DNA of 64,000 nucleotides from Robertkochia solimangrovi. GTDB taxonomy: Bacteria; Bacteroidota; Bacteroidia; Flavobacteriales; Flavobacteriaceae. Shown here one piece after another: positions 1 to 64,000 of the stretch. The position numbers and the translations under genes were made by a program. Below the pieces are notes generated by a model that was given only the letters and a program-made list of their open reading frames with translations, ran no database searches and had not been told where the DNA came from. The stretch spans positions 1 to 64,000 of the forward strand of contig NZ_QKWN01000012.1 in the NCBI RefSeq assembly GCF_007279655.1, in the 5' to 3' direction. Positions within the stretch are counted from its first letter, which is position 1; the number at the start of each line of letters is the position of its first letter.

Positions 1-2
1 GT

Positions 3-866
3 CCGCAAGGTGTTCAGGGTGAAACTGGAGCTCAAGGTCCACAAGGAATTCAAGGAGAAAAAGGTGACCAGGGAGATCAAGGTCCGACTGGTGCAACCGG
101 AGCTCAGGGTCCACAAGGAGAAGTAGGTCCACAAGGTCCTGCTGGTCCAACTGGTCCAACTGGTGCCGCGGGTGCGAATGGACTTGACGGAGCGACCGGT
201 CCACAAGGTCCTAAAGGTGATCCGGGAGACCCGGCAACCGACGATCAAACATTATCTACAGACGGAACTGCTGGTAATCTTTCCATCTCTGGAGGGAATT
301 CAGTTACACTTAATGTGAATGATGGAGATTCGGTAATCGGAAATGAGACAGTAACCGGAATGGTATTAAATGCTTCGACAGGTGTGTTAACACTTTCTGA
401 AGGCGGTAATACAGATAAGACCGTTGATTTGAGCGGACTAAACACAGATGATCAAATTGCTTCTGAAGTAGATCTTGACGCAGAATTAGATGTGGATGGA
501 GATGGGGTAAATGAGACCACCGTGCAGGAAGCGATTCAGGATGTAGTCAAAGTTACAGCAACTGCCGGAAGAATATTCTATCCACCATCAATTGCGATAA
601 ATGCGGCTACTACCGGTACCGGAAGAACACTGAATCTGTATACACAATATACCGCTGAATTCGGAAGCCCGATGGCAAGCAGTGCCGGAGCTCCGGGTGC
701 GATACCAGTGTATGCTGCAAACGAATTATACTACTATGTGACCAATTATGATACTGACGTGTTCGCCAATGTATCCATTTCTGCAACCGGAGTAATGACC
801 TATGATGTGATTGCTACTCCCAGAAATTACAATGCGATCATCAACGTAGTGTTCGTCGTAAAATAA
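3..866 (+). CDS. Collagen-like repeat surface protein, C-terminal part (5' end outside window)
   Basis: The open frame enters from the left edge. Roughly the first 78 residues are uninterrupted Gly-X-Y triplets (for example [12 protein letters not shown] and [12 protein letters not shown]), the collagen triple-helix pattern. About 200 non-collagenous residues follow, rich in T, N, D and A and ending in a beta-rich tail (FVVK). Bacterial collagen-like proteins of this kind are usually exported and form trimeric stalks or fibres at the surface. The start, and any signal peptide, lie outside the window. The gene ends 18 bases before a T9SS cargo gene and a PorP/SprF-like gene, so a cell-surface role is likely. 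The exact function is unknown. The repeat-rich 5' part could vary in length between strains. Confidence 0.85.
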
Positions 867-884
867 TTTTAAAGAAACATTGAC

Positions 885-3155
885 TTGAAAGTCTTAAGAT
901 CACATATAAACCTTTTACTGACATTCGGACTCGTACTTTTTAGTGCGGGTCTGCATGCACAGTTTATTCTAACCGCTCCGGGAGATAGTGATGAAACAAA
1001 CTATCGTTGGTATAATGCGGTGGAGCCCGATAATTTACTGGGGTCTGAACGAACTTTTGAGGTGAATGTTCCGGGTGTGTATTTTGCTACCTATGATGGA
1101 ACATTATGTGGAAAAAATGCCACAAGCTATTTTATTGTAACCTTTTGTGGTAAACCGAATAATGAAGTGACACTCGATATTTCTTCCAGTGTGCCTTCAG
1201 GAGCAACAGTTAGCTGGACTCCGGCGGTGACCGGTGATAAACTTCGGCCGACTGTAACTGCTGATGGTAGTGTAACGAAATATACCCCTTATGTACATAT
1301 CTTAGGGAATAAAAAAAAGTTGCCAAGCTTTACGGTGGTTTGCTTACAAGGACCATTTATGTTGGTAGATGACCTGGTAAGTATCGATCAGGATGAGCCG
1401 GTGGTCATACGAATGCTCGACAATGATGTAGATATTCCATCTATTGGGGTGATTAGTTATACGGATCCTTTACATGGTCTTGTTTCTCTTGATGATCATG
1501 GAACCCCATCGGATCCGCGTGACGATACTTTTGAGTACCTACCAGAACCTGGTTTTAGCGGAGAAGATACCTATACCTATACCTTGACACTTATTAACAG
1601 CGACGGTTCCACTATGACCGATACTGCTACTATCAAGGTGATGGTAAATAATATAAATGATCTGCCTATAGCAACTAACGATGTGTTAAGTGTTTACGAA
1701 GATAGTTCAGGCGGATCTGCAAATCAGATCAATGTAGCTCTAAACGATGACATTGGGTATGATGGGGGAGATGATGATAATTACGATTTGTTTACTCCTC
1801 CAAACAATGGAGTGGTGACAGAAATAAGTGATGGGGTATTCGAATATATTCCTAACCCGAATTTTAACGGAATGGATAGTTTCGTCTATTCACTGACTGA
1901 TGTCGATGGTTCGCAAACCACAGCGGTAGTTACGGTTCATGTACTACCGGTTAATGACGATCCGGTTGCGGTGGATGACCATGAAGATATTACTTCAGGA
2001 ACGTCATTTATTATTGTAGTGTTGGATAATGATTATGATATCGATGGTGATCTCTTAACCGTTGCAAGTTTTGATGGTGTTGATAAGGCAGAGGTTGTTT
2101 TAAATGACGATGGAACGTTTACTTATACTCCAAAACCCGGATTTACAGGTATGGATACCTTTACCTACACGATCAGTGATGGAAATGGTGGATCTTCGAC
2201 GGCTACCGTTACGATCAATGTTCTTTCTGAAAATACAGTAACACTGGCTTTTGATGATGAATTTGAAATGGAGGAAGATTCAGAAGCGGTTCTCGACATA
2301 TTGCAAAATGATGCAATAAATGCAGGGGCTACGGTGATTATTACCAATGTGCAGACGCCGATCAATGGAGAAGTAATCCTGAACGCAGATAATACGTTAC
2401 GTTTTATTCCTGAACATGATTTTGTAGGTGTAAATCAATTTGAATACACCATTTCGGTTACTGATACCGATGGAATCGTTTACAGTGGTACAGCTACGGT
2501 GACCATAAAAGTTACTCCGGTGCAGGATATTGTCAATGATACTGCGAATGTCGATTCGTCAAATCCGGAATCCATTGTAATCAGCGTATTTGACAATGAT
2601 ACTTTCCATGATGATACTATCGTGACCATTATCAGTATTTCTACACCGATCCATGGCACGGCAACACTTAACCCGGATGGCACGGTAAGTTATTTAGTGG
2701 AGCAATCTTTTGAAGGTCTTGATGTGTTCACTTATACTGTTGCCGTTGTGCATTCTGATGGGAGCACTAATAACGAAACCGGAAATATTACCATAACCGC
2801 GATCAGAAGTACATCATTACCGGCACCATCTCCTGAGGAGGAAGAGGAAGAACTGTTGCTGGTACATCAATTGGTGACTCCAAACGGAGACGGACAGAAT
2901 GATTGGCTACAAATAGATGGTATTGAATTGTATCCTGATAATTCAGTGCAAATATTTAACCGTTGGGGTGTCAGAGTGTTTGAGACATCCGGATACGGAC
3001 AAGGAAGAAATTATTTCTATGGTATCTCTGAAGGTAGATTGACAATAAGTCAACAAAGTAAATTACCATCAGGAACCTACTATTACATCATCAATTTTAA
3101 AGATGAGAATGGATATAAGCATAATAAATCAGGCTATTTCTACATAAATAATTGA
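885..3155 (+). CDS. T9SS-secreted multidomain adhesin-like protein with gliding-motility C-terminal domain
   Basis: 756 residues. The start is TTG at 885; the nearby ATG at 879 is closed by a stop at once, and TTG gives a good signal peptide (hydrophobic LLLTFGLVLFSAG, cleavage near HAQ at 24-26). An Ig-like segment with cysteines (about 30-90) is followed by about five cadherin/VCBS-type repeats of about 90 residues (about 160-640). These repeats carry the recurring signatures DNDxD, PxxGF.G.D.FTYT and VNDDPVAVDD. After a Glu-rich linker (EEEEEE, about 650) comes a C-terminal domain with TPNGDGQND and IFNRWG, the gliding-motility-associated (CHU_C, type B) T9SS signal. Known family members are large exported adhesins. 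Its ligand is unknown. Confidence 0.88.
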   Translation: MKVLRSHINLLLTFGLVLFSAGLHAQFILTAPGDSDETNYRWYNAVEPDNLLGSERTFEVNVPGVYFATYDGTLCGKNATSYFIVTFCGKPNNEVTLDISSSVPSGATVSWTPAVTGDKLRPTVTADGSVTKYTPYVHILGNKKKLPSFTVVCLQGPFMLVDDLVSIDQDEPVVIRMLDNDVDIPSIGVISYTDPLHGLVSLDDHGTPSDPRDDTFEYLPEPGFSGEDTYTYTLTLINSDGSTMTDTATIKVMVNNINDLPIATNDVLSVYEDSSGGSANQINVALNDDIGYDGGDDDNYDLFTPPNNGVVTEISDGVFEYIPNPNFNGMDSFVYSLTDVDGSQTTAVVTVHVLPVNDDPVAVDDHEDITSGTSFIIVVLDNDYDIDGDLLTVASFDGVDKAEVVLNDDGTFTYTPKPGFTGMDTFTYTISDGNGGSSTATVTINVLSENTVTLAFDDEFEMEEDSEAVLDILQNDAINAGATVIITNVQTPINGEVILNADNTLRFIPEHDFVGVNQFEYTISVTDTDGIVYSGTATVTIKVTPVQDIVNDTANVDSSNPESIVISVFDNDTFHDDTIVTIISISTPIHGTATLNPDGTVSYLVEQSFEGLDVFTYTVAVVHSDGSTNNETGNITITAIRSTSLPAPSPEEEEEELLLVHQLVTPNGDGQNDWLQIDGIELYPDNSVQIFNRWGVRVFETSGYGQGRNYFYGISEGRLTISQQSKLPSGTYYYIINFKDENGYKHNKSGYFYINN

Positions 3156-3159
3156 TCAA

Positions 3160-4128
3160 ATGAAGAAGGGAGCTTTGAAAATATTTAAACTTTCGTTACA
3201 GATCTGGCTGGGACTATTTGCATTGATCGTAAATGCACAGCAGGATTCTCAGTATACACAGTATATGTTCAATACGATGAGTGTGAATCCTGCTTATGCA
3301 GGAAGCAGAGGGATGTTCAGTTTTACCGGAATGTACAGAAATCAGTGGCTCGGACTGGACGGGGCACCGGAAACTCAAACCCTCAATTTCCATACGCCGG
3401 TTAGAAACAGCAAGTTTGGAGTAGGGGTTTCCGTCATTAATGATAAGATAGGTAATGGTGTTAATCAGGAAACGAATTTTGATATCGTAGCTTCCTACAC
3501 GGTTGAAACCTCCTACCAGGGGAAGTTATCTTTTGGATTGAAAGCAGGTGCAAATCTACTGAATATTGATTTCACTAAATTAAATCAATATGATGATGTA
3601 GAGTTTACTGAAGATGAGAACATTGATAATAAGATATCTCCAAATATCGGAGCTGGTGTTTACTATCACACCGATAGTTGGTATGTGGGATTATCAGTGC
3701 CAAATTTAATTCAGACTCAGCATTTCCAGGAGTCAGCAAATGGCAATACATCCAGTTCAACCTATGTGGCTAAAGATCGCATCAATTACTATTTGATAGG
3801 GGGGTATGTTTTCGACCTGAATTATATGTGGCAATTCAAACCGACCGTTTTGACTAAGGTCGTTGCAGGAGCGCCGATGCAGTTCGATCTTTCGGCAAAC
3901 TTTCTGTATGATGAAACCGTGACCATGGGAATCGGTTATCGCTTCGATGCTGCGATTACTGCTATGTTAGGATTTCAATTGAACAGATCGCTTAATGTTG
4001 GCCTGGCCTATGATCGGGAGATCACGGAACTTGGAGGCACCCAATTCAATAGTGGAACTATGGAATTCTTTCTCCGATTTGAACTTTTCAGAAATTACAG
4101 AAGAATCACAACCCCTCGATTCTTTTAA
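3160..4128 (+). CDS. PorP/SprF family type IX secretion outer-membrane protein
   Basis: 322 residues with a signal peptide ending near VNAQQ (about 26). It then shows the family hallmarks QDSQYTQYMFN and NPAYAGSRG and a 14-stranded-barrel style alternation of aromatic and polar residues up to the terminal Phe. PorP/SprF proteins sit in the outer membrane and help export or anchor T9SS cargos that carry the type-B C-terminal domain, as SprF does for SprB. The gene begins 4 bases after the cargo gene, so the two are almost certainly co-transcribed and probably act as a dedicated cargo-partner pair. The length matches the family (about 300-340). Confidence 0.92.
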   Translation: MKKGALKIFKLSLQIWLGLFALIVNAQQDSQYTQYMFNTMSVNPAYAGSRGMFSFTGMYRNQWLGLDGAPETQTLNFHTPVRNSKFGVGVSVINDKIGNGVNQETNFDIVASYTVETSYQGKLSFGLKAGANLLNIDFTKLNQYDDVEFTEDENIDNKISPNIGAGVYYHTDSWYVGLSVPNLIQTQHFQESANGNTSSSTYVAKDRINYYLIGGYVFDLNYMWQFKPTVLTKVVAGAPMQFDLSANFLYDETVTMGIGYRFDAAITAMLGFQLNRSLNVGLAYDREITELGGTQFNSGTMEFFLRFELFRNYRRITTPRFF

Positions 4129-4240
4129 ATGTTCATTAGCGATCATAAATTGTAAGTTTCCTTTTTAGATCACATTAGATTCTCCGTTTTCTATTGTCCT
4201 ATGCTCTTTATTTTAATTTGTAAGTGCTATTTTTACCCCT

Positions 4241-4765
4241 ATGAACGAAGAAGTAGTAATACTGGTAAACGAAAAGGACGAACCGATAGGAACCATGGAG
4301 AAGATAGAAGCCCATGAAAAGGCTTTACTGCATCGTGCCTTCTCTGTATTTGTCTTCAATGATAAAGGAGAAACCATGATCCAGCAACGAGCTTTGAGTA
4401 AATATCATTCACCTGGATTATGGACAAATACCTGCTGTAGTCATCAGAGAACCGGAGAGACCAATATTCAAGCCGGAAAGCGGAGGTTGATGGAAGAGAT
4501 GGGTTTTGAAACAGAGTTGAAGGAGGTTTTTTCTTTTATATATAAAGCCGCCTTTGATAATGGTTTGACAGAACACGAATTCGATCACGTAATGGTGGGG
4601 CAGTTCAATGACCTTCCGGACATCAATCCTGATGAAGTAGCAGACTGGAAGTGGATGACACTGGAAGATATAAGGGAAGATATGAATTTCCATCCGGAGA
4701 ATTATACAGCCTGGTTCCGAATCATTTTTGATAAATTCTATAAGTATATCCACAAACAATCTTAG
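4241..4765 (+). CDS. idi: Isopentenyl-diphosphate delta-isomerase, type 1
   Basis: 174 residues. It interconverts isopentenyl and dimethylallyl diphosphate in cytosolic isoprenoid synthesis. The Nudix fold is visible: the catalytic-cysteine motif WTNTCCSHQ (Cys65/Cys66, His68), the Nudix-like helix RRLMEEMGF (81-89), and the acidic catalytic and metal segment TEHEFDHV (Glu111/Glu113). The usual Pro after the CCSH motif is Gln here, which does not affect catalytic positions. It is the first gene of a tight run with the pterin synthase gene (2-base gap) and manA. Length is normal for bacterial type 1 enzymes. Confidence 0.95.
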   Translation: MNEEVVILVNEKDEPIGTMEKIEAHEKALLHRAFSVFVFNDKGETMIQQRALSKYHSPGLWTNTCCSHQRTGETNIQAGKRRLMEEMGFETELKEVFSFIYKAAFDNGLTEHEFDHVMVGQFNDLPDINPDEVADWKWMTLEDIREDMNFHPENYTAWFRIIFDKFYKYIHKQS

Positions 4766-4767
4766 CC

Positions 4768-5178
4768 ATGAAACTTAAAGTAAGCAGAAGAGGTCATTTC
4801 AATGCAGCACATCGATTGTATAGAAAGGACTGGGATCATGAAAGGAATCAGGAGGTTTTTGGTAAGTGTAATAATCCTAATTATCATGGTCATAATTACG
4901 AAGTGATCGTAAGTGTATTTGGAGTTATCGATCCGGATACCGGATTTGTGATGGATATGAAGATTCTTAAAGATTTGTTGAGAGATGAGGTTGAAGAGTA
5001 TCTGGATCATAAAAATCTCAATCTTGATATTGAGGAATTCAAGGATACAAATCCTACTGCAGAATATATAGCAGTTGTAATCTGGAATCGCCTGCGTCCT
5101 CATATTGATAAAAACCTGGCTCTTGAGGTTCAGCTGTTCGAAACACCAAGAAATTTTGTAACCTATTCTGGGGATTAA
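4768..5178 (+). CDS. queD: 6-carboxytetrahydropterin / 6-pyruvoyl-tetrahydropterin synthase family enzyme
   Basis: 136 residues. Zinc ligands are His15 (HFNAAH), His40 and His42 (YHGHNY). The catalytic Cys34 lies in GKCNNPNYHGHNY, and the Asp-His pair appears in LDHKNLN. The C-terminal substrate-anchoring Glu is in LFETPRNF. The family converts dihydroneopterin triphosphate either to 6-carboxytetrahydropterin (QueD, queuosine pathway) or to 6-pyruvoyl-tetrahydropterin (PTPS). The GKCNNPN.HGHNY string is shared with PTPS-type members, so the exact product cannot be decided from sequence alone. No other queuosine gene is in the window. It sits between idi and manA with very short gaps. Confidence 0.85.
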   Translation: MKLKVSRRGHFNAAHRLYRKDWDHERNQEVFGKCNNPNYHGHNYEVIVSVFGVIDPDTGFVMDMKILKDLLRDEVEEYLDHKNLNLDIEEFKDTNPTAEYIAVVIWNRLRPHIDKNLALEVQLFETPRNFVTYSGD

Positions 5179-5196
5179 AACAATACAGTTATTTAA

Positions 5197-6168
5197 ATGA
5201 CAGAATTATATCCATTAAGATTTAAGCCGATTTTTAAAGATTATCTCTGGGGAGGTACTAAGTTGAGATCGGTTCTAAACAAAGATTTTGAAACAGATAC
5301 TGCTGCTGAAAGCTGGGAAGTTTCTGCAGTTGAAGGAAATGTTTCTGTAGTGATGAATGGTCCTCTGGCCGGAAAAGAATTACAGGAATTGATCGATACT
5401 TACCAATCCGAATTGTTAGGGGAGGCAGTATTTAACAGGTTTGGTAATATGTTTCCTATTCTGATAAAGTTTATTGATGCTAATAAAGACCTTTCCGTTC
5501 AATTACACCCCAATGATTCCCTTGCGCGTGAAAGACATGATTCGTTCGGTAAAACGGAGATGTGGGTTGTTATGGAGGCTGATGAAGGGTCGGAATTGAT
5601 CGTTGGATTCAATAAAGATCTTAGCAGGGAGGAATATACCGAAGCTTTAGAGAGTGGTAAACTGATGGATATCCTTAATCGTGAAAAAGTAGGATCCGGG
5701 GATACGTATTTTATAAAGGCAGGGAAGGTGCATGCGATAGGGGCAGGCATTTTACTGGCAGAGATTCAGCAAACCTCTAATATTACCTATCGAATCTATG
5801 ATTATGACAGAAAGGACAAGGACGGAAATACCCGTGAATTACATACCGAACTTTCTGTTGAGGCGATCGACTATAAGAAGAAAGATGATTATAAGGTTCG
5901 CTATGAAGAAGAATATAATGTATCTAACCCTATGGTGAAGTGTGATTATTTCAACACTAATTTCCTCAATATATACGGTACACATACAGCGCAATTGGTC
6001 AACAGAGATTCCTTTACGATCTATATGTGTATCGAAGGTCAGGTACAGCTAACAGTGAACGGTAATTCGGAATCATTGACCATTGGTGAAACTATTTTGA
6101 TCCCGGCGAATATCAATACGGTGAACTTTAGTGCCGCGAATGCAAAAATTTTAGAGGTACATCTCTAG
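5197..6168 (+). CDS. manA: Mannose-6-phosphate isomerase, class I
   Basis: 323 residues. It interconverts mannose 6-phosphate and fructose 6-phosphate. The zinc site is clear: QLHPN (Gln102, His104), KTEMW (Glu121) and GKVHAIG (His179). The short bacterial cupin-type length (about 310-325) fits. The N-terminus PLRFKPIFKDYLWGGTKL is the usual family start. It lies 18 bases downstream of the pterin synthase gene in the same direction, so it is likely part of one transcript starting at idi. A separate promoter follows it, for the small gene at 6205. Confidence 0.95.
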   Translation: MTELYPLRFKPIFKDYLWGGTKLRSVLNKDFETDTAAESWEVSAVEGNVSVVMNGPLAGKELQELIDTYQSELLGEAVFNRFGNMFPILIKFIDANKDLSVQLHPNDSLARERHDSFGKTEMWVVMEADEGSELIVGFNKDLSREEYTEALESGKLMDILNREKVGSGDTYFIKAGKVHAIGAGILLAEIQQTSNITYRIYDYDRKDKDGNTRELHTELSVEAIDYKKKDDYKVRYEEEYNVSNPMVKCDYFNTNFLNIYGTHTAQLVNRDSFTIYMCIEGQVQLTVNGNSESLTIGETILIPANINTVNFSAANAKILEVHL

Positions 6169-6176
6169 AATTAAAT

Positions 6177-6184
6177 TAATTTTG
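6177..6184 (+). promoter_or_regulatory. Bacteroidota -7 box for the 6205 gene
   Basis: TAATTTTG matches the Bacteroidota TAnnTTTG consensus exactly. It ends 20 bases before the ATG at 6205, which implies a short 5' leader. No clear -33 TTTG is seen. Confidence 0.5.
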
Positions 6185-6204
6185 CAATATAAAAACACAC
6201 GAAT

Positions 6205-6471
6205 ATGGGAAGTATACGAGATCTCAAAAAAGATATCAATTTTGTACTGGGAGACATCATCGAAGCGGTTTATCTGTGGGAACTGAGCACTGGACAAAAA
6301 CAAACGAAAGAAGGTAATGCAATTATCGATGAAGCTATCGATACATTTGATGAACTAATCGCAAAGGTTAATGATCGTTCTGTGGAGAACAGACAATCTC
6401 ATTTGAAGGAGGTAAATAAGGAGCTAGAGACCAAAGCAACTGCTTTGATCGAAAAAGTTAACAGCCTTTAA
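6205..6471 (+). CDS. Small helical conserved protein of unknown function
   Basis: 88 residues, almost entirely predicted helix, rich in E, K, D and I, with no signal peptide, cysteines or membrane segment. The N-terminus is MGSIRDLKKDINFVLGDIIE. I do not recognise a named domain. It has its own -7 box and lies between manA and tRNA-Thr. Its small size, high charge and codon use like its neighbours suggest a genuine cytosolic protein. No function can be assigned. Confidence 0.75.
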   Translation: MGSIRDLKKDINFVLGDIIEAVYLWELSTGQKQTKEGNAIIDEAIDTFDELIAKVNDRSVENRQSHLKEVNKELETKATALIEKVNSL

Positions 6472-6488
6472 ATTTTTATAAAAATTTA

Positions 6489-6519
6489 TTTGGAAATTAT
6501 TCCGACAAATTTATCTTTG
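6489..6519 (+). promoter_or_regulatory. Promoter of tRNA-Thr
   Basis: TTTG at 6489-6492, a 19-base spacer, then TATCTTTG at 6512-6519. This is a near-ideal Bacteroidota -33/-7 pair, 22 bases before the mature tRNA. Confidence 0.8.
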
Positions 6520-6541
6520 CGGTCGAATTAAAAAGTTCGAC

Positions 6542-6615
6542 GCCGATGTAGCTCAGCTGGCTAGAGCAGCTGATTTGTAATCAGCAGGTCGTGGGTTCGA
6601 GTCCCTCTATCGGCT
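6542..6615 (+). tRNA. tRNA-Thr (anticodon UGU)
   Basis: 74 bases fold as a cloverleaf. The acceptor stem GCCGATG/TATCGGC has one G-U pair. The D arm is GCTC...GAGC, the anticodon stem GCTGA/TCAGC with loop TTTGTAA (anticodon TGT, reading ACA), and the T arm GTGGG-TTCGAGT-CCCTC has one U-U mismatch. The discriminator is T and CCA is not encoded. Confidence 0.96.
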
Positions 6616-6621
6616 CCTAAT

Positions 6622-6653
6622 AAAAAAGGTCTTTCAAATGAAAGACCTTTTTT
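6622..6653 (+). terminator. Bidirectional Rho-independent terminator
   Basis: The stem AAAAAAGGTCTTTC / GAAAGACCTTTTTT is perfect, with loop AAAT. The T-tract and the opposing A-tract let it serve both tRNA-Thr (+) and the DUF4369 gene (-). Confidence 0.85.
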
Positions 6654-6676
6654 AATTTATGTAGGCAGAGGTTTGT

Positions 6677-7411
6677 TTATTCAGCGTTCTCTGCGGTATC
6701 TTTGGAATTTTCTCCTTCTTTGATCTTTTCGATATATTTCTTTAGCGCTGTACCGTATTTAGACTTAGCAACTGGTTCAGAAAGCATGTTGTTGATCGAG
6801 TCGAGATATTTAACCGTAAGGTTCGGTGCTTCGGTCAATACCAGATACGGCGTAACATAACTGTCTGAATTATTAAAGATGTAATTAACAGTATAAAGGA
6901 AAGAGCGTTGTTGATTTCTGTTTAGTTCTGTGATCAGTGAATCTGCGATCTCCGCGTCACCATTCTTTTCTGCTTCGAACTTAGATTTGATAAGTTCAAG
7001 GTTTTTATTGGAGAACTTAGAGCGCATTTTTCTATATTCATAAAGTTTATTATTCGTTGCTGAACCTTCCACAATCGCTTCCGGAGCAAAATAATCACGA
7101 GAAGTTTTAATAGTGATCGTTCCTTCTTCTCCGAAGAAATCAAGTCGGTCGTTTAATTGGTTTCCATCATTTTTATCGAGATACAGGTAAAAAATCTCCG
7201 GTCCTTCGATATCTGTTGAAAAAGTAAACTCAGGATTACCATTTATTTGAAGGGAATCGATGGTAATAAGTGTGGTATCTTTAACTCTCTGAAAGTAGAG
7301 TGTACCTTTTTTAAGTCCTTCAATTTTTCCATTTACAACCATATTCTTGCTTTCTTTAGCACAAGAGAATAGGGTAAGAGCAGTCAGCATTGCAATAAAT
7401 CTTCTTCGCAT
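6677..7411 (-). CDS. DUF4369 domain lipoprotein
   Basis: 244 residues. The lipobox TLFSC places the lipidated Cys at 17. The N-terminal half (NGKIEGLKKGTLYFQRV...) matches the DUF4369 beta-sandwich often found in front of thioredoxin-like domains in Bacteroidota, but no CxxC thioredoxin motif follows. The C-terminal half is helical and charged. It is probably a periplasm-facing lipoprotein of unknown role. It faces the tRNA terminator and follows the DUF819 gene with a 48-base gap. Confidence 0.8.
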   Translation of the reverse strand: MRRRFIAMLTALTLFSCAKESKNMVVNGKIEGLKKGTLYFQRVKDTTLITIDSLQINGNPEFTFSTDIEGPEIFYLYLDKNDGNQLNDRLDFFGEEGTITIKTSRDYFAPEAIVEGSATNNKLYEYRKMRSKFSNKNLELIKSKFEAEKNGDAEIADSLITELNRNQQRSFLYTVNYIFNNSDSYVTPYLVLTEAPNLTVKYLDSINNMLSEPVAKSKYGTALKKYIEKIKEGENSKDTAENAE

Positions 7412-7459
7412 TATTCTAATAATTTGATCGGCAAATATGCATATTTATGTTCTATTATA

Positions 7460-8725
7460 CTAAATTTTTGAGGCTATTTCGAGTAGATATGCACAAAACA
7501 AAGCCCCGTAAGTACCCACTGCGTAACCGAAAACGGCTAATAGGACACCAACTGTAGCAAGGGAAGGATGGAAGGCTGCTGCGACAACAGGTGCAGATGC
7601 GGCACCTCCTACATTCGCCTGACTTCCCACTGCAAGGAAGAAATAGGGGGCCTTGATCAATTTGGCAACCCCGATGAGTAATAAGGCATGTATAGTGATC
7701 CATATAAGTCCAACAACCAGTAATCCTGGATTGTCAAGAATTTTACTTAGGTCCATTTTCATTCCAATGGTCGCAACGAGAATATAAATGCATATTGAGC
7801 CCAGCTTACTCGCTCCGGCACCTTCATAATTTCGAGCCTTGGTAAAGGAAAGAACTATGCCTATAACGGTTGCAATTGTGATCATCCAGAAGAACTGTGA
7901 CCCGAAGGATGACAATGCATTGGTCTGATCCTGTATTGCGGCAACATTCTTCATAAGAAAATCTGAAATATTGTTGGCACCCCAATGAGCAAGTCCAACT
8001 GCGGCAAATGCCAAGGAAAGCATGACCATGTAATCTTGGAGACTTGGGTTTCGGGTTACTTTTTCAGTAAATGTCAATACTTTCTTCTTTAGGGTTTCTA
8101 TCGCTGAACTGTCAGCTTGTAACCATTTGTCGATTCGGTCATTTTTGCCGATACCGATAAGAATCACAGCCATCCAGATATTGGCAACCACAATATCAAC
8201 CAAAACCATTCCTCCATATTTTTCGGGATTGAATTTAAAGATCTCGAGCATTGCTGCCTGATTAGCACCCCCTCCGATCCAGCTACCTGCTATGGTTGCC
8301 AGACCACGCCACACAGCATCAAATTCAACGCCTCCAACGGTATCCGGTGAAATGGCAGATACGATCAATACTGCAATAGGACCACCGACAATGATACCCA
8401 GGGTTCCTGTGAGGAACATGATTAAAGCCTTTGGCCCCAAATTAAATACCGCTTTGAGGTCCATGCTAAGCGTCATCAGCACCAGAGATGCAGGAAGAAG
8501 ATAGCGGCTGGAGACAAAATAAAGATTTGAAATTTCATCCGATATCACATTTAACGAGGTCAGAATAGCTGGTAGCATGTAACACATTAACAGTGCCGGT
8601 ACAACTTTATAGAATTTACTCCAAAAACCTGATTTTTGTCCAGATGTTATGAAGACAAATCCAAGACAGAGCATTATCAGTCCGAATACGATAGTATCGT
8701 CAGTAATAAGGGGTCCTTCGTTCAT
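7460..8725 (-). CDS. DUF819 (YjcL-like) family integral membrane protein
   Basis: 421 residues from the ATG at 8725 (MNEGPLITDDTIVFG). About 10-12 hydrophobic helices are present, with Gly-rich family motifs GSWIGGGANQAAM and VGSQANVGGAASAPVVA. DUF819 proteins are inner-membrane carriers of unproven substrate. An upstream GTG at 8776 would add 17 residues, but it lies inside the terminator hairpin of the preceding M61 gene, so I prefer 8725. Confidence 0.88.
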   Translation of the reverse strand: MNEGPLITDDTIVFGLIMLCLGFVFITSGQKSGFWSKFYKVVPALLMCYMLPAILTSLNVISDEISNLYFVSSRYLLPASLVLMTLSMDLKAVFNLGPKALIMFLTGTLGIIVGGPIAVLIVSAISPDTVGGVEFDAVWRGLATIAGSWIGGGANQAAMLEIFKFNPEKYGGMVLVDIVVANIWMAVILIGIGKNDRIDKWLQADSSAIETLKKKVLTFTEKVTRNPSLQDYMVMLSLAFAAVGLAHWGANNISDFLMKNVAAIQDQTNALSSFGSQFFWMITIATVIGIVLSFTKARNYEGAGASKLGSICIYILVATIGMKMDLSKILDNPGLLVVGLIWITIHALLLIGVAKLIKAPYFFLAVGSQANVGGAASAPVVAAAFHPSLATVGVLLAVFGYAVGTYGALFCAYLLEIASKI

Positions 8726-8768
8726 AGTAAAGTTTTCAATTTGCGGCAAAATACGAAATCCAAATAAA

Positions 8769-8803
8769 AAAGCCACCTCGTAAATTGATTAAGAGGTGGC
8801 TTT
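8769..8803 (-). terminator. Terminator of the M61 peptidase gene
   Basis: The inverted repeat AAAGCCACCTC / GAGGTGGCTTT has a 13-base loop. On the minus strand it is followed by a T-rich stretch. It lies between the M61 gene stop and the DUF819 start. Confidence 0.8.
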
Positions 8804-8824
8804 ATGATTGTTATCCGATTTTTA

Positions 8825-10681
8825 CTATCCTTTTAACCAGGCTTCACGGAGTTTTAATTGTTCCGTAGTAACATCTTCGGTCGAATGTAATTTTTCAGAT
8901 TCATAAGTAGCTTCACTTATTTTGCCACTAAGATTGATTTCTTCACCATTTCTGATCACGGTTACGGCAATGTCGTCACCATCTTTCCATGTCATCGACT
9001 GAACGAAAAGTTGTCTGGCGTTATCCAGATTATATTCAGTACCATTGACCGCTTTAATGATATCGTTACCTTTTATTCCAAGGTCGTTGAAGAAGCTGTT
9101 CAGTTTGATATCCCGAACAAAGATCTCCTTAGTATCAGGGTTTGCATCGATAAAGATCTCTTCACCCATGATTAAATAATTACTGCTCTCAATCACCGTG
9201 CTGAATTCAAGTCCTGCCTTTTTGAAGAAATCCATATAAGGTATGGTAATGTCTCCGATGACATAGGTGTCTATAAACTCACGTACTTCAGGATAGGTCA
9301 ATTCAGTGATCACATCAAAAAGTTCATCATCTTTAAATGGTTTGTCTTCCCCATATTTGGCTGAAAGTTCTTTCATCAACCATAGAATACCTTTTTCACC
9401 ACCACTTTGTTCTCTGATGATCATATCAATGCACATGCCGATGAGGGCTCCTTTCTCGTATACGTTGGCGTAATTATCCTTGTAAGGGTCAACAAGAATG
9501 TTCTGACTCATCTCCGTAAAAGACATGTTATCATCATACCTTTTGGAATTCTCTATTTTACCGATCATACGGTCATAGAATTCCTGCTCGTCAATAAGAC
9601 CTTGATTGATCTGGAACAGATTAGCGAAATATTCGGTGACACCTTCGTACATCCATAGATGCTTTGACATTTTCGGATGGTTGTAATCGAAATAATGTAC
9701 CTCTTCGGAGTGTACTGACAACGGAGTAACAATGTGAAAGAATTCATGGGATACCACATCGGTCATGGTTTGTACCATCATCTCCTTAGGCATTGCTTCC
9801 GGAAGTACTACTGTTGTGGATGTGTGATGTTCCAGCGCACCATAACCCGTCGGTGAAAACTCATCCATTTTACCGAGGAAAAGTAGAATATTATATTTCT
9901 TGGTGCTGTTCAGGTCTCCCAGAAAGCTCTTTTGAGCCTGCATCATTGTTTGCATTTCTTTCTTCAGACTTAAAGCTGAATACACTTTACTAGGAGAATA
10001 AACGGAAAGTGTAACTTCAATATCGTTGATCACGAAGGTTTCTGAATCGGGTCTTGCATACATAACCGGATTGTCGGTTACCTCGAAATATCGATTTGCA
10101 TAGAACTGATCGGTATCAGGATTTGTAGTTTCGGCTTTGGTCATTGAGGTATATGCCTGAAATCCTTGTGGTTTCATAAAAGTTATCTGATAAGGTCTTT
10201 GCTTTAACCCATCGAAATAACCAACCAGCATATGCATGTTCAGAAAGAAATTATTTCCTGCATCGATATTCGTTCCCGCAGGAGAGAAAACAGGGTCTTC
10301 TGTCTGTTGCTCCGTATCGAAACTGTCATTCACATAGTATATAACCTTGTCTAGTTTTGTTGCATTGGAAATGGTCCAGGTATTTACATCCGCTTTAGTG
10401 ACCGTTAATGGATTATTGTTGTAATCCAAAGCGGTGAGACTGTCGATAAATTGACCATAATCATTATCACTGTAGGTTCCGGGGACGGTTTTGGGAATAT
10501 AGAAATTTATGGTTTCTTCGGTAAATCGGCCGGGATTTACCTCTACTTTCACCTTATCGTTCTTAACATTTACGAGATCGATACTGGCATTTACTGGAAT
10601 ATCGGTTGCCAGATCGTTTAATTTGGGTGTACAGGAGAATACTAGAAATGCTCCTGTAAGCACGAGCAGCTTTTTCATCAT
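8825..10681 (-). CDS. Peptidase M61 family lipoprotein with PDZ domain
   Basis: 618 residues, lipobox VFSC (Cys17). The N-terminal beta domain (about 30-240) is followed by a thermolysin-like catalytic core with zinc motif HEFFH (312-316) and downstream Glu346 in MYEGVTEYF, then a PDZ domain (about 525-600, LGIKGNDIIKAVNG). M61 enzymes are glycyl aminopeptidase-like metallopeptidases. This one is predicted to be anchored in the cell envelope. A TACATTTG -7 box sits upstream and a strong terminator downstream, so it is a single-gene unit. Confidence 0.92.
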   Translation of the reverse strand: MMKKLLVLTGAFLVFSCTPKLNDLATDIPVNASIDLVNVKNDKVKVEVNPGRFTEETINFYIPKTVPGTYSDNDYGQFIDSLTALDYNNNPLTVTKADVNTWTISNATKLDKVIYYVNDSFDTEQQTEDPVFSPAGTNIDAGNNFFLNMHMLVGYFDGLKQRPYQITFMKPQGFQAYTSMTKAETTNPDTDQFYANRYFEVTDNPVMYARPDSETFVINDIEVTLSVYSPSKVYSALSLKKEMQTMMQAQKSFLGDLNSTKKYNILLFLGKMDEFSPTGYGALEHHTSTTVVLPEAMPKEMMVQTMTDVVSHEFFHIVTPLSVHSEEVHYFDYNHPKMSKHLWMYEGVTEYFANLFQINQGLIDEQEFYDRMIGKIENSKRYDDNMSFTEMSQNILVDPYKDNYANVYEKGALIGMCIDMIIREQSGGEKGILWLMKELSAKYGEDKPFKDDELFDVITELTYPEVREFIDTYVIGDITIPYMDFFKKAGLEFSTVIESSNYLIMGEEIFIDANPDTKEIFVRDIKLNSFFNDLGIKGNDIIKAVNGTEYNLDNARQLFVQSMTWKDGDDIAVTVIRNGEEINLSGKISEATYESEKLHSTEDVTTEQLKLREAWLKG

Positions 10682-10731
10682 TGACTTAAATATTATTTAA
10701 AATTCCGGACCACGATTTTATCCGAAAGACA

Positions 10732-10739
10732 CAAATGTA
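10732..10739 (-). promoter_or_regulatory. -7 box of the M61 gene
   Basis: The minus strand reads TACATTTG, an exact TAnnTTTG match, 51 bases before the ATG at 10681. Confidence 0.5.
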
Positions 10740-10743
10740 CTAT

Positions 10744-11559
10744 TTATAGAATAAAACGATCCAGATATTTAGCGACACCATCTTCTTTATGATGCAGGGT
10801 GATATCACGGGCAACAGCTTTTACCTCGTCACGTGCATTTGCTACGGCTACCCCACAACCTACACCTGCTATCATTTCCACATCGTTATAGTTGTCTCCA
10901 AAGGCCACGACATCTTCAAGGGTCGGGTTGCCTTCCATGAGTTCCAGTAATTTTTTGATCCCGGTAAGTTTTGATACTTCACGATTGGCGATCTCGATAT
11001 AGGTGTCTTTAGCTCTGTATAAATGAAGGGAATCACCAAACATTTCCGTAAGATCCTGAAAGGCTTTTTCTATGATCTCTGCATCTCCCATGCAAAGGAT
11101 CTTATGTGCACCTTTGCCGGCAAGCTTCCATTCGGAGATCACCTTTTCATTTGGTTTTAATCGCGGGGTTACTTTGGTATTATTTTCTTCTCTTTTTGCC
11201 CAGTAGTCCATTTTTTCCACATACCATTCATCATGGTTGTACAGGCTAATATGAAATCGCTCTGGCAGTGTGAGATTATATTCATGGATTCTCTGAAGAG
11301 TATCTGAATCGATCTCTACCGAATGAATAACCTGATTTTCCCGGAGTACCAAAGCACCGTTATAAGCGATGAGCGAAGATTCTGGTTTTTGAAGTTTTTC
11401 TCTGAAATGTTTCATCTGGTCGGGCATTCTCGCGGAAACCATGATAAATGGATGATTCTCGGAAATTGCATCGATTCTTGAAATGGTATATTCAGAAAGT
11501 TCTCTGTCTTTGTTCAATAGTGTACCGTCGATGTCGGTAAAAAAGATTTTTGGGTTCAT
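10744..11559 (-). CDS. Cof-type HAD-IIB family phosphatase
   Basis: 271 residues. Motif I is FFTDIDGTLL (nucleophile Asp9, acid/base Asp11). The C2-type cap lies between motifs, a Lys sits in SKLTGIKKLLE, and motif IV is VVAFGDNYNDVEMI. Such enzymes dephosphorylate sugar phosphates, FMN or similar small metabolites in the cytosol. The specific substrate is not readable from sequence. Its ATG overlaps the stop of the upstream serine hydrolase gene by 4 bases, which indicates translational coupling. Confidence 0.92.
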   Translation of the reverse strand: MNPKIFFTDIDGTLLNKDRELSEYTISRIDAISENHPFIMVSARMPDQMKHFREKLQKPESSLIAYNGALVLRENQVIHSVEIDSDTLQRIHEYNLTLPERFHISLYNHDEWYVEKMDYWAKREENNTKVTPRLKPNEKVISEWKLAGKGAHKILCMGDAEIIEKAFQDLTEMFGDSLHLYRAKDTYIEIANREVSKLTGIKKLLELMEGNPTLEDVVAFGDNYNDVEMIAGVGCGVAVANARDEVKAVARDITLHHKEDGVAKYLDRFIL

Positions 11560-12896
11560 TCCGTATCGGATTTTATAAAAAGCAGTTCCTGACCATTTTG
11601 CTTGAGGATCAGGCCAACAACATTGTCAAATTCATCGCGATCAATTATAATACTTGCATTGACCACCTTATAAAAAAAGGAATTTTCACCCCTGTAATAA
11701 ATGGGGTAGGGTGGTTGCCCGGTCAATTTGGAGATCAAATGATTCTCTTCGGGAGAAAGTAGAAGTTGCATCCCATAGGCATCATTGATATAAGTTCCTG
11801 TGTACTCCTTTAATTCTTCGGCAGTGACAGGTGTTTCCTTACTGAGTAAAATTGGATTTATTTCGGGGTCGATAAGATGTAAGAACAGATCATTCAGGTC
11901 TCCGGTAGCAGTATTTGTAAGAATGGTTATAACCCGGCCGGTATTTTTGTCGATACATATATACGATCTGAATCCACCGGTACCTCCTTCGTGATAGAGA
12001 CGCCCCTTTTGATCCAGAAACCATGCATATCCATGATTGTCCTTTCGTTGATCGGTAAATTGTATTGTGCCGGCAAGTTCCATAGCATCGGCTAGCGGAC
12101 TGGATTTATCGAGATAGGCACATCCATATTTCAATAGATCTTCAATAGTACTCTTAAGAGCACCTGCACCTGCATAAGCTTTAAAGTGCCACGGAGAAAC
12201 CTTAGTAGTGCCCTGATAGGGTGATGCCAGATTTTTAGCCGATTGTTCAGGTACCTGTATATAGGTGTGTTCCAGTTGTAAAGGAATGATCACCTTTTTG
12301 CGTAGTGTTGAGGTGTATGTGCCACCAGTGATACTACCCAGTATTTCACCTAAAAGTCCGAACCCTAAATTGGAATAGGAAAATCCTTTTGATTTAATTG
12401 ACGGGCTATAGGTTTTAAGGTATTGTAGCATATTTTCCCATGAATAATTCTTATAAGGGTCTTCAGGGGTTGAAGGGTCTAAATTATCCGAGAGTCTTGG
12501 TAAGCCACTACTGTGGGTAGCGAGTTGTTTAAGATTAACGGGTTTGCCTTCAGGGTCTTTTAGCTCTATGTTGTCGGGAAGAAATTCTGAAACCGCTTCT
12601 TTTGGATCCAGAAGGCCCTCGATGGACATGGATGCAAGCAGCAATCCAGTAAACGTTTTGGTGATAGAACCAATTTCGTAAAGCGTGTTTTTATCAGCTT
12701 TTAAATGATGTTCGGTGTCTTTATATCCATAGACGAAGAAATGTTGCCCCAAACTATCAGAGATCCCAATGGCTATAGAGGGGTTTGTAGTGTTATCAAC
12801 GCGGAGTTGCACCTCGGTCTTAACCGTTTCCGGGATCTGAGCCGGACTTGTTTTTATGAATAGCAGGAATAATGCCGGTAGCAGCCAATATTTCAT
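11556..12896 (-). CDS. Class C beta-lactamase-related serine hydrolase, exported
   Basis: 446 residues with signal peptide MKYWLLPALFLLFIKTSPAQ. The active-site motif is SITK (Ser77, Lys80). The second motif is YSN (Tyr174-Asn176), and HEGGTGG near 318 replaces KTG. This pattern belongs to the beta-lactamase/transpeptidase-like family (esterases, D-aminopeptidases, penicillin-binding-related enzymes). A true resistance role is not implied. The C-terminal ~100 residues form a beta-rich extension. It is co-transcribed with the HAD phosphatase. Confidence 0.9.
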   Translation of the reverse strand: MKYWLLPALFLLFIKTSPAQIPETVKTEVQLRVDNTTNPSIAIGISDSLGQHFFVYGYKDTEHHLKADKNTLYEIGSITKTFTGLLLASMSIEGLLDPKEAVSEFLPDNIELKDPEGKPVNLKQLATHSSGLPRLSDNLDPSTPEDPYKNYSWENMLQYLKTYSPSIKSKGFSYSNLGFGLLGEILGSITGGTYTSTLRKKVIIPLQLEHTYIQVPEQSAKNLASPYQGTTKVSPWHFKAYAGAGALKSTIEDLLKYGCAYLDKSSPLADAMELAGTIQFTDQRKDNHGYAWFLDQKGRLYHEGGTGGFRSYICIDKNTGRVITILTNTATGDLNDLFLHLIDPEINPILLSKETPVTAEELKEYTGTYINDAYGMQLLLSPEENHLISKLTGQPPYPIYYRGENSFFYKVVNASIIIDRDEFDNVVGLILKQNGQELLFIKSDTE

Positions 12897-13024
12897 ATTG
12901 AAATTCCTATACGTTATCTTTTTGAATTTAAGGTCGTAAAGTTAGCAAAGTCGCATGAAATATGGGAGGGATGGGGCTATAATCTTTTATGAAGTAAAAC
13001 AGGTCGGATTTTGAGCTTCTTTAT

Positions 13025-13032
13025 TAAATTTG
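13025..13032 (+). promoter_or_regulatory. -7 box of the S1/P1 nuclease gene
   Basis: TAAATTTG matches the consensus exactly and ends 17 bases before the ATG at 13050. A TTTG occurs at 13010 but is closer than the usual -33 spacing. Confidence 0.45.
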
Positions 13033-13049
13033 AGGACAAATAAAACGTT

Positions 13050-13820
13050 ATGAGAATTTTCACCTTTATTTTATTGTTCACTGTAGTTAATGCCTTTGCT
13101 AATTCTGATGACTGGGGTAAAACAGGGCATCGCACTACCGCAGAAGTTGCAGCCCGTTACCTTGACCGAAGCGCACAAAGAGAAGTCGAGAGAATTCTCG
13201 GTGGAGCGTCTCTTGCTTTGGTTTCTAATTTTGGAGATGATATCAAATCTGATCCCGAAATGCGCAAATATTCACCCTGGCATTATGTGAATATGGATGC
13301 TGGAAGTAACTATGGTGATGTGCCTCCTGTAAAAGAAGGCGATATTGTCCAGGCAATTGAAAAATGTATTTCGGTTTTGAAGGATAAGAACGCTACAGAT
13401 AAAGACAAGGCCTTCTACTTAAAACTATTGGTTCACTTCATGGGAGACCTTCATCAGCCGTTGCATGTTGGAAGAGCCGGTGATAAAGGGGGGAATGATA
13501 TACAGGTCAGATGGTTTTCGGACGGTAGTAATCTTCATAGAGTTTGGGATAGTGAAATGATCGATTTTTACGGTATGAGCTATACAGAGCTCAGTAACAA
13601 TCTACCTGTGATCGGTAAAGAGGAGACAAAACGTATAGCGCAGGGTAGTTTGCTGGATTGGGTGGCAGAAAGTCAGCAAATAGCAGATAAGGTATATGAT
13701 TCAGCATCTTCCGGAGACAAACTCGGGTATGCCTATATGTATGATTATTTTGATGTGGTAAGGTCACAGCTTCTCAAAGGAGGTATTCGTCTGGCTGAAG
13801 TTCTCAACGATATCTTTTAG
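13050..13820 (+). CDS. S1/P1 family nuclease
   Basis: 256 residues, exported (MRIFTFILLFTVVNAFA). The zinc-binding set of the family is readable: Trp22 and His27 in WGKTGHR, HYVNMD, HFMGDLHQPLHVG, GGNDIQV and NLHRVWDSEMI. Family members are trinuclear-zinc phosphodiesterases that cut single-stranded DNA and RNA and release 3' phosphates. In this organism it probably scavenges nucleotides in the periplasm or outside the cell. Length fits. It converges on the AraC gene, and the two stop ends overlap by 4 bases. Confidence 0.93.
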   Translation: MRIFTFILLFTVVNAFANSDDWGKTGHRTTAEVAARYLDRSAQREVERILGGASLALVSNFGDDIKSDPEMRKYSPWHYVNMDAGSNYGDVPPVKEGDIVQAIEKCISVLKDKNATDKDKAFYLKLLVHFMGDLHQPLHVGRAGDKGGNDIQVRWFSDGSNLHRVWDSEMIDFYGMSYTELSNNLPVIGKEETKRIAQGSLLDWVAESQQIADKVYDSASSGDKLGYAYMYDYFDVVRSQLLKGGIRLAEVLNDIF

Positions 13821-14701
13821 TTCTTTTCACTTTTATTCCTGAAAAGTTGAATATGTTTCTCCCGGTATTCCTTTGGCGTGATATTGTGTTTTTTTTTGAA
13901 GGTTTTCGTGAGATGACTCTCATCGGTAAAACCAAGGCCGTAGGCAATTTCTGAAATGGAACTGGAAGTATTTCGCAACCTGAATTCCGCGATAAGAATT
14001 TTATAGTTAAGTATATATTGGCGAATACTTTCACCGGTCTCTTTTTTAAAGAAATTATTGATATAGTTGGGAGACATGTTAAAATGTTCTGCCAGACTTT
14101 CAATCTTCATTAGCTCCGGATTGTATACATTACAGCGTATATAGGATAGGATCTCATCTGCTTTGTTGATATAGATGGTGGGTGTCGGTTCACCTTCTGA
14201 TCTGTATTTTTCCACAATATTTCTTGCGATGATGCTTAGCATGGTGCTGACAATGTTAGTGAGTATGCTGAGGTAAAACTCCATTTCAGCCTTGTATTCT
14301 TTAATCAGCAATCGCTTCAGTAAAAAGATGGTAGTACGGTCGTCTTCATGAGTAATACTATCTCCTGGCAGAATATTGGGATGATGTAGTATGTGTTCAA
14401 TTCGATGAAGCCAATCCGTTCTATCGGGTAACTGTGATTTAGCTGAAAAGAACAACTCTGTGAATCTTATATTCGTAAAGGAGGTGGGTTCCTCCATTTC
14501 GAAGCTGTGAATGTCTTCCGGAGCAAGGAGGAAGACCGCACCGGATTGGAATGGAATACGAACATCATTGATCACGTGAATTCCTGTTCCTTTATTGATG
14601 AAGACGATCTCGAAGTAATTTTGATTGTGGGGTAGAATGTCCCAGGTGTCTGATTCCCATTCGTTAATTATAAATGCATTATGAAGGTTGATTCTTACCA
14701 T
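13817..14701 (-). CDS. AraC-family transcriptional regulator with cupin sensor
   Basis: 294 residues. The N-terminal cupin-like half (about 1-130, with NYFEIVFINKGTG) is followed by a C-terminal pair of helix-turn-helices (about 190-290) ending in the family signature GFTDESHLTKTFKKKHNITP. It probably binds a small ligand and DNA. The divergent neighbour is the small membrane protein gene at 14865, a plausible target. Ligand unknown. Confidence 0.88.
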   Translation of the reverse strand: MVRINLHNAFIINEWESDTWDILPHNQNYFEIVFINKGTGIHVINDVRIPFQSGAVFLLAPEDIHSFEMEEPTSFTNIRFTELFFSAKSQLPDRTDWLHRIEHILHHPNILPGDSITHEDDRTTIFLLKRLLIKEYKAEMEFYLSILTNIVSTMLSIIARNIVEKYRSEGEPTPTIYINKADEILSYIRCNVYNPELMKIESLAEHFNMSPNYINNFFKKETGESIRQYILNYKILIAEFRLRNTSSSISEIAYGLGFTDESHLTKTFKKKHNITPKEYREKHIQLFRNKSEKN

Positions 14702-14813
14702 AGATGAGCAAATATGAATATTTATGATGTATCTGGTGATGTTTGATACTTATAATGTTGATGTTCAGTGAAGTTACAGATTTTAGTGCAAATAATTGGT
14801 CGAATTTTACAAG

Positions 14814-14842
14814 TTTGAATAATTACTATGGTTGTACTTTTG
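14814..14842 (+). promoter_or_regulatory. Promoter of the 14865 membrane protein gene
   Basis: TTTG at 14814-14817, 17-base spacer, TACTTTTG at 14835-14842. This is a good Bacteroidota pair, in the divergent region with the AraC gene. Confidence 0.65.
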
Positions 14843-14864
14843 TGCCGCTGAAAATCAAAGGATT

Positions 14865-15266
14865 ATGAAGATAGGTGACATAAGGTATATCGGAGTGGTT
14901 AAGGCGGTATTTATTACTGTTTTATTGGCTCATGGTATATTAAACACTATCGGTTTTCAGTCGTATCATGAAACGGTGAAATCATTGCATGGCAATGCCG
15001 AATTCTTTAATGCCGCTTTTTTTTACCACTTGATGTGCTATATTCCCTTTGCTGAGATCATGCTGGCCGTTCTGCTGGCTACAAGAAAAGCTAATCGATG
15101 GATTCTGAGTTTTGGATTCATCTTGTTTTTAATCGCTACTTATTTTTATATCGATACGGAACAAAGCGGTTCCCCCATCCTTTTTTTATCGCTTGCATTC
15201 GTAACGGCTTGGTTCATAAAGAATACTGGTAATTTATATCGTAATAAGATACAACTTACCTACTAG
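14865..15266 (+). CDS. Small four-helix membrane protein (DoxX-like)
   Basis: 133 residues from the ATG at 14865; an in-frame upstream ATG at 14832 overlaps the -7 box and is rejected. Four hydrophobic segments lie near 12-32, 50-67, 75-95 and 103-118. The HGILNTIGF and HLMCYIPFAEI patterns resemble DoxX/MauE-like proteins but are not decisive. It is divergent from an AraC regulator that may control it. Its 3' flank carries the same A/T-rich motif and hairpin seen in the short transcription units downstream. Confidence 0.7.
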   Translation: MKIGDIRYIGVVKAVFITVLLAHGILNTIGFQSYHETVKSLHGNAEFFNAAFFYHLMCYIPFAEIMLAVLLATRKANRWILSFGFILFLIATYFYIDTEQSGSPILFLSLAFVTAWFIKNTGNLYRNKIQLTY

Positions 15267-15322
15267 AAATGGTTGTATTGAATAGCGGTCAGCCCTAAAC
15301 GACTGCTATGTCAACTATTATG

Positions 15323-15374
15323 TTCATTTGATTTTTTAAGTTGTTAGTGAAGGTCGCTTCATTGCGGCCTTCAC
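15323..15374 (+). terminator. Terminator of the 14865 gene with shared 3' motif
   Basis: TTCATTTGATTTTTTAAG followed by TTGTTAG leads directly into the hairpin GTGAAGGTCGC / GCGGCCTTCAC (15347-15357 and 15364-15374, one G-T pair, loop TTCATT). The motif upstream of the hairpin resembles those at 16084 and 16511. Confidence 0.65.
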
Positions 15375-15507
15375 ATTTTGAAAAGAAAGCTTATAAGGTT
15401 CATTGATATTGTAGTAATATTGTAGGAATTATTTGATTATCAATTCGTTGCTATGTTAATTAATGTATAAAGTACATTTAAAACATGGTTTTTTTATGCT
15501 TGAATAA

Positions 15508-15515
15508 TATATTTG
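15508..15515 (+). promoter_or_regulatory. -7 box of short unit 1
   Basis: TATATTTG is an exact consensus match, about 150 bases upstream of a GC-rich terminator, with no credible ORF between. Confidence 0.5.
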
Positions 15516-15697
15516 CCGCCGGAAAACGATATTTGAAATGATGGTCCTTAAAGGATAAATGATATATGCTTGACCTGCACATATAATCGGTTTATCGTCC
15601 CCAAATGATAAATCGGTTATGTAATGCAAACCTAACTTAATCAAATTAAGTTACAATCCCCCCGGCTCCCGTTTCCCAGAAGAAACGGGGCCGTTTA
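15516..15697 (+). ncRNA. Predicted short transcript, unit 1 (candidate sRNA)
   Basis: The unit is bounded by the TATATTTG box at 15508 and a hairpin at 15663-15693 (CGGCtCCCGTTTC / GAAACGGGGCCG, loop CCAGAA). ORFs inside are all under 10 codons. TAATCAAATTAAGTTACAAT just before the hairpin loosely resembles the A/U-rich block of units 2 and 3. The strand and extent are inferred from promoter and terminator signals only. Confidence 0.45.
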
Positions 15698-15892
15698 AGA
15701 ATAAATTTCCAGTTAAGTTTTTTGAAATATTACGATACACCCGAACAAAAGGTGTTTGCTTTAAATTGCATTCATATGAATTTTAAAGTACTGAAATACA
15801 GTAGTTTGGTTTTTTAATCATGTATTGTTATAGAAGTGTGAAATTGACATTTATTAATTGTTTTTTACCTATTATAGCAATAACCGTTACCT

Positions 15893-15900
15893 TACCTTTG
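15893..15900 (+). promoter_or_regulatory. -7 box of short unit 2
   Basis: TACCTTTG is an exact consensus match, ending 13 bases before the ATG of a 54-codon ORF. No well-spaced -33 element is obvious. Confidence 0.5.
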
Positions 15901-15907
15901 TGCTGTT

Positions 15908-16157
15908 ATTTAAATGAAGATGATGATGAAGGAGTTAATTGAAATTTTGGCTGTACAGATTGAATCGACATTGAAGATGTTGTTTGATAGAATGCCAGAG
16001 CCTTCTGTACAATTTATACACTTATCCTACTTTGGGACAAGTAGCGTTCTCAAGCCCAAGACAAGAAGAACCTATTAAGATCTCATATTTGATTATTTAT
16101 ATTTTAAGTTAGTTGGTTAGTTAGTTTAAAGCCATGCATATCGCATGGCTTTTTTTA
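15908..16157 (+). ncRNA. Predicted short transcript, unit 2
   Basis: The unit runs from the TACCTTTG box to a terminator hairpin GCCATGC / GCATGGC (16131-16137, 16143-16149) with a run of T. The block at 16084-16120 contains TTGATTATTTATATTTTAAG then TTAGTTGGTTAG. It is nearly identical to the block at 16513-16547 in unit 3. The unit may be an mRNA for the 54-codon ORF, an sRNA, or both. Confidence 0.5.
15914..16078 (+). CDS. Putative 54-residue peptide, unknown
   Basis: The ORF starts with ATG at 15914 and stops with TAA at 16076-16078. It begins MKMMMKELIEILAVQIES, an amphipathic helix-like segment, and ends with a basic tail KPKTRRTY. The predicted transcription start from the TACCTTTG box lies only about 5-8 bases before the ATG, so the message would be almost leaderless. 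A conserved A/U-rich block and a terminator follow. There is no recognised homology, and the peptide could be spurious within a non-coding RNA. Confidence 0.4.
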   Translation: MKMMMKELIEILAVQIESTLKMLFDRMPEPSVQFIHLSYFGTSSVLKPKTRRTY

Positions 16158-16420
16158 TTGGTAATTATACTATTCAAATAAATTATAAAAATTCTTTGAG
16201 TTATGAATCAAAGGGTATTATACTATAGTAATCAGCTGAGTTTTTTTAGGATATCCATCCTATATGTATTTGTTTTTGAGAAGGATATCTGGACCAAGAT
16301 GTACTTATTGATACCATATTAACAAAGATTTAAGGCTAATACCCCCATAAGCAAGTTAATATATGCATAAAATGAAAAATTAAGCTGATTTTTTACAACT
16401 GCTAAAGTGCTGATTCACCG

Positions 16421-16428
16421 TATCTTTG
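16421..16428 (+). promoter_or_regulatory. -7 box of short unit 3
   Basis: TATCTTTG, exact consensus, identical to the tRNA-Thr -7 box at 6512. Confidence 0.55.
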
Positions 16429-16434
16429 TAGTGT

Positions 16435-16576
16435 TGAATTAGAGAAGGCAGGAGCAAGAAAATTGAAGATGATCCCTTCTCATTTTTCAACAGATTCAAA
16501 CAGGAAGTAATTCATTTTTGATTATTTATATTTAAGTTGGTTGGTTATGTTAAAAGGGCTGTTTCAGCCCTTTTTT
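16435..16576 (+). ncRNA. Predicted short transcript, unit 3 (candidate sRNA)
   Basis: About 140 bases from the TATCTTTG box to a terminator AAGGGCTG / CAGCCCTT (16554-16561, 16565-16572, loop TTT) followed by six T. The longest ATG ORF is 13 codons. TTGATTATTTATATTTAAG followed by TTGGTTGGTTA precedes the hairpin, matching unit 2. An ATTGAAGATG string is also shared with unit 2, consistent with a degenerate duplicate. Confidence 0.55.
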
Positions 16577-16591
16577 CTTTTATAGATTTTT

Positions 16592-17203
16592 TCAGGATTT
16601 GTGATGGATTACCCTGTAGGTGAGGTTTATTCTGGGATTCTTTATTCGTTTTGATTTGGGTAGCTGATGCTTCCAGTTATGTTGTGTGGCTCCTGCCATG
16701 AGTAACAAACTTCCGGGTTCCAGAGCTATCTTAAATGTTTGCTCTTTCTTTGCTCTGTGTTTGAATTGAAAACTCCTGATTTCGCCAAAGCTCAGCGAAG
16801 CAATGACAGGATTCACTCCTAATTCCTTTTCGTCATCGGCATGCCAGCCATTACTATCCATTCCGTCTCTGTAAAGGTTCAGTAAACAGCTGCTGAATCG
16901 GATACCTGTAAATGCAGCTACTTTTTGTGATATCTCATATAAAAGTTCGGTATAGGGGAGGGGTATCATGGTAAGGCCAGAATATGTATAAGGATGATTG
17001 TTTTCGGCATACAATGCTGTTAACCTTGGCTGTGGTATCATCTTTCCGAATAGTCTGATCGAATCCTGTTTCCAGGAAATATCCGATAGTAATGCTCTGA
17101 ATATGGTTGCGGCTTCAGAAAGATTAAAGAAATCCGGAACATAATATATTTCTGCATCCTGCAAAGGAAGAAGGTAATTTTGCAGTTGCTTTTTGGTTTC
17201 CAA
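16592..17203 (-). CDS. alkB: AlkB-like 2-oxoglutarate/Fe(II) dioxygenase
   Basis: 203 residues. Iron ligands are His121 and Asp123 (NGWHADDEKELG) and His179 (WKHQLPK). The 2-oxoglutarate contacts are Arg191 and Arg197 in NPRINLTYR. The AlkB-type nucleic-acid lid segment (PQPRLTALYA) precedes the core. Known members reverse N-alkyl damage in DNA or RNA by oxidative demethylation. The size and motif order resemble the ALKBH2/3-type bacterial proteins. It lies 12 bases after an AraC-type regulator gene and is probably co-transcribed with it. Confidence 0.9.
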   Translation of the reverse strand: METKKQLQNYLLPLQDAEIYYVPDFFNLSEAATIFRALLSDISWKQDSIRLFGKMIPQPRLTALYAENNHPYTYSGLTMIPLPYTELLYEISQKVAAFTGIRFSSCLLNLYRDGMDSNGWHADDEKELGVNPVIASLSFGEIRSFQFKHRAKKEQTFKIALEPGSLLLMAGATQHNWKHQLPKSKRIKNPRINLTYRVIHHKS

Positions 17204-17215
17204 TGATACTATTTT

Positions 17216-18088
17216 TTAATCGGTGATAACCTTCTTTAATTCATTTCTATATTCTGAAGGAGATTTTCCCGTAAATTTCTTGAAAGATTTATTGAAATAG
17301 GAGAAATTATTAAAACCACTTTCATAACAGATCTCAGTAATACTGACCGGTTTTTCCGCAAGCAACTTCGATGCATGAACCAAACGGTACTCATTGACGA
17401 AATTAGTAAAGGTCTTTCCGGACATCTTTTTAAAATATCTGCAAAAGGAAGGTACGGTCATTCCCGACATATCAGCCATTTTTTCGAGGGAAATCTGTTC
17501 CTGAAAATTTGTTTTTACATAATTGAATATAATATTGATACGGTCATTATCCTGAACATCTGCTTGTATCGAAAATCCACTGGCATTAAGAATCTGATAT
17601 TCCTCAGATATTTGCAGATCATTTAGTATCGACATTATTCCCAGAAAGCGATCGAAATTCGGCAATCCAGCCAAATATTCGATCCGTTCTCCTATCTTTT
17701 CTTTGGTTGCACCAGTAAATGCCAAACCGCCTTTGCAGCGTTCGAGAATCAATCGAATGTTTTTCATTTCTGGTTTATTGATCAGATCACCCAGGAAGTC
17801 CGGAGGAAGCTGGATCACAAATTCATTCTTATTTCCTGTGAACTTATCGGTAAATCCGCAGTGTGGAAGGTTAGATCCTATAAGAATAAGATCTCCATTG
17901 GTATAATAAGATATGTGGCTGCCGATCTGCCGTTTTCCAGACCCTCCGTTAACATAGACCAACTCCAGTTCCGGATGATAATGCCAGTACGACGTATTCT
18001 GATTTTGGTTCACATCGTATTTGACCAGAGAAAAGGAACTTCCGAATGAAGGGTTAATAACTTCTAAAGCAGGTTTTTTGAGATTCAT
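17216..18088 (-). CDS. AraC-family transcriptional regulator, cupin type
   Basis: 290 residues. The N-terminal cupin has YWHYHPELELVYVNGGSG (about 34-51). The C-terminal tandem HTH (about 190-288) has QISLEKMADMSGMTVPSF and the signature GFNNFSYFNKSFKKFTGKSP. It shares an operon with the AlkB-like gene. In enterobacteria AlkB is controlled by Ada, which also has an AraC-type HTH. This protein has a cupin sensor instead of the Ada methyl-acceptor domain, so any alkylation sensing is unproven. Confidence 0.88.
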   Translation of the reverse strand: MNLKKPALEVINPSFGSSFSLVKYDVNQNQNTSYWHYHPELELVYVNGGSGKRQIGSHISYYTNGDLILIGSNLPHCGFTDKFTGNKNEFVIQLPPDFLGDLINKPEMKNIRLILERCKGGLAFTGATKEKIGERIEYLAGLPNFDRFLGIMSILNDLQISEEYQILNASGFSIQADVQDNDRINIIFNYVKTNFQEQISLEKMADMSGMTVPSFCRYFKKMSGKTFTNFVNEYRLVHASKLLAEKPVSITEICYESGFNNFSYFNKSFKKFTGKSPSEYRNELKKVITD

Positions 18089-18258
18089 GATATTCCTTAT
18101 TAATAGTATAAAATTACAACAATGAAAAAGGAGCGATATATATTATATTAACGCAAATATACACTATTTTATCATAAGTTGTATTTTAACCCATTGCAGG
18201 AGTTAAAATAGTGCATAAATTGGAAAATACAGCGGTAGTGTAGCCTGGATTACCGTAC

Positions 18259-18266
18259 TACTTTTG
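18259..18266 (+). promoter_or_regulatory. -7 box of the 18303 gene
   Basis: TACTTTTG, identical to the -7 box of the 14865 gene, 36 bases before the ATG. Confidence 0.5.
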
Positions 18267-18302
18267 ACTCAAGTTAATGTTTAACCATTAAATTATTGCG
18301 AG

Positions 18303-18896
18303 ATGAAAAAGTTAATTAGTAGAATTATGTTGGTTGCGTTGTTTACGATTGCAACGGTAACCATGGCCAGAGCTAGTGAGTTTTACCTGTCGGTAAAACA
18401 GGATGATTGCAGAACTATTGACCTGATACTCCCTAAGGCAGATCAGCCTTTGAAGATTTCATTTACAGATGAAGAAGGGGAGATCTTGTATTTTGATGAG
18501 AAATCTAATTTTTCTTCTAATATCAGAAGATACGATTTTAATAGTCTTCCTAACGGTGATTATTTCTTCGTAGTTGAGTCTGAAACCAAGATTGCTAAAG
18601 TTCCATTGACTTTCGTTGAAGGTAAGACCATTATCGCTGCTGATAAGGAAGAAACTATTTACAAACCTTATTTCAGAGTTGAGAATAAAGTGATCAGCAT
18701 GAATATGTTGAGCATCGATGAAACTCCTGTAGAAGTTAAGGTTTATGACAGCTCAGATATCCTATTGTACGACGAAGTACTAACCGGAAATAAAAGTTTA
18801 GGTAAGCGTTTTGATTTTACAAAAGCTTCCAGAGGTGATTACAAGATCGTTGTTAAACACGATGGTAATACCTTCTACAAAATAGTTAGTTTGTAG
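18303..18896 (+). CDS. Secreted two-repeat beta-sandwich protein, unknown function
   Basis: 197 residues. The signal peptide (1-24) ends near ARASE. The mature part is an internal duplication: PLKISFTDEEGEILYFDE...YDFNSLPNGDYFFVVE (about 52-102) is echoed by PVEVKVYDSSDILLYDE...FDFTKASRGDYKIVVK (about 142-188). This is the pattern of two small Ig-like/T9SS-CTD-like sandwiches, but there is no separate cargo domain. It has its own promoter and a UUCG-capped terminator, so it may be an abundant periplasmic or surface protein. The family has no name I can give with confidence. Confidence 0.7.
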   Translation: MKKLISRIMLVALFTIATVTMARASEFYLSVKQDDCRTIDLILPKADQPLKISFTDEEGEILYFDEKSNFSSNIRRYDFNSLPNGDYFFVVESETKIAKVPLTFVEGKTIIAADKEETIYKPYFRVENKVISMNMLSIDETPVEVKVYDSSDILLYDEVLTGNKSLGKRFDFTKASRGDYKIVVKHDGNTFYKIVSL

Positions 18897-18928
18897 TCTA
18901 TTTTAAGTTTAAGTAGTGTTTATTGTTT

Positions 18929-18946
18929 AGGGGACTTCGGTCCCCT
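18929..18946 (+). terminator. Terminator with UUCG tetraloop
   Basis: AGGGGAC-TTCG-GTCCCCT followed by TACATTTTTTAT. It terminates the 18303 gene. TTTTAAGTTTAAG lies about 17 bases upstream, a weak echo of the 3' motif at 16101. Confidence 0.8.
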
Positions 18947-19007
18947 TACATTTTTTATAGACTTTAGATATGTACATAATTAACATCAATTATAACGTTG
19001 TAGTAGA

Positions 19008-19358
19008 TTATATGTATATATAGGCCCAGGTGATAAGAATGAACTGAATGGGTATTCTTAATATCAACAGCCATTTGGGGAAGTACTTCTCAAAATGAGG
19101 ATCTCGAACCATATGAATATGTACTGGCAAGAACAGGATCAACATTATGATAATTCCATAAAGTGCTATTCGGGATGTATTCGGGAAGAAAAGAAGGATT
19201 CCTAAAAGTATTTCTGCAATACCACTTAATAAAACTAAAGTCCCCGGATATGGAAGATATCCGGGGATAATTCTTTTATAGGTTTCTGGTTTGATGAAAT
19301 GAAATATTCCCGCGACGATATATAAAACAGCCATGGTATAATAAGACCAGATAAACAT
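19008..19358 (-). CDS. DoxX-family small membrane protein
   Basis: 116 residues with four hydrophobic helices. The family pattern YIVAGIFHFIKPETY near the N-terminus and LSGIAEILLGILLFFP in the second helix match DoxX/MauE-like membrane proteins. Biochemical role is unproven. The ATG lies 3 bases after the stop of the DUF885 gene, so it ends a three-gene operon (21592 to 19008). Confidence 0.85.
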   Translation of the reverse strand: MFIWSYYTMAVLYIVAGIFHFIKPETYKRIIPGYLPYPGTLVLLSGIAEILLGILLFFPNTSRIALYGIIIMLILFLPVHIHMVRDPHFEKYFPKWLLILRIPIQFILITWAYIYI

Positions 19359-19361
19359 GCT

Positions 19362-21155
19362 TTATCCTGCTTTATTTTCCGCCATAATCCAGCGATTGAT
19401 CTTGTCTTCCAGTAACTCCAGGGGAAGACAGCCAGACTCAAGAACTCTGTTGTGAAATTCCTTGATGTCGAATTTGTCTCCGAAGGCCTTATGTGCTTTA
19501 TTCCGTAGTTCGATGATCTTTAATTGTCCGATCTTGTATGATAAGGCTTGTCCGGGCCATGACATATAGCGTTCTATCTCAGCGATCACACTGGCTTCCG
19601 ATTCAGCTTCATGGCTTAATGAATATTCTATTGCCTTTTCACGACTCCAGCCTTTTGCATGTATACCTGTATCCACAACAAGTCGTATGGCACGATGCAT
19701 CTCAGCGCTTAACATACCAAAATATTGATAGGGGTCTGTATAGAGTCCGAGTTCTTTCCCTAAAGATTCTGAATACAGTGCCCAGCCTTCTCCATAGGCA
19801 CTATACCAAATTGTTTTTCGGAATGCCGGAAGATCGGTGTTTTCCTGTTGTAATGAAATTTGATAATGATGACCCGGGATCGCTTCGTGAAGGAAAAGAT
19901 CTTCATCGGATAAGATATTATAAGCCTTAACATCCGGGATCGGAACATAGAATATACCAGGTCTGGTTCCGTCAAGTGAGCCCTGGTTGTATTCAGCACT
20001 TGCCGATTCCTCCCTGAATGCTTCAGTTCTTCTTACTTCAAAACCGGTTCTGGGCGTAAGGTCAAACAATTTCTTGAGGTTAGGTTTCATTTTGTCATAG
20101 ATGGCATAGAAATGTTCTATGACTTGTTCCGGTTTGTTATATGGCATGAGGTCTTTATTGTTTCTAATTGCGTCAAAGAACTCCGGTAATGTGCCCTTAA
20201 ATCCGGCTTCATCCATCACCTTCTCCATTTCACTTTCCAGTCTTGCAACTTCAGCTAACCCAATCTCATGAATTTGTTCGGCAGTCAACTCCGTAGTTGT
20301 ATAGATCTTGATCTGTTGCTGATAATAAGCAGCGCCATCAGGGATATCTCCAATTCCGGATGTTGTTCTGCCGGCAGGTAAATATTCGTCTCTGAAGAAT
20401 TCAGTCAGCTTTTGGTATTGCGGAATCACTCTTTTATCGATCACTTCGGAATAAACAGCCCGTAGTGAATCTTTTTGTTTATCGGTGAAAATATCCGGAA
20501 ATGTCTTTACTGGGCCAAAGAACAGGTGTTCAGAAGGAGGGCCCTTAGCAAGGGCCTCCATTTGCGGGATCACTTTTTCAATCAAAGATTTGGGAAGTAT
20601 ATATCCATCACCAATTCCTTTGCGCATATTTACGATTGCTGTATCACACCAGACGAGATAATCTCCTAATCTGGAGAGCCATTTCTCATGGTCCTGAAGG
20701 GTGTGGAAGGGTTGTGCACTCATTCCACTGGCAAACTGTCCGATGGTTTGTGGAAGGGAGCTGAACTGATTGATCGGAACCAATCGGTTATAGGGAAATT
20801 CAAGTTGTTTTAAACCCGTCTCACATTGCCATTTCAATACATTATAACTTAGATAATCTTCTTCAGACAGTTGGTCGGTATCATATTGTGCCAGTTTACT
20901 CAGGTAATTCCTGTAAAATTGCTTTTTGCGATCAATGAATACTAATGACAGGGTATTCGGTAGCATATCATTGTATTCCGTTTTACCGGAAAAGGTTGCA
21001 TCTATAGGGTCGATCTTCAGGTTGTCTTCATAATATGCCTGGAAAACATCAGTTATAGGAGGGAGGTCTGTAGCTTCTTGAGATTTCTTGTTTGATTCTT
21101 CCTTACAAGAGAAGAGTAATAAGATGCAAAGGAAAGCATAGAGGGAGTTGTTCAT
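19362..21155 (-). CDS. DUF885 family lipoprotein, probable metallopeptidase
   Basis: 597 residues, lipobox LLFSC (Cys17). The family core contains HEAIPGHH (423-430), an extended zinc-type HExxxH motif typical of DUF885 proteins, preceded by RPGIFYVPIPD. A second block, YSAYGEGWALYSESLG, probably supplies the acidic ligand. DUF885 proteins are predicted gluzincin-like peptidases, and few members are characterised. It is located in the cell envelope by lipid anchor. It sits between a DUF3052-like gene (5-base gap) and DoxX (3-base gap). Confidence 0.88.
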   Translation of the reverse strand: MNNSLYAFLCILLLFSCKEESNKKSQEATDLPPITDVFQAYYEDNLKIDPIDATFSGKTEYNDMLPNTLSLVFIDRKKQFYRNYLSKLAQYDTDQLSEEDYLSYNVLKWQCETGLKQLEFPYNRLVPINQFSSLPQTIGQFASGMSAQPFHTLQDHEKWLSRLGDYLVWCDTAIVNMRKGIGDGYILPKSLIEKVIPQMEALAKGPPSEHLFFGPVKTFPDIFTDKQKDSLRAVYSEVIDKRVIPQYQKLTEFFRDEYLPAGRTTSGIGDIPDGAAYYQQQIKIYTTTELTAEQIHEIGLAEVARLESEMEKVMDEAGFKGTLPEFFDAIRNNKDLMPYNKPEQVIEHFYAIYDKMKPNLKKLFDLTPRTGFEVRRTEAFREESASAEYNQGSLDGTRPGIFYVPIPDVKAYNILSDEDLFLHEAIPGHHYQISLQQENTDLPAFRKTIWYSAYGEGWALYSESLGKELGLYTDPYQYFGMLSAEMHRAIRLVVDTGIHAKGWSREKAIEYSLSHEAESEASVIAEIERYMSWPGQALSYKIGQLKIIELRNKAHKAFGDKFDIKEFHNRVLESGCLPLELLEDKINRWIMAENKAG

Positions 21156-21160
21156 AATAA

Positions 21161-21592
21161 CTATTCGGATTGGTTTTCGGTTTTCTTTTTGTTTTTACTT
21201 TTCACATACTCCAGGCGTCTGAATCGAACTGCCTCCCAGTCGTCGTTTACCGTGATATGATTGGCAAGATGATAACATTTCCTGATCAAGGGGGTCCAGT
21301 CGTAGTCGTTGGTGATATCGGTATAAAGCGTTTTAGATACTTTTCGGGGATGAGCAATCCATAGGATAGCGTCTTCGTGTAATTTATGTAACACTGTAAG
21401 TAACTGATTTTCCAGTTCCTCTATGGTCGTGACAAAGATCAGTACAAACTCTACCTTTCCGGCTTTGATACTGGAATAAAGAATCTCCATATCGGAAAGC
21501 GCAGCGAGTTCCTTTCCAAATCCTTCCGGTTCATTCAGAATAAGAATCTGATTCTGATTTTCAAGTTTGAGTTTTTGTAACAGCGTCTTCAT
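21161..21592 (-). CDS. DUF3052-like protein
   Basis: 143 residues, cytosolic, ending in a Lys-rich tail KSKNKKKTENQSE. The C-terminal half has ILWIAHPRKVSK...TDITNDYDW...DDWEAVRFRR, which resembles the DUF3052 pattern (LW.A.PK, DL..D, W...RF). The resemblance is judged by eye. It is first in the operon with the DUF885 peptidase and DoxX. Function unknown. Confidence 0.65.
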   Translation of the reverse strand: MKTLLQKLKLENQNQILILNEPEGFGKELAALSDMEILYSSIKAGKVEFVLIFVTTIEELENQLLTVLHKLHEDAILWIAHPRKVSKTLYTDITNDYDWTPLIRKCYHLANHITVNDDWEAVRFRRLEYVKSKNKKKTENQSE

Positions 21593-21692
21593 TTCCTAAA
21601 GTTATGAAAAATTGCACCTATCAACAAGAAGAGAATTGCTTAAGATGTCTGTGTGCCAAATCAGTAACAGGGAGATAAGAAGCCGTATGGAA

Positions 21693-21722
21693 TAAAAAAA
21701 AGCCGGCTTTTGCCGGCTTTTA
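21693..21722 (-). terminator. Terminator of htpG
   Basis: AAAAGCCGGC / GCCGGCTTTT with loop TTTT. On the minus strand it follows the htpG stop and ends in a T run. Confidence 0.85.
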
Positions 21723-21743
21723 ATTTAAGATGTAAAAATCTTA

Positions 21744-23624
21744 TTATTTGATCATATTGTAACTTCTCTTGATGAAGTTCGTAAGTTCTTCACCTTTTAG
21801 GAGTCCTTGTGATAATCTGGCAAGGTCAACAGACTGATTGATCAGTCTCTCCTGTTTAGCCTTAGTCTTCGTATTCAGAATCTGTCCGATCAGTTCATGG
21901 TTTGTATTAACCACAAGGTTATACATTTCAGGCATATTCCCCATCCCGAACATTCCTCCACCGGTAGCGCTCATCTCTTTCATACGGCGCATAAATTCAG
22001 GTTGCGTAATCACAAATGGAGATGCATTGCTGTCAAGAGATTCAAGTTGTACACTGAATTTTTCCTTGGGAACTGCATTTTCCAGAACTCCTTTCAGAGT
22101 TTCTTTTTCCTCTTCTGAAAGCTTGGAGATTTTTTCTTCATCCTTTTTAATCAGGTTATCCAGAGAATCCGAATCAACTCGGGCAAACGAAATGTTCTCT
22201 TTTGAAGTTTCAAGTTTCTGCATCAGATGGGATACGATGGGAGAATCCAGAATTAGTACCTGGTATCCTCTATCTTTAGCTTCCGTGATGTAACTGTGTT
22301 GAGCATCCTGGTTCGAAGCATAAAGTAGTATGGTCTTACCGTCCTTATCGGTCTGATTCTCTTTAACCTTTTCAATAAGTTCTTCAAAAGTGAAGTATTC
22401 GTCATCTACGGTAGGGTATAATGCGAATTTATCAGCTTTTTCATAGAACTTATCTTCTGAAAGCATACCGTATTCGATAACCACTTTGATATCATTCCAT
22501 TTTTTCTCGAAATCCTCACGGTTCTCATTGAAGAGCGATTTTAATTTATCAGCTACTTTTCGGGTGATATAGCTGGAGATCTTTTTTACGTTTCCATCAG
22601 CCTGAAGATAGGATCTGGATACGTTCAATGGTATGTCCGGCGAATCGATAACTCCGCGTAACATCGTGAGGAATTCAGGTACGATACCTTCTACATTGTC
22701 AGTGACGAATACCTGGTTCTGAAAGAGTTGAATTTTATCTTTTTGAAGATTGATCTCATTGCTCAACTTTGGGAAATAAAGAATCCCGGTCAGGTTGAAC
22801 GGATAATCCACGTTCAGGTGGATATGAAAGAGAGGCTCTTCAAATTGCATCGGATAGAGCTCCCGATAAAAATTTAAATAATCTTCATCCTTGAGGTCTG
22901 CGGGTTGTTTTGTCCATGCAGGCTCCGGATTGTTGATGATATTGTCTACAGTAATCTGCTTATCGGTAGCATCATCACCTTCCCCTTCCTTGATAGTTTC
23001 TTCTCTGGTTCCGAATTTGATCGGTACCGGCATGAATTTATTATACTTTATTAATAGTTCACTGATTCTGTTTTCTTCAAGGAATTCTTCTGAATCTTTA
23101 TTGATGTGAAGGATTATTTCCGTTCCTCGTTCCGATTTATCGGATTCATCAAGGGTGTAATTTGGCGATCCGTCACAAGTCCAGTGTGCTGCAGGCTCAT
23201 CTTTATAAGATTTTGTGATGATCTCTACTTTATCAGCAACCATGAAGGCGGAATAGAACCCTAGTCCGAAGTGACCGATGATCCCACTGTCTTTTGCTGA
23301 GTCTTTATACTTTTCTAAGAATTCTTCGGCGCCGGAAAAGGCGATTTCATTGATATATTTCTGAACTTCTTCTGCGGTCATTCCCAGTCCCTGATCTATG
23401 ATATGGAGTTTCTTACCTTCCTTATCGATCTTAACTTCGATCACAGGATTTCCATATTCCACGCCCTTCGCTTCACCTATATTGGTCAGGTGCTTCAGCT
23501 TTAAAGTGGCGTCAGTTGCATTTGAAATAAGTTCTCGCAGGAAAATTTCATGGTCGCTGTACAAGAACTTCTTGATCAGCGGAAAAATATTCTCTACAGA
23601 TACATTAATATTTCCGGTAGTCAT
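21744..23624 (-). CDS. htpG: Molecular chaperone HtpG (Hsp90)
   Basis: 626 residues, the usual bacterial length. The GHKL ATPase motifs are clear: ELISNATDATLKL (Asn for Mg-ATP), DQGLGMT, and IGHFGLGFYSAFMVAD lid. The middle domain carries NVSRSYLQ and the C-terminal dimerisation domain closes the protein. The C-terminus lacks the eukaryotic EEVD. It is an ATP-dependent cytosolic foldase active under stress. It is a single-gene unit with its own terminator, and the S9 peptidase gene lies upstream on the same strand. Confidence 0.97.
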   Translation of the reverse strand: MTTGNINVSVENIFPLIKKFLYSDHEIFLRELISNATDATLKLKHLTNIGEAKGVEYGNPVIEVKIDKEGKKLHIIDQGLGMTAEEVQKYINEIAFSGAEEFLEKYKDSAKDSGIIGHFGLGFYSAFMVADKVEIITKSYKDEPAAHWTCDGSPNYTLDESDKSERGTEIILHINKDSEEFLEENRISELLIKYNKFMPVPIKFGTREETIKEGEGDDATDKQITVDNIINNPEPAWTKQPADLKDEDYLNFYRELYPMQFEEPLFHIHLNVDYPFNLTGILYFPKLSNEINLQKDKIQLFQNQVFVTDNVEGIVPEFLTMLRGVIDSPDIPLNVSRSYLQADGNVKKISSYITRKVADKLKSLFNENREDFEKKWNDIKVVIEYGMLSEDKFYEKADKFALYPTVDDEYFTFEELIEKVKENQTDKDGKTILLYASNQDAQHSYITEAKDRGYQVLILDSPIVSHLMQKLETSKENISFARVDSDSLDNLIKKDEEKISKLSEEEKETLKGVLENAVPKEKFSVQLESLDSNASPFVITQPEFMRRMKEMSATGGGMFGMGNMPEMYNLVVNTNHELIGQILNTKTKAKQERLINQSVDLARLSQGLLKGEELTNFIKRSYNMIK

Positions 23625-23676
23625 ATGTATTTAATTTTGATTATGAACACTGCACCGATTTCAAAAAAAGTACCAC

Positions 23677-26115
23677 TTATTTCGTTTCTGACAACATGTC
23701 AGCGCCTTTGTTCTTTACATATTTCTCCAGCCACTGGTCCTGCTCCCACAGCATGTGCATAATACTTTCCTTGGCATTGTAACCATGACTTTCTTTTGGA
23801 AGCATAACCAGGCGTACAACGGCTCCAAGTCCTTTTAAAGCATTGAAATATCGTTCACTTTGCATCGGATAGGTCCCTGAATTATTATCGGCTTGTCCGT
23901 GAATAAGTAATAGTGGTGTCTTCATCTTTTCGGCATGCATAAAAGGTGACATTGTGTAATAAACCTCCGGAGCTTCCCAGTAATTGCGTTCCTCACTCTG
24001 AAATCCAAAAGGAGTAAGTGTTCTGTTGTAGGCACCACTTCTTGCGATTCCTGCTGCAAAAAGATTGGAATGTGACAACAGGTTAGCAACCATGAAGGCT
24101 CCGTAACTGTGACCTCCCACCGCTACACGTTCTCTGTCGATATATCCCAGTTCATCAACGGCATCTATCGCTGCTTTGGCATTTGCCACCAGTTGTTCTC
24201 TAAATGTATCATTGGGCTCTTTATCGCCTTCTCCTATGATCGGGAATGCAGCATCGTCAAGTACCACATACCCACGGGTAACCCAGTACACGGGGGATGC
24301 CCAGTATGGATAGGTGAATTCATTCGGATTCTGTGTGTTTTGAGATGCGCTGTTCTTGTCCTTATATTCACGTGGATAAGCCCACATAAGCATTGGCATT
24401 TTTTCTTTTTTATCCATATCATAGCCGACAGGAAGATATAGGGTAGCCGATAATTCCAGGCCGTCAGCTCTTTTATAGGTGATCACTTCCTTATGTACAC
24501 TTTGAAGACTTTTATAGGGGTTATCGAAGCTTGTTAGCTGAATCGGACTCCTTCTTCTTTTGATCGCTTTATAATAGTAGTTCGGGTATTCTGTTTGCGA
24601 TTGAACCCTGACAAGCAACCTGTCTTCTTCCGGATCGTAGTCTAAAAGATCCTCTTTTTTGTTTTCGAGTTTTGAGGTGTATAAGCGGGCTTTATCAAAA
24701 GATTTCAGATTGATTTTATCGACAAATGGAAATTGTCCGTTTTCGGAAAACCCATCGCCCAGTAAATAGGCATTCTTATTTTTGTCAAGGGCCAGTACAT
24801 AGCTTCCCAACTCATTTCTTTTGGATACGAAACTACCGGGATTGCTATATTGATCCTGATAATTCCTGTCAAAAAGTACTACGGGTTCCCGGGTGTTGTC
24901 TGATGGATCAAAAACATAGGTTTTGGTATTTCGTGTATTCCACCATCGGTCATAAGCGATCGCGATATCATCATCACCCCATTCAATTCCTGCGTATCGG
25001 TTTTTGGTTTTTAACAGCTCCCGGGGAGTGCCGGTAAAAGGGGCCTCAATTTCATAGATGACATCTCTGAAAGGAACCTCTACTTCCGGATCGCCCTGAT
25101 CTAAAGCTTCTGCGTAATACAGGGTTGAAGGTTTGTCACTTCTCCATCGGATACTTCGCATTCCGGTCTGCACAGCCATAAATCCTTGCGGTAATTCTTC
25201 GATGAGTCCTTCTTCAAGGATCACCTTTATCACATTTCCATCCTTATCGTAAACTGTGGTCGTGGAAGGGAAGCGGCTATAAGGAACAAGGTAGGAAAAA
25301 GGTTTTCCTATGGTAGTGATCATGACATAGTTTCCATCCGGGGAGAAACTGATTCCCTGATACATTTCGGTCTCTTTCCATTTCTCAGTCTTTCCGTCTA
25401 ACGAGATCTTCATCAGATCTGCTTTGGCAAGTTGTTCGAAATTGAACTCATCATTCGGATTTTTCAAAAGGTCCTGATAGGTTCTGTTTTGTGCCTTCTT
25501 CCCGTCGTTGGTGGAGATCGTCGGCCCGTCTGGAATGGCTTCGTCAGTATTGATCAGTGGTTTGCGATCGGAAGGTAATGTTTTTACCAGGATCGATTGA
25601 CTATCCTTAAACCAATTGATTACATCATACAGGTTGGCGTTAAGGATGGGTTCAGAAAGTTTACTCATTTGGCCTTTCTGTAAATCCAGTACCCAAAGTT
25701 CCACACCCGCTTCCGTTGTATTTGTCAAAGCCATTTTTTCCTGATCCGGCGAAAGGGAAAAATTGGCAAGTCTCGGATTGTTGGGAATTCCCTTGATTTC
25801 TATAGCTTCCTTGTCTTTAGGAGATTTAATCATAAGGTTGTTTACATACGATACACGGCTACCGATATTGGTTTTTGGATTTATCCTTAATCCACCAAGT
25901 CGAAGTTCTTCTTCAGAAAGTTCAGCTATGGATTTATGTGGATCCCGATACATAAGGATCATATACTTTCCGTTTTCAGTGATGTTCACCATCGGGGCTG
26001 CTGGAGCTTCAAATAAATCGAGGATCTCACTTGGAGGCTTCTGATAGTTGAGTTTTTCCTGTCCGAATGCTGATAATGCAACAAACAGAAGGAGCAGGCA
26101 GGAAATTTTTTTCAT
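23677..26115 (-). CDS. Exported S9 (prolyl oligopeptidase-like) peptidase
   Basis: 812 residues from the ATG at 26115, which gives signal peptide MKKISCLLLLFVALSAFGQ; an upstream ATG at 26151 would put 12 polar residues before it. A beta-propeller-like region (about 40-560) is followed by an alpha/beta hydrolase domain with nucleophile motif GGHSYGAFM, acid in HGQADNNSG and His in KESHGYNA. Such enzymes cleave oligopeptides, often after Pro or with glutamyl specificity. Here it is exported, consistent with peptide scavenging. Confidence 0.92.
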   Translation of the reverse strand: MKKISCLLLLFVALSAFGQEKLNYQKPPSEILDLFEAPAAPMVNITENGKYMILMYRDPHKSIAELSEEELRLGGLRINPKTNIGSRVSYVNNLMIKSPKDKEAIEIKGIPNNPRLANFSLSPDQEKMALTNTTEAGVELWVLDLQKGQMSKLSEPILNANLYDVINWFKDSQSILVKTLPSDRKPLINTDEAIPDGPTISTNDGKKAQNRTYQDLLKNPNDEFNFEQLAKADLMKISLDGKTEKWKETEMYQGISFSPDGNYVMITTIGKPFSYLVPYSRFPSTTTVYDKDGNVIKVILEEGLIEELPQGFMAVQTGMRSIRWRSDKPSTLYYAEALDQGDPEVEVPFRDVIYEIEAPFTGTPRELLKTKNRYAGIEWGDDDIAIAYDRWWNTRNTKTYVFDPSDNTREPVVLFDRNYQDQYSNPGSFVSKRNELGSYVLALDKNKNAYLLGDGFSENGQFPFVDKINLKSFDKARLYTSKLENKKEDLLDYDPEEDRLLVRVQSQTEYPNYYYKAIKRRRSPIQLTSFDNPYKSLQSVHKEVITYKRADGLELSATLYLPVGYDMDKKEKMPMLMWAYPREYKDKNSASQNTQNPNEFTYPYWASPVYWVTRGYVVLDDAAFPIIGEGDKEPNDTFREQLVANAKAAIDAVDELGYIDRERVAVGGHSYGAFMVANLLSHSNLFAAGIARSGAYNRTLTPFGFQSEERNYWEAPEVYYTMSPFMHAEKMKTPLLLIHGQADNNSGTYPMQSERYFNALKGLGAVVRLVMLPKESHGYNAKESIMHMLWEQDQWLEKYVKNKGADMLSETK

Positions 26116-26342
26116 GAAATGATGATTTAAAATTAATTTTTTGGAAACCATCCTGAGATGGTCGTTTTTTTGGCAGCTACAATTTACTAATAATTTTAAA
26201 GCTGCAATTCTGGTTTTAGAGTGCTTTCAGAGTAGTTCTAATTAACGTTACATTCTCTAATAATTCCTTAAATTGCGCGACCAAAATTTACTTTTTTCGT
26301 AGATTTAATAGAGTATATTGTAAATAAGATAATTAAAAGCGT

Positions 26343-27353
26343 ATGTATAATTCAAGAATTACCGGATTAGGATATTATGTTCCGGATAATGTGGTAACCA
26401 ATGACGATCTTTCCAAAATCATGGAGACCAATGACGCATGGATTCAGGAACGTACAGGTATTCGTGAAAGACGCCATGTGATTCCTGGTGGGGAAGATAC
26501 CACTACCACCATGGGAGTGAAGGCTGCTGAAATCGCCATTGAAAGATCCGGCTTGACCAAGGAGGAGATCGACTTTGTGGTCTTCGCCACACTTAGTCCG
26601 GATTATTATTTTCCGGGCCCCGGAGTATTGGTACAAAAGGAGCTTGGTTTACGAACGGTAGGTGCACTTGATGTTCGTAATCAATGTTCCGGTTTTATAT
26701 ATGCGCTGTCTGTCGCTGATCAGTTTATCAAGACTGGGATGTATAAAAATGTACTCGTTATCGGTTCTGAACTGCATTCAAAGGGACTCGATATGACCAC
26801 TCGTGGAAGAGGGGTGTCTGTAATCTTTGGTGATGGGGCAGGAGCTGCCGTGTTGAGCAGGGAAACCGATCCTGAAAGAGGGATTCTTTCAACGCATTTG
26901 CATTCCGAAGGTGAGCATGCTGAAGAACTTGCCCTGATTGCGCCGGGAATGGGGAAACGATGGGTGACCGACATTCTGGAAGATAAAGACGGTGAGGACC
27001 TTTCTTACTATCCATATATGAACGGACAATTCGTCTTTAAGAATGCTGTGGTGAGATTCAGTGAGGTAATTATGGAAGGACTAAAGAAGAACGATCTCAC
27101 ACCACAGGATATCGATATGCTCATCCCGCATCAGGCCAATCTGAGGATCTCTCAGTTCATTCAGCAAAAATTCGGACTTAGCGATGATCAGGTCTATAAC
27201 AATATCATGCGTTATGGTAATACCACCGCTGCATCTGTCCCTATAGCATTAACAGAAGCCTGGGAGGAAGGAAAGATAAAAGAGGGAGATACGGTAGTCC
27301 TTGCTGCTTTTGGAAGTGGATTTACCTGGGGAAGTGCTATTATTAAATGGTAG
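26343..27353 (+). CDS. 3-oxoacyl-ACP synthase III family protein (FabH-like)
   Basis: 336 residues. The catalytic triad is Cys115 (VRNQCSGF), His263 (IPHQANLR) and Asn293 (YGNTTAASVP). This is the KAS III fold that condenses acyl-CoA with malonyl-ACP to start fatty acid synthesis. It stands alone, not in the usual plsX-fabH cluster, and has a longer 200-220 insert, so it may be a second paralogue with different acyl specificity. It converges on pckA with a terminator between. Confidence 0.92.
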   Translation: MYNSRITGLGYYVPDNVVTNDDLSKIMETNDAWIQERTGIRERRHVIPGGEDTTTTMGVKAAEIAIERSGLTKEEIDFVVFATLSPDYYFPGPGVLVQKELGLRTVGALDVRNQCSGFIYALSVADQFIKTGMYKNVLVIGSELHSKGLDMTTRGRGVSVIFGDGAGAAVLSRETDPERGILSTHLHSEGEHAEELALIAPGMGKRWVTDILEDKDGEDLSYYPYMNGQFVFKNAVVRFSEVIMEGLKKNDLTPQDIDMLIPHQANLRISQFIQQKFGLSDDQVYNNIMRYGNTTAASVPIALTEAWEEGKIKEGDTVVLAAFGSGFTWGSAIIKW

Positions 27354-27379
27354 TTTACCGTTAATGGTGATTAAAATAT

Positions 27380-27474
27380 TTGGTCTGCTGGCGCACGAAG
27401 AAGCTTGAGTGACCTGTGGTGAAAGCGACAGAAGTCATCTTCGCAGGCTCAGTTTGCTTAGTAAGATCTATTTC
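27380..27474 (+). repeat. Dispersed intergenic repeat, copy R3
   Basis: GTCTGCTGGCGCAC at 27383 and GACCTGTGGTGAAAG onward, ending TCGCAGGCTCAGTTTG (27441-27456). The last 16 bases are identical to the reverse complement of 54884-54899 (copy R2). It lacks the middle part present in R1 and R2. Confidence 0.6.
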
Positions 27475-27522
27475 TGATTGATATTAATTAATAGTATTTC
27501 TTTTTCCATTGATATAAAATCA

Positions 27523-27556
27523 AAAAGGCTGTTTCAAAAATCCGAAACAGCCTTTT
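27523..27556 (-). terminator. Convergent terminator, FabH-like gene / pckA
   Basis: AAAAGGCTGTTTC / GAAACAGCCTTTT, loop 8 bases, T runs on both strands. Suitable for pckA (-) and the FabH-like gene (+). Confidence 0.85.
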
Positions 27557-27588
27557 CTAGATCAGTTAAGATCAACAAGCATCAGCTC

Positions 27589-29223
27589 TTATAAATGTTC
27601 TGCCAATGAGTGATGGGTATCGATCAGCGGTCCTCCGTTGATGATCTCGTCAGAAGCCTGATTGGCAAATTTTTCGAAGTTGATGTGGAAGGAATGCGCC
27701 AACTGAATTGATTTACTGATGTACGCACCTTTTTGCAGCCAGGTATTGATTGGATCCAGCATTTCTGTTGGTACTCCAGGGCAATATTCCGGCATATGCA
27801 ATCCGAAGATCGGATGAGCCTTATAGGTTACTTTCTCCATTTCACCATTTAAGATCGCTGTGATCATGGCACGGGTATATTTCAATTTTATTCTGGAACC
27901 CACACCATAAGGTCCGCCACTCCATCCGGTATTCACCAGCCATACATTAACACCTGCATCCTGCATTTTCTGACTGAGCATTTCAGCATATACAGCTGGG
28001 TGTAGTGGCATGAAAGGTTCTCCGAAACATGCAGAGAATGATGGTACCGGTTCGGTGATTCCTGCTTCAGTTCCTGCTACCTTCGCGGTATATCCGGAAA
28101 TAAAATGGTATGCGGCCTGTCCTGGAGTCAGTTTTGACAATGGAGGCAGCACACCGAACGCGTCACAGGTCAGGAAGAAGATATTCTTAGGGTTTGCCGC
28201 ATAAGAGGGTCTTTGGATATTATCGATATGCTCAATTGGATAGCTCACACGGGTATTTTGAGTAATGCTGCTATCAAAGTAATCTACTTCTCTGGTTCCT
28301 GATTTGAAAACTATATTTTCCAGTAATGCACCTGGTCTGATAGCACGGTAGATATCCGGTTCTTTTTCCTCTGATAGATCGATCACTTTTGCATAACAGC
28401 CACCCTCGAAATTGAAGATTACATTATCAGCGGTCCACCCATGTTCGTCATCGCCGATCAGTTTTCTGGCCGGGTCGGCAGAGAGTGTGGTCTTACCGGT
28501 TCCTGATAAACCGAAGAAAATAGCAGTGTCACCATCTTCCCCGACGTTTGCTGAACAGTGCATTGGCAATACTTCCTTCTCTACAGGAAGGATAAGGTTT
28601 AATGCGGAAAAAATACCCTTCTTCATTTCGCCTGTATAGGCAGACCCTCCGACCAGAGCTATTTTTTTTGTAAAGTTCAGTATAGAGAAATTACCGCTTA
28701 ACAATCCTACTTCTTCAGGATTCGGTGCGCTGTATCCGGGAACACAAAGTACCAGCCATTCTTCCTGAAAGTTTTCAAGTTCTTCATTATTTGCGAATCT
28801 CAGGAACATGTTCTTAACAAAGTAATTTGACCATGGGTATTCGGTGATCGTACGAACGTTCATCTGATATTCAGGGTAAGCACATACATATGCATCACGA
28901 ACATAGGCATCTTTGCCAGCCATATATTCGATCATTCCATTGTAAAGTTTGTCGAAATTTTCGGGAGAGATTGGTTTATTGATGCGCCCCCACCAAACTT
29001 TATCTTTGGTATATTCGTCTTTTACAAGGAATCGGTCTTTTGGAGATCGTCCTGTAAATTTCCCGGTGTTTACCACCAGGGTTCCATTTTCGGTTTCCGT
29101 TCCCTGTCCTGAAGAAACAGTGATTTTCTGTAATTCTTCGGCTGGCAGGTTATAATGAACGTTAACATCCTTTAAGCCATATTTGCTTAGATCTACACTT
29201 TTTAATTCCATAGTTGCACTCAT
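27589..29223 (-). CDS. pckA: Phosphoenolpyruvate carboxykinase (ATP)
   Basis: 544 residues, normal length. The kinase-1a P-loop GLSGTGKTT (238-246), metal site GDDEHGW and family start TGRSPKDRF are present. It decarboxylates and phosphorylates oxaloacetate to phosphoenolpyruvate, the entry step of gluconeogenesis. It lies 34 bases downstream of the SLC13 carrier gene on the same strand, so read-through from the usp-SLC13 promoter is possible. That arrangement would link import of C4 acids with gluconeogenesis. Confidence 0.97.
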   Translation of the reverse strand: MSATMELKSVDLSKYGLKDVNVHYNLPAEELQKITVSSGQGTETENGTLVVNTGKFTGRSPKDRFLVKDEYTKDKVWWGRINKPISPENFDKLYNGMIEYMAGKDAYVRDAYVCAYPEYQMNVRTITEYPWSNYFVKNMFLRFANNEELENFQEEWLVLCVPGYSAPNPEEVGLLSGNFSILNFTKKIALVGGSAYTGEMKKGIFSALNLILPVEKEVLPMHCSANVGEDGDTAIFFGLSGTGKTTLSADPARKLIGDDEHGWTADNVIFNFEGGCYAKVIDLSEEKEPDIYRAIRPGALLENIVFKSGTREVDYFDSSITQNTRVSYPIEHIDNIQRPSYAANPKNIFFLTCDAFGVLPPLSKLTPGQAAYHFISGYTAKVAGTEAGITEPVPSFSACFGEPFMPLHPAVYAEMLSQKMQDAGVNVWLVNTGWSGGPYGVGSRIKLKYTRAMITAILNGEMEKVTYKAHPIFGLHMPEYCPGVPTEMLDPINTWLQKGAYISKSIQLAHSFHINFEKFANQASDEIINGGPLIDTHHSLAEHL

Positions 29224-29257
29224 GACAATAATTTTATAGATGAATCATTTTATTTTT

Positions 29258-31111
29258 CTATTCACTGATCTCAAAGGGCCAGAAAAATGGTATCAGGACC
29301 AAAGACATCAAAAAGGTCAATATCAGTAATGGTGTACCTGTTTTCAGGTAATCCATGAATTTATAGCCACCTGCGCTCATGACCATTGCGTTGGTGGTGG
29401 TTCCCATAGGTGTCATATAGGCGGTTGAAGCACTGACTGCTACCGTCATCATAAAGGGTCTTGGAGAAACTCCTATTCCCAGGGCAGCCATATAGGCGAT
29501 CGGAGCCATTAATACAGCTGTTGCCGTGTTATTGATAGTCTGACTCAACAGAGTGGTCAGGATGAAAATTCCTCCCATCAACATCACCGGTTGAGATTCT
29601 CCCAGTGTTTCGATCAACGAATCAGAGATCATTTGAGCCGCTCCCGTTTTTTGGAGGGCAACGCCCATGGGGATCATCGCTGCGATCATGATCACACTGG
29701 TCCAGCTTATGTTCTTATAAGCTTTCTCAATCGGCACACAACCGGTGAACATCATGATACCTGCACATAGCAAAACTGCTATGGATCCCGGCATCACGTT
29801 CAGCGATAATAACAGGATCATCAGAATCATTATCCCGAGTGAGATATAGCTCTTATAATCCAGTGTATCTACATTTTTAACCATCGCCTCAGGACTACCA
29901 CAGATCACCAGATTTTCATAGATCGATTTAAGTCGGTCTATCTTTTCCCAGCTCCCTCTGATGATAAAGGAGTCACCGGCCTTTATCGAAATATTTACAT
30001 CATTTATCGGTTCTCCGCCACGACTAACTCCGAGCAGTTGAATTCCCTGCTGACTCAGGTAGAGTCCTAATGGGATGGTTCTGCCAACGAAGTATGATTT
30101 TGGAGTGACGATCACTTCTACCATTCCAACCTCTGAATTGATGAATTCCCGCTTAAGTTCCTCTTCGTGCAGTTCGTCAGGTATTAAGCCTAGTTTGAAT
30201 TCCTGCATGAACCTATCGATGTCGGAAGGTTGTCCTTTGACTGTGATGATATCATGATACCTCATTTCAGTCTTCCCATTCGGGAATTCTACAAAAGCCG
30301 ATTTTGCTTTTATTTTATTAAAGTGTCTTCGACGTAAACGGATGACGGTTACGTTGAATTTCGACTCCATTTCCCAATCCTTGATCTGTGTGTCGATCAA
30401 TGGAGACATCGAACGGATACGTAAACGGTAAACGTTGTCACCGATACTGAAATCTTCGATCCATTTTGAAAGTTCTGCATCAAGATTTATCGGCTTATTA
30501 CTTGTTTTGATGTTCGGTAAAAGTTTATGACCGAAGAACCGGAAATATGCGATGGCAAGAATCAACATCGGAATACCGATAAGTCCGAATTCAAAGAACG
30601 AGAAACCCTCCATATGATTTTCCATCAGGTGATCGCTTACAATGATATTCGTCGGAGTACCTGTGAGGGTTAATAATCCACCTGCATTTGATCCGTAAGC
30701 TACGGGAAGCAGGATCTTCGAGGGCAGTGTTCCTGCTGTCCAGGCTGCCGATATAGATACTGGCATCAGTGTGGCTACTGTTCCCGTATTACTGACAAAT
30801 CCTGAAAGTACTCCTGATCCAAGTGTTACGATCACCAGTAATTTAGGAACGCTCTTGCCGGCGAGTTCAACGAATTTCCTCCCGGCAAGTGCGGTCCATC
30901 CTGTTCTTGACAAACCCTCTCCGATAATGAATAACGCAGCCACCATAATAACCGTAGGATTGCTGAACCCGCTCAGGGTTTCCGGAACATCCAGTATTCC
31001 TGTCAGATACAGGGATAACATGGAAATCAATGCTACTACGTCCGGTGGGTATTTCCCCCAAATAAACAATGCGATAGTCACAACCAGAATGAGACACAGA
31101 GTCAAGATCAT
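29258..31111 (-). CDS. SLC13/DASS family permease with TrkA-C domains
   Basis: 617 residues. N-terminal and C-terminal membrane halves hold about 10-12 helices, with VVALISMLSLYLTGILDV and SNTGTVATLMPV plus the repeated SQTINNTATAVLMAP sodium-carboxylate type signature. They flank a soluble centre (about 205-385) with two TrkA-C-like RCK regions. Members move dicarboxylates or sulfate with sodium. The TrkA-C insert is usual in the larger bacterial type. It is co-transcribed with the universal stress protein upstream (11-base gap). Substrate not readable. Confidence 0.88.
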   Translation of the reverse strand: MILTLCLILVVTIALFIWGKYPPDVVALISMLSLYLTGILDVPETLSGFSNPTVIMVAALFIIGEGLSRTGWTALAGRKFVELAGKSVPKLLVIVTLGSGVLSGFVSNTGTVATLMPVSISAAWTAGTLPSKILLPVAYGSNAGGLLTLTGTPTNIIVSDHLMENHMEGFSFFEFGLIGIPMLILAIAYFRFFGHKLLPNIKTSNKPINLDAELSKWIEDFSIGDNVYRLRIRSMSPLIDTQIKDWEMESKFNVTVIRLRRRHFNKIKAKSAFVEFPNGKTEMRYHDIITVKGQPSDIDRFMQEFKLGLIPDELHEEELKREFINSEVGMVEVIVTPKSYFVGRTIPLGLYLSQQGIQLLGVSRGGEPINDVNISIKAGDSFIIRGSWEKIDRLKSIYENLVICGSPEAMVKNVDTLDYKSYISLGIMILMILLLSLNVMPGSIAVLLCAGIMMFTGCVPIEKAYKNISWTSVIMIAAMIPMGVALQKTGAAQMISDSLIETLGESQPVMLMGGIFILTTLLSQTINNTATAVLMAPIAYMAALGIGVSPRPFMMTVAVSASTAYMTPMGTTTNAMVMSAGGYKFMDYLKTGTPLLILTFLMSLVLIPFFWPFEISE

Positions 31112-31122
31112 AATTCAGGATT

Positions 31123-31908
31123 TTAAAAATCTATAGCTAGTAACGGTACTTCAGTGGTCTGACTTAACTCACGGGTCAATTTACCTTCTGAGTGTACAGG
31201 ACCTTCGGCATGATTTCGGGGCAGCATTGCTATCAGATCAACTTTGTTCTTATCTACATAGTTGAATATTCCATGAAGGATATCCGGATCCTCTATGAAC
31301 GAATGATGTGAATAGAAGTTTTCCAGATAGTATTCAATATTATTTTCATTTTTTTCGTCTGTAGGAGTATATCCATAGTTGCCTTCGTCATTTTTAACGG
31401 TGATTACATCCACATGAGCATTAAAACGGCGTGCTACATCCAGTAACACTCCCAGTAATTTATAATTGTGGATCTCATCCTTTCCGATCACCAGGGAAAT
31501 TCTTTCTAAATGGAATTCATGATAACCCTTGGGTATTACCAATACCGGGCATTTGGCTGCCAGTACGAATTCAGAGGTCTTTGTTTGAAGAAAACAATGA
31601 TCCTTTAACGGGCAGGTGCCCATGATCACCAGGTCAACCGAAGTGGTACGCTGAATTTCCAGAAGTGATTCATTGATTCTCCCCTTAGTAATGACAGGAA
31701 TAATCTCATTTCGGATTTTTCTGGAATACGTTTGTATGATTTTCTTCAATTCAGGAAGTTTCTCCTGATTCGCTGCGCCATCTTCAACATGTGCCAAAAT
31801 GATCTTAACCTGCGGGTCATTTTCCAGGAATCTTATCGCATAGTTTAGTGCATTACTGGCAACATCTGAAAAATCAAAAGGTACTAAAACTGTTGATATT
31901 GCTTTCAT
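31123..31908 (-). CDS. Universal stress protein, tandem UspA domains
   Basis: 261 residues from the ATG at 31908 (MKAISTVLVPFDFSD). The in-frame ATG at 31929 lies inside the -7 box and is rejected. The first Usp domain (about 1-140) has the ATP-type stretch VIMGTCPL...SEFVLAAKCPVLVIP. The second (about 145-261) starts ISLVIGKDE and is more divergent. Such proteins often bind ATP and modulate partners. It is encoded with an SLC13 permease. Confidence 0.88.
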   Translation of the reverse strand: MKAISTVLVPFDFSDVASNALNYAIRFLENDPQVKIILAHVEDGAANQEKLPELKKIIQTYSRKIRNEIIPVITKGRINESLLEIQRTTSVDLVIMGTCPLKDHCFLQTKTSEFVLAAKCPVLVIPKGYHEFHLERISLVIGKDEIHNYKLLGVLLDVARRFNAHVDVITVKNDEGNYGYTPTDEKNENNIEYYLENFYSHHSFIEDPDILHGIFNYVDKNKVDLIAMLPRNHAEGPVHSEGKLTRELSQTTEVPLLAIDF

Positions 31909-31926
31909 GATACTTGATTTATATAA

Positions 31927-31934
31927 CAAATTTA
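31927..31934 (-). promoter_or_regulatory. -7 box of the usp-SLC13 operon
   Basis: The minus strand reads TAAATTTG, 19 bases before the ATG at 31908. It decides the start of the usp gene. Confidence 0.55.
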
Positions 31935-31992
31935 CCTCCCTAATATTTGATAGGAAATGACCTTTGTCATGTTTTTTGTGTAAAATCTACGC

Positions 31993-32000
31993 TAACTTTG
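31993..32000 (+). promoter_or_regulatory. -7 box upstream of the porin gene
   Basis: TAACTTTG exact consensus. TTTG at 31975 is 14 bases upstream, a slightly short spacing. Confidence 0.45.
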
Positions 32001-32107
32001 ATTTTTATAGCTATAAAGCTGTTTAACAGGAGTTTATGAACGTGAAAAATAATAAAAATTACGTCATGGCCACTAACTTTTATAAAGAAGATCACCAAAT
32101 CTTAACA

Positions 32108-33475
32108 ATGAACACTTCGAAAACGTTTTCATTGAATCCATCGATTTTTAAACTGGTTTTTCTGATGTCATTTTTAATGATCGCTCCAATCCTCGTAGCT
32201 CAGGAAAAGAGTTCTGAGAAATCTGAGATCCCTTTGTCCTGGCATCTGACCAATAATCCCGAAATAGGATTCAAGATCAATGGTGCCATTCAATTCTGGT
32301 CAAGGTATACACAATGGAACCCTGATAGTATGGATGATAAAGGACATCTAAGATCTTCAGCGTATGATGTGTCAGTTCGTAGATTCAGGTTTAACGGAAC
32401 TTTGAATGTCACTGAAAATTTTAAGTTCTACGCTCAGGTAGGAGAGAATAATTTTAATCAGTCAGGACAAGATATTCCTATTCCGAAAATTTTGGATCTC
32501 TATGCTGAAGCTAAGATCACTCCGTTTATGAAATTCGGATTCGGTAAATCAACATGGGACGGATTATCCCGTTATACCGCCCCTTCAACCTTAAGTATGC
32601 TTACTGCAGACTTACCGATCATCGCTCAACCAACCCTAAACATTACGGATGATGTGACCAGAAATTTCGGTATGTTCATACACGGGGATATCGGGAAGGC
32701 TAATTACAGGTTCGCATTTATAGATCCCTATGATTATGGTATTTCCGGGGCCACCCCAAAACAACCGGGTGAGAATAGAGCGGAGTTTACACAGGGTGAG
32801 TTGAATCCCCAGTTTACTGCCTATTTGAAATACGACCTGCTTGAAAAGGAAAATAACAATAGTCCTAACTTTGTAGGAACGTATCTCGGAAAACATAGGT
32901 ATTTGTCGTTGGGGGCAGGAATGAAATATCAAAATAACGCTATGCAGTATCTGCAAGAGGGAGACCTCAGAGAAACAGATCTGAAGCTATGGGCTGCCGA
33001 TATTTTTTGGGAGCAACCTGTAGATGTTGGGATCGGTCAGGCACTAACAGCCTATAGTGCTTGGTATCACTATGATATGGGTCCTAATTACCTTCGGATG
33101 GTGGGTGTAAATAATCCGGCATTCGGTATTGACTCCGGTTCTTCACAGATCAATGGGAAGGGTAATGCCTTTCCTATGATAGGAACCGGAAATGCCTATC
33201 ATCTTCAACTTGGATTAATGCTTGGTTCCGCTTATTATGACTCTTTTTTTGATAATTTTCAGTTATATGCAAGTGGGCAATGGAGTAATTTTGAGGCCCT
33301 GGGTGAAACGGTTGACAGTTATAATGCAGGGATCAATTGGTATCTGAACGGTCAACGATCTAAGATCACAATCGATGTCCAGAATCGTCCGGTCTTTTCA
33401 GGGGTCGGTAGCAGTGCAGTACAGTCTGAAAGAAAATGGATGGTGGTACTGCAATATCAATTCAAATTGAATTAG
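32108..33475 (+). CDS. Outer-membrane porin-like beta-barrel protein
   Basis: 455 residues from the ATG at 32108, which places a signal peptide (FLMSFLMIAPILVAQ) near the N-terminus; an in-frame ATG at 32036 would add 24 polar residues. The mature protein alternates aromatic and polar residues in barrel style and ends with WMVVLQYQFKLN, a typical outer-membrane terminal strand. It resembles phosphate-selective porin O/P-like Bacteroidota proteins, but no decisive motif was seen. It is divergent from usp-SLC13, so the two may together serve anion uptake. Confidence 0.75.
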   Translation: MNTSKTFSLNPSIFKLVFLMSFLMIAPILVAQEKSSEKSEIPLSWHLTNNPEIGFKINGAIQFWSRYTQWNPDSMDDKGHLRSSAYDVSVRRFRFNGTLNVTENFKFYAQVGENNFNQSGQDIPIPKILDLYAEAKITPFMKFGFGKSTWDGLSRYTAPSTLSMLTADLPIIAQPTLNITDDVTRNFGMFIHGDIGKANYRFAFIDPYDYGISGATPKQPGENRAEFTQGELNPQFTAYLKYDLLEKENNNSPNFVGTYLGKHRYLSLGAGMKYQNNAMQYLQEGDLRETDLKLWAADIFWEQPVDVGIGQALTAYSAWYHYDMGPNYLRMVGVNNPAFGIDSGSSQINGKGNAFPMIGTGNAYHLQLGLMLGSAYYDSFFDNFQLYASGQWSNFEALGETVDSYNAGINWYLNGQRSKITIDVQNRPVFSGVGSSAVQSERKWMVVLQYQFKLN

Positions 33476-33570
33476 AGCCTGCTGGTCTTCAGTAATTTTT
33501 CTGATCATCATATTCGTACGCAACCAAACCTGCATTTATTCATCTATCTGATAAACCAAAAGTTTGCCAA

Positions 33571-33972
33571 ATGATAAAAATTTTCAAATACCCCCTGATG
33601 ATATTTGCTATGATACTATGGTCCTGTACCGACAAGGATGATAATATTGATGATAATCTGGCATCGCTATGGGAATTAAATGAAGTATTGTCGGATCCTG
33701 GAGATGGGAGCGGAACATTTCATGAAGTGGATAGTGATAAGTACCTGAAATTCTTTGAAGATGGAACACTTCAATCCAATTATTCGCTTTGTGAGTTATA
33801 CGAAATGGAAGCCGGAATTTTTACTACGACCTATGATGCCGATGCTTCTGTGATTAATTTGCCGGGTGATGAATGTGGAAATTTTTTACAATATGAAATC
33901 AAAGAAGGCGAACTTTATCTTTACTATCCGTGTTTTGAGGCATGTGCTGAAAAGTATGAACGGGTACGGTAA
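33571..33972 (+). CDS. Small lipocalin-like lipoprotein
   Basis: 133 residues. The lipobox MILWSC (Cys19) is followed by an Asp-rich spacer and an eight-strand-like small beta domain. LASLWELNEVLSDPG and SDKYLKFFEDGTLQSNYSLCE match the pattern of lipocalin-like domains common in Bacteroidota lipoproteins. Four cysteines near the C-terminus (CELYE, DECGN, PCFEAC) may form disulfides. Function unknown. A small hairpin CTGCCT/AGGCAG follows at about 33990. Confidence 0.7.
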   Translation: MIKIFKYPLMIFAMILWSCTDKDDNIDDNLASLWELNEVLSDPGDGSGTFHEVDSDKYLKFFEDGTLQSNYSLCELYEMEAGIFTTTYDADASVINLPGDECGNFLQYEIKEGELYLYYPCFEACAEKYERVR

Positions 33973-34118
33973 GCTTTTGAAGTGATGATTCTGCCTTCCG
34001 GTGAGGCAGGCTTTATCAATGCTATTTAAGTTGATTTAGAGATTTTAATGAGCGCTGGATGTGATTTTAGCGAGATAGCTTTCTAAAGCCTGCTCAATTT
34101 TAACTCGATTAATTTTGA

Positions 34119-34158
34119 TATAAAAAAGAAGAAACCCGGAGCTATGCCCCGGGTTTCT
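34119..34158 (-). terminator. Terminator of the TonB-dependent receptor gene
   Basis: Stem AGAAACCCGG / CCGGGTTTCT with a 9-base loop. On the minus strand it is followed by CTTTTTTAT. Confidence 0.8.
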
Positions 34159-34160
34159 GT

Positions 34161-34213
34161 AAATGGTCGTTGCTAAAATACTAACCATCAATATCTAAGA
34201 AAAACGACCATTT
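34161..34213. repeat. 11-bp inverted repeat at the 3' end of the receptor gene
   Basis: AAATGGTCGTT (34161-34171) and AACGACCATTT (34203-34213), a perfect inverted pair separated by 31 bases, between the receptor stop and its terminator. Confidence 0.6.
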
Positions 34214-34219
34214 TGTAGA

Positions 34220-36697
34220 TTATAAAATTCCTTCACTGCTTTTTGTATTGTCGTCACGCTGTTTTCTTTGGCGGGATTTAACTTTTCCACTGGAGAATCT
34301 GTATTGCAGTCCAAGGTATACGGTACGACTCTCCCAATTGAATTGCCCCCTTTGAGGGTAAGGACGGTCTGTTTTAAAGGCCCATTGTGCCGTGTTGAAG
34401 ATGTCATTGAAATTCAGGCTGATCGTGCCATTACCATCTGCAAAAGCATAACGCGCTCCCGTATTGATGAAATACATCGAGAATGATTGCACCTGAAGGT
34501 CTTCACTTTGGCCGCGATAGAAACCGAAGACCGATAGTGTGAGTTTTTTGGTAACGGTGAAGTTGTTGTTCATTCTGAAATTGAAGATTCCATTATTTAC
34601 CTCAATTTCCTGAGTGATGATGTCATCAACTCCCGGATCAGATACTTCAGGATCCAGCCTTTCGGTTAATCCGCGTTGGGTCTGTGCAAAGAATTCAGTG
34701 CTGGCATTGATGCTCCACCATTCGGTAGGTTTGATATTAGCAGATAATTCCACCCCGTATGCTTCAGTATCATCAAAATTCCTGAAGGTCAGAATCTGTT
34801 TGGTGATATCCAATCGGTCAACATACACCGCACGGTTGATCTCATCTTTGATATTTCTGTAAAAGGCTCCCAGAGTTAAACTTCCGAGTTTTTCAAATCG
34901 ATGGGTATAATTGGTCTCGAATGAATTGGTGAACTGTGGTTTCAATTCTTCATTTCCAAAAGAGGAAAGCAATGGCGTACTCCATTCCCGAATTGGATTT
35001 ACCTGGCCCAGTCCGGGTCTGTCAACCCGCTTACTATAGCTGATCTGGTATTGGTTCTTTTCGGAAGGAGTATAATTGATGAAGGCAGATGGGTAAATCT
35101 GGTTGTAATCATCAGTGAAGCTTCTCACTTGGTTGGTATCTGCTGCTACCGAAACTGTTTCGAAACGCGCACCTACCTGATAGCTCCATTTCTCATAATT
35201 CTGTCCGAAGGTTGCGTAAGCAGAATAAATATCCATACCGTATACAAATTCTGTATCAGGAGTTGGTACCAGATCTCCACTGGAATTAAAGGTGAAACCG
35301 GTAGAACGGTAACCTACATTGGTCTCGAAATTTCTCGATTCAAGTCCGAGTTCCAGCTTAGATTTTTCTCCTATCGGATTAACATAATCCAGGTTGACGA
35401 TAACCTGATCTCTGGCAGTGTTCACATAATCATTGTAGCTTGAAATATTTTCAAAGCCGGAATAATTGAATCTTGCATCCTGATTGCTGTGGAATAGGCT
35501 CCAGTCAGCTTCGAGTTCCAGATTGTGGCCTTCTTTATCGAAGTCCAGTTTGTAATTGAAATTGTATTGTTCGTTGAGATTCTCATCGTCCATCAGGAAG
35601 CTCTGTGTACCGTGAATACCTGAAGGTTCTGCGGCATCTACATCGGTATTTCCAGTTCCTTTTCCATTGAATGAATTCTGATTAGTGAATAACGAGATGG
35701 TATTCTTGTCGTTCAGATAAAAGTCGAAACCGAGTTTATACAGGTGAGACTTGTTGTTATTATTGAAGCCAAATTTCTGTACCTGATATTCATTGTAATC
35801 CGGGCTTGAAGCAAGATCAAGACGTTCTATCTGCCCATCATTGACTTGTTTCCCGATATTATTTCCATAGCTACCGTAAAAATTGAATTTACCGTTTCTA
35901 TAGTTCAGGTCGGCTGAGCTGTTGAATTTGGCTTCTACTTCATAACCCAGTCCTATATTCACATTTCCGTTAAATCCTATATTCGCATTTTTATGAAGCA
36001 CGATATTGATGATACCACTCATTCCTTCCGGGTTATACTTAGCGGATGGATTGGTGATGAGTTCGATGCTTTTGATAGAGGTGGAAGGGATTTGTTTCAA
36101 TAACTGGGCTACAGGTACGTTTGAGAGCTTTCCGTCTACCATTACACGTACATTCGAATTTCCTCGGAGCGATAGGGCTCCGGATTGCTGATCCACATTT
36201 ACGGAAGGAATGTTGTTCATAATGTCTGCTGCAGTAGCACCTTGTGTGGTAAGATCTTTTCCGACATTGATAACCTTTCGGTCAATTTTCTGCTCGATGG
36301 TCGATCGTTCAGCTACAACATCAACTCCTTCCAGTTCGGTGACATTTTCTTTGAGTTCGATAACTCCCAGATCTATGTTACGTGACTGCCGGCTGATTTC
36401 TATGGCTTTGGTGTAGTTTTCATATCCGATGAATTGTACTTCAAACATAAAGGCACCTTCCCCTATATCAACAAGTCGGAATGAGCCGTCCTCGCCGGTG
36501 ATTGCGCCGACCACGGTCGATCCGTCTTCTTTGTTTTTAATCACTACAGTAGCATAAGGAACAGGTTGTTTTAGGGTGGCATCAATGACCTTTCCGGTAA
36601 CAGTACCGATCTTCAGAGGGTCATGAGAGGCTGCGGAAGTCTGTGCGCCTGAATAGATTGAAAATAACAGGACGCACAGAAACAGATTGAGTTTCAT
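34220..36697 (-). CDS. TonB-dependent receptor-like outer-membrane protein
   Basis: 825 residues. After the signal peptide (FLCVLLFSIYSGAQ) come a carboxypeptidase-regulatory-like domain (about 30-115, GTVTGKVIDATLKQPVPYA), a plug domain (about 130-225, with NIPSVNVDQQSGALSLRG and GMSGIINIVL) and a large barrel in the OMP_b-brl_3 style to about 800. A Lys/Arg-rich C-terminal tail (KSRQRKQRDDNTKSSEG) follows the last strand. No SusD partner or TonB-box context is present, so the substrate is unknown. Confidence 0.9.
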   Translation of the reverse strand: MKLNLFLCVLLFSIYSGAQTSAASHDPLKIGTVTGKVIDATLKQPVPYATVVIKNKEDGSTVVGAITGEDGSFRLVDIGEGAFMFEVQFIGYENYTKAIEISRQSRNIDLGVIELKENVTELEGVDVVAERSTIEQKIDRKVINVGKDLTTQGATAADIMNNIPSVNVDQQSGALSLRGNSNVRVMVDGKLSNVPVAQLLKQIPSTSIKSIELITNPSAKYNPEGMSGIINIVLHKNANIGFNGNVNIGLGYEVEAKFNSSADLNYRNGKFNFYGSYGNNIGKQVNDGQIERLDLASSPDYNEYQVQKFGFNNNNKSHLYKLGFDFYLNDKNTISLFTNQNSFNGKGTGNTDVDAAEPSGIHGTQSFLMDDENLNEQYNFNYKLDFDKEGHNLELEADWSLFHSNQDARFNYSGFENISSYNDYVNTARDQVIVNLDYVNPIGEKSKLELGLESRNFETNVGYRSTGFTFNSSGDLVPTPDTEFVYGMDIYSAYATFGQNYEKWSYQVGARFETVSVAADTNQVRSFTDDYNQIYPSAFINYTPSEKNQYQISYSKRVDRPGLGQVNPIREWSTPLLSSFGNEELKPQFTNSFETNYTHRFEKLGSLTLGAFYRNIKDEINRAVYVDRLDITKQILTFRNFDDTEAYGVELSANIKPTEWWSINASTEFFAQTQRGLTERLDPEVSDPGVDDIITQEIEVNNGIFNFRMNNNFTVTKKLTLSVFGFYRGQSEDLQVQSFSMYFINTGARYAFADGNGTISLNFNDIFNTAQWAFKTDRPYPQRGQFNWESRTVYLGLQYRFSSGKVKSRQRKQRDDNTKSSEGIL

Positions 36698-36882
36698 GAG
36701 TTCGTTTTTTGATTGATTTATAATTGATTGATGATTATATAAATGACGACTGTTACAGGGAGTTGTTACACTGATTTTGTTATTTTAACATAAATTAACT
36801 AAAGAGACGTTTGGAAGGAGGTGCTTGAAAGTTAGATCCTAAGGGTTCTGATCCTTAGTTTTTTAAGGGCTTGGTGAAAAAG

Positions 36883-36890
36883 TAATTTTG
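36883..36890 (+). promoter_or_regulatory. -7 box of the CoA-binding protein gene
   Basis: TAATTTTG exact consensus, 32 bases before the ATG at 36923. Confidence 0.45.
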
Positions 36891-36922
36891 TATTTTCGTC
36901 TGGTTAAAAAGAATTGATATCC

Positions 36923-37282
36923 ATGAAGAAGACACTAGTTATCGGAGCCTCAGATAACCCGTCCCGTTATAGTTATCTGGCAGTACAGCGTTTATCGTCT
37001 AAAGGTTTTCCGGTTTACGCATTGGGGAGACATCCGGGAAAGATAAACGGTATTGAGATCGATACAGGAACACCATCTTATCCGGATGTTCATACCGTGA
37101 CATTGTATATAAATCCTTCGAATCAAAAGGAACTATATGAATATTTAACGGGTCTGAATCCGACTCGGGTAATTTTCAACCCGGGAACAGAAAATCCTGA
37201 CCTGGCTGCATTACTTCAGAGCAAGGGAGTGGAAACGATCGCTGCCTGTACTCTTGTTATGCTGGGTACTGGGCAGTATTGA
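36923..37282 (+). CDS. CoA-binding (Rossmann) domain protein
   Basis: 119 residues from the ATG at 36923; an upstream in-frame TTG at 36914 would add three residues. A single CoA_binding domain: VIGASDNPSRYSYLAVQRL (about 5-23) forms the Gly-rich nucleotide loop, and GRHPGKINGIEI follows. These stand-alone proteins resemble the N-terminus of succinyl-CoA synthetase alpha. Role unknown. The last 26 bases overlap the 3' end of the convergent symporter gene. Confidence 0.88.
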   Translation: MKKTLVIGASDNPSRYSYLAVQRLSSKGFPVYALGRHPGKINGIEIDTGTPSYPDVHTVTLYINPSNQKELYEYLTGLNPTRVIFNPGTENPDLAALLQSKGVETIAACTLVMLGTGQY

Positions 37283-38735
37283 GTGATTTTCGGTCAAATT
37301 TGCCATTTGTGTTGAGCAGTAGTAGCAGAAACGTTATTGTACCGTTGAGTATCAGAATAAAGAAGCCGAGGTCGATATCAAAGTCAGATTTTAACCATGA
37401 ACTTATGAAATAGGCGAGTACCGGGGAAGCCAGAGCGATCACTGGAACTAATACATCCCGGGTTTTCAAATTTGTAAATAGGCCGAAGGAGAACATGCCT
37501 AACAACGGACCATAGGTGTATCCTGCGAAAGTGAATAATTTAGAAATGACACTTTCATTTTTGATGAGGTATTTGAAGGTGATGATTACCAGTATAAGTA
37601 TAACAGATAGGATCACATGAATTCTCTTTCGTACTCTGATCTGTTTTTTCGAATCATATTTTTTTTCGATATCCAGTATGTCAACACTCACCGAAGTGGT
37701 TAGTGAGGTCAGGGCACTATCGGCACTACTATATGCAGCTGCGATCAAACCGATGAGAAAGAAGACGAAAACCGCAGTCCCCAGATGCTCAGATGCAAGG
37801 GTAGGAAAGAGATCATCCTTCATCGCGGTCACTCCTTTTTGTCTGGCGAAATCCGTTAGCAATAATCCCATAACCATAAAGAAAAAGTTCACAAAAGTGA
37901 GTACGATGGTAAACCAGAACATATTCTTTTGTGCGTCCTTCAAAGAACGGCAGGTAAGATTCTTTTGCATCATGTCCTGATCGAGACCGGTCATAACTAT
38001 AGCGATAAAGGCTCCGGAAAAGAATTGATTCCAGAAGTAATCGGCACTTCTGGGGTCGTCAAAGAAAAATATCTGTGACATCGGACTTGCCTTTACATAA
38101 TTGAGGAGTCCTGTGGCGCCGATGTTCATTTCGTCGTAGATGGAAACCAGCGTAACACCCACAGCGATCAGCATGAACAGGGTTTGCAAGGTGTCTGTCC
38201 ATACGATGGTTTTGATACCGCTCTTAAAGGTATAGAGCCAGATGAGGATGATAGTGATTGTTACGGTCACCCAAAATGGAATCCCCATCTGATCGAAAAG
38301 AATGATCTGTAAAACATTGGCAACCAGGAAAAGGCGGAAACTTGCTCCTACAATTCGTGAGAGAATAAAGAAGGAAGCCCCGGTCTTGTAGCTGGCGGTG
38401 CCGAATCGTTGTTCGAGATAAGTATAGATCGAAGTAAGATTCAATCGGTAATACAAAGGCAATAGTACAGTTCCTATGACCAAATACCCCAGTATATATC
38501 CCAATACGACCTGCATGTAGCTGAATTTCGAAGCTTCTACCCATCCTGGAACCGAGATGAAGGTAACTCCGCTTAATGAAGCCCCGATCATTCCAAAAGC
38601 AACCACATACCATGGAGATTGACGATTGGCTTTAAAAAAACTTTCATTGCTTTCTTCCTTACCTGTGAAGTACGATATCAGGATCAACATCAGAAAGTAG
38701 GCGGCTATAATGGAAATGATAAAAATTGGTTGCAT
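37257..38735 (-). CDS. Sodium:solute symporter (SSS family)
   Basis: 492 residues with about 13 hydrophobic helices. The signatures GMIGASLSGVTFISVPGWV and LIAAAYSSADSALTSLTTS in the middle are typical of SSS carriers (sodium site Ser/Thr residues in the AAAYSSADSALT helix). The substrate cannot be assigned; family members take up sugars, amino acids, sialic acid or others. It overlaps the 3' end of the CoA-binding gene by 26 bases, tail to tail. Confidence 0.9.
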   Translation of the reverse strand: MQPIFIISIIAAYFLMLILISYFTGKEESNESFFKANRQSPWYVVAFGMIGASLSGVTFISVPGWVEASKFSYMQVVLGYILGYLVIGTVLLPLYYRLNLTSIYTYLEQRFGTASYKTGASFFILSRIVGASFRLFLVANVLQIILFDQMGIPFWVTVTITIILIWLYTFKSGIKTIVWTDTLQTLFMLIAVGVTLVSIYDEMNIGATGLLNYVKASPMSQIFFFDDPRSADYFWNQFFSGAFIAIVMTGLDQDMMQKNLTCRSLKDAQKNMFWFTIVLTFVNFFFMVMGLLLTDFARQKGVTAMKDDLFPTLASEHLGTAVFVFFLIGLIAAAYSSADSALTSLTTSVSVDILDIEKKYDSKKQIRVRKRIHVILSVILILVIITFKYLIKNESVISKLFTFAGYTYGPLLGMFSFGLFTNLKTRDVLVPVIALASPVLAYFISSWLKSDFDIDLGFFILILNGTITFLLLLLNTNGKFDRKSLNTAQYPA

Positions 38736-38815
38736 AGGGAAAATTTACGGCATGCAAAATACAAAACTCGCTTCTAAAATTCATTTATGACTCTTAAAAT
38801 CGTATTTTCGCAGCA

Positions 38816-39433
38816 ATGGACTTCTCATCAAAATTATTGACCAATGCGGTAAGTGAGGTGTCACAATTACCGGGAATTGGGAAGCGAACGGCTCTTAGGC
38901 TGGTTTTGCATCTCCTGAGGCAACCTGCCTCCAGAACAGAAGAACTGGCAGCAGCGCTTTTAACGCTGAAATCTGAAATTCGTTTTTGTAAAAGCTGTCA
39001 TAATATTTCTGATAATGAGCTTTGTGAGATCTGCTCCAATCCAAAAAGAGACGAATCCCTTATTTGTGTAGTTGAAGATATCCGTGATGTCATGGCTATA
39101 GAGAATACAGGGCAATTTAACGGAATATATCACGTTCTCGGAGGGAAGATATCTCCTATGGATGGTGTAGGTCCGCAGGATCTTACTATCGGTTCACTGG
39201 TGCAAAAAGTAAAGGATGGCAAGGTCGCTGAGATCATTTTCGCATTGAGTTCCACCATGGAAGGAGATACTACCAATTTTTATATCTTCAAACAGCTGGA
39301 GCCTTATGAAATAAATACTTCCACTATAGCGAGAGGCATCGCAGTGGGAGATGAACTGGAATATGCAGATGAAGTCACCTTGGGAAGAAGTATCATCAAC
39401 AGGATACCTTTTGAACGATCTTTGAAGACTTAA
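38816..39433 (+). CDS. recR: Recombination mediator protein RecR
   Basis: 205 residues. The helix-hairpin-helix [17 protein letters not shown] (18-34), the C4 zinc finger Cys58, Cys61, Cys70 and Cys73, and a Toprim domain with [12 protein letters not shown] then SSTMEGDTT are all present. It works with RecO (and RecF) to load RecA on single-stranded DNA. Length is normal. It is divergent from the symporter gene and followed 101 bases later by the E2 gene. Confidence 0.96.
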
Positions 39434-39534
39434 AGTTTGAAGTTGGAATAAAATTTATAGTAAAAACAAAATACAGTTTAGTTTTTAATTAATTTCGCAA
39501 AGCGAAAACTTAAAACGAGGCTTAAATTATTAAT

Positions 39535-40893
39535 ATGGCAAAAATTGAACTAAAGCTCCCGCAGATGGGGGAAAGTGTTGCAGAAGCTACGGTAACCGCA
39601 TGGCTAAAAGAGGTGGGTGATTCCATTGAGGCTGATGAGCCTGTTGTGGAAATCGCTACTGATAAGGTGGATTCAGAAGTTCCCAGTGAAGTGGAAGGAA
39701 TTCTGGTCGAGCGGTTTTTTGAGGTGGATGATGTGGTAAAGGTTGGCGAAGTCATTGCAATAATTGAAACAGAGGGAGAGGTCAATGTTAGTTCTTCAAC
39801 TCCGGATGCTGAGGTGATCGAAGAAGAAACGGCAGTTGAACCCGAGCCAGTAGCTATACTTGAGAATGAAATGCGGGATATACAACTCTCAGCATCGGCT
39901 CCTGTGTCGTTTAAAGAAGCAGAGCGTTTTTATTCGCCGCTGGTGAAAAATATAGCAAGAGAAGAGAATATAAGTCTTCAGGAGCTGGAGAATATAGAAG
40001 GAAGTGGTAAGGATGGAAGGGTTACCAAAGATGATGTGCTTGCCTATTTGGGTAACCGCGGAAAAGAAACTACAGCGCCTACGCCTTCATCACAGCCGAA
40101 GCAACAGGAAGTACTTAAGGAGGAAACTGTTAAAGAGCAGCCTGTGAAACCATCTCCGAAACCTATGCCGGTTTCCGTAAACGGACAGGATGAGATCATC
40201 GAAATGTCAAGAATGGGTAAGCTCATTGCGCATCATATGATTGAAAGCGTTCAAACCTCTGCGCATGTTCAGAGTTTTATAGAAGTTGATGTTACCGGTA
40301 TCGTTAAATGGCGCGAAAAAGTTAAAAAATCATTTGAGCAGCGCGAAGGTGAAAAGCTAACCTTTACCCCGATCTTTATGGAGGCAGTGGCGAAGGCGAT
40401 CAAAGATTATCCGATGATCAACATTTCGGTTGACGGAGATCGTATCATAAAGCGTAAAGATATAAATCTGGGAATGGCAGCAGCGCTTCCGGATGGGAAC
40501 CTTATCGTTCCCGTGATCAGGAATGCTGATCAGCTGAATCTGGTAGGCATGGCTAAAAAGGTTAATGATCTGGCTTCTCGTGCAAGAGAAAACAAGCTGA
40601 AACCGGATGAGATTCAGGGTGGGACTTATACGGTAACAAATGTCGGAACTTTTGGTAGTGTTTTTGGTACACCGATCATCAATCAGCCACAGGTAGCGAT
40701 TCTTGCTCTGGGGGCGATACGTAAAGTTCCTGCTGTAATTGAAACACCGGAAGGAGATCTTATCGGAATTCGTCATAAGATGTTTCTCTCACATAGCTAT
40801 GATCATCGCGTCGTGAATGGAGCTCTGGGGGGGCAATTCGTGAAACGGGTTGCCGAATATCTGGAGTCATGGGATTCTGATCGCGAAGTCTAG
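39535..40893 (+). CDS. 2-oxoacid dehydrogenase E2 (dihydrolipoamide acyltransferase)
   Basis: 452 residues. The lipoyl domain (1-78) has the lipoylated Lys44 in ATDKVDSEV. An acidic/Pro linker, a peripheral subunit-binding domain (about 131-172, KNIAREENISLQELENIEGS) and a catalytic domain follow. The catalytic motif reads HRVVNG, with Asn in place of the Asp of the common HRxxDG motif. The form with Asn is, to my knowledge, seen in other Bacteroidota E2 proteins. The branched-chain type (bkd) is likely, but there is no adjacent E1, so 2-oxoglutarate or pyruvate specificity is not excluded. Confidence 0.9.
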   Translation: MAKIELKLPQMGESVAEATVTAWLKEVGDSIEADEPVVEIATDKVDSEVPSEVEGILVERFFEVDDVVKVGEVIAIIETEGEVNVSSSTPDAEVIEEETAVEPEPVAILENEMRDIQLSASAPVSFKEAERFYSPLVKNIAREENISLQELENIEGSGKDGRVTKDDVLAYLGNRGKETTAPTPSSQPKQQEVLKEETVKEQPVKPSPKPMPVSVNGQDEIIEMSRMGKLIAHHMIESVQTSAHVQSFIEVDVTGIVKWREKVKKSFEQREGEKLTFTPIFMEAVAKAIKDYPMINISVDGDRIIKRKDINLGMAAALPDGNLIVPVIRNADQLNLVGMAKKVNDLASRARENKLKPDEIQGGTYTVTNVGTFGSVFGTPIINQPQVAILALGAIRKVPAVIETPEGDLIGIRHKMFLSHSYDHRVVNGALGGQFVKRVAEYLESWDSDREV

Positions 40894-40918
40894 TATTAAA
40901 GACCGAAATTATATAAGA

Positions 40919-40950
40919 AGACCCTGATTCCATCAGGGTTTTCGTTTTTC
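40919..40950 (+). terminator. Terminator of the E2 gene
   Basis: ACCCTGA / TCAGGGT with loop TTCCA (40921-40939), followed by TTTCGTTTTT. Confidence 0.8.
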
Positions 40951-40987
40951 AATAGTTATCTTTACAATTATAAAAAGTACAAGAATT

Positions 40988-41761
40988 ATGGAATTGAATC
41001 TTACCAGGCCCATATGTTTCTTCGACCTGGAAACGACAGGAATCGATGTTGCCAAAGACAGGATCGTTGAAATATCAGTATTGAAGGTGATGCCAAACGG
41101 TAATAGGGAAAGCAGAACCTGGCTGGTTAATCCCGGTATACCTATTCCGGCGGAATCATCGGCAATTCATGGGATAACCGATGAAAAAGTAGCAGGGGAG
41201 CCCACCTTCAAGGAATTGTCAAAGACCATCTATGCGATGATTAAGGATAGTGATCTGGCAGGATACAATTCCGATCGGTTCGATATTCCATTGCTGGCTG
41301 AAGAAATGCTTAGAGCAGGGATAGATTTCGATCTGGGGAACAGGGTTACCGTAGATGTTCAGACCATTTTTCATAAAATGGAGCAACGCACACTTTCTGC
41401 TGCCTATAAGTTCTATTGTGGCAAAACTCTGGAAGATGCTCACAGTGCTGAAGCAGATACGAATGCTACCTATGAAATTCTCAAATCGCAACTCGACCGG
41501 TATGAGGAACTTGAAAATGATATGAGATTCCTCGGATCTTTCACTACCCGTAAGTTAAATGCCGATCTTGCCGGTTTCATCCATTTTGATGAAGACGGCG
41601 ATGAGATCTTTGGATTTGGAAAACATAAAGGGAAAAAAGTTGAGGCGGTAATGGAGGAGGAGCCTGGCTATTTTGGCTGGATGCTTAATGCAGACTTTCC
41701 TTTATATACCAAAAAAGTACTTACTGCGGTTAAATTGAGAAAACTGAATAATAAATTCTGA
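40988..41761 (+). CDS. DnaQ-like 3'-5' exonuclease with C-terminal DUF3820-type domain
   Basis: 257 residues. Exo I motif FFDLETTGI (Asp13, Glu15), Exo II GYNSDRFDIPLL and Exo III HSAEADTNATYE. The C-terminal ~60 residues carry FGFGKHKGKKVEAVMEEEPGYFGWML, the small exonuclease-associated domain (DUF3820-like). It is likely a DEDDh exonuclease for DNA repair or proofreading, distinct from a full DnaQ subunit. A 116-base gap precedes the FAH-family gene. Confidence 0.9.
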   Translation: MELNLTRPICFFDLETTGIDVAKDRIVEISVLKVMPNGNRESRTWLVNPGIPIPAESSAIHGITDEKVAGEPTFKELSKTIYAMIKDSDLAGYNSDRFDIPLLAEEMLRAGIDFDLGNRVTVDVQTIFHKMEQRTLSAAYKFYCGKTLEDAHSAEADTNATYEILKSQLDRYEELENDMRFLGSFTTRKLNADLAGFIHFDEDGDEIFGFGKHKGKKVEAVMEEEPGYFGWMLNADFPLYTKKVLTAVKLRKLNNKF

Positions 41762-41877
41762 TATTCGTAGCCTTGAAATTTTAGCGCCTTTCCATCTGTT
41801 TGCGCCGGACCAATAAGCCATTGGGAATAGAAATATACAGATGAGGTGTAAAAGGTTGCTTATAAGACCAGATTCAT

Positions 41878-42489
41878 ATGAAAATTATTTGTGTTGGAAG
41901 AAATTATACAGCTCATATTGCGGAGCTGAATAATGAAAGGCCTGATGAGCCTGTTATATTCATCAAACCGGATTCTGCAGTATTGCCTAAACAACAGGAT
42001 TTTTATTTACCAGAATTTTCAAATGATGTGCATTATGAAGCAGAGGTGATTGTTAAGATCAAGAAAGTGGGTAAGCATATCAGTGAACGTTTTGCCGGTA
42101 ATTATTATGATGAGGTGAGTCTTGGGATCGATTTTACAGCGAGAGACTTGCAGAGCAAATTAAAAGCAAAGGGTTTGCCGTGGGAAAAGTCTAAAGGATT
42201 CGATGGTTCCGCTATAATAGGTAAGTGGATGCCCAAATCAGAATTGGGCGATCTGGATAATCTGGATTTCTCGCTATACCGTAATGGAGAGCAAGTGCAA
42301 AATGGGAATACTTCATTGATGTTATGGAAGATTGATGCATTAATTTCGTATATTTCGACCTATTTCACGCTCAAAAAAGGAGACGTGATTTTTACCGGAA
42401 CCCCCGAAGGAGTAGGCAAGGTCAATGCCGAAGATCTGCTGGAAGGGTATATCGGTAAAAAGAATGCTTTTACCCTAAAAATCAAATGA
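41878..42489 (+). CDS. Fumarylacetoacetate hydrolase family protein
   Basis: 203 residues. The family core is GRNYTAHIAELN, IKPDSAVL, YEAEVIVKI (metal Glu), GIDFTARDLQ, GFDGSAIIGKW and FTGTPEGVG. Bacterial short FAH members act as acylpyruvases or oxaloacetate decarboxylases (the FAHD1 type). The exact reaction cannot be fixed from sequence. The stop overlaps the ATG of the Hpt gene by 4 bases (ATGA). Confidence 0.9.
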   Translation: MKIICVGRNYTAHIAELNNERPDEPVIFIKPDSAVLPKQQDFYLPEFSNDVHYEAEVIVKIKKVGKHISERFAGNYYDEVSLGIDFTARDLQSKLKAKGLPWEKSKGFDGSAIIGKWMPKSELGDLDNLDFSLYRNGEQVQNGNTSLMLWKIDALISYISTYFTLKKGDVIFTGTPEGVGKVNAEDLLEGYIGKKNAFTLKIK

Positions 42490-42827
42490 ACATGACTTAC
42501 GATCTTTCAAAATTGAATGAGCTTTCAGGTGGGGATGAGGATTTTAATAAATCCATAGTAGAAGTTTTTATGGCAGAGACACCAGATGATGCCGTTGCTT
42601 TGGAATCTTCTGTTGCTGCTGTCGATTTTGATAAAATTTACCAACATGCCCATAAGATCAAACCCAATGCCGATCTTTTGGGAATTACAGAGGCCAGAGA
42701 TGCCCTTCTTGCTATAGAAGGACATGCCAGAGGGGATCAGGATATTGCCAAAATCAAATCGCTTCTGAAGATTGTTCTGGATGAATTGAATAGTGCTTAT
42801 CCATATTTCAAGAATTATATCGCATAA
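42486..42827 (+). CDS. Stand-alone Hpt (histidine phosphotransfer) domain protein
   Basis: 113 residues forming one Hpt four-helix bundle. The phospho-accepting His lies in YQHAHKIKPNADLLGI, which fits the AHxLKxxxxxLG pattern. No receiver or kinase domain is attached, and no histidine kinase is encoded nearby. It is translationally coupled to the FAH gene and precedes cinA by 3 bases. Its phosphorelay partners must be encoded elsewhere. Confidence 0.88.
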   Translation: MNMTYDLSKLNELSGGDEDFNKSIVEVFMAETPDDAVALESSVAAVDFDKIYQHAHKIKPNADLLGITEARDALLAIEGHARGDQDIAKIKSLLKIVLDELNSAYPYFKNYIA

Positions 42828-42830
42828 CTA

Positions 42831-44078
42831 ATGCAAGCTGAGATCATCACAATAGGCGATGAGATCCTGATCGGGCAGATCGTGGATACGAATTCTGCTT
42901 TTATTGCCCGTTCTCTGAACGCTATCGGGATTGGAGTATATCAGATAACATCGATACAGGATGAAAAGGATCAGCTTTTAAAAACCTTTGAGGAGGCAGA
43001 AGGAAGGGCAGATGTGATCATTATCACTGGTGGACTTGGTCCGACCAAGGATGATATTACCAAAAAGACCCTGTGTGAATATTTCGATGATGATCTGATT
43101 CGCGATCCTGACGTTTTGAAAAACATCGAACTCCTTTTTAAAAAATATATAGAGACTCCGATTTCAGATTTGAACCGGGATCAGGCGTTGGTGCCTTCAA
43201 AGGCTCAGGTGTTGATGAACAGGTTCGGCACAGCGCCGGGAATGTGGTTGGAGAAGAATGGTAAGGTCTTTATTTCCTTACCGGGAGTGCCTTACGAAAT
43301 GAAGGCTTTGATCGATCATAAGGTTATTCCTTTATTAAAAGAGAAATTTCATAAATCTCATATCGTACACCGAACGCTCCTCACCTATGGTCTCGGAGAA
43401 AGTGCATTGGCTGAGCGTATCGAAGCCTGGGAAGACACGCTTCCTGCCGGAATAAAACTGGCTTATTTGCCAAATCTTGGAAAAGTTCGTCTCCGACTTA
43501 CCGGAAAAGGTGATGACAAAGAGGCGATCGAAAATGAAATTAACCGGAGGTTTGAAATGCTTCATCCACTGATCGGAGAATATATTGTAGGTTTTGAGGA
43601 TGAAGGAGAGTTGGAAGAGATCATAGGTGATTTGTTGCTAAAAGCAGGAATGACCATTGCAACTGCGGAAAGTTGTACCGGAGGTAAACTTGCCGGACTG
43701 ATCACTTCTGTCCCTGGAGCATCCTCCTGGTTTAAGGGTAGTGTGGTTAGTTATGCCACTGAGGTTAAAGAGAATGTTCTTGGGATCCCTCATGAAATGA
43801 TAGAAGAACATTCCGTAGTAAGCGCTGCAGTAGCTGAGGCGATGGCGGTGAATGTACGGAAACTGATGAATACAGATTTCGCCTTATCAACTACCGGTAA
43901 TGCCGGTCCGTCTAAAGGAGAATCGGATGAAGATGTAGGAACCGTGTTCATCGCGCTGGCTACAAAAGGGGAGGTGATCGTTGAGAAATTCAATTTTGGC
44001 AATCATCGATCGAAAGTGGTGAACAGAGCGATTCATAAAGCGCTGGAAATGCTTAAAAAAGAAATTTTAAAAAAATAA
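42831..44078 (+). CDS. cinA: CinA-like nicotinamide-nucleotide amidohydrolase
   Basis: 415 residues, full two-domain length. The N-terminal COG1058/MoaB-like domain (ITIGDEILIGQIVDTNS, IITGGLGPTKDD) is followed by a C-terminal PncC domain (about 255-415) with nucleophile in ATAESCTGG. It probably deamidates NMN to NaMN in the NAD recycling pathway. It closes the FAH-Hpt-cinA operon. A 75-base gap follows before rpmB. Confidence 0.95.
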   Translation: MQAEIITIGDEILIGQIVDTNSAFIARSLNAIGIGVYQITSIQDEKDQLLKTFEEAEGRADVIIITGGLGPTKDDITKKTLCEYFDDDLIRDPDVLKNIELLFKKYIETPISDLNRDQALVPSKAQVLMNRFGTAPGMWLEKNGKVFISLPGVPYEMKALIDHKVIPLLKEKFHKSHIVHRTLLTYGLGESALAERIEAWEDTLPAGIKLAYLPNLGKVRLRLTGKGDDKEAIENEINRRFEMLHPLIGEYIVGFEDEGELEEIIGDLLLKAGMTIATAESCTGGKLAGLITSVPGASSWFKGSVVSYATEVKENVLGIPHEMIEEHSVVSAAVAEAMAVNVRKLMNTDFALSTTGNAGPSKGESDEDVGTVFIALATKGEVIVEKFNFGNHRSKVVNRAIHKALEMLKKEILKK

Positions 44079-44153
44079 TGTTGGGGTTTGGCTGAACGAT
44101 AAAAAATTCGTTAATTTGCACCCTGTTTTGAAATAACACTAAAGTTTAGAAAG

Positions 44154-44390
44154 ATGTCAAGAGTTTGTGAACTTACTGGAAAGAAGGCGATGGTGGGAAA
44201 CAATGTTTCTCATGCAATGAATAAAACCAAGCGTAAATTTGATGCTAATCTCATCAAAAAACGTTTTTATATTCCTGAGGAAGATCGTTGGGTAACACTG
44301 AAAATTTCCACTGCTGCCCTTAAAACTATCAACAAAAAAGGAATCGCTGCAGTATTAAAAGAAGCAAAGGCACAAGGATTTATTAAATAA
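44154..44390 (+). CDS. rpmB: 50S ribosomal protein L28
   Basis: 78 residues: MSRVCELTGKKAMVGNNVSH, KTKRKFDANL, then a basic C-terminus. Typical L28 without extra zinc cysteines. First gene of the rpmB-rpmG-DUF4295 group. Confidence 0.98.
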   Translation: MSRVCELTGKKAMVGNNVSHAMNKTKRKFDANLIKKRFYIPEEDRWVTLKISTAALKTINKKGIAAVLKEAKAQGFIK

Positions 44391-44409
44391 TCCGAAATAA
44401 TATATTAAG

Positions 44410-44592
44410 ATGGCAAAGAAAGGTAATAGAATTCAGGTTATTATGGAATGTACCGAGCATAAAGAGTCTGGACAACCAGGAACTTCTCGTTACATCACGA
44501 CTAAGAATAAGAAGAATACTCCGGATAGAATGGAACTTAAGAAGTTCAACCCTATTCTGAAGAGAATGACTGTTCATAAAGAAATTAAATAA
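44410..44592 (+). CDS. rpmG: 50S ribosomal protein L33
   Basis: 60 residues: [43 protein letters not shown]. The CxxC pairs of the zinc form are absent, so this is the zinc-independent type (one Cys). It follows rpmB by 19 bases. Confidence 0.97.
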
Positions 44593-44601
44593 TAAAGAGC
44601 C

Positions 44602-44754
44602 ATGGCAAAGAAGACAGTAGCAACGTTACAGACTAGTTCTAAGAGATTGACCAAAGCTATTAAAATGGTTAAGTCTCAGAAATCGGGAGCTTATACTTTT
44701 GTAGAAGCTGTTATGGCTCCTGAAATGGTTAACGATTGGTTAAACCAGAAATAA
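44602..44754 (+). CDS. DUF4295 small protein
   Basis: 50 residues, MAKKTVATLQTSSKRLTKAI to the end WLNQK. This is the DUF4295 family, which in Bacteroidota follows rpmG. It is basic and may be ribosome-associated, though this is not proven. The gene is too short for a length-filtered ORF list. It is followed by a strong terminator. Confidence 0.9.
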   Translation: MAKKTVATLQTSSKRLTKAIKMVKSQKSGAYTFVEAVMAPEMVNDWLNQK

Positions 44755-44778
44755 GAGTTCACAAATTTTAGTATATAG

Positions 44779-44815
44779 AGCTACTTTCTCGCCGAAAGTA
44801 GCTTTTTCTTTTTTT
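44779..44815 (+). terminator. Terminator of the rpmB-rpmG-DUF4295 operon
   Basis: AGCTACTTTC / GAAAGTAGCT with loop TCGCC, followed by TTTTCTTTTTTT. Confidence 0.9.
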
Positions 44816-44926
44816 ATATTTGATATAGCGTTCGCAGATCAGAGTCAATTACGCTGATGCAACCTCCGACAGGTACTGGATTTATCCCGTTCCTTTTTCG
44901 TTTATTAAGATCTCAAGCCTGGATAT

Positions 44927-45880
44927 ATGAGCTTTTTTAAAAAAATATTTTCATCAGAGAAAAAAGAAACCCTAGATAAAGGACTTGAAAAGTCCAAAAC
45001 CAGTTTTTTCTCGAAACTTGGAAAGGCAGTTGCCGGAAAATCCAAAGTTGATGATGAGGTTTTGGATAATCTTGAAGAGATACTCGTAAGCAGTGATGTA
45101 GGCGTTGATACCACCTTGAAGATTATTGAAAGGATCGAAGAGAGGGTTTCCCGCGACAAATATCTCGGTACTGATGAGCTGAATCAAATCTTAAGGGAAG
45201 AGATCGCCAGTTTGTTGTCGGAGACTAATTCCGGTGAGGAAACCGATTTTGTGATCCCCGCAGATAAAAAGCCATATGTGCTTATGGTCGTTGGCGTAAA
45301 CGGTGTAGGGAAGACCACAACCATCGGGAAGCTTGCTTATCAGTTTAAAAAACAAGGTAAGAAAGTGGTTCTTGGCGCAGCCGATACCTTCAGAGCTGCT
45401 GCAATCGATCAATTACAAGTTTGGGCAGATCGTGTAGATGTACCGATTGTTCGTCAGAATATGGGGAGTGACCCCGCTTCTGTTGCTTTCGATACCCTTA
45501 AATCTGCAGTATCTCAGGATGCAGATGTGGTGATTATAGATACTGCCGGAAGACTTCATAATAAGGTGAATCTGATGAATGAGCTAACCAAGGTGAAACG
45601 GGTGATGCAAAAAGTAGTGGGTGATGCTCCGCATGATGTTCTGCTCGTTCTGGATGGGTCTACCGGCCAAAATGCATTTGAACAAGCGAAACAATTTACT
45701 AAGGCTACTGAAGTAACTTCGCTTGCTGTTACCAAACTCGATGGTACTGCCAAAGGAGGTGTCGTGATCGGTATTTCTGATCAGTTCAAGATTCCGGTGA
45801 AATATATCGGGGTAGGTGAAGGGATTGAAGATCTTCAGGTATTCAACAAATATGAATTTGTAGACTCTTTCTTCAAATAG
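44927..45880 (+). CDS. ftsY: Signal recognition particle receptor FtsY
   Basis: 317 residues, lacking the long acidic A domain of enterobacteria, as is common in this phylum. N domain (1-100); G domain with G1 GVNGVGKTT (123-131), ADTFRAAA, DTAGRLH and TKLDGTAKGG. It binds the SRP-ribosome complex at the inner membrane and with Ffh hydrolyses GTP. It is separated from DUF4295 by a terminator and about 170 bases. Confidence 0.97.
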   Translation: MSFFKKIFSSEKKETLDKGLEKSKTSFFSKLGKAVAGKSKVDDEVLDNLEEILVSSDVGVDTTLKIIERIEERVSRDKYLGTDELNQILREEIASLLSETNSGEETDFVIPADKKPYVLMVVGVNGVGKTTTIGKLAYQFKKQGKKVVLGAADTFRAAAIDQLQVWADRVDVPIVRQNMGSDPASVAFDTLKSAVSQDADVVIIDTAGRLHNKVNLMNELTKVKRVMQKVVGDAPHDVLLVLDGSTGQNAFEQAKQFTKATEVTSLAVTKLDGTAKGGVVIGISDQFKIPVKYIGVGEGIEDLQVFNKYEFVDSFFK

Positions 45881-45892
45881 GCCTTATCGTAT

Positions 45893-46591
45893 TTAATCTT
45901 CCGGATTTTCATGTCTTCCTATTGGAATATTAGCATAAATAGCCCATTGGTTATGATGCTGTTTGTTTTCGATATTTTTCATTACATCTGTAAAGCCTCC
46001 ATAATAGCGGAATCCAATCGAAGTGGTTTTTGCTTTGCCAATATAGTACCCGATACCTGCAAGCCAACCCAGGTCAAAATTTGTAGTTTCATCTTTAATA
46101 TCTCGGATGTACCTTAATTCTTCATCATTGATATCAGCGTTGAAGATATCTTTTGCTTTAAACCTAAGTGAAATCTGAGGTCCGATCTCTGCGTAGATAC
46201 CGGGTTTTGTGACATACTGAATAGATATCGGAAGACTTAAATAATTGATTTCCCTGTCTATATTTCCATACATGAATTGGGTGTCGAGCAAGGAATCTCC
46301 GGTAGGATAGACTGGAAGGTCAGAGGCCCCCCGTTGGTATTTGGCGAGCATTTCCAAATTACCCCTCCAATGTTCATCGATCATGTAGTTGAAGAATAAT
46401 CCAAGATTGAAGGAGGTGAGGGATGATGAACTTTCAGTATTACTCATAGTATTCCAGGATTGGTCGAGATGAATACCGAAGGAGAGCTCCTTTGAGTTCA
46501 GTTTGTCGCCAAAGATCAAACTCATAAGAATCTGGCTTCTCATAGTGATGAAGTTAAACAGGGCAAGCAGGATTAGAATTCGTGTTTTCAT
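45893..46591 (-). CDS. Outer-membrane beta-barrel protein (porin-like)
   Basis: 232 residues with signal peptide ending near RSQILM (MKTRILILLALFNFITMRSQ). Alternating beta pattern with GLFFNYMID, SIQYVTKPGIYAEIGPQISL and GWLAGIGYYIG, as in PorT/OmpW-like small barrels. The gene lies 5 bases downstream of the 47643-46597 gene, in the same operon. Function unknown. Confidence 0.72.
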   Translation of the reverse strand: MKTRILILLALFNFITMRSQILMSLIFGDKLNSKELSFGIHLDQSWNTMSNTESSSSLTSFNLGLFFNYMIDEHWRGNLEMLAKYQRGASDLPVYPTGDSLLDTQFMYGNIDREINYLSLPISIQYVTKPGIYAEIGPQISLRFKAKDIFNADINDEELRYIRDIKDETTNFDLGWLAGIGYYIGKAKTTSIGFRYYGGFTDVMKNIENKQHHNQWAIYANIPIGRHENPED

Positions 46592-46596
46592 TTTTA

Positions 46597-47643
46597 TCAG
46601 TATCTCTTTTTAAATCCCATAAAACGATAATTCAGGTTTAGTAGGAATTGGCTTCTTTTGCCGAAAACACCTAGTTCTGTTCTCAGTATCCAACGCTTGT
46701 TAAATTGGTACTGGGCACCAAAGATCAGGTTAAAAGGTGCGGCTACTTCCTTATCAAGAAGGTACTCTATTATTATATTGCCGGGGTCACTTCCTTCTAC
46801 GAGACGCTCGATCCCATCAATGATTTGATTTGCAATTATTCGCTGGCCCGGAGGGAGATCCTCTGCCCAGTTTCTTAAAACCGATATCGTCTCCCCTGAG
46901 CCTGCGTTCGGAAAAACATCGGTCAGCGGAATGCTGCCTCTGGTGTTATTTTGTATGCTTTGGTAAAAGACACCTCCCCAAATGGCCAGGCTTCTTTGTG
47001 GGTTGTACGGGGAGGCCAGCGTATGACCAACCCTCAAGCTTGCATTGTAAGCTGGAATAGGCTCTACGACAACTTCCACATCTGCCCAATTGTAATTGTT
47101 GTCCAGGGCTATCCAAACCGGTCCAATAGCTCCGGTAAGTGTTAAACCTATGCCGTAAGAATCTGCTCCAAAATGTTGCTTCGTATTCAGGCTCACCGGA
47201 CTGCTTAGACTTACTTCGGTTTTGGTAGTACCCCCTCCCAGAATGGCATAGATGTTCAGAAATGGAAGAATCCATATATCTGGTCTTACGGTATAGGCAT
47301 TGGTCGTGGCAATCGTCGGATTGAAACTGATGTAATTGCTGAAATCGGCAAGCGCTCCCCCATTTATGCCGAGCATGGTTCGAGTGATATTAATGTCTTG
47401 TCGCTGGGTAAAATAAACCGCGCTTATCCCTAAAGGAAAAGGGATGTCGTATCCCTTCTTGTAGGCCTTCTTACCCAGAATGGGTAAGGCATACCGGTAC
47501 TCCATCTGTTTTAAACTGTCGCCATATTTTTTGTAAACCGGGTTGTCGAACTTTAGTGCTCCCTGGGCATGCGTTTTTGAGTGGGGAATAAAAATTACGA
47601 TCACCAATAATAAAAAAAGTACTATGTTTATTCGATTTCGCAT
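46597..47643 (-). CDS. Outer-membrane protein of unknown function
   Basis: 348 residues, signal peptide ending near THAQ (about 27). Predicted barrel or autotransport-like beta structure with GINGGALADFSNYISF, LNIYAILGGGTTKTEVSL and terminal strands FGKRSQFLLNLNYRFMGF. No recognised domain. It resembles Bacteroidota outer-membrane proteins of 300-400 residues that often pair with smaller barrels, as here. Confidence 0.7.
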   Translation of the reverse strand: MRNRINIVLFLLLVIVIFIPHSKTHAQGALKFDNPVYKKYGDSLKQMEYRYALPILGKKAYKKGYDIPFPLGISAVYFTQRQDINITRTMLGINGGALADFSNYISFNPTIATTNAYTVRPDIWILPFLNIYAILGGGTTKTEVSLSSPVSLNTKQHFGADSYGIGLTLTGAIGPVWIALDNNYNWADVEVVVEPIPAYNASLRVGHTLASPYNPQRSLAIWGGVFYQSIQNNTRGSIPLTDVFPNAGSGETISVLRNWAEDLPPGQRIIANQIIDGIERLVEGSDPGNIIIEYLLDKEVAAPFNLIFGAQYQFNKRWILRTELGVFGKRSQFLLNLNYRFMGFKKRY

Positions 47644-47944
47644 AATTTCCCATTGATCCCTGTAATTCGAATATGTTTTGTAAATATATCAAAATCAGGC
47701 AATTAAATGTGTGTATTGTTAAGAAGTCTGTAATTGGTTACTACATTCTGTGCAAATACAGAGAGTGGGTGATAAGTGGAAAGTAATGTGTTGTAAGTGG
47801 TGAGTGTCCCGTGAATATTTTGAATAATACTCAGATTTAATTCAATCATTCATACTTAACATCTGATCCATAATTCTTCGGGTCCATTGAAATTAAAAAT
47901 CCTTTTTCGAAAGCAATGATTATATTTATTCAAAATTCCAACCG
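47644..47944. other. 300-base intergenic region with heptamer-phased stretch
   Basis: Divergent region between the outer-membrane pair (-) and the amidase (+). About 47769-47117+700 carries seven heptamers that all start with GT (GTGATAA, GTGGAAA, GTAATGT, GTTGTAA, GTGGTGA, GTGTCCC, GTGAATA; 47769-47817). No clear exact TAnnTTTG box was found. Confidence 0.55.
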
Positions 47945-49588
47945 ATGAAAAGATTTTTACTTGTCCTGGGAGTACTCACTACAATTGCTGCCTGTAAGGA
48001 GAAAAAAGAAGTTCCTGTTATTGTTTATGATGAAACCGCAGAGATCTTGAAACAACAGGATCATGAAAATCCCAGAATGCGATATAAACTTCTCAGTTCT
48101 AAATTGGATAGCGAACCTATCTTTGACGAACTGGAGAGCGAACTTGATGATTTTTCTATAACTGATTATGATCGAGTCTATCCAATGGTATTCGAGAAAA
48201 CCATCCCTGAGATTCAGACGGCAATTGAAACAGGAAAGCTTACTTATAAAGAGCTCACATTGTTTTATCTCTATCGAATTCACGAATATGAATTGGACCC
48301 TTCAACTTCCTTACATGCTATTATCAAATTGAATGGGAATGTAGTTAAGGAAGCTGAGGAAAGGGATGAACAAAGACTTAAAAACCCGAATCATCATCCG
48401 ATCTTTGGAATGCCGGTGCTTTTAAAGGATAATATTGGGACCGATGGCATGATGACAACGGCAGGTGCAGGAGTTCTGAGGCATAATAATGCCGGAGATG
48501 CTTTTATTACGGAGCGATTGAAAGAAAATGGCGCACTGATATTAGGTAAGTTGAATCTTAGTGAATGGGCATACTATTTCTGTGATGGCTGTCCTGTGGG
48601 GTATTCGGCAGTTGGCGGGCAGACACTCAATCCTTATGGGAGGAAAATATTTGAATCCGGAGGATCCAGCTCCGGGAGTGGTGTGGCTACTGCTGCTAAT
48701 TATGCAGTTGCGACTGTAGGTTCTGAGACTTCAGGTTCCATTCTGATGCCTTCCAGTATCAATTCGATCGTGGGTTTAAAACCTACTATCGGACTGCTTA
48801 GCAGAACAGGTATCGTACCGATCTCTAGCACCCTGGATACTCCGGGGCCAATGACACGAAACGTTACCGACAATGCTATTTTGCTGGATGCTATGAAAGG
48901 TGAAGATCTTAACGATGCAGCTTCGGTTGCTACGAGTGTAGATTTTCTGAACGTGCTGAATTCGGCAGATATCAGTGAGAAAAAATTTGGATACTTTAAT
49001 AACCTGTATGAATCTGATTCGGTTTATGCAGCTACCATCGATGAATTGAAGGAGGCGGGAGTACGTGTGTCCGGGTTTGACGTTCCTTCCAATGTGAGCC
49101 TGAAAGGATTCTTAACGCTTCTGAATATGGACATGAAATATGATCTTCCTGAATACCTGGAAACTGAGGCAGGAAAGGATGTAACGGTTAGATCGGTAGC
49201 AGATATTATCGCGTATAACAATCAGGATTCACTGAATCTGGCACCTTATGGCCAGGGAAGATTTGATGCAATCATTGCCGATACCACAAAACTGGTGGAA
49301 CTCGAAGTTATCAAACGCCAACTCAAAGAGAATGGAAAGCGATTCTTTGATGTAGAACTGGACTCTCTTGGGTTCGATGCCGTATTATCGATGAATAATT
49401 ATCATGCAGCTCAAGCTGCGGTGGCTCAGTATCCGGCGATCACGCTGCCTATGGGGTACGACGTTAACGGTCAGCCGCATGGACTGACTCTAATTGCTAA
49501 ACCATTTGAAGAAGCATCCTTGTTACAGTATGCTTATGTGGTTGAACAATTATTACAAGCGAGAAAACCTCCTGTGGATTATAAATAA
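47945..49588 (+). CDS. Amidase-signature family lipoprotein
   Basis: 547 residues, lipobox TIAAC (Cys17). The catalytic triad of the family is visible: Lys161 in PVLLKDNIG, the Ser-rich GGSSSGSG block (239-246), and nucleophile Ser265 in GSETSGSI. Known members hydrolyse amides; this one is probably anchored facing the periplasm. An N-terminal helical extension (about 30-100) precedes the core. The following gene starts 5 bases later. Confidence 0.92.
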   Translation: MKRFLLVLGVLTTIAACKEKKEVPVIVYDETAEILKQQDHENPRMRYKLLSSKLDSEPIFDELESELDDFSITDYDRVYPMVFEKTIPEIQTAIETGKLTYKELTLFYLYRIHEYELDPSTSLHAIIKLNGNVVKEAEERDEQRLKNPNHHPIFGMPVLLKDNIGTDGMMTTAGAGVLRHNNAGDAFITERLKENGALILGKLNLSEWAYYFCDGCPVGYSAVGGQTLNPYGRKIFESGGSSSGSGVATAANYAVATVGSETSGSILMPSSINSIVGLKPTIGLLSRTGIVPISSTLDTPGPMTRNVTDNAILLDAMKGEDLNDAASVATSVDFLNVLNSADISEKKFGYFNNLYESDSVYAATIDELKEAGVRVSGFDVPSNVSLKGFLTLLNMDMKYDLPEYLETEAGKDVTVRSVADIIAYNNQDSLNLAPYGQGRFDAIIADTTKLVELEVIKRQLKENGKRFFDVELDSLGFDAVLSMNNYHAAQAAVAQYPAITLPMGYDVNGQPHGLTLIAKPFEEASLLQYAYVVEQLLQARKPPVDYK

Positions 49589-49593
49589 CTGAA

Positions 49594-49863
49594 ATGAATA
49601 ATCTGGTCATCATATCGAGAATCATAGCCTATTACTGTATGTTTTATACGGCGGTGAAGTTGTATGCGGTCGTATTTGCCAATGCTGCTGTATGGCCAAA
49701 TCTGATCCTGTCGCTGCCTTTAATCCTCTTTGCAGTTATCGGGTTTATTCAGATGAAGCGTAGCAGGTATAGTTGGTCTTATGTGATCGCCGGAGTGATC
49801 GGGATTACTTTATTAAGGTATTTCGAATCTGATCTGATGGAATTACTTGCACAATATTTTTAA
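49594..49863 (+). CDS. Small membrane protein, unknown
   Basis: 89 residues with three hydrophobic helices (about 5-25, 32-51, 62-77), few charges and a short C-terminus. No domain recognised. It is coupled to the amidase gene by a 5-base gap. Confidence 0.7.
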   Translation: MNNLVIISRIIAYYCMFYTAVKLYAVVFANAAVWPNLILSLPLILFAVIGFIQMKRSRYSWSYVIAGVIGITLLRYFESDLMELLAQYF

Positions 49864-49992
49864 TCGATGTATAAGTTCATCGTTTTCCTCATAAAATTAT
49901 GTTAAAACATTGAATATAAGCCCTCAAGAGTGTTTTTCTCCGAGTGTTGTTTAGTAATTTGGTTGCATTAAATAATTCAATGCAATTCAAAT

Positions 49993-52900
49993 ATGACTAA
50001 TTTACGATGTATGCTGGTGCTGTGCTTTTCCGTATGGATGGCCACAGCCCAGGAAAATGCAAAATGGTTGCGCTATCCTTCTGTGTCTCCGGATGGATCG
50101 ACCATAGTTTTCGGGTATATGGGAAACCTGTACCGGGTAGCTTCTCAGGGGGGGAATGCTACTGCGATTACCAGTGGGGATGCTTATGATTCACGACCGG
50201 TTTGGAGTCATGATGGAAAGACTCTTGCTTTTGCGAGTGACCGATACGGTAATTTCGATGTTTACTCGATGCCGGCTACCGGTGGTATGCCGATCAGGCT
50301 CACATTTAACAGTGTTGCCGATTACCCTTATGATTTTACTGCAGATAATAAGCATGTGCTTTTCGGAAGTTCACGATATGCGCCTGCAGAAAGTGTTCGT
50401 TTTCCTTCGTCTTTATTCCGAAATCTATATACGGTTCCCGTTGAAGGTGGACGTCCAATACTTCTGACTGCGGCTGGAGCAGATCTTGCCAGGTATGATT
50501 CGAAAGGTGATCGTATCGTCTTTCAGGATCGTAAGGGATATGAAGATGAGTTCAGAAAGCATCATACCTCGGCAGTCACACGTGATATATGGATCTATGA
50601 TATCAAAGGCGATTCCTATCGTCAGGTAAGTACCTTCGCAGGAGAGAACCGTGAACCGGTATTCAATCATGCAGGAACAGCGGTTTATTATCTCAATGAA
50701 AAGGATGGAACCCAAAACCTGTATAAACTCGACTTGTCATCAGGCAGTGAATCTCAACTGACCACATTTTCGGATTTCCCAGTTAGAAATCTAAGTGTTT
50801 CTGATGGTGATAAACTGGTCTTTACCTGGAAAGGAGAGATCTATTCACTCACGGAAGGGAGCCAGCCGGTAAAATTAGATATCCAGGTTTTTGATGATGC
50901 CGCTTTTCAGGTATTGAAAAATCGAGATATCAATAGTGTTACCGAATTTGAACTGAGTCCGAATGGAAAGGAGATAGCATTCGTGAACAGGGGTGAGGTA
51001 TTCGTAACCGGTGTTGAAGATGCCAGAACAAAAAGGCTAACCAATACTCCGGAACAGGAAAGAATGATTTCTTGGGCACCTGATGGAAAAACCTTACTGT
51101 TCTCCACAGAGCGAGGAAATAGCTGGGATGTTTATAAAGCTACACTGGAACGTCCGGATGAAAAGTATTTCTACGCCTCCACTTTAGTGAAAACCGAACC
51201 TGTTCTGGATTCTCCGGCTGAGGAATTTCAGGCTGCTTATTCTCCTGATGGTAAAAAGATCGCATATGTTGAGGAACGAAATATTTTGAAAGTGATGGAT
51301 GTGGCTTCAGGTAACAAGGTTACATTATTGCCGGAAGGACATAATCATTCCTATAGCGACGGAGATTGGGGCTATCGCTGGAGCCCTGACAGCAAATGGC
51401 TGATTCTCGATGATCAGAAAGGTTATTTCTTTATCAATAACGTAGCTTTAATCAGTGCCGATGGCAAAGGAGAGATCCGCTATCCGGTCAACAGTGGATT
51501 TGGAGAAGGAAATGCTCAGTGGGGTATGGAAGGTAAGATGATGACCTATGAAACCTCTCGTAACGGCCGTAAGTCTCTGGCGATTCAGGGTAGTACCGAA
51601 ACAGATATCTATGCGGTATTCTTCGATAAAGAAGCCTATGATAAATACATCCTTAGTGAAGAGGATTTCAAATTGATGGAAGAACTCGAAAAGGATAAGG
51701 AGAACGATAAAAAAGAAGCGGAAAAAGATTCGGGTAAAAATAAAGGGAAGGACAAAGATAAGAAGGAGGAAGATGTGAAACCTTTACAGATCGACCTTGA
51801 AAATATCGATTACCGCAAAGTGAAACTTACGATCAACAGTTCCAGTATCAGTGGTTACGTACTTAGTAAGGATGGTAGTAAACTGTATTACCTGACCTCA
51901 TTTGAAAAAGGTTACGATCTCTGGGAAACAGAGCCGAGAACCAAGAAGACCAAGATCCTTGCAAAACTTGGAGGATCTCCAAGCGGTATAGAGATCAGTA
52001 AGGATGGGAAGTATCTGTTGCTTTCCAATCGTGGCAGATTGGTTAAGGTAGATGTGAATAGTGGTAAAATGGAGAGTATCGGTATCAACGGAGATATGGT
52101 GGTGGATGCTGCATCTGAGCGTGCATACATGCTGGATCATGCATGGCGACAAGTAGCCAAGAAATTCTATGATCCTACGATTCATGGAATCGATTGGGAT
52201 ATGTATCATGCAGAGTATTCGAAATTCTTGCCGTATATCAATAACAACTATGATTTTCAGGAATTATTAAGTGAGTTTCTCGGCGAGCTGAATGCCTCTC
52301 ATACCGGAGGAAGATATTATGCTTCCTCAGAAGGTGGTGATAGCTCGGCATCCTTAGGACTCCTTTTCGATGAAAAATATAAAGGAGCAGGAATTAAGGT
52401 GACCGAAGTACTTGCCGGTGGTCCGCTGGATACTGCTGAGGAGAAGGTTAAGGCCGGAGACCTTATCGTGAATATCGATGGTAAGGATATCGAAGCAGGG
52501 GATAACTGGAACAAGTATCTGAATAATATCACTGGTAAGAATGTTTACCTGAAGATCAGGAGAGGAAAGGATTATATCGAGACCGTAGTGAAGCCGGAAC
52601 CTTATGGCAGTGCCAATGAGCTGTTATATCGTCGATGGGTAAAGATTATGGAAGATAAAGTGGATGCACTTAGTGGAGGAAAACTGGGTTATGTACATGT
52701 TCGTGGTATGAACGATGGAAGCTTCAGAGAAGTTTACGATAAAGCCATGGGTAGAAACAGAGGTAAAGAAGCTCTGGTGGTTGATACAAGATTCAATGGT
52801 GGAGGTTGGCTTCACGATGATTTGAATACATTCCTGACCGGAAAAGAGTATCTCAAGTTCGCTCCGCAAGGCAATGTGCTTAAAGGAGGAGAATCAATGG

Positions 52901-53226
52901 CAAGATGGACGAAGCCCAGTATCGTGATCATGAGTGAAAGTAACTATAGTGATGCGCATATCTTCCCGTATATCTACAAACAGAACGGCATCGGGAAGCT
53001 CGTAGGTACTCCGGTTGCAGGAACCGGAACTGCGGTTTGGTGGGAACGCCAGATCGATCCGTCTATAATTTTTGGAATTCCAATGGTGGCTACCATCGGT
53101 AAGGAAGGAAGGCCGACGGAGAATCTTGACCTTGTACCGGATATTCTGGTACCACTTGATTTCAGTTCCTTCTTAAAAGGAGAAGATCCACAGCTTAAGG
53201 CAGCTGTAGAGGAATTGATGAAGTGA
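49993..53226 (+). CDS. Tricorn-like exported S41 protease
   Basis: 1077 residues. After the signal peptide (LVLCFSVWMATAQ) comes a long WD40/TolB-like beta-propeller region with repeats of the form SPDGxxIxF. A charged insert at about 560-595 is rich in Lys, Glu and Asp. A PDZ domain (about 775-870, GAGIKVTEVLAGGPLD) and an S41 catalytic domain follow, with VVDTRFNGGGW and nucleophile region SESNYSDAH. This is the tricorn/C-terminal-processing-peptidase architecture, expected to degrade oligopeptides. It is exported rather than cytosolic. Confidence 0.93.
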   Translation: MTNLRCMLVLCFSVWMATAQENAKWLRYPSVSPDGSTIVFGYMGNLYRVASQGGNATAITSGDAYDSRPVWSHDGKTLAFASDRYGNFDVYSMPATGGMPIRLTFNSVADYPYDFTADNKHVLFGSSRYAPAESVRFPSSLFRNLYTVPVEGGRPILLTAAGADLARYDSKGDRIVFQDRKGYEDEFRKHHTSAVTRDIWIYDIKGDSYRQVSTFAGENREPVFNHAGTAVYYLNEKDGTQNLYKLDLSSGSESQLTTFSDFPVRNLSVSDGDKLVFTWKGEIYSLTEGSQPVKLDIQVFDDAAFQVLKNRDINSVTEFELSPNGKEIAFVNRGEVFVTGVEDARTKRLTNTPEQERMISWAPDGKTLLFSTERGNSWDVYKATLERPDEKYFYASTLVKTEPVLDSPAEEFQAAYSPDGKKIAYVEERNILKVMDVASGNKVTLLPEGHNHSYSDGDWGYRWSPDSKWLILDDQKGYFFINNVALISADGKGEIRYPVNSGFGEGNAQWGMEGKMMTYETSRNGRKSLAIQGSTETDIYAVFFDKEAYDKYILSEEDFKLMEELEKDKENDKKEAEKDSGKNKGKDKDKKEEDVKPLQIDLENIDYRKVKLTINSSSISGYVLSKDGSKLYYLTSFEKGYDLWETEPRTKKTKILAKLGGSPSGIEISKDGKYLLLSNRGRLVKVDVNSGKMESIGINGDMVVDAASERAYMLDHAWRQVAKKFYDPTIHGIDWDMYHAEYSKFLPYINNNYDFQELLSEFLGELNASHTGGRYYASSEGGDSSASLGLLFDEKYKGAGIKVTEVLAGGPLDTAEEKVKAGDLIVNIDGKDIEAGDNWNKYLNNITGKNVYLKIRRGKDYIETVVKPEPYGSANELLYRRWVKIMEDKVDALSGGKLGYVHVRGMNDGSFREVYDKAMGRNRGKEALVVDTRFNGGGWLHDDLNTFLTGKEYLKFAPQGNVLKGGESMARWTKPSIVIMSESNYSDAHIFPYIYKQNGIGKLVGTPVAGTGTAVWWERQIDPSIIFGIPMVATIGKEGRPTENLDLVPDILVPLDFSSFLKGEDPQLKAAVEELMK

Positions 53227-53249
53227 TCAAAATAGGGTAAAGCATAAAC

Positions 53250-53283
53250 GAGCCCCTCCAACACTGATGTGTTGGAGGGGCTC
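53250..53283 (+). terminator. Terminator of the S41 protease gene
   Basis: Perfect 15-bp stem GAGCCCCTCCAACAC / GTGTTGGAGGGGCTC with loop TGAT, followed by ATTTGTTTT. Among the strongest hairpins in the window. Confidence 0.9.
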
Positions 53284-53298
53284 ATTTGTTTTACTGGA

Positions 53299-53390
53299 GG
53301 TAAAAATCTTTTCGTCTGCTTGCGTACTGCGAAATGACAATCCCGCTCCCGAACTCTCGGAACAACTGTGAAGAAGGGGAGTGTCGTCGC
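53299..53390 (+). repeat. Dispersed intergenic repeat, copy R1
   Basis: 92 bases starting GGTAAAAATCTTTTCGTCTG and ending GTGTCGTCGC. They align without gaps to the reverse complement of 54896-54987 (roughly three quarters identical by hand). R1 extends further with an ATTTGTGGC/GCCACAAAT hairpin (about 53393-53414) and CTTCGCTGGCTCAGATTTTG (53441 on), which echoes the R2/R3 end TCGCAGGCTCAGTTTG. Confidence 0.75.
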
Positions 53391-53489
53391 TATTTGTGGC
53401 CTTTAGCCACAAATGCCAGAGTGACTTATATTGGAAGTGGCTTCGCTGGCTCAGATTTTGGAGCTGTCACAGCAAAACTATTTTTATGA

Positions 53490-54791
53490 TTAAGCCGGCT
53501 TACCGTAAAGATCGAAATCACCTGCATCCTCGATAAGAATATCTGCGTATTCCCCTATCTTTAGGTAATACTGTGATGCGTCGATCAGTACCTCATTGTC
53601 CACATCAGGGGAGTCGAATTCAGAGCGACCTACAAAATAGTTGCCTTCCTTTCTGTCGATGATGCAACGATAGGTGTTTCCGATCTTCTCCTGATTGAGT
53701 TCCCAGGAGATCTGAGACTGGATATCCATGACTTCTGTTGCTCTTTGCTGCTTCACATCATCAGGAACATCGTCTACAAGATTATAGGCATGCGTATTTT
53801 CTTCATGACTGTATGTAAAACATCCAAGACGTTCAAATCTCATTTCCTTAACCCAATTCTTAAGAGTTTCAAAATCATCTTCGGTCTCCCCGGGATATCC
53901 TACGATTAGTGTTGTTCTGATCGCCATATCGGGTACCGCATTTCTGAACTCTTTCAAAAGTTTGGTAGTCTTTTCCTTAGTGGTTCCGCGTCTCATTGAT
54001 TTCAGGATCGGATCAGCGATATGCTGTAAGGGAATATCCAAATAATTACAAACTTTGGGTTCTTCCTTCATTACATCCAGAACATCCATTGGAAAGCCTG
54101 TAGGAAAAGCATAGTGTAAACGGATCCATTCGATTCCTTCAACTTTTACCAATTCCTTCAACAGGTCAGCAAGTCGTCTTTTCTTATAAAGATCGAGACC
54201 GTAATAGGTTAGGTCCTGAGCGATCAGAATGAGTTCTTTGACTCCATTCGCAGCCAGTTTACTTGCTTCGGTCACCAGATCTTCGATCGGTGTACTGCGG
54301 TGTTTACCGCGCATTAAGGGTATCGCGCAAAAACTACAGGGACGATCACATCCCTCTGCGATTTTCAGATATGCATAGTTTTTTGGAGTCGTAGTTAAAC
54401 GCTCTCCGATAAGTTCATGTTTATAATCTGCTCCTAAAGCTTTCAGGAGAAGCGGAAGATCAGAAGTTCCGAAGTATTGATCTACATCGGGTATTTCCTT
54501 TTCGAGATCCGGTTTATAACGTTCACTCAAACATCCTGTTACAAAAACCTTATCCACATCACCATTCTCCTTCTTATTGACAAAATCAAGAATCGTATTT
54601 ACGCTTTCTTCCTTAGCATTATCGATAAATCCACAAGTATTGATCACCACGATATTCCCCTCTTGCTCATGTACAACATCCTTACCACTAGCCTTGAGTT
54701 GCCCCATCAATACCTCACTGTCATATACATTCTTAGAACAGCCAAGAGTCACAACATTAATCTTATTCTTTTTCAGGGATTTAGTACGCAT
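53490..54791 (-). CDS. rimO: Ribosomal protein S12 methylthiotransferase RimO
   Basis: 433 residues. The UPF0004 domain cysteines are Cys18, Cys53 and Cys87. The radical SAM cluster is Cys148, Cys152 and Cys155 (CDRPCSFC), and a TRAM domain closes the protein (about 370-430). It adds a methylthio group to the conserved Asp of ribosomal protein S12. The N-terminal LGCSKNVYDSE signature separates RimO from MiaB. It stands alone between inverted copies of a dispersed repeat. Confidence 0.95.
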   Translation of the reverse strand: MRTKSLKKNKINVVTLGCSKNVYDSEVLMGQLKASGKDVVHEQEGNIVVINTCGFIDNAKEESVNTILDFVNKKENGDVDKVFVTGCLSERYKPDLEKEIPDVDQYFGTSDLPLLLKALGADYKHELIGERLTTTPKNYAYLKIAEGCDRPCSFCAIPLMRGKHRSTPIEDLVTEASKLAANGVKELILIAQDLTYYGLDLYKKRRLADLLKELVKVEGIEWIRLHYAFPTGFPMDVLDVMKEEPKVCNYLDIPLQHIADPILKSMRRGTTKEKTTKLLKEFRNAVPDMAIRTTLIVGYPGETEDDFETLKNWVKEMRFERLGCFTYSHEENTHAYNLVDDVPDDVKQQRATEVMDIQSQISWELNQEKIGNTYRCIIDRKEGNYFVGRSEFDSPDVDNEVLIDASQYYLKIGEYADILIEDAGDFDLYGKPA

Positions 54792-54811
54792 ATCTGATTT
54801 TTTACGGAGCG

Positions 54812-54819
54812 CAAAATTA
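54812..54819 (-). promoter_or_regulatory. -7 box of rimO
   Basis: The minus strand reads TAATTTTG, an exact consensus, 20 bases before the ATG at 54791. Confidence 0.5.
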
Positions 54820-54895
54820 CAACAACATCAGGGATTTAGCTAATCATTGAACCAAATAATGTGGTTCTGCTGCACTTGCTCATCAAACTGAGCCT

Positions 54896-54987
54896 GCGAC
54901 AACATTCTCCTTTGCCACAGTTGTCTCGTGAATTCGGGAGTGGGATCGTCACCTGTCAGTGCACAAGCAGACGAAAGGATTTTTACC
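54896..54987 (-). repeat. Dispersed intergenic repeat, copy R2
   Basis: The reverse complement begins GGTAAAAATCCTTTCGTCTG and is colinear with R1 over 92 bases. It continues into CAGGCTCAGTTTG, which matches R3. Opposite orientation to R1, on the other side of rimO. Confidence 0.75.
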
Positions 54988-55003
54988 TAATCGCTGAAAT
55001 TCA

Positions 55004-56059
55004 TTAACCGCGTCCGCGTCTAGGCATGTTTCTGGAAGGCATCTGCATAGGTTGGGTTCTTCTGTTGTTCATCGATGGGTAAGACGTTGAAGGTCTTGTT
55101 GATGGTCGGGTAGAAGGCATGGTGGTTTGCGGCCTTGTGGACGGTCTTGTCTGATGACTGGTGGAGGGCAATGTTGATGGGCGGGTAGAAGAACCTCTAC
55201 CCGGTGTGGTAACAGTAGCCCTGTTATTTCTCACATTCGACCCCGATGATCTGGGTTGCCAGTCAGGATTGACGTTTCTATTGGTGTTCGGGATATCCCT
55301 GCGGTTGGCTGTATTCGTGTTCTCACGGGTTCTGGTGAGATCTCTTCGGTTCGTTACCCCTTCATTTCTGCGATTGAAGGATTGTTGCGGATTTCTGCTG
55401 GCATAATCATTTCTACTGAGGTCTCTCCGCATATTTACATTGGTATTCCTTCTTACATTGGTATAATGATAGGTGTGATTAACATTGATGTGCACGTGTA
55501 CGTTTTGTCGGTATACATAGGGAGGGAACGGACGCCATGGATGAAAAAATGGAGGATAATAACCCCAGTACCACGGAGAATACCATGGACGGAACAACGG
55601 TCCCCAAAACCATGTAAAAATAATGGGAGGCCTAACATAAACCGGTTCTATGATATAATTTGGTCCGTACATATAAACATCACCCACGACTTGTACTTTG
55701 GTTGTGCCTGAAGTATCTTTCTCAACTTCGATAGTAGCAACATCCTGAAACTCATCTTTCCCAATAACTGCCTGTATCATCACAACCCGGGAACTTTTAT
55801 CACTATCACTAACAACCCTGAGATAATCTACCTGTCCGTCATTGTTCAGATCGAGATTGGATAACTGAAGATCCGGATCATTCAGCTTCTTTTCAAAATC
55901 TTCCAGATCCTTCGATTCTCCAAACGCAGAAGCCACTGCTTCCAGATCAAGATTGTCACTGATGTCAGAACTTTTTGCCTCTATCGTGGTTTTATCCTGT
56001 GCAACGGAAATCGCTGAAATCAGCAGGGTGAAAACCAGTATGAAAATATGTTTCATCAT
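55004..56059 (-). CDS. Exported protein with EF-hand-like loop and Arg/Pro/Ser/Thr-rich tail
   Basis: 351 residues. Signal peptide (MMKHIFILVFTLLISAISVAQ). The folded part (about 25-150) includes DLNNDGQVDYLRV, a calcium-loop-like sequence. A Trp/Pro/Tyr-rich stretch (about 155-190, FTWFWGPLFRPWYSPWYWGY) and a low-complexity tail (about 200-351) rich in R, N, S, T and P follow, with repeats of TRPST. The tail is very basic. Family unknown; it may bind the cell wall or nucleic acid, which is conjecture. Confidence 0.75.
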   Translation of the reverse strand: MMKHIFILVFTLLISAISVAQDKTTIEAKSSDISDNLDLEAVASAFGESKDLEDFEKKLNDPDLQLSNLDLNNDGQVDYLRVVSDSDKSSRVVMIQAVIGKDEFQDVATIEVEKDTSGTTKVQVVGDVYMYGPNYIIEPVYVRPPIIFTWFWGPLFRPWYSPWYWGYYPPFFHPWRPFPPYVYRQNVHVHINVNHTYHYTNVRRNTNVNMRRDLSRNDYASRNPQQSFNRRNEGVTNRRDLTRTRENTNTANRRDIPNTNRNVNPDWQPRSSGSNVRNNRATVTTPGRGSSTRPSTLPSTSHQTRPSTRPQTTMPSTRPSTRPSTSYPSMNNRRTQPMQMPSRNMPRRGRG

Positions 56060-56376
56060 GTATCTTTTTACAGGTAGAAAAGGGCTTATTCAGAGAAGAA
56101 TTTGGGAACTGACATATATCATTTTGATTTTTTTTGTCAGTATTTAAATTTAAATCTAAAGATAATTAAAATTTTGTATTATATTAAAAATCAATAAATA
56201 ACGGGTTGGTAAATGCAGATTGACACGTAGGTTCGGCGTGTTTGAATATTCTTGAATTTAGAAAGCGGGATTTTTCTATTAAAACATTTCAATGTAATTA
56301 ACAGAATGTCTGAATTTTATTCATTTTTGTCGGGTTATTTATTGAATTAATTTAAGAAAAAATTAACTTTGACTAA
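56060..56376. other. 317-base A/T-rich divergent intergenic region
   Basis: It holds the promoter of the ABC operon at its right end. The remainder is A/T-rich with no ORF, repeat or hairpin that I could identify. Confidence 0.6.
56342..56371 (+). promoter_or_regulatory. Promoter of the ABC transporter operon
   Basis: TTG at 56342-56344, 19-base spacer, TAACTTTG at 56364-56371. The ATG at 56377 begins 6 bases after the box, so the transcript would be leaderless or nearly so. Confidence 0.6.
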
Positions 56377-56922
56377 ATGAGTTTAGCATCCTTGCCATAT
56401 CAACCCCATCCACTACTGTCTTACATCCGGGTAGGAAAATTATTGTATTATTCGATGTTCCTGTTTATTTTGGAATCATGGGTTTTTTATCGTTTGCTAA
56501 TGCGCTCATTGGAAAAGGAACAAGCTTGGTGGATCGTTACCATCTGGACCATCTGTTTTCTATTTTCTTTTGTGCATATATTTTTGGTGCTCGCCGATGG
56601 TTGGTCGAGATACCAGAACTACAAACGGGCAAAGGATCTATTCTTTGAACATGGCTATCGTGACAAGATTGCAAGATTATACATTACCTCGAAATGTCAG
56701 CGTAGTGCTGCAATTGTGGCTGCCGACGAATTAGGAATCGCAGATCAGGTAAAGGAATACTATAAGTCTCAGGGCGTGAAATGGTTTCATTATGTACCTT
56801 ATTTCATGCTCAATGATCCGTTGTTCTTCTTCAAAAATCACTTCTGGTCAAGAACCTTCCTCGAAGGAAATTACCAGGCTAAATACAACTATCGAAAGCT
56901 GCAAACTTCCGTTCATTTATGA
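56377..56922 (+). CDS. Membrane protein of unknown function, first gene of ABC operon
   Basis: 181 residues with two hydrophobic helices (about 23-43 and 55-76), then a charged soluble part (SRYQNYKRAKDLFFEHGYRD...) with an aromatic C-terminal region. No known domain. It overlaps the ATPase gene by 4 bases, so it is probably a functional partner of the transporter. Confidence 0.75.
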   Translation: MSLASLPYQPHPLLSYIRVGKLLYYSMFLFILESWVFYRLLMRSLEKEQAWWIVTIWTICFLFSFVHIFLVLADGWSRYQNYKRAKDLFFEHGYRDKIARLYITSKCQRSAAIVAADELGIADQVKEYYKSQGVKWFHYVPYFMLNDPLFFFKNHFWSRTFLEGNYQAKYNYRKLQTSVHL

Positions 56923-57776
56923 TCCTTGAAGGCCTTAATCTTTCCAAATCCTATGGTGACTTCAAAGTACTGCAGGATGTGAGTATTCATTGCAAACCCG
57001 GCGAGGTATGCGGTTTGGTAGGCGCAAATGGTGCCGGTAAAACCACCTTGTTTAAAATATTACTCGGACTTATAACCCCGGATTCGGGAACCGTTCATAT
57101 CGAAAAAACCGGGAATAAGACTATAGGAGGGATCATTGAAAAACCGGCACTCTACGAATACCTGAATGCTTATGATAATCTTAAAGTATTCTGCAGAATT
57201 CAGGGGATACGTCCTGACCAGGCTTTTATGGAAGAATGTCTGGAAAGAGTAGGGCTCCCACTCGATAGAAAGGATGCAGTAAAGAATTTTTCTCTTGGGA
57301 TGAAACAGCGACTGGGGATTGCCATAGCGTTACTTAATGATCCAAAATGTCTGATACTCGACGAGCCATTTTCCGGTCTGGATCCGATGGGCACCGAGAG
57401 GCTTCGGGATCTTATTCTCGGTTTGGCGCGGGAGCATGGTCTGGCCATCATCATATCGTCGCATATTCTCGATGAATTAAGTCGCACCTGCCAGCGGCTG
57501 TATGTGATCAGTAAAGGAAAGATCGTGAAGGAAGGCATGAGCAACGAATTGATAGCAAAGCATACGGAACATTTTAAACTATGCGGGGAAGGACTGGATA
57601 GTTCCGTTACGCTCAAAAACTATAGCGTTCAGTTTATCGGGAATTGTGTACGTGTCAAAATTGATTATTCCGGTATTCCTGAATTGCTGAAGGGATTGTC
57701 TTCGGAAAATATTAAGATTCATTCCTGCATACCGGAACTGGATATGGTTAAACTCTTTGACTTCGCTCCTCAATGA
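56919..57776 (+). CDS. ABC transporter ATP-binding protein
   Basis: 285 residues. Walker A GANGAGKT (35-42), signature FSLGMKQRLG (124-133), Walker B CLILDEP (144-150), H-loop SSHILDE. It belongs to the ABC-2/CcmA-like group of ATPases for exporters. The C-terminal ~70 residues lie beyond the nucleotide-binding domain. It overlaps its neighbours by 4 bases on both sides. Confidence 0.95.
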   Translation: MILEGLNLSKSYGDFKVLQDVSIHCKPGEVCGLVGANGAGKTTLFKILLGLITPDSGTVHIEKTGNKTIGGIIEKPALYEYLNAYDNLKVFCRIQGIRPDQAFMEECLERVGLPLDRKDAVKNFSLGMKQRLGIAIALLNDPKCLILDEPFSGLDPMGTERLRDLILGLAREHGLAIIISSHILDELSRTCQRLYVISKGKIVKEGMSNELIAKHTEHFKLCGEGLDSSVTLKNYSVQFIGNCVRVKIDYSGIPELLKGLSSENIKIHSCIPELDMVKLFDFAPQ

Positions 57777-58606
57777 TAATTGCCATTTTTACCACAGAAC
57801 TCTATAAGTTGCTAAAGCAGGCTCGTACCTGGTATGCCCTGGGGGCCCTGTTATTGATTGAAGGTATTGTATTATTTGCCGCATACTACCAGGGAACGAA
57901 TATCATCGATATCCTGTTGGATAACCTGAAACAGAATTTCTATTTTGAAGGTGATCTCGTAAATGGGAATCTCCTGATCTATCTTATTTTGAATACGATG
58001 TGGTTTCATTTGCCGCTGATCCTGATGATCGTGATTTCCGGGATGCTGACCTCAGAATACAAGGATCGTACACTCCAAACGGTAATGCTACAGCCTGTAT
58101 CCAGAGCCGCATTTATTACAGGGAAATTTCTGGTGGCAATCGTATTTACCGTCTTTGTCGTAATCATGATGGCACTCTCCAGCTTTATCCTGTCATACAG
58201 TTTTTTTGGATCCGGAGATCTTATCGTTTATCTGGATACCCTAAATTTCTTTTCGGCAGACGATGCGCTTAAGAGACTATGCCTGGCCTATGCTGCAGGA
58301 ACCTTCTCTATGGTTTTCTTTTCAGTAGCAAGCCTTACCATTGCGGTGATCTTTAAAGAGGCGACCAAGACCTGGATCGTCGCTGCGTTCTTCCTGATCA
58401 TATGCAACCTACTGGTCAAAGTTGATCTCGGTTATGCGATTTTTGATGATTATTTCTTTGCGAAGCTTAATGATACCTGGCAATATTTCTTTTACTTCGA
58501 TATCGACTGGTCGCGTATATTTATGAATTTATCACTGTTAACGGTCTATATAATATTGTTTATACTGGCAGGTGTGTTTATCTTTAAAAAAAATGATATA
58601 GGATGA
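57773..58606 (+). CDS. ABC-2 type permease
   Basis: 277 residues with six hydrophobic helices (about 18-38, 75-95, 120-140, 172-195, 205-225, 247-270). The SGMLTSEYKDRTLQTVML segment after the second helix is the usual ABC-2 coupling region. It pairs with the ATPase upstream. The transported substrate is unknown; exporters or envelope-modifying functions are typical for the type. Confidence 0.9.
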   Translation: MIIAIFTTELYKLLKQARTWYALGALLLIEGIVLFAAYYQGTNIIDILLDNLKQNFYFEGDLVNGNLLIYLILNTMWFHLPLILMIVISGMLTSEYKDRTLQTVMLQPVSRAAFITGKFLVAIVFTVFVVIMMALSSFILSYSFFGSGDLIVYLDTLNFFSADDALKRLCLAYAAGTFSMVFFSVASLTIAVIFKEATKTWIVAAFFLIICNLLVKVDLGYAIFDDYFFAKLNDTWQYFFYFDIDWSRIFMNLSLLTVYIILFILAGVFIFKKNDIG

Positions 58607-59259
58607 GAAAAATGCTTTGTGCTTTTCTATACCTGGCCGTAAACATGGTCTCAGCTCAGGTAGTTGATCCGGACCTGCTTTTGGTTAAAGCCAGAATGGA
58701 TTCTATCATCGGTTTTGAAGCCAATTTGGAATTAAAACTGGATGTGGAATTTATAAATATGCCCGCAAAATATGCCGTGATGAAATATGAAAAAGGAAAA
58801 ATGATCGATTTCGATTCGGAAGACTTTGTCATGATTCCACGCAAAGGATTGGATTTTACTCTGGGAGAATTACTAAAGTATCCTGTGATTACCGTAGATC
58901 GGGGGATGGAAGTAGTGAATGGTGTATCATGCAAGATGATCAATGTAATTCCCGATGACCGTCGGGCTGACTTTTCGATCGCTGCCTTGTTGATCGATAC
59001 TGCACGAAATCGGGTTATGCAATCGGAAATCACAACCCGTAAGCACGGCACTTACCTGATGGAATTCAAGTACCGGAGTAACAAGGACCCTTTGCCGGAA
59101 CAGATCATTGTAAACTTCGAGATCGAGAAGATTCGAATTCCTCTGAGTTATATGGGAAAAGAGGCAGATGTTGATAAGGAGAGGATGAAAGCGGAAGGCC
59201 CAAAGACGGGGAGTATTATATTGAATATGAGCGATTACCAGATCGATTATCTCCAGTGA
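58603..59259 (+). CDS. Exported protein, possibly LolA-like, last gene of ABC operon
   Basis: 218 residues. Signal peptide (MRKMLCAFLYLAVNMVSAQ). The mature part is beta-rich with LELKLDVEFINMPAKYAVMK and VVNGVSCKMINVIPDDRR, compatible with an incomplete-barrel LolA/lipoprotein-sorting-like fold, judged by eye only. It overlaps the permease gene by 4 bases, so it probably works with the transporter in the periplasm. Confidence 0.65.
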   Translation: MRKMLCAFLYLAVNMVSAQVVDPDLLLVKARMDSIIGFEANLELKLDVEFINMPAKYAVMKYEKGKMIDFDSEDFVMIPRKGLDFTLGELLKYPVITVDRGMEVVNGVSCKMINVIPDDRRADFSIAALLIDTARNRVMQSEITTRKHGTYLMEFKYRSNKDPLPEQIIVNFEIEKIRIPLSYMGKEADVDKERMKAEGPKTGSIILNMSDYQIDYLQ

Positions 59260-59602
59260 CGGCCATCAAAGCCTTTGGCTTTGATGGCGTGACGATCCTG
59301 AAGGCTGGCGCCTTCACTTCCTAGTGTCGCGGTTTGTTTTGCTGGCACAAAACTCCCTTAAGTGACCTTACTGCTCGCTTCGCATTGCTTTTTTGGGTTC
59401 GCTTCGCATTGCCTGATAGAAAAAATATGATTTAAGCCAATATTTCATCAAACATTGGTCTCAAAACTATTACTGTCATAGAAAAAGCGCAAATTTTAAA
59501 ATTCGTTCTCAAAGTCCCTTAAAAAGCTCAACTCTCAACTCTCAACACTCAATTCTCAACTCTTAATTCATAATTCATAATTCTTAACTCATAACGCTGC
59601 CC
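59260..59602. other. 343-base intergenic region with hairpins and a heptamer array
   Basis: It contains a perfect 12-bp hairpin GCCATCAAAGCC-TTT-GGCTTTGATGGC (59262-59288), then GTGACGATCC...AAGGCTGGCGCCTT, a doubled TCGCTTCGCATTGC (59375 and 59399), and a heptamer array (59527-59596). The part after the hairpin resembles the dispersed repeat R1/R2. No gene is seen. Confidence 0.7.
59527..59596. repeat. Tandem degenerate heptamer array
   Basis: Ten 7-base units in register: CTCAACT twice, CTCAACA, CTCAATT, CTCAACT, CTTAATT, CATAATT twice, CTTAACT, CATAACG. It lies immediately downstream of the M14 gene stop at 59603. Confidence 0.8.
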
Positions 59603-62044
59603 TCAATCTACCATAAAGATCGCATTGGCGAAAAAGAGTTTTCCGTTTTCCCAGAAAGCTCTGAAAACAGGATTGTCGACCAGATAAACAGCGGTACCTC
59701 TTCCCATTCCGGTAGATCCGAAAACGAGACTGTTTTCCTGAGTTTTAAGTGCTTCACTCCCCGCAAATCCTGCAACAGGCTTGGCCTCAGCCCCGATGTA
59801 TGCGGCTGAGCCATTGGTTAGGGTCTCAAAGGCTATACCGTCTAGTTTTAAACTAAAATAGTCATCACCATATCCGTAAGCTAACGGATTGGTGTTATCA
59901 ACTTTAGTTTTGAAGATAGCTCCGGTAATCATATTCTTGATATAGGAGCGCTGTCTTGACGAATAAGGTACCGGTAGTTCCGGTTCTTCCTCTTTCGATT
60001 CTTGTTCTTTGATCTTTAATCCAAAATCCTCGTCCTCTGCCAGGGAAGAAAGACTCTGGCCGATAGCGATCAGTTTACCACCTTTTTTCACCCAGGATTT
60101 AATTTGATCCCTGCGTTGTTCACTGATGTTGTTCGCTTCGGGAAGGATCAGAATATCGTAATGATTAAGGTCGACACGATTGAAATAAGAATCGTCAATT
60201 ACAGTTACAGGAAACTTTAGTTGTTGCTCAAAGAAATGCCAGATCTCACCGAAGTTCAGCGTGGAAACACTTCCTCCTGAAAGCATCGCGATCTTTGGAT
60301 TTTTGATCAGTTGCACCGCACTGGACCCAAAGTCCTTTCCACTATCAACGAAACCGCTGTTGGTAGTGAACAATGATTTATTGAATTTCTTCGCAATCTC
60401 CGGGATCAGGGTATCAAAATCCGTGATGGAAGCGTTATCGGATCGGGTGATGATCAGTGATCCGTTGTCAAATTCATTTTGCCCGATTCTGAATTCTTCA
60501 TGGTTCGTACGTACCTTAATATTTTTTGTCAATAAAGCACTGAGAAATTTAGCATCATTGATCGAATGCCATTCGGTAACATAGGCATAGATATTTGTAC
60601 CCGATGCGATTTCCGGAGAAAATTGAGAAGTAGTACGGTCGGTCGGTATCAATTTTTCAGAAGCCAGGGCATTCAGGCCATAGGCATAGGGTAATGACCA
60701 GGCCGTGATGTCATAGGTTAGTGAGTCTGATAATTTTGTATTAGGTTCGAAAAGCACTTTTACAAGTGTGCCCTTAGGTTGGTCGGTACTGATTACTAAT
60801 TTTTCGCTCCCTGATTCTATTCTTCCTTTTTCCTCGGAATTGAATTTTATTCCATCGATCTGTTTATCAGTAAATCCATAAGTTATTCCGTGGGCGTCTA
60901 AAAGTTTTGAAAGCGTATTGATCATTGAAGGATCTCCCGTCATTGCATAGGAGTGATATTTATAATTCTGAGATCTGTGGAAATTCCTGAATTCTGTAAT
61001 GAGGCGGTCTGCATGGGTAGAAGCCATTTCAACGGTGGAGAGACCAGTGGTAAAGTGATGATCGATCCTGTCATTGAGTGTCAGGGTATCTTCGGAAGCG
61101 GTAATTACTCCAAGGCCGGCTCTGCCGCTACCTCCTTGTTCATAGGTCATACCAATACTTCCGTTATAGATAGGATAGGTGTCTCCATAGCTCGGATAAA
61201 GCAGGTCGAAAACTTCCTTTGTAAAATAGAACCAACCATTCGCATCGAAATAACGGGCATGATTCTTTCCGATAATAAGCTGAAATTCTTTCTGCCAGTC
61301 GGTGATTACTTCATGCATCGGTTCAGAAGCTGGAGCAAAGAAATACGGGTTGTTAATTCCCTGTTCATGAAAATCGACATGAATGTGAGGGACCCATTGC
61401 GAAAACTGAGCTATTCTTTGCTGACTTTCTACTTGTGTAAGCCAGGCCCAATCGCGATTCAGATCGAAAAGGTAATGATTTGGTCTGCCAGAGGCCCAGG
61501 GTTCATGATGTTCCCTGGAATCGGGATTTACATTATTTGGGTGATTGCGATTTTGATTGTACCAGTTCACATACCGGTCACGACCATCAGGGTTTATACA
61601 GGGGTCGATGATCACAACGGTGTTCTTTAGCCAGTTTGAGTGAGATTTAAGTAGTTCATAAGCAGTCTTCATTGAGGCTTCTGTACTTACACTTTCGTTG
61701 CCGTGAACATTATAGCTCAGCCATACAATTGCGGTGTCGGTATCTCCCTTCCCGGACATGTTCTCCTGATGAAGCTTTTTGATGGTTTCAAGGTTGCTGA
61801 TATTCTCCGGAGACGATAAAACGGCTAATAAAAGTTCCCTGCCTTCATAAGTCTTGCCATAAGGAATCAGTTTTACCTGATCCGGTAAGGTTTCAGCCAG
61901 GTATTCATAGTAATCGATGACCTGATGGTGACGGGAGAATTCACTCCCAAGATGATATCCCAGAAAATCAGAAGGAGATTGAATCTTTTGTGCGGTTACG
62001 ATCGAACACAAAAAAATAAATAGTAGCGCAGTTTTAATATTCAT
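59603..62044 (-). CDS. Exported M14-type zinc carboxypeptidase
   Basis: 813 residues from the ATG at 62044 (signal peptide MNIKTALLFIFLCSIVTAQ). An in-frame start at 62068 lies in the -7 box. Zinc motif HGNE (His114, Glu117), later His226 (VDFHEQG), catalytic Glu302 in YEQGG. The C-terminal half (about 450-813) has a glutamine-amidotransferase-like Rossmann pattern (HYDILILPEAN, GGKLIAIGQSLSSL) and ends in a beta domain. It should trim C-terminal residues from peptides outside the cytosol. Confidence 0.9.
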   Translation of the reverse strand: MNIKTALLFIFLCSIVTAQKIQSPSDFLGYHLGSEFSRHHQVIDYYEYLAETLPDQVKLIPYGKTYEGRELLLAVLSSPENISNLETIKKLHQENMSGKGDTDTAIVWLSYNVHGNESVSTEASMKTAYELLKSHSNWLKNTVVIIDPCINPDGRDRYVNWYNQNRNHPNNVNPDSREHHEPWASGRPNHYLFDLNRDWAWLTQVESQQRIAQFSQWVPHIHVDFHEQGINNPYFFAPASEPMHEVITDWQKEFQLIIGKNHARYFDANGWFYFTKEVFDLLYPSYGDTYPIYNGSIGMTYEQGGSGRAGLGVITASEDTLTLNDRIDHHFTTGLSTVEMASTHADRLITEFRNFHRSQNYKYHSYAMTGDPSMINTLSKLLDAHGITYGFTDKQIDGIKFNSEEKGRIESGSEKLVISTDQPKGTLVKVLFEPNTKLSDSLTYDITAWSLPYAYGLNALASEKLIPTDRTTSQFSPEIASGTNIYAYVTEWHSINDAKFLSALLTKNIKVRTNHEEFRIGQNEFDNGSLIITRSDNASITDFDTLIPEIAKKFNKSLFTTNSGFVDSGKDFGSSAVQLIKNPKIAMLSGGSVSTLNFGEIWHFFEQQLKFPVTVIDDSYFNRVDLNHYDILILPEANNISEQRRDQIKSWVKKGGKLIAIGQSLSSLAEDEDFGLKIKEQESKEEEPELPVPYSSRQRSYIKNMITGAIFKTKVDNTNPLAYGYGDDYFSLKLDGIAFETLTNGSAAYIGAEAKPVAGFAGSEALKTQENSLVFGSTGMGRGTAVYLVDNPVFRAFWENGKLFFANAIFMVD

Positions 62045-62065
62045 GTCAGGTTGGTATACTTTTCT

Positions 62066-62073
62066 CAAATCTA
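62066..62073 (-). promoter_or_regulatory. -7 box of the M14 gene
   Basis: The minus strand reads TAGATTTG, an exact TAnnTTTG match, 21 bases before the ATG at 62044. It supports this start over 62068. Confidence 0.5.
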
Positions 62074-62260
62074 CTAATTAATTTTGTAGTTTATATCTTA
62101 ACTAATTTTTAGGAATAGAAAGTACAAAGTATTTTATCTTTACTTTTTTGAAAGTGAGGTTATGTGACGGAAGAATAGTTCTTTTGAACCGGTAACGATC
62201 CCGTTCATTTTTCAGCGAAACGTCCTGATAACCACCGCCTAAAGAATTTCGCAAACGACT

Positions 62261-63880
62261 ATGCCAGCAAACTATATTCCCTTTAAAGAAACAGGATATT
62301 TTTCAACCCTGATCTGTGATTATCTGGATCAGTATGAGCCTTTAAGGGAGCTTTACGGTCAATTCCCCGGGATTGAAGAATTCGGGAAACAGCTCGAGGA
62401 GAAGAAGGAATCTTATACCGCCGGTCAAAGGGAGGTTCTTGTGACTTCCTTAAGAGCACAATATGCAGATATCCAGTTAACTGATCCAACTGCAAATCAT
62501 CTCGATCTTCTCGAAAATAAAAATACGTTCACGATCGTTACAGGGCATCAGTTGAATCTTTTTACCGGGCCGCTGTATTTTCTCTATAAGATTATTTCTA
62601 CGATCAATCTTTGTAAGCGATTAAAGCAAGCTTATCCTGAAAATAACTTTGTTCCTGTCTATTGGATGGCGACAGAAGATCATGATTTTGAAGAGATCAA
62701 TTACTTCAATTATAAAGGGAAAAAGTTTCAATGGCAGGGACCTGAAAATGCCGTTGATAACAATGCAGGAGCTGTAGGTAGAATAGAGACCAATGGTCTT
62801 GAAGAGGTTTTTGAACTTTTCAATCTGGAACTGGGTCAGGGTAAAGCAGCGGATACCTTACGGGAATTGTTTACAAAAGCGTATTTGCAAGGGTATACTT
62901 TAAGTAAGGCTACTCGCTTACTGGTGAATGAACTCTTTGGAAACGAAGGACTGGTGATTCTTGACGGAGATGATGCAAAGCTGAAATCACTTTTTATTCC
63001 TGTAATGGAAAAGGAATTAAAGGAGAATTTTGTGTCTGAAAATGTAGCGGAAAGTAATGCAAAACTGAATGACATCGATGGTTCCTATAAGATTCAGGTA
63101 AATCCGAGAGAGATTAATCTGTTCTATCTGGATGAGGGTTTAAGAGAACGAATCATTGAAACTGAAAATAAATTTTTGGTTAATAATTCAGATCTGGAAT
63201 ATTCAAAGGAAGAACTCCTCGATCTTCTTCATACGTCTCCGGAGAAATTTTCTCCAAATGTTTTGATGCGTCCGATGTTTCAGGAGGTGATCCTGCCTAA
63301 CCTGTGTTATATCGGTGGTGGGGGGGAACTCGCTTACTGGCTGCAGTTAAAGAAAGCTTTTCATGCTGCTTCACTGGTTTTCCCGGTTTTGTTATTACGC
63401 AATTCAGTATTGATTAAGGAAGGAAAGCAGGCAGAGAAACTTGAAAAATTACATATTAGCGATCGTCAGTTGTTCCTGAACAATCATAGTTTTATCAATA
63501 AAAAGGTAAGAGAGATCAGCGATATCGATATTGACTTTACTCCACAAAGAGAACTTCTTAAAGAGCAATTTAGATCGATGTATGAGCTGGCAGAGAAAAC
63601 TGATGCCTCTTTTTTGGGTGCAGTAAAGGCTCAGGAAGTAAAACAACTGAAAGGGCTCGATCATTTGGAAAAGCGATTGCTTAAAGCACAGAAGCGAAAA
63701 TTATCGGATGAAGTGAACCGAATGATGGACCTTCGCAATGCTTTATTTCCAGGTGATTCTTTACAGGAGCGTACCGCTAATTTTTCTGAGTTTTATGAAA
63801 CCTTTGAAGATGCTTTAATACCGACACTACTCCAGGAACTGGATCCCTTAAGAGCAGATTTTGTCGTACTGACCCTGTGA
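62261..63880 (+). CDS. bshC: Bacillithiol biosynthesis cysteine-adding enzyme BshC
   Basis: 539 residues, normal for the family. The N-terminal TGHQLNLFTGPLYFLYKI and VYWMATEDHDFEEI signatures and the nucleotide-site segment YIGGGGELAYWLQLK are typical of BshC. A long coiled-coil helix (about 440-500) closes the protein. BshC joins cysteine to glucosaminyl-malate to make bacillithiol, the low-molecular-weight thiol used in place of glutathione. bshA and bshB are not in the window. Confidence 0.95.
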   Translation: MPANYIPFKETGYFSTLICDYLDQYEPLRELYGQFPGIEEFGKQLEEKKESYTAGQREVLVTSLRAQYADIQLTDPTANHLDLLENKNTFTIVTGHQLNLFTGPLYFLYKIISTINLCKRLKQAYPENNFVPVYWMATEDHDFEEINYFNYKGKKFQWQGPENAVDNNAGAVGRIETNGLEEVFELFNLELGQGKAADTLRELFTKAYLQGYTLSKATRLLVNELFGNEGLVILDGDDAKLKSLFIPVMEKELKENFVSENVAESNAKLNDIDGSYKIQVNPREINLFYLDEGLRERIIETENKFLVNNSDLEYSKEELLDLLHTSPEKFSPNVLMRPMFQEVILPNLCYIGGGGELAYWLQLKKAFHAASLVFPVLLLRNSVLIKEGKQAEKLEKLHISDRQLFLNNHSFINKKVREISDIDIDFTPQRELLKEQFRSMYELAEKTDASFLGAVKAQEVKQLKGLDHLEKRLLKAQKRKLSDEVNRMMDLRNALFPGDSLQERTANFSEFYETFEDALIPTLLQELDPLRADFVVLTL

Positions 63881-63982
63881 TCGGGATCTCGTTTTATGGG
63901 TCAGATCGATTCCTTTACCTTTTAAAAGTACCGCCTGAATAGGTTTCGGAACCCCGAGGTCAGTAGTTGTAGGCAGCCATTT

Positions 63983-63990
63983 TAATTTTG
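63983..63990 (+). promoter_or_regulatory. -7 box at the right edge of the window
   Basis: TAATTTTG exact consensus, 8 bases before an ATG at 63998-64000 that may start the next gene. If so, that gene would be transcribed almost without a leader. Confidence 0.4.
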
Positions 63991-64000
63991 TATCTTCATG

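Follow-up and report, generated by a model that had tools for sequence, protein, structure and literature searches.

What does the gene-poor region at positions 15267-16590 of the window (the whole 64,000-nucleotide stretch analysed here) encode in Robertkochia solimangrovi, whose genome (G000) comprises 4.4 Mb in 23 contigs? A sequence-only reading had proposed three promoter-terminator units forming a locally duplicated family of sRNAs or micropeptides, and had suggested BLAST against relatives and an Rfam search including Flavo-1 as checks. The region is bounded by a 133-aa membrane-type ORF (14832-15266) and a convergent 2OG-Fe(II) oxygenase gene, referred to here as AlkB-like. The protein encoded at 14865-15266 had no match in a Pfam search, and a DoxX label given to it by eye was dropped on that account. 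As the earlier reading stated, the region contains no long ORF; a 54-aa ORF (15914-16078) lies in unit 2. The features are listed below. R1 denotes a sequence-only model of the shared block built from 30 aligned copies, and its E values for units 0, 2 and 3 are those of copies that were themselves training rows.

15282-15309, forward strand: hairpin of unit 0 with loop AGCCCUAAAC, in the 3′UTR of ORF 14832-15266 (fold z of −5.4 for 15270-15378)
15315-15350, forward strand: divergent copy of the shared pre-terminator block, unit 0 (R1 match, genome E of 0.016)
15347-15374, forward strand: 11-bp terminator-like hairpin of unit 0 with a weak T-tract (folding and terminator test)
15508-15515, forward strand: −7 box TATATTTG of unit 1, an exact TAnnTTTG
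15581-15622, forward strand: 18-bp hairpin of unit 1 with loop CCCCAA (0 of 1000 flank shuffles as good)
about 15664-15693, forward strand: GC-rich hairpin of unit 1 without a U-run, which folds well but is doubtful as a terminator
15861-15868, forward strand: upstream element TTTTTTAC of unit 2, 24 nt before the −7 box
15893-15900, forward strand: −7 box TACCTTTG of unit 2, an exact TAnnTTTG
16021-16075, forward strand: conserved CTTATCCTACTT element and weak CCC-loop hairpin of unit 2 (alignments with copies in relatives)
16076-16121, forward strand: shared pre-terminator block of unit 2 (R1 E of 4.4e-7; pattern search)
16128-16152, forward strand: intrinsic terminator of unit 2 (terminator scan, T-run)
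16389-16396, forward strand: upstream element TTTTTTAC of unit 3, 24 nt before the −7 box
16421-16428, forward strand: −7 box TATCTTTG of unit 3, an exact TAnnTTTG
16432-16492, forward strand: 5′ hairpin of unit 3 (folding)
16506-16547, forward strand: shared pre-terminator block of unit 3 (R1 E of 7.2e-7; pattern search)
16552-16574, forward strand: intrinsic terminator of unit 3 (terminator scan, T-run)
16592-17203, reverse strand: convergent 2OG-Fe(II) oxygenase gene (PF13532, E of 1e-35)

The block that had been noticed in both units 2 and 3 was recovered by a pattern search of the organism's own genome. Allowing up to two mismatches, the pattern TTGATTATTTATATTTNAAG occurred in these two units only across the 4.4 Mb, and the reversed control gave no occurrence. 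The looser form claimed for unit 1 was not found. Instead, the third copy in the window lies at 15315-15350, before the unit 1 box, in the 3′UTR of the upstream gene; the sequence-only reading had missed this copy as well as the wider spread of the block in the family. The hairpins it had claimed for units 2 and 3 are terminator-like with T-runs, but that of unit 1 is followed by TTTAAGAA and was absent from the terminator scan. Fold z values are modest for units 2 (−2.5) and 3 (−1.9). Unit 1 folds over 15560-15695 with a z of −7.2, and its CCCCAA-loop hairpin is preceded by CTTGACCTG at 15569-15577. Unit 1 has a C-rich-loop hairpin of the kind seen in relatives but lacks both the block and a clear terminator; it probably represents a second RNA gene type whose 3′ end is uncertain.

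When the region was compared by BLAST with five Robertkochia genomes (G000 and the relatives G001-G004), the block recurred at further places, upstream of a hairpin in the copies read. R1 gave 42 matches at E < 0.02 in these genomes. Six of them are in G000, namely units 0, 2 and 3, the 3′UTR of clpB (C14:318248), C14:533856 and C11:285214. A terminator lies downstream of 34 of the 42 matches, compared with 169 of 5000 random places. This coupling is partly circular, because 26 of the 42 matches (23 with a terminator) are training copies; among matches outside the training set, 11 of 16 have a terminator. Eight of the 42 lack one by our test, and of 28 weaker R1 matches listed, 12 were examined and four had a terminator. 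In the alignment, the GGTTGGTTAG core is almost identical across genera, and the terminator stem behind the block varies from copy to copy.

The three exact TAnnTTTG boxes are present where the earlier reading had placed them. The box alone, however, carries no weight, because its count in the window is at chance level (55 matches versus a shuffle mean of 57.3). The element TTTTTTAC stands exactly 24 nt before a TAnnTTTG in 8 of the 42 R1 matches (units 2 and 3 and six others), an arrangement seen in 21 of 4000 random stretches. With or without this element, 17 of the 42 have a TAnnTTTG in the 260 nt upstream, versus 11% of random stretches; the remaining 25 have no such box in that interval, and they include unit 0, the copies at clpB and all but one of the six tandem copies. 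The box TATATTTG also occurs upstream of the positional counterparts of unit 1 in G002 and G003. All five Robertkochia genomes have a sigma-54 gene, and one G001 unit is the only one in the clusters with a sigma-54 type element. Behind a UvrA-like gene (labelled by eye; ABC_tran by Pfam), a block copy is accompanied by sigma-54 type elements in three of the four species compared, whereas in G000 it has none. Two block-bearing units (L061 and L065) have a palindrome, ACTATGCATGCATAGT, or its core immediately upstream of the −7 box; it also occurs at a third place without the block (L078) and is a possible operator.

In each of the five Robertkochia genomes, a cluster is flanked by the same two genes, the membrane-type ORF on one side and the AlkB-type gene on the other. 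The locus therefore travels with its neighbours, which bears on the earlier statement that flanking genes do not explain it. The number of units differs between the five species, and the position is the same. In G001 there are six copies in tandem, each about 169 nt long, and others; G002 has several units; G003 has several with three R1 matches besides the 3′UTR copy; and G004 contains, besides its unit 0 copy, a single R1 match and one further unit recognised by eye. The tandem block-bearing units of G001 lie at C1:287750-288611, and the first copy retains the sigma-54-like TTTGGCACGATAGTTGA. The unit 0 copies of all five species have an identical loop, CCCUAAAC, and an identical 13-nt string, UAUGUUCAUUUGA, whereas the stem letters around the loop differ among species. 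Copies outside the cluster have CTTATCCTACTT and a C-rich-loop hairpin in common. Of 13 C-rich-loop hairpin elements tested, eight beat nearly all shuffles (at most 41 of 1000 as good), four failed (108 to 199 of 1000 as good), and the C-loop hairpin of unit 2 was no better than its shuffles (596 of 1000 as good).

Beyond the genus, an exact-pattern scan of named genomes returned 16 stretches. Robertkochia, Galbibacter and Joostella account for 12 of them, and the remaining four look like chance. At E ≤ 0.001, R1 matched 18 of 148 further Flavobacteriaceae genomes (19 of 149 including the organism's own). Two (L140 and L150) of the 18 Flavobacteriaceae loci that were read look like chance. A phylum-wide search matched 7 of 392 genomes, two of which lie outside Flavobacteriaceae and look like chance; this search is a weak negative, because 14 candidates were scored per genome. 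In one genome outside Robertkochia, three R1 matches stand in tandem about 180 nt apart (L216), which means that block-bearing units have multiplied locally outside that genus as well.

The Flavobacteriaceae matches occur in three settings: an intergenic predicted RNA (RNA A), a second RNA preceded by different genes at different loci, and the ends of clpB. RNA A has a sigma-54 type −24/−12 element at the same place in eight of nine aligned loci, and the ninth (L143) has sigma-54 type elements at other distances. In the clpB 3′UTR, the string ATTATTTAGTTTTAAGTTGGTTGGTTAG is almost unchanged in ten records from Robertkochia, Galbibacter and Joostella, in which clpB was identified by its Pfam domains in G000 and by eye in the others. 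This 3′UTR is a candidate source of a 3′UTR-derived sRNA.

At several loci, another predicted RNA, here called B′, is found between RNA A and the AlkB-type gene. B′ is a predicted RNA of roughly 140 nt with a TAnnTTTG-type box (e.g. L144:1715-1890), often convergent on the AlkB-type gene; its RACCCUAAAUCUA string is nearly invariant and its terminator loop UUGAGGGA is invariant. Around this kept loop both sides of the stem change, with double changes in 11 of 21 predicted pairs among 22 sequences. The CCCU and AGGG loops could kiss. The DNA of B′ had matches at E ≤ 0.001 in 72 of 199 genomes, and in 70 of these the E value fell below 1e-11; the two Robertkochia genomes of that sample gave no match. 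Fifty B′ loci were studied, the 30 best matches and 20 more, chosen for B′ and not at random; none is an R1 training row. In a sequence-motif script, the AlkB-type gene was convergent in 31 of the 50 and a block-like string lay upstream in 29. R1 gave 35 matches in 33 of the 50 loci, all on the strand of B′ and at about 120 to 1550 nt from it. A sigma-54 type −24/−12 element (one mismatch allowed, within 160 nt upstream) accompanied 33 of these 35 matches versus 66 of 3000 random stretches, and 29 of the 35 had a terminator. No Rfam family matched B′ above its cut-off in the loci scanned. Membership of unit 1 in B′ was considered and is not supported: up to an E of 10, R3, a covariance model of B′, matched neither unit 1 nor the Robertkochia clusters, and its three weak matches lie elsewhere.

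That units 2 and 3 are predicted members of a local sRNA family is well supported by the recurring block with its terminator, the fixed-distance promoter element and the copies in relatives. We consider it probable that they encode small RNAs belonging to a multicopy family, that unit 0 is a 3′UTR copy, and that all share a common 3′ module, the mechanism, including a bound factor, being the more conjectural part. The sRNA half of the original proposal is thereby upheld on comparative grounds for units 2 and 3 and more weakly for unit 1, and the micropeptide half is not supported. It is highly improbable that the units form a micropeptide family: an ORF does lie inside unit 2, but a Pfam search of its 54 aa gave no match and it overlaps conserved RNA elements. 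The block might also be merely part of an efficient or stable transcript end, serving termination or 3′-end protection, with the units having no trans-acting function. It does stand ahead of terminators in mRNAs such as clpB as well as in apparently stand-alone units. However, it is present at few transcript ends in any one genome (six matches in G000 at E < 0.02), and the GGTTGGTTAG core appears to be kept across genera more than termination should need, and we regard this alternative as quite unlikely.

Alternatively, the block may be a shared antisense seed whose GGUUGGUUAG pairs with ACUAACCAACC-like sites in mRNA leaders. Such sites match in the leader of a G003 sugar transporter gene (ACTAACCAACTAACC; Sugar_tr by Pfam) and in one G002 leader, a 12-nt perfect complement of the unit 2 block precedes the gene at G000:C14:256774, and the analogous FopS is reported to pair with a susC leader (PMC11697453). 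Against this, anti-seed 7- to 9-mers at the starts of 685 predicted genes in the sampled G000 sequence were not clearly commoner than in dinucleotide-shuffled controls: for three versions of the block, 50 to 252 of 300 shuffles were as high, and for 8-mers of unit 2, 43 were observed versus a shuffle mean of 39.5 (102 of 300 as high). An excess seen against letter permutations vanished against the dinucleotide-shuffled control. We judge a seed function unlikely. As a shared seed for mRNA leaders is not supported, a common protein site is the favoured interpretation. The complement of the block (TTAACCAACC-AC) also overlaps and follows the stop codon of RecQ in three species (L034, L035 and L036, near 1500; Pfam for L034), and this gene end is a possible pairing partner.

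If units 2 and 3 are indeed small RNA genes with a common 3′ module, housekeeping-sigma promoters with the upstream element TTTTTTAC would start the RNAs and the terminators would end them. The module would run from an AU-rich stretch through UUAAGUUGGUUGGUUAGU to an intrinsic terminator with a copy-specific stem. The differing 5′ parts may give each RNA its own role, and the 3′ module may serve as a common handle: an RNA-binding factor would bind the GU-rich block, stabilising or delivering the RNAs, which would in turn regulate targets. In a profile search with RRM_1 and Hfq, RRM_1 had no match at E ≤ 0.001 in the five Robertkochia genomes and Hfq passed its cut-off in none of them (weak matches, E of 0.03-0.9), absence by profile not being proof. 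As the search covered these two families only, the bound factor is a guess.

Computation showed here that the block recurs, that it is coupled to terminators, that the promoter spacing is fixed, and that elsewhere in Flavobacteriaceae the block is present on a predicted RNA with a sigma-54 type promoter. More tentatively, the block is possibly recognised by a global RNA-binding factor that would be the Flavobacteriaceae counterpart of Hfq and RbpB and would link the sigma-54-type sRNA, the clpB 3′UTR and the lineage-expanded sRNA cluster in one post-transcriptional network. A 3′ module common to a predicted sigma-54-type sRNA, 3′UTRs such as that of clpB and a locally expanded sRNA cluster offers a concrete bait for a missing RNA-binding protein in Flavobacteriaceae without known chaperones, and a marker for sRNA annotation in this family. 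The companion RNA B′ (70 of 199 sampled genomes) is a further candidate for study.

The block module matches no catalogued RNA family in Rfam. In an Rfam 15 scan of the window, only a tRNA (6542-6615) exceeded the cut-off; no family, Flavo-1 included, passed its gathering cut-off in the region under study. Eight Robertkochia loci gave 17 matches, all sub-threshold, and 16 further loci gave only tRNAs above cut-off. Among the sub-threshold matches, L20_leader appeared at unit 3 (25 of 58.7 bits, E of 0.5) and also at copies of unit 0, whereas PyrR appeared at three clpB ends. Searches of the open-licence literature for the block letters returned no paper, and for shorter strings the papers listed were unrelated by title; searches on flavobacterial sRNAs or sigma-54 gave no description of the module in the titles and abstract openings of the matches listed.

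The closest described system is FopS of Bacteroides. FopS and GibS (Rfam RF04319) are paralogous sRNAs reported to be bound by the RRM protein RbpB (PMC11697453). Like FopS, the present units are predicted multicopy Bacteroidota RNAs in which an intrinsic terminator follows a conserved unpaired stretch, several copies of this arrangement occur per genome, and by eye the order UUCAU..AUUU..GGUU..AAAAG in the Rfam consensus is similar. Membership in RF04319 was nevertheless rejected, both in an Rfam scan of one 301-base stretch and in a search of the five genomes, none of which passed the gathering cut-off of 56 bits (best 28.1 bits). The best match had an E of 0.05 per genome, and by eye no listed place overlaps a block copy. 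Unlike FopS, the present family lacks an RRM_1 match as partner at the threshold given above, and the family-wide form of its block is linked to a sigma-54 type promoter. Within the same bacterial family, 85 new RNAs were reported in Flavobacterium psychrophilum, where Rfp36 and clpB are both listed under a sigma-54 motif (PMC9723704). In contrast to that clpB, the G000 clpB has no sigma-54 element in the 300 nt upstream. By description, units 2 and 3 resemble the Rfp sRNAs reported there, such as Rfp18 and the sigma-54-linked Rfp36, in being predicted independent small RNAs.
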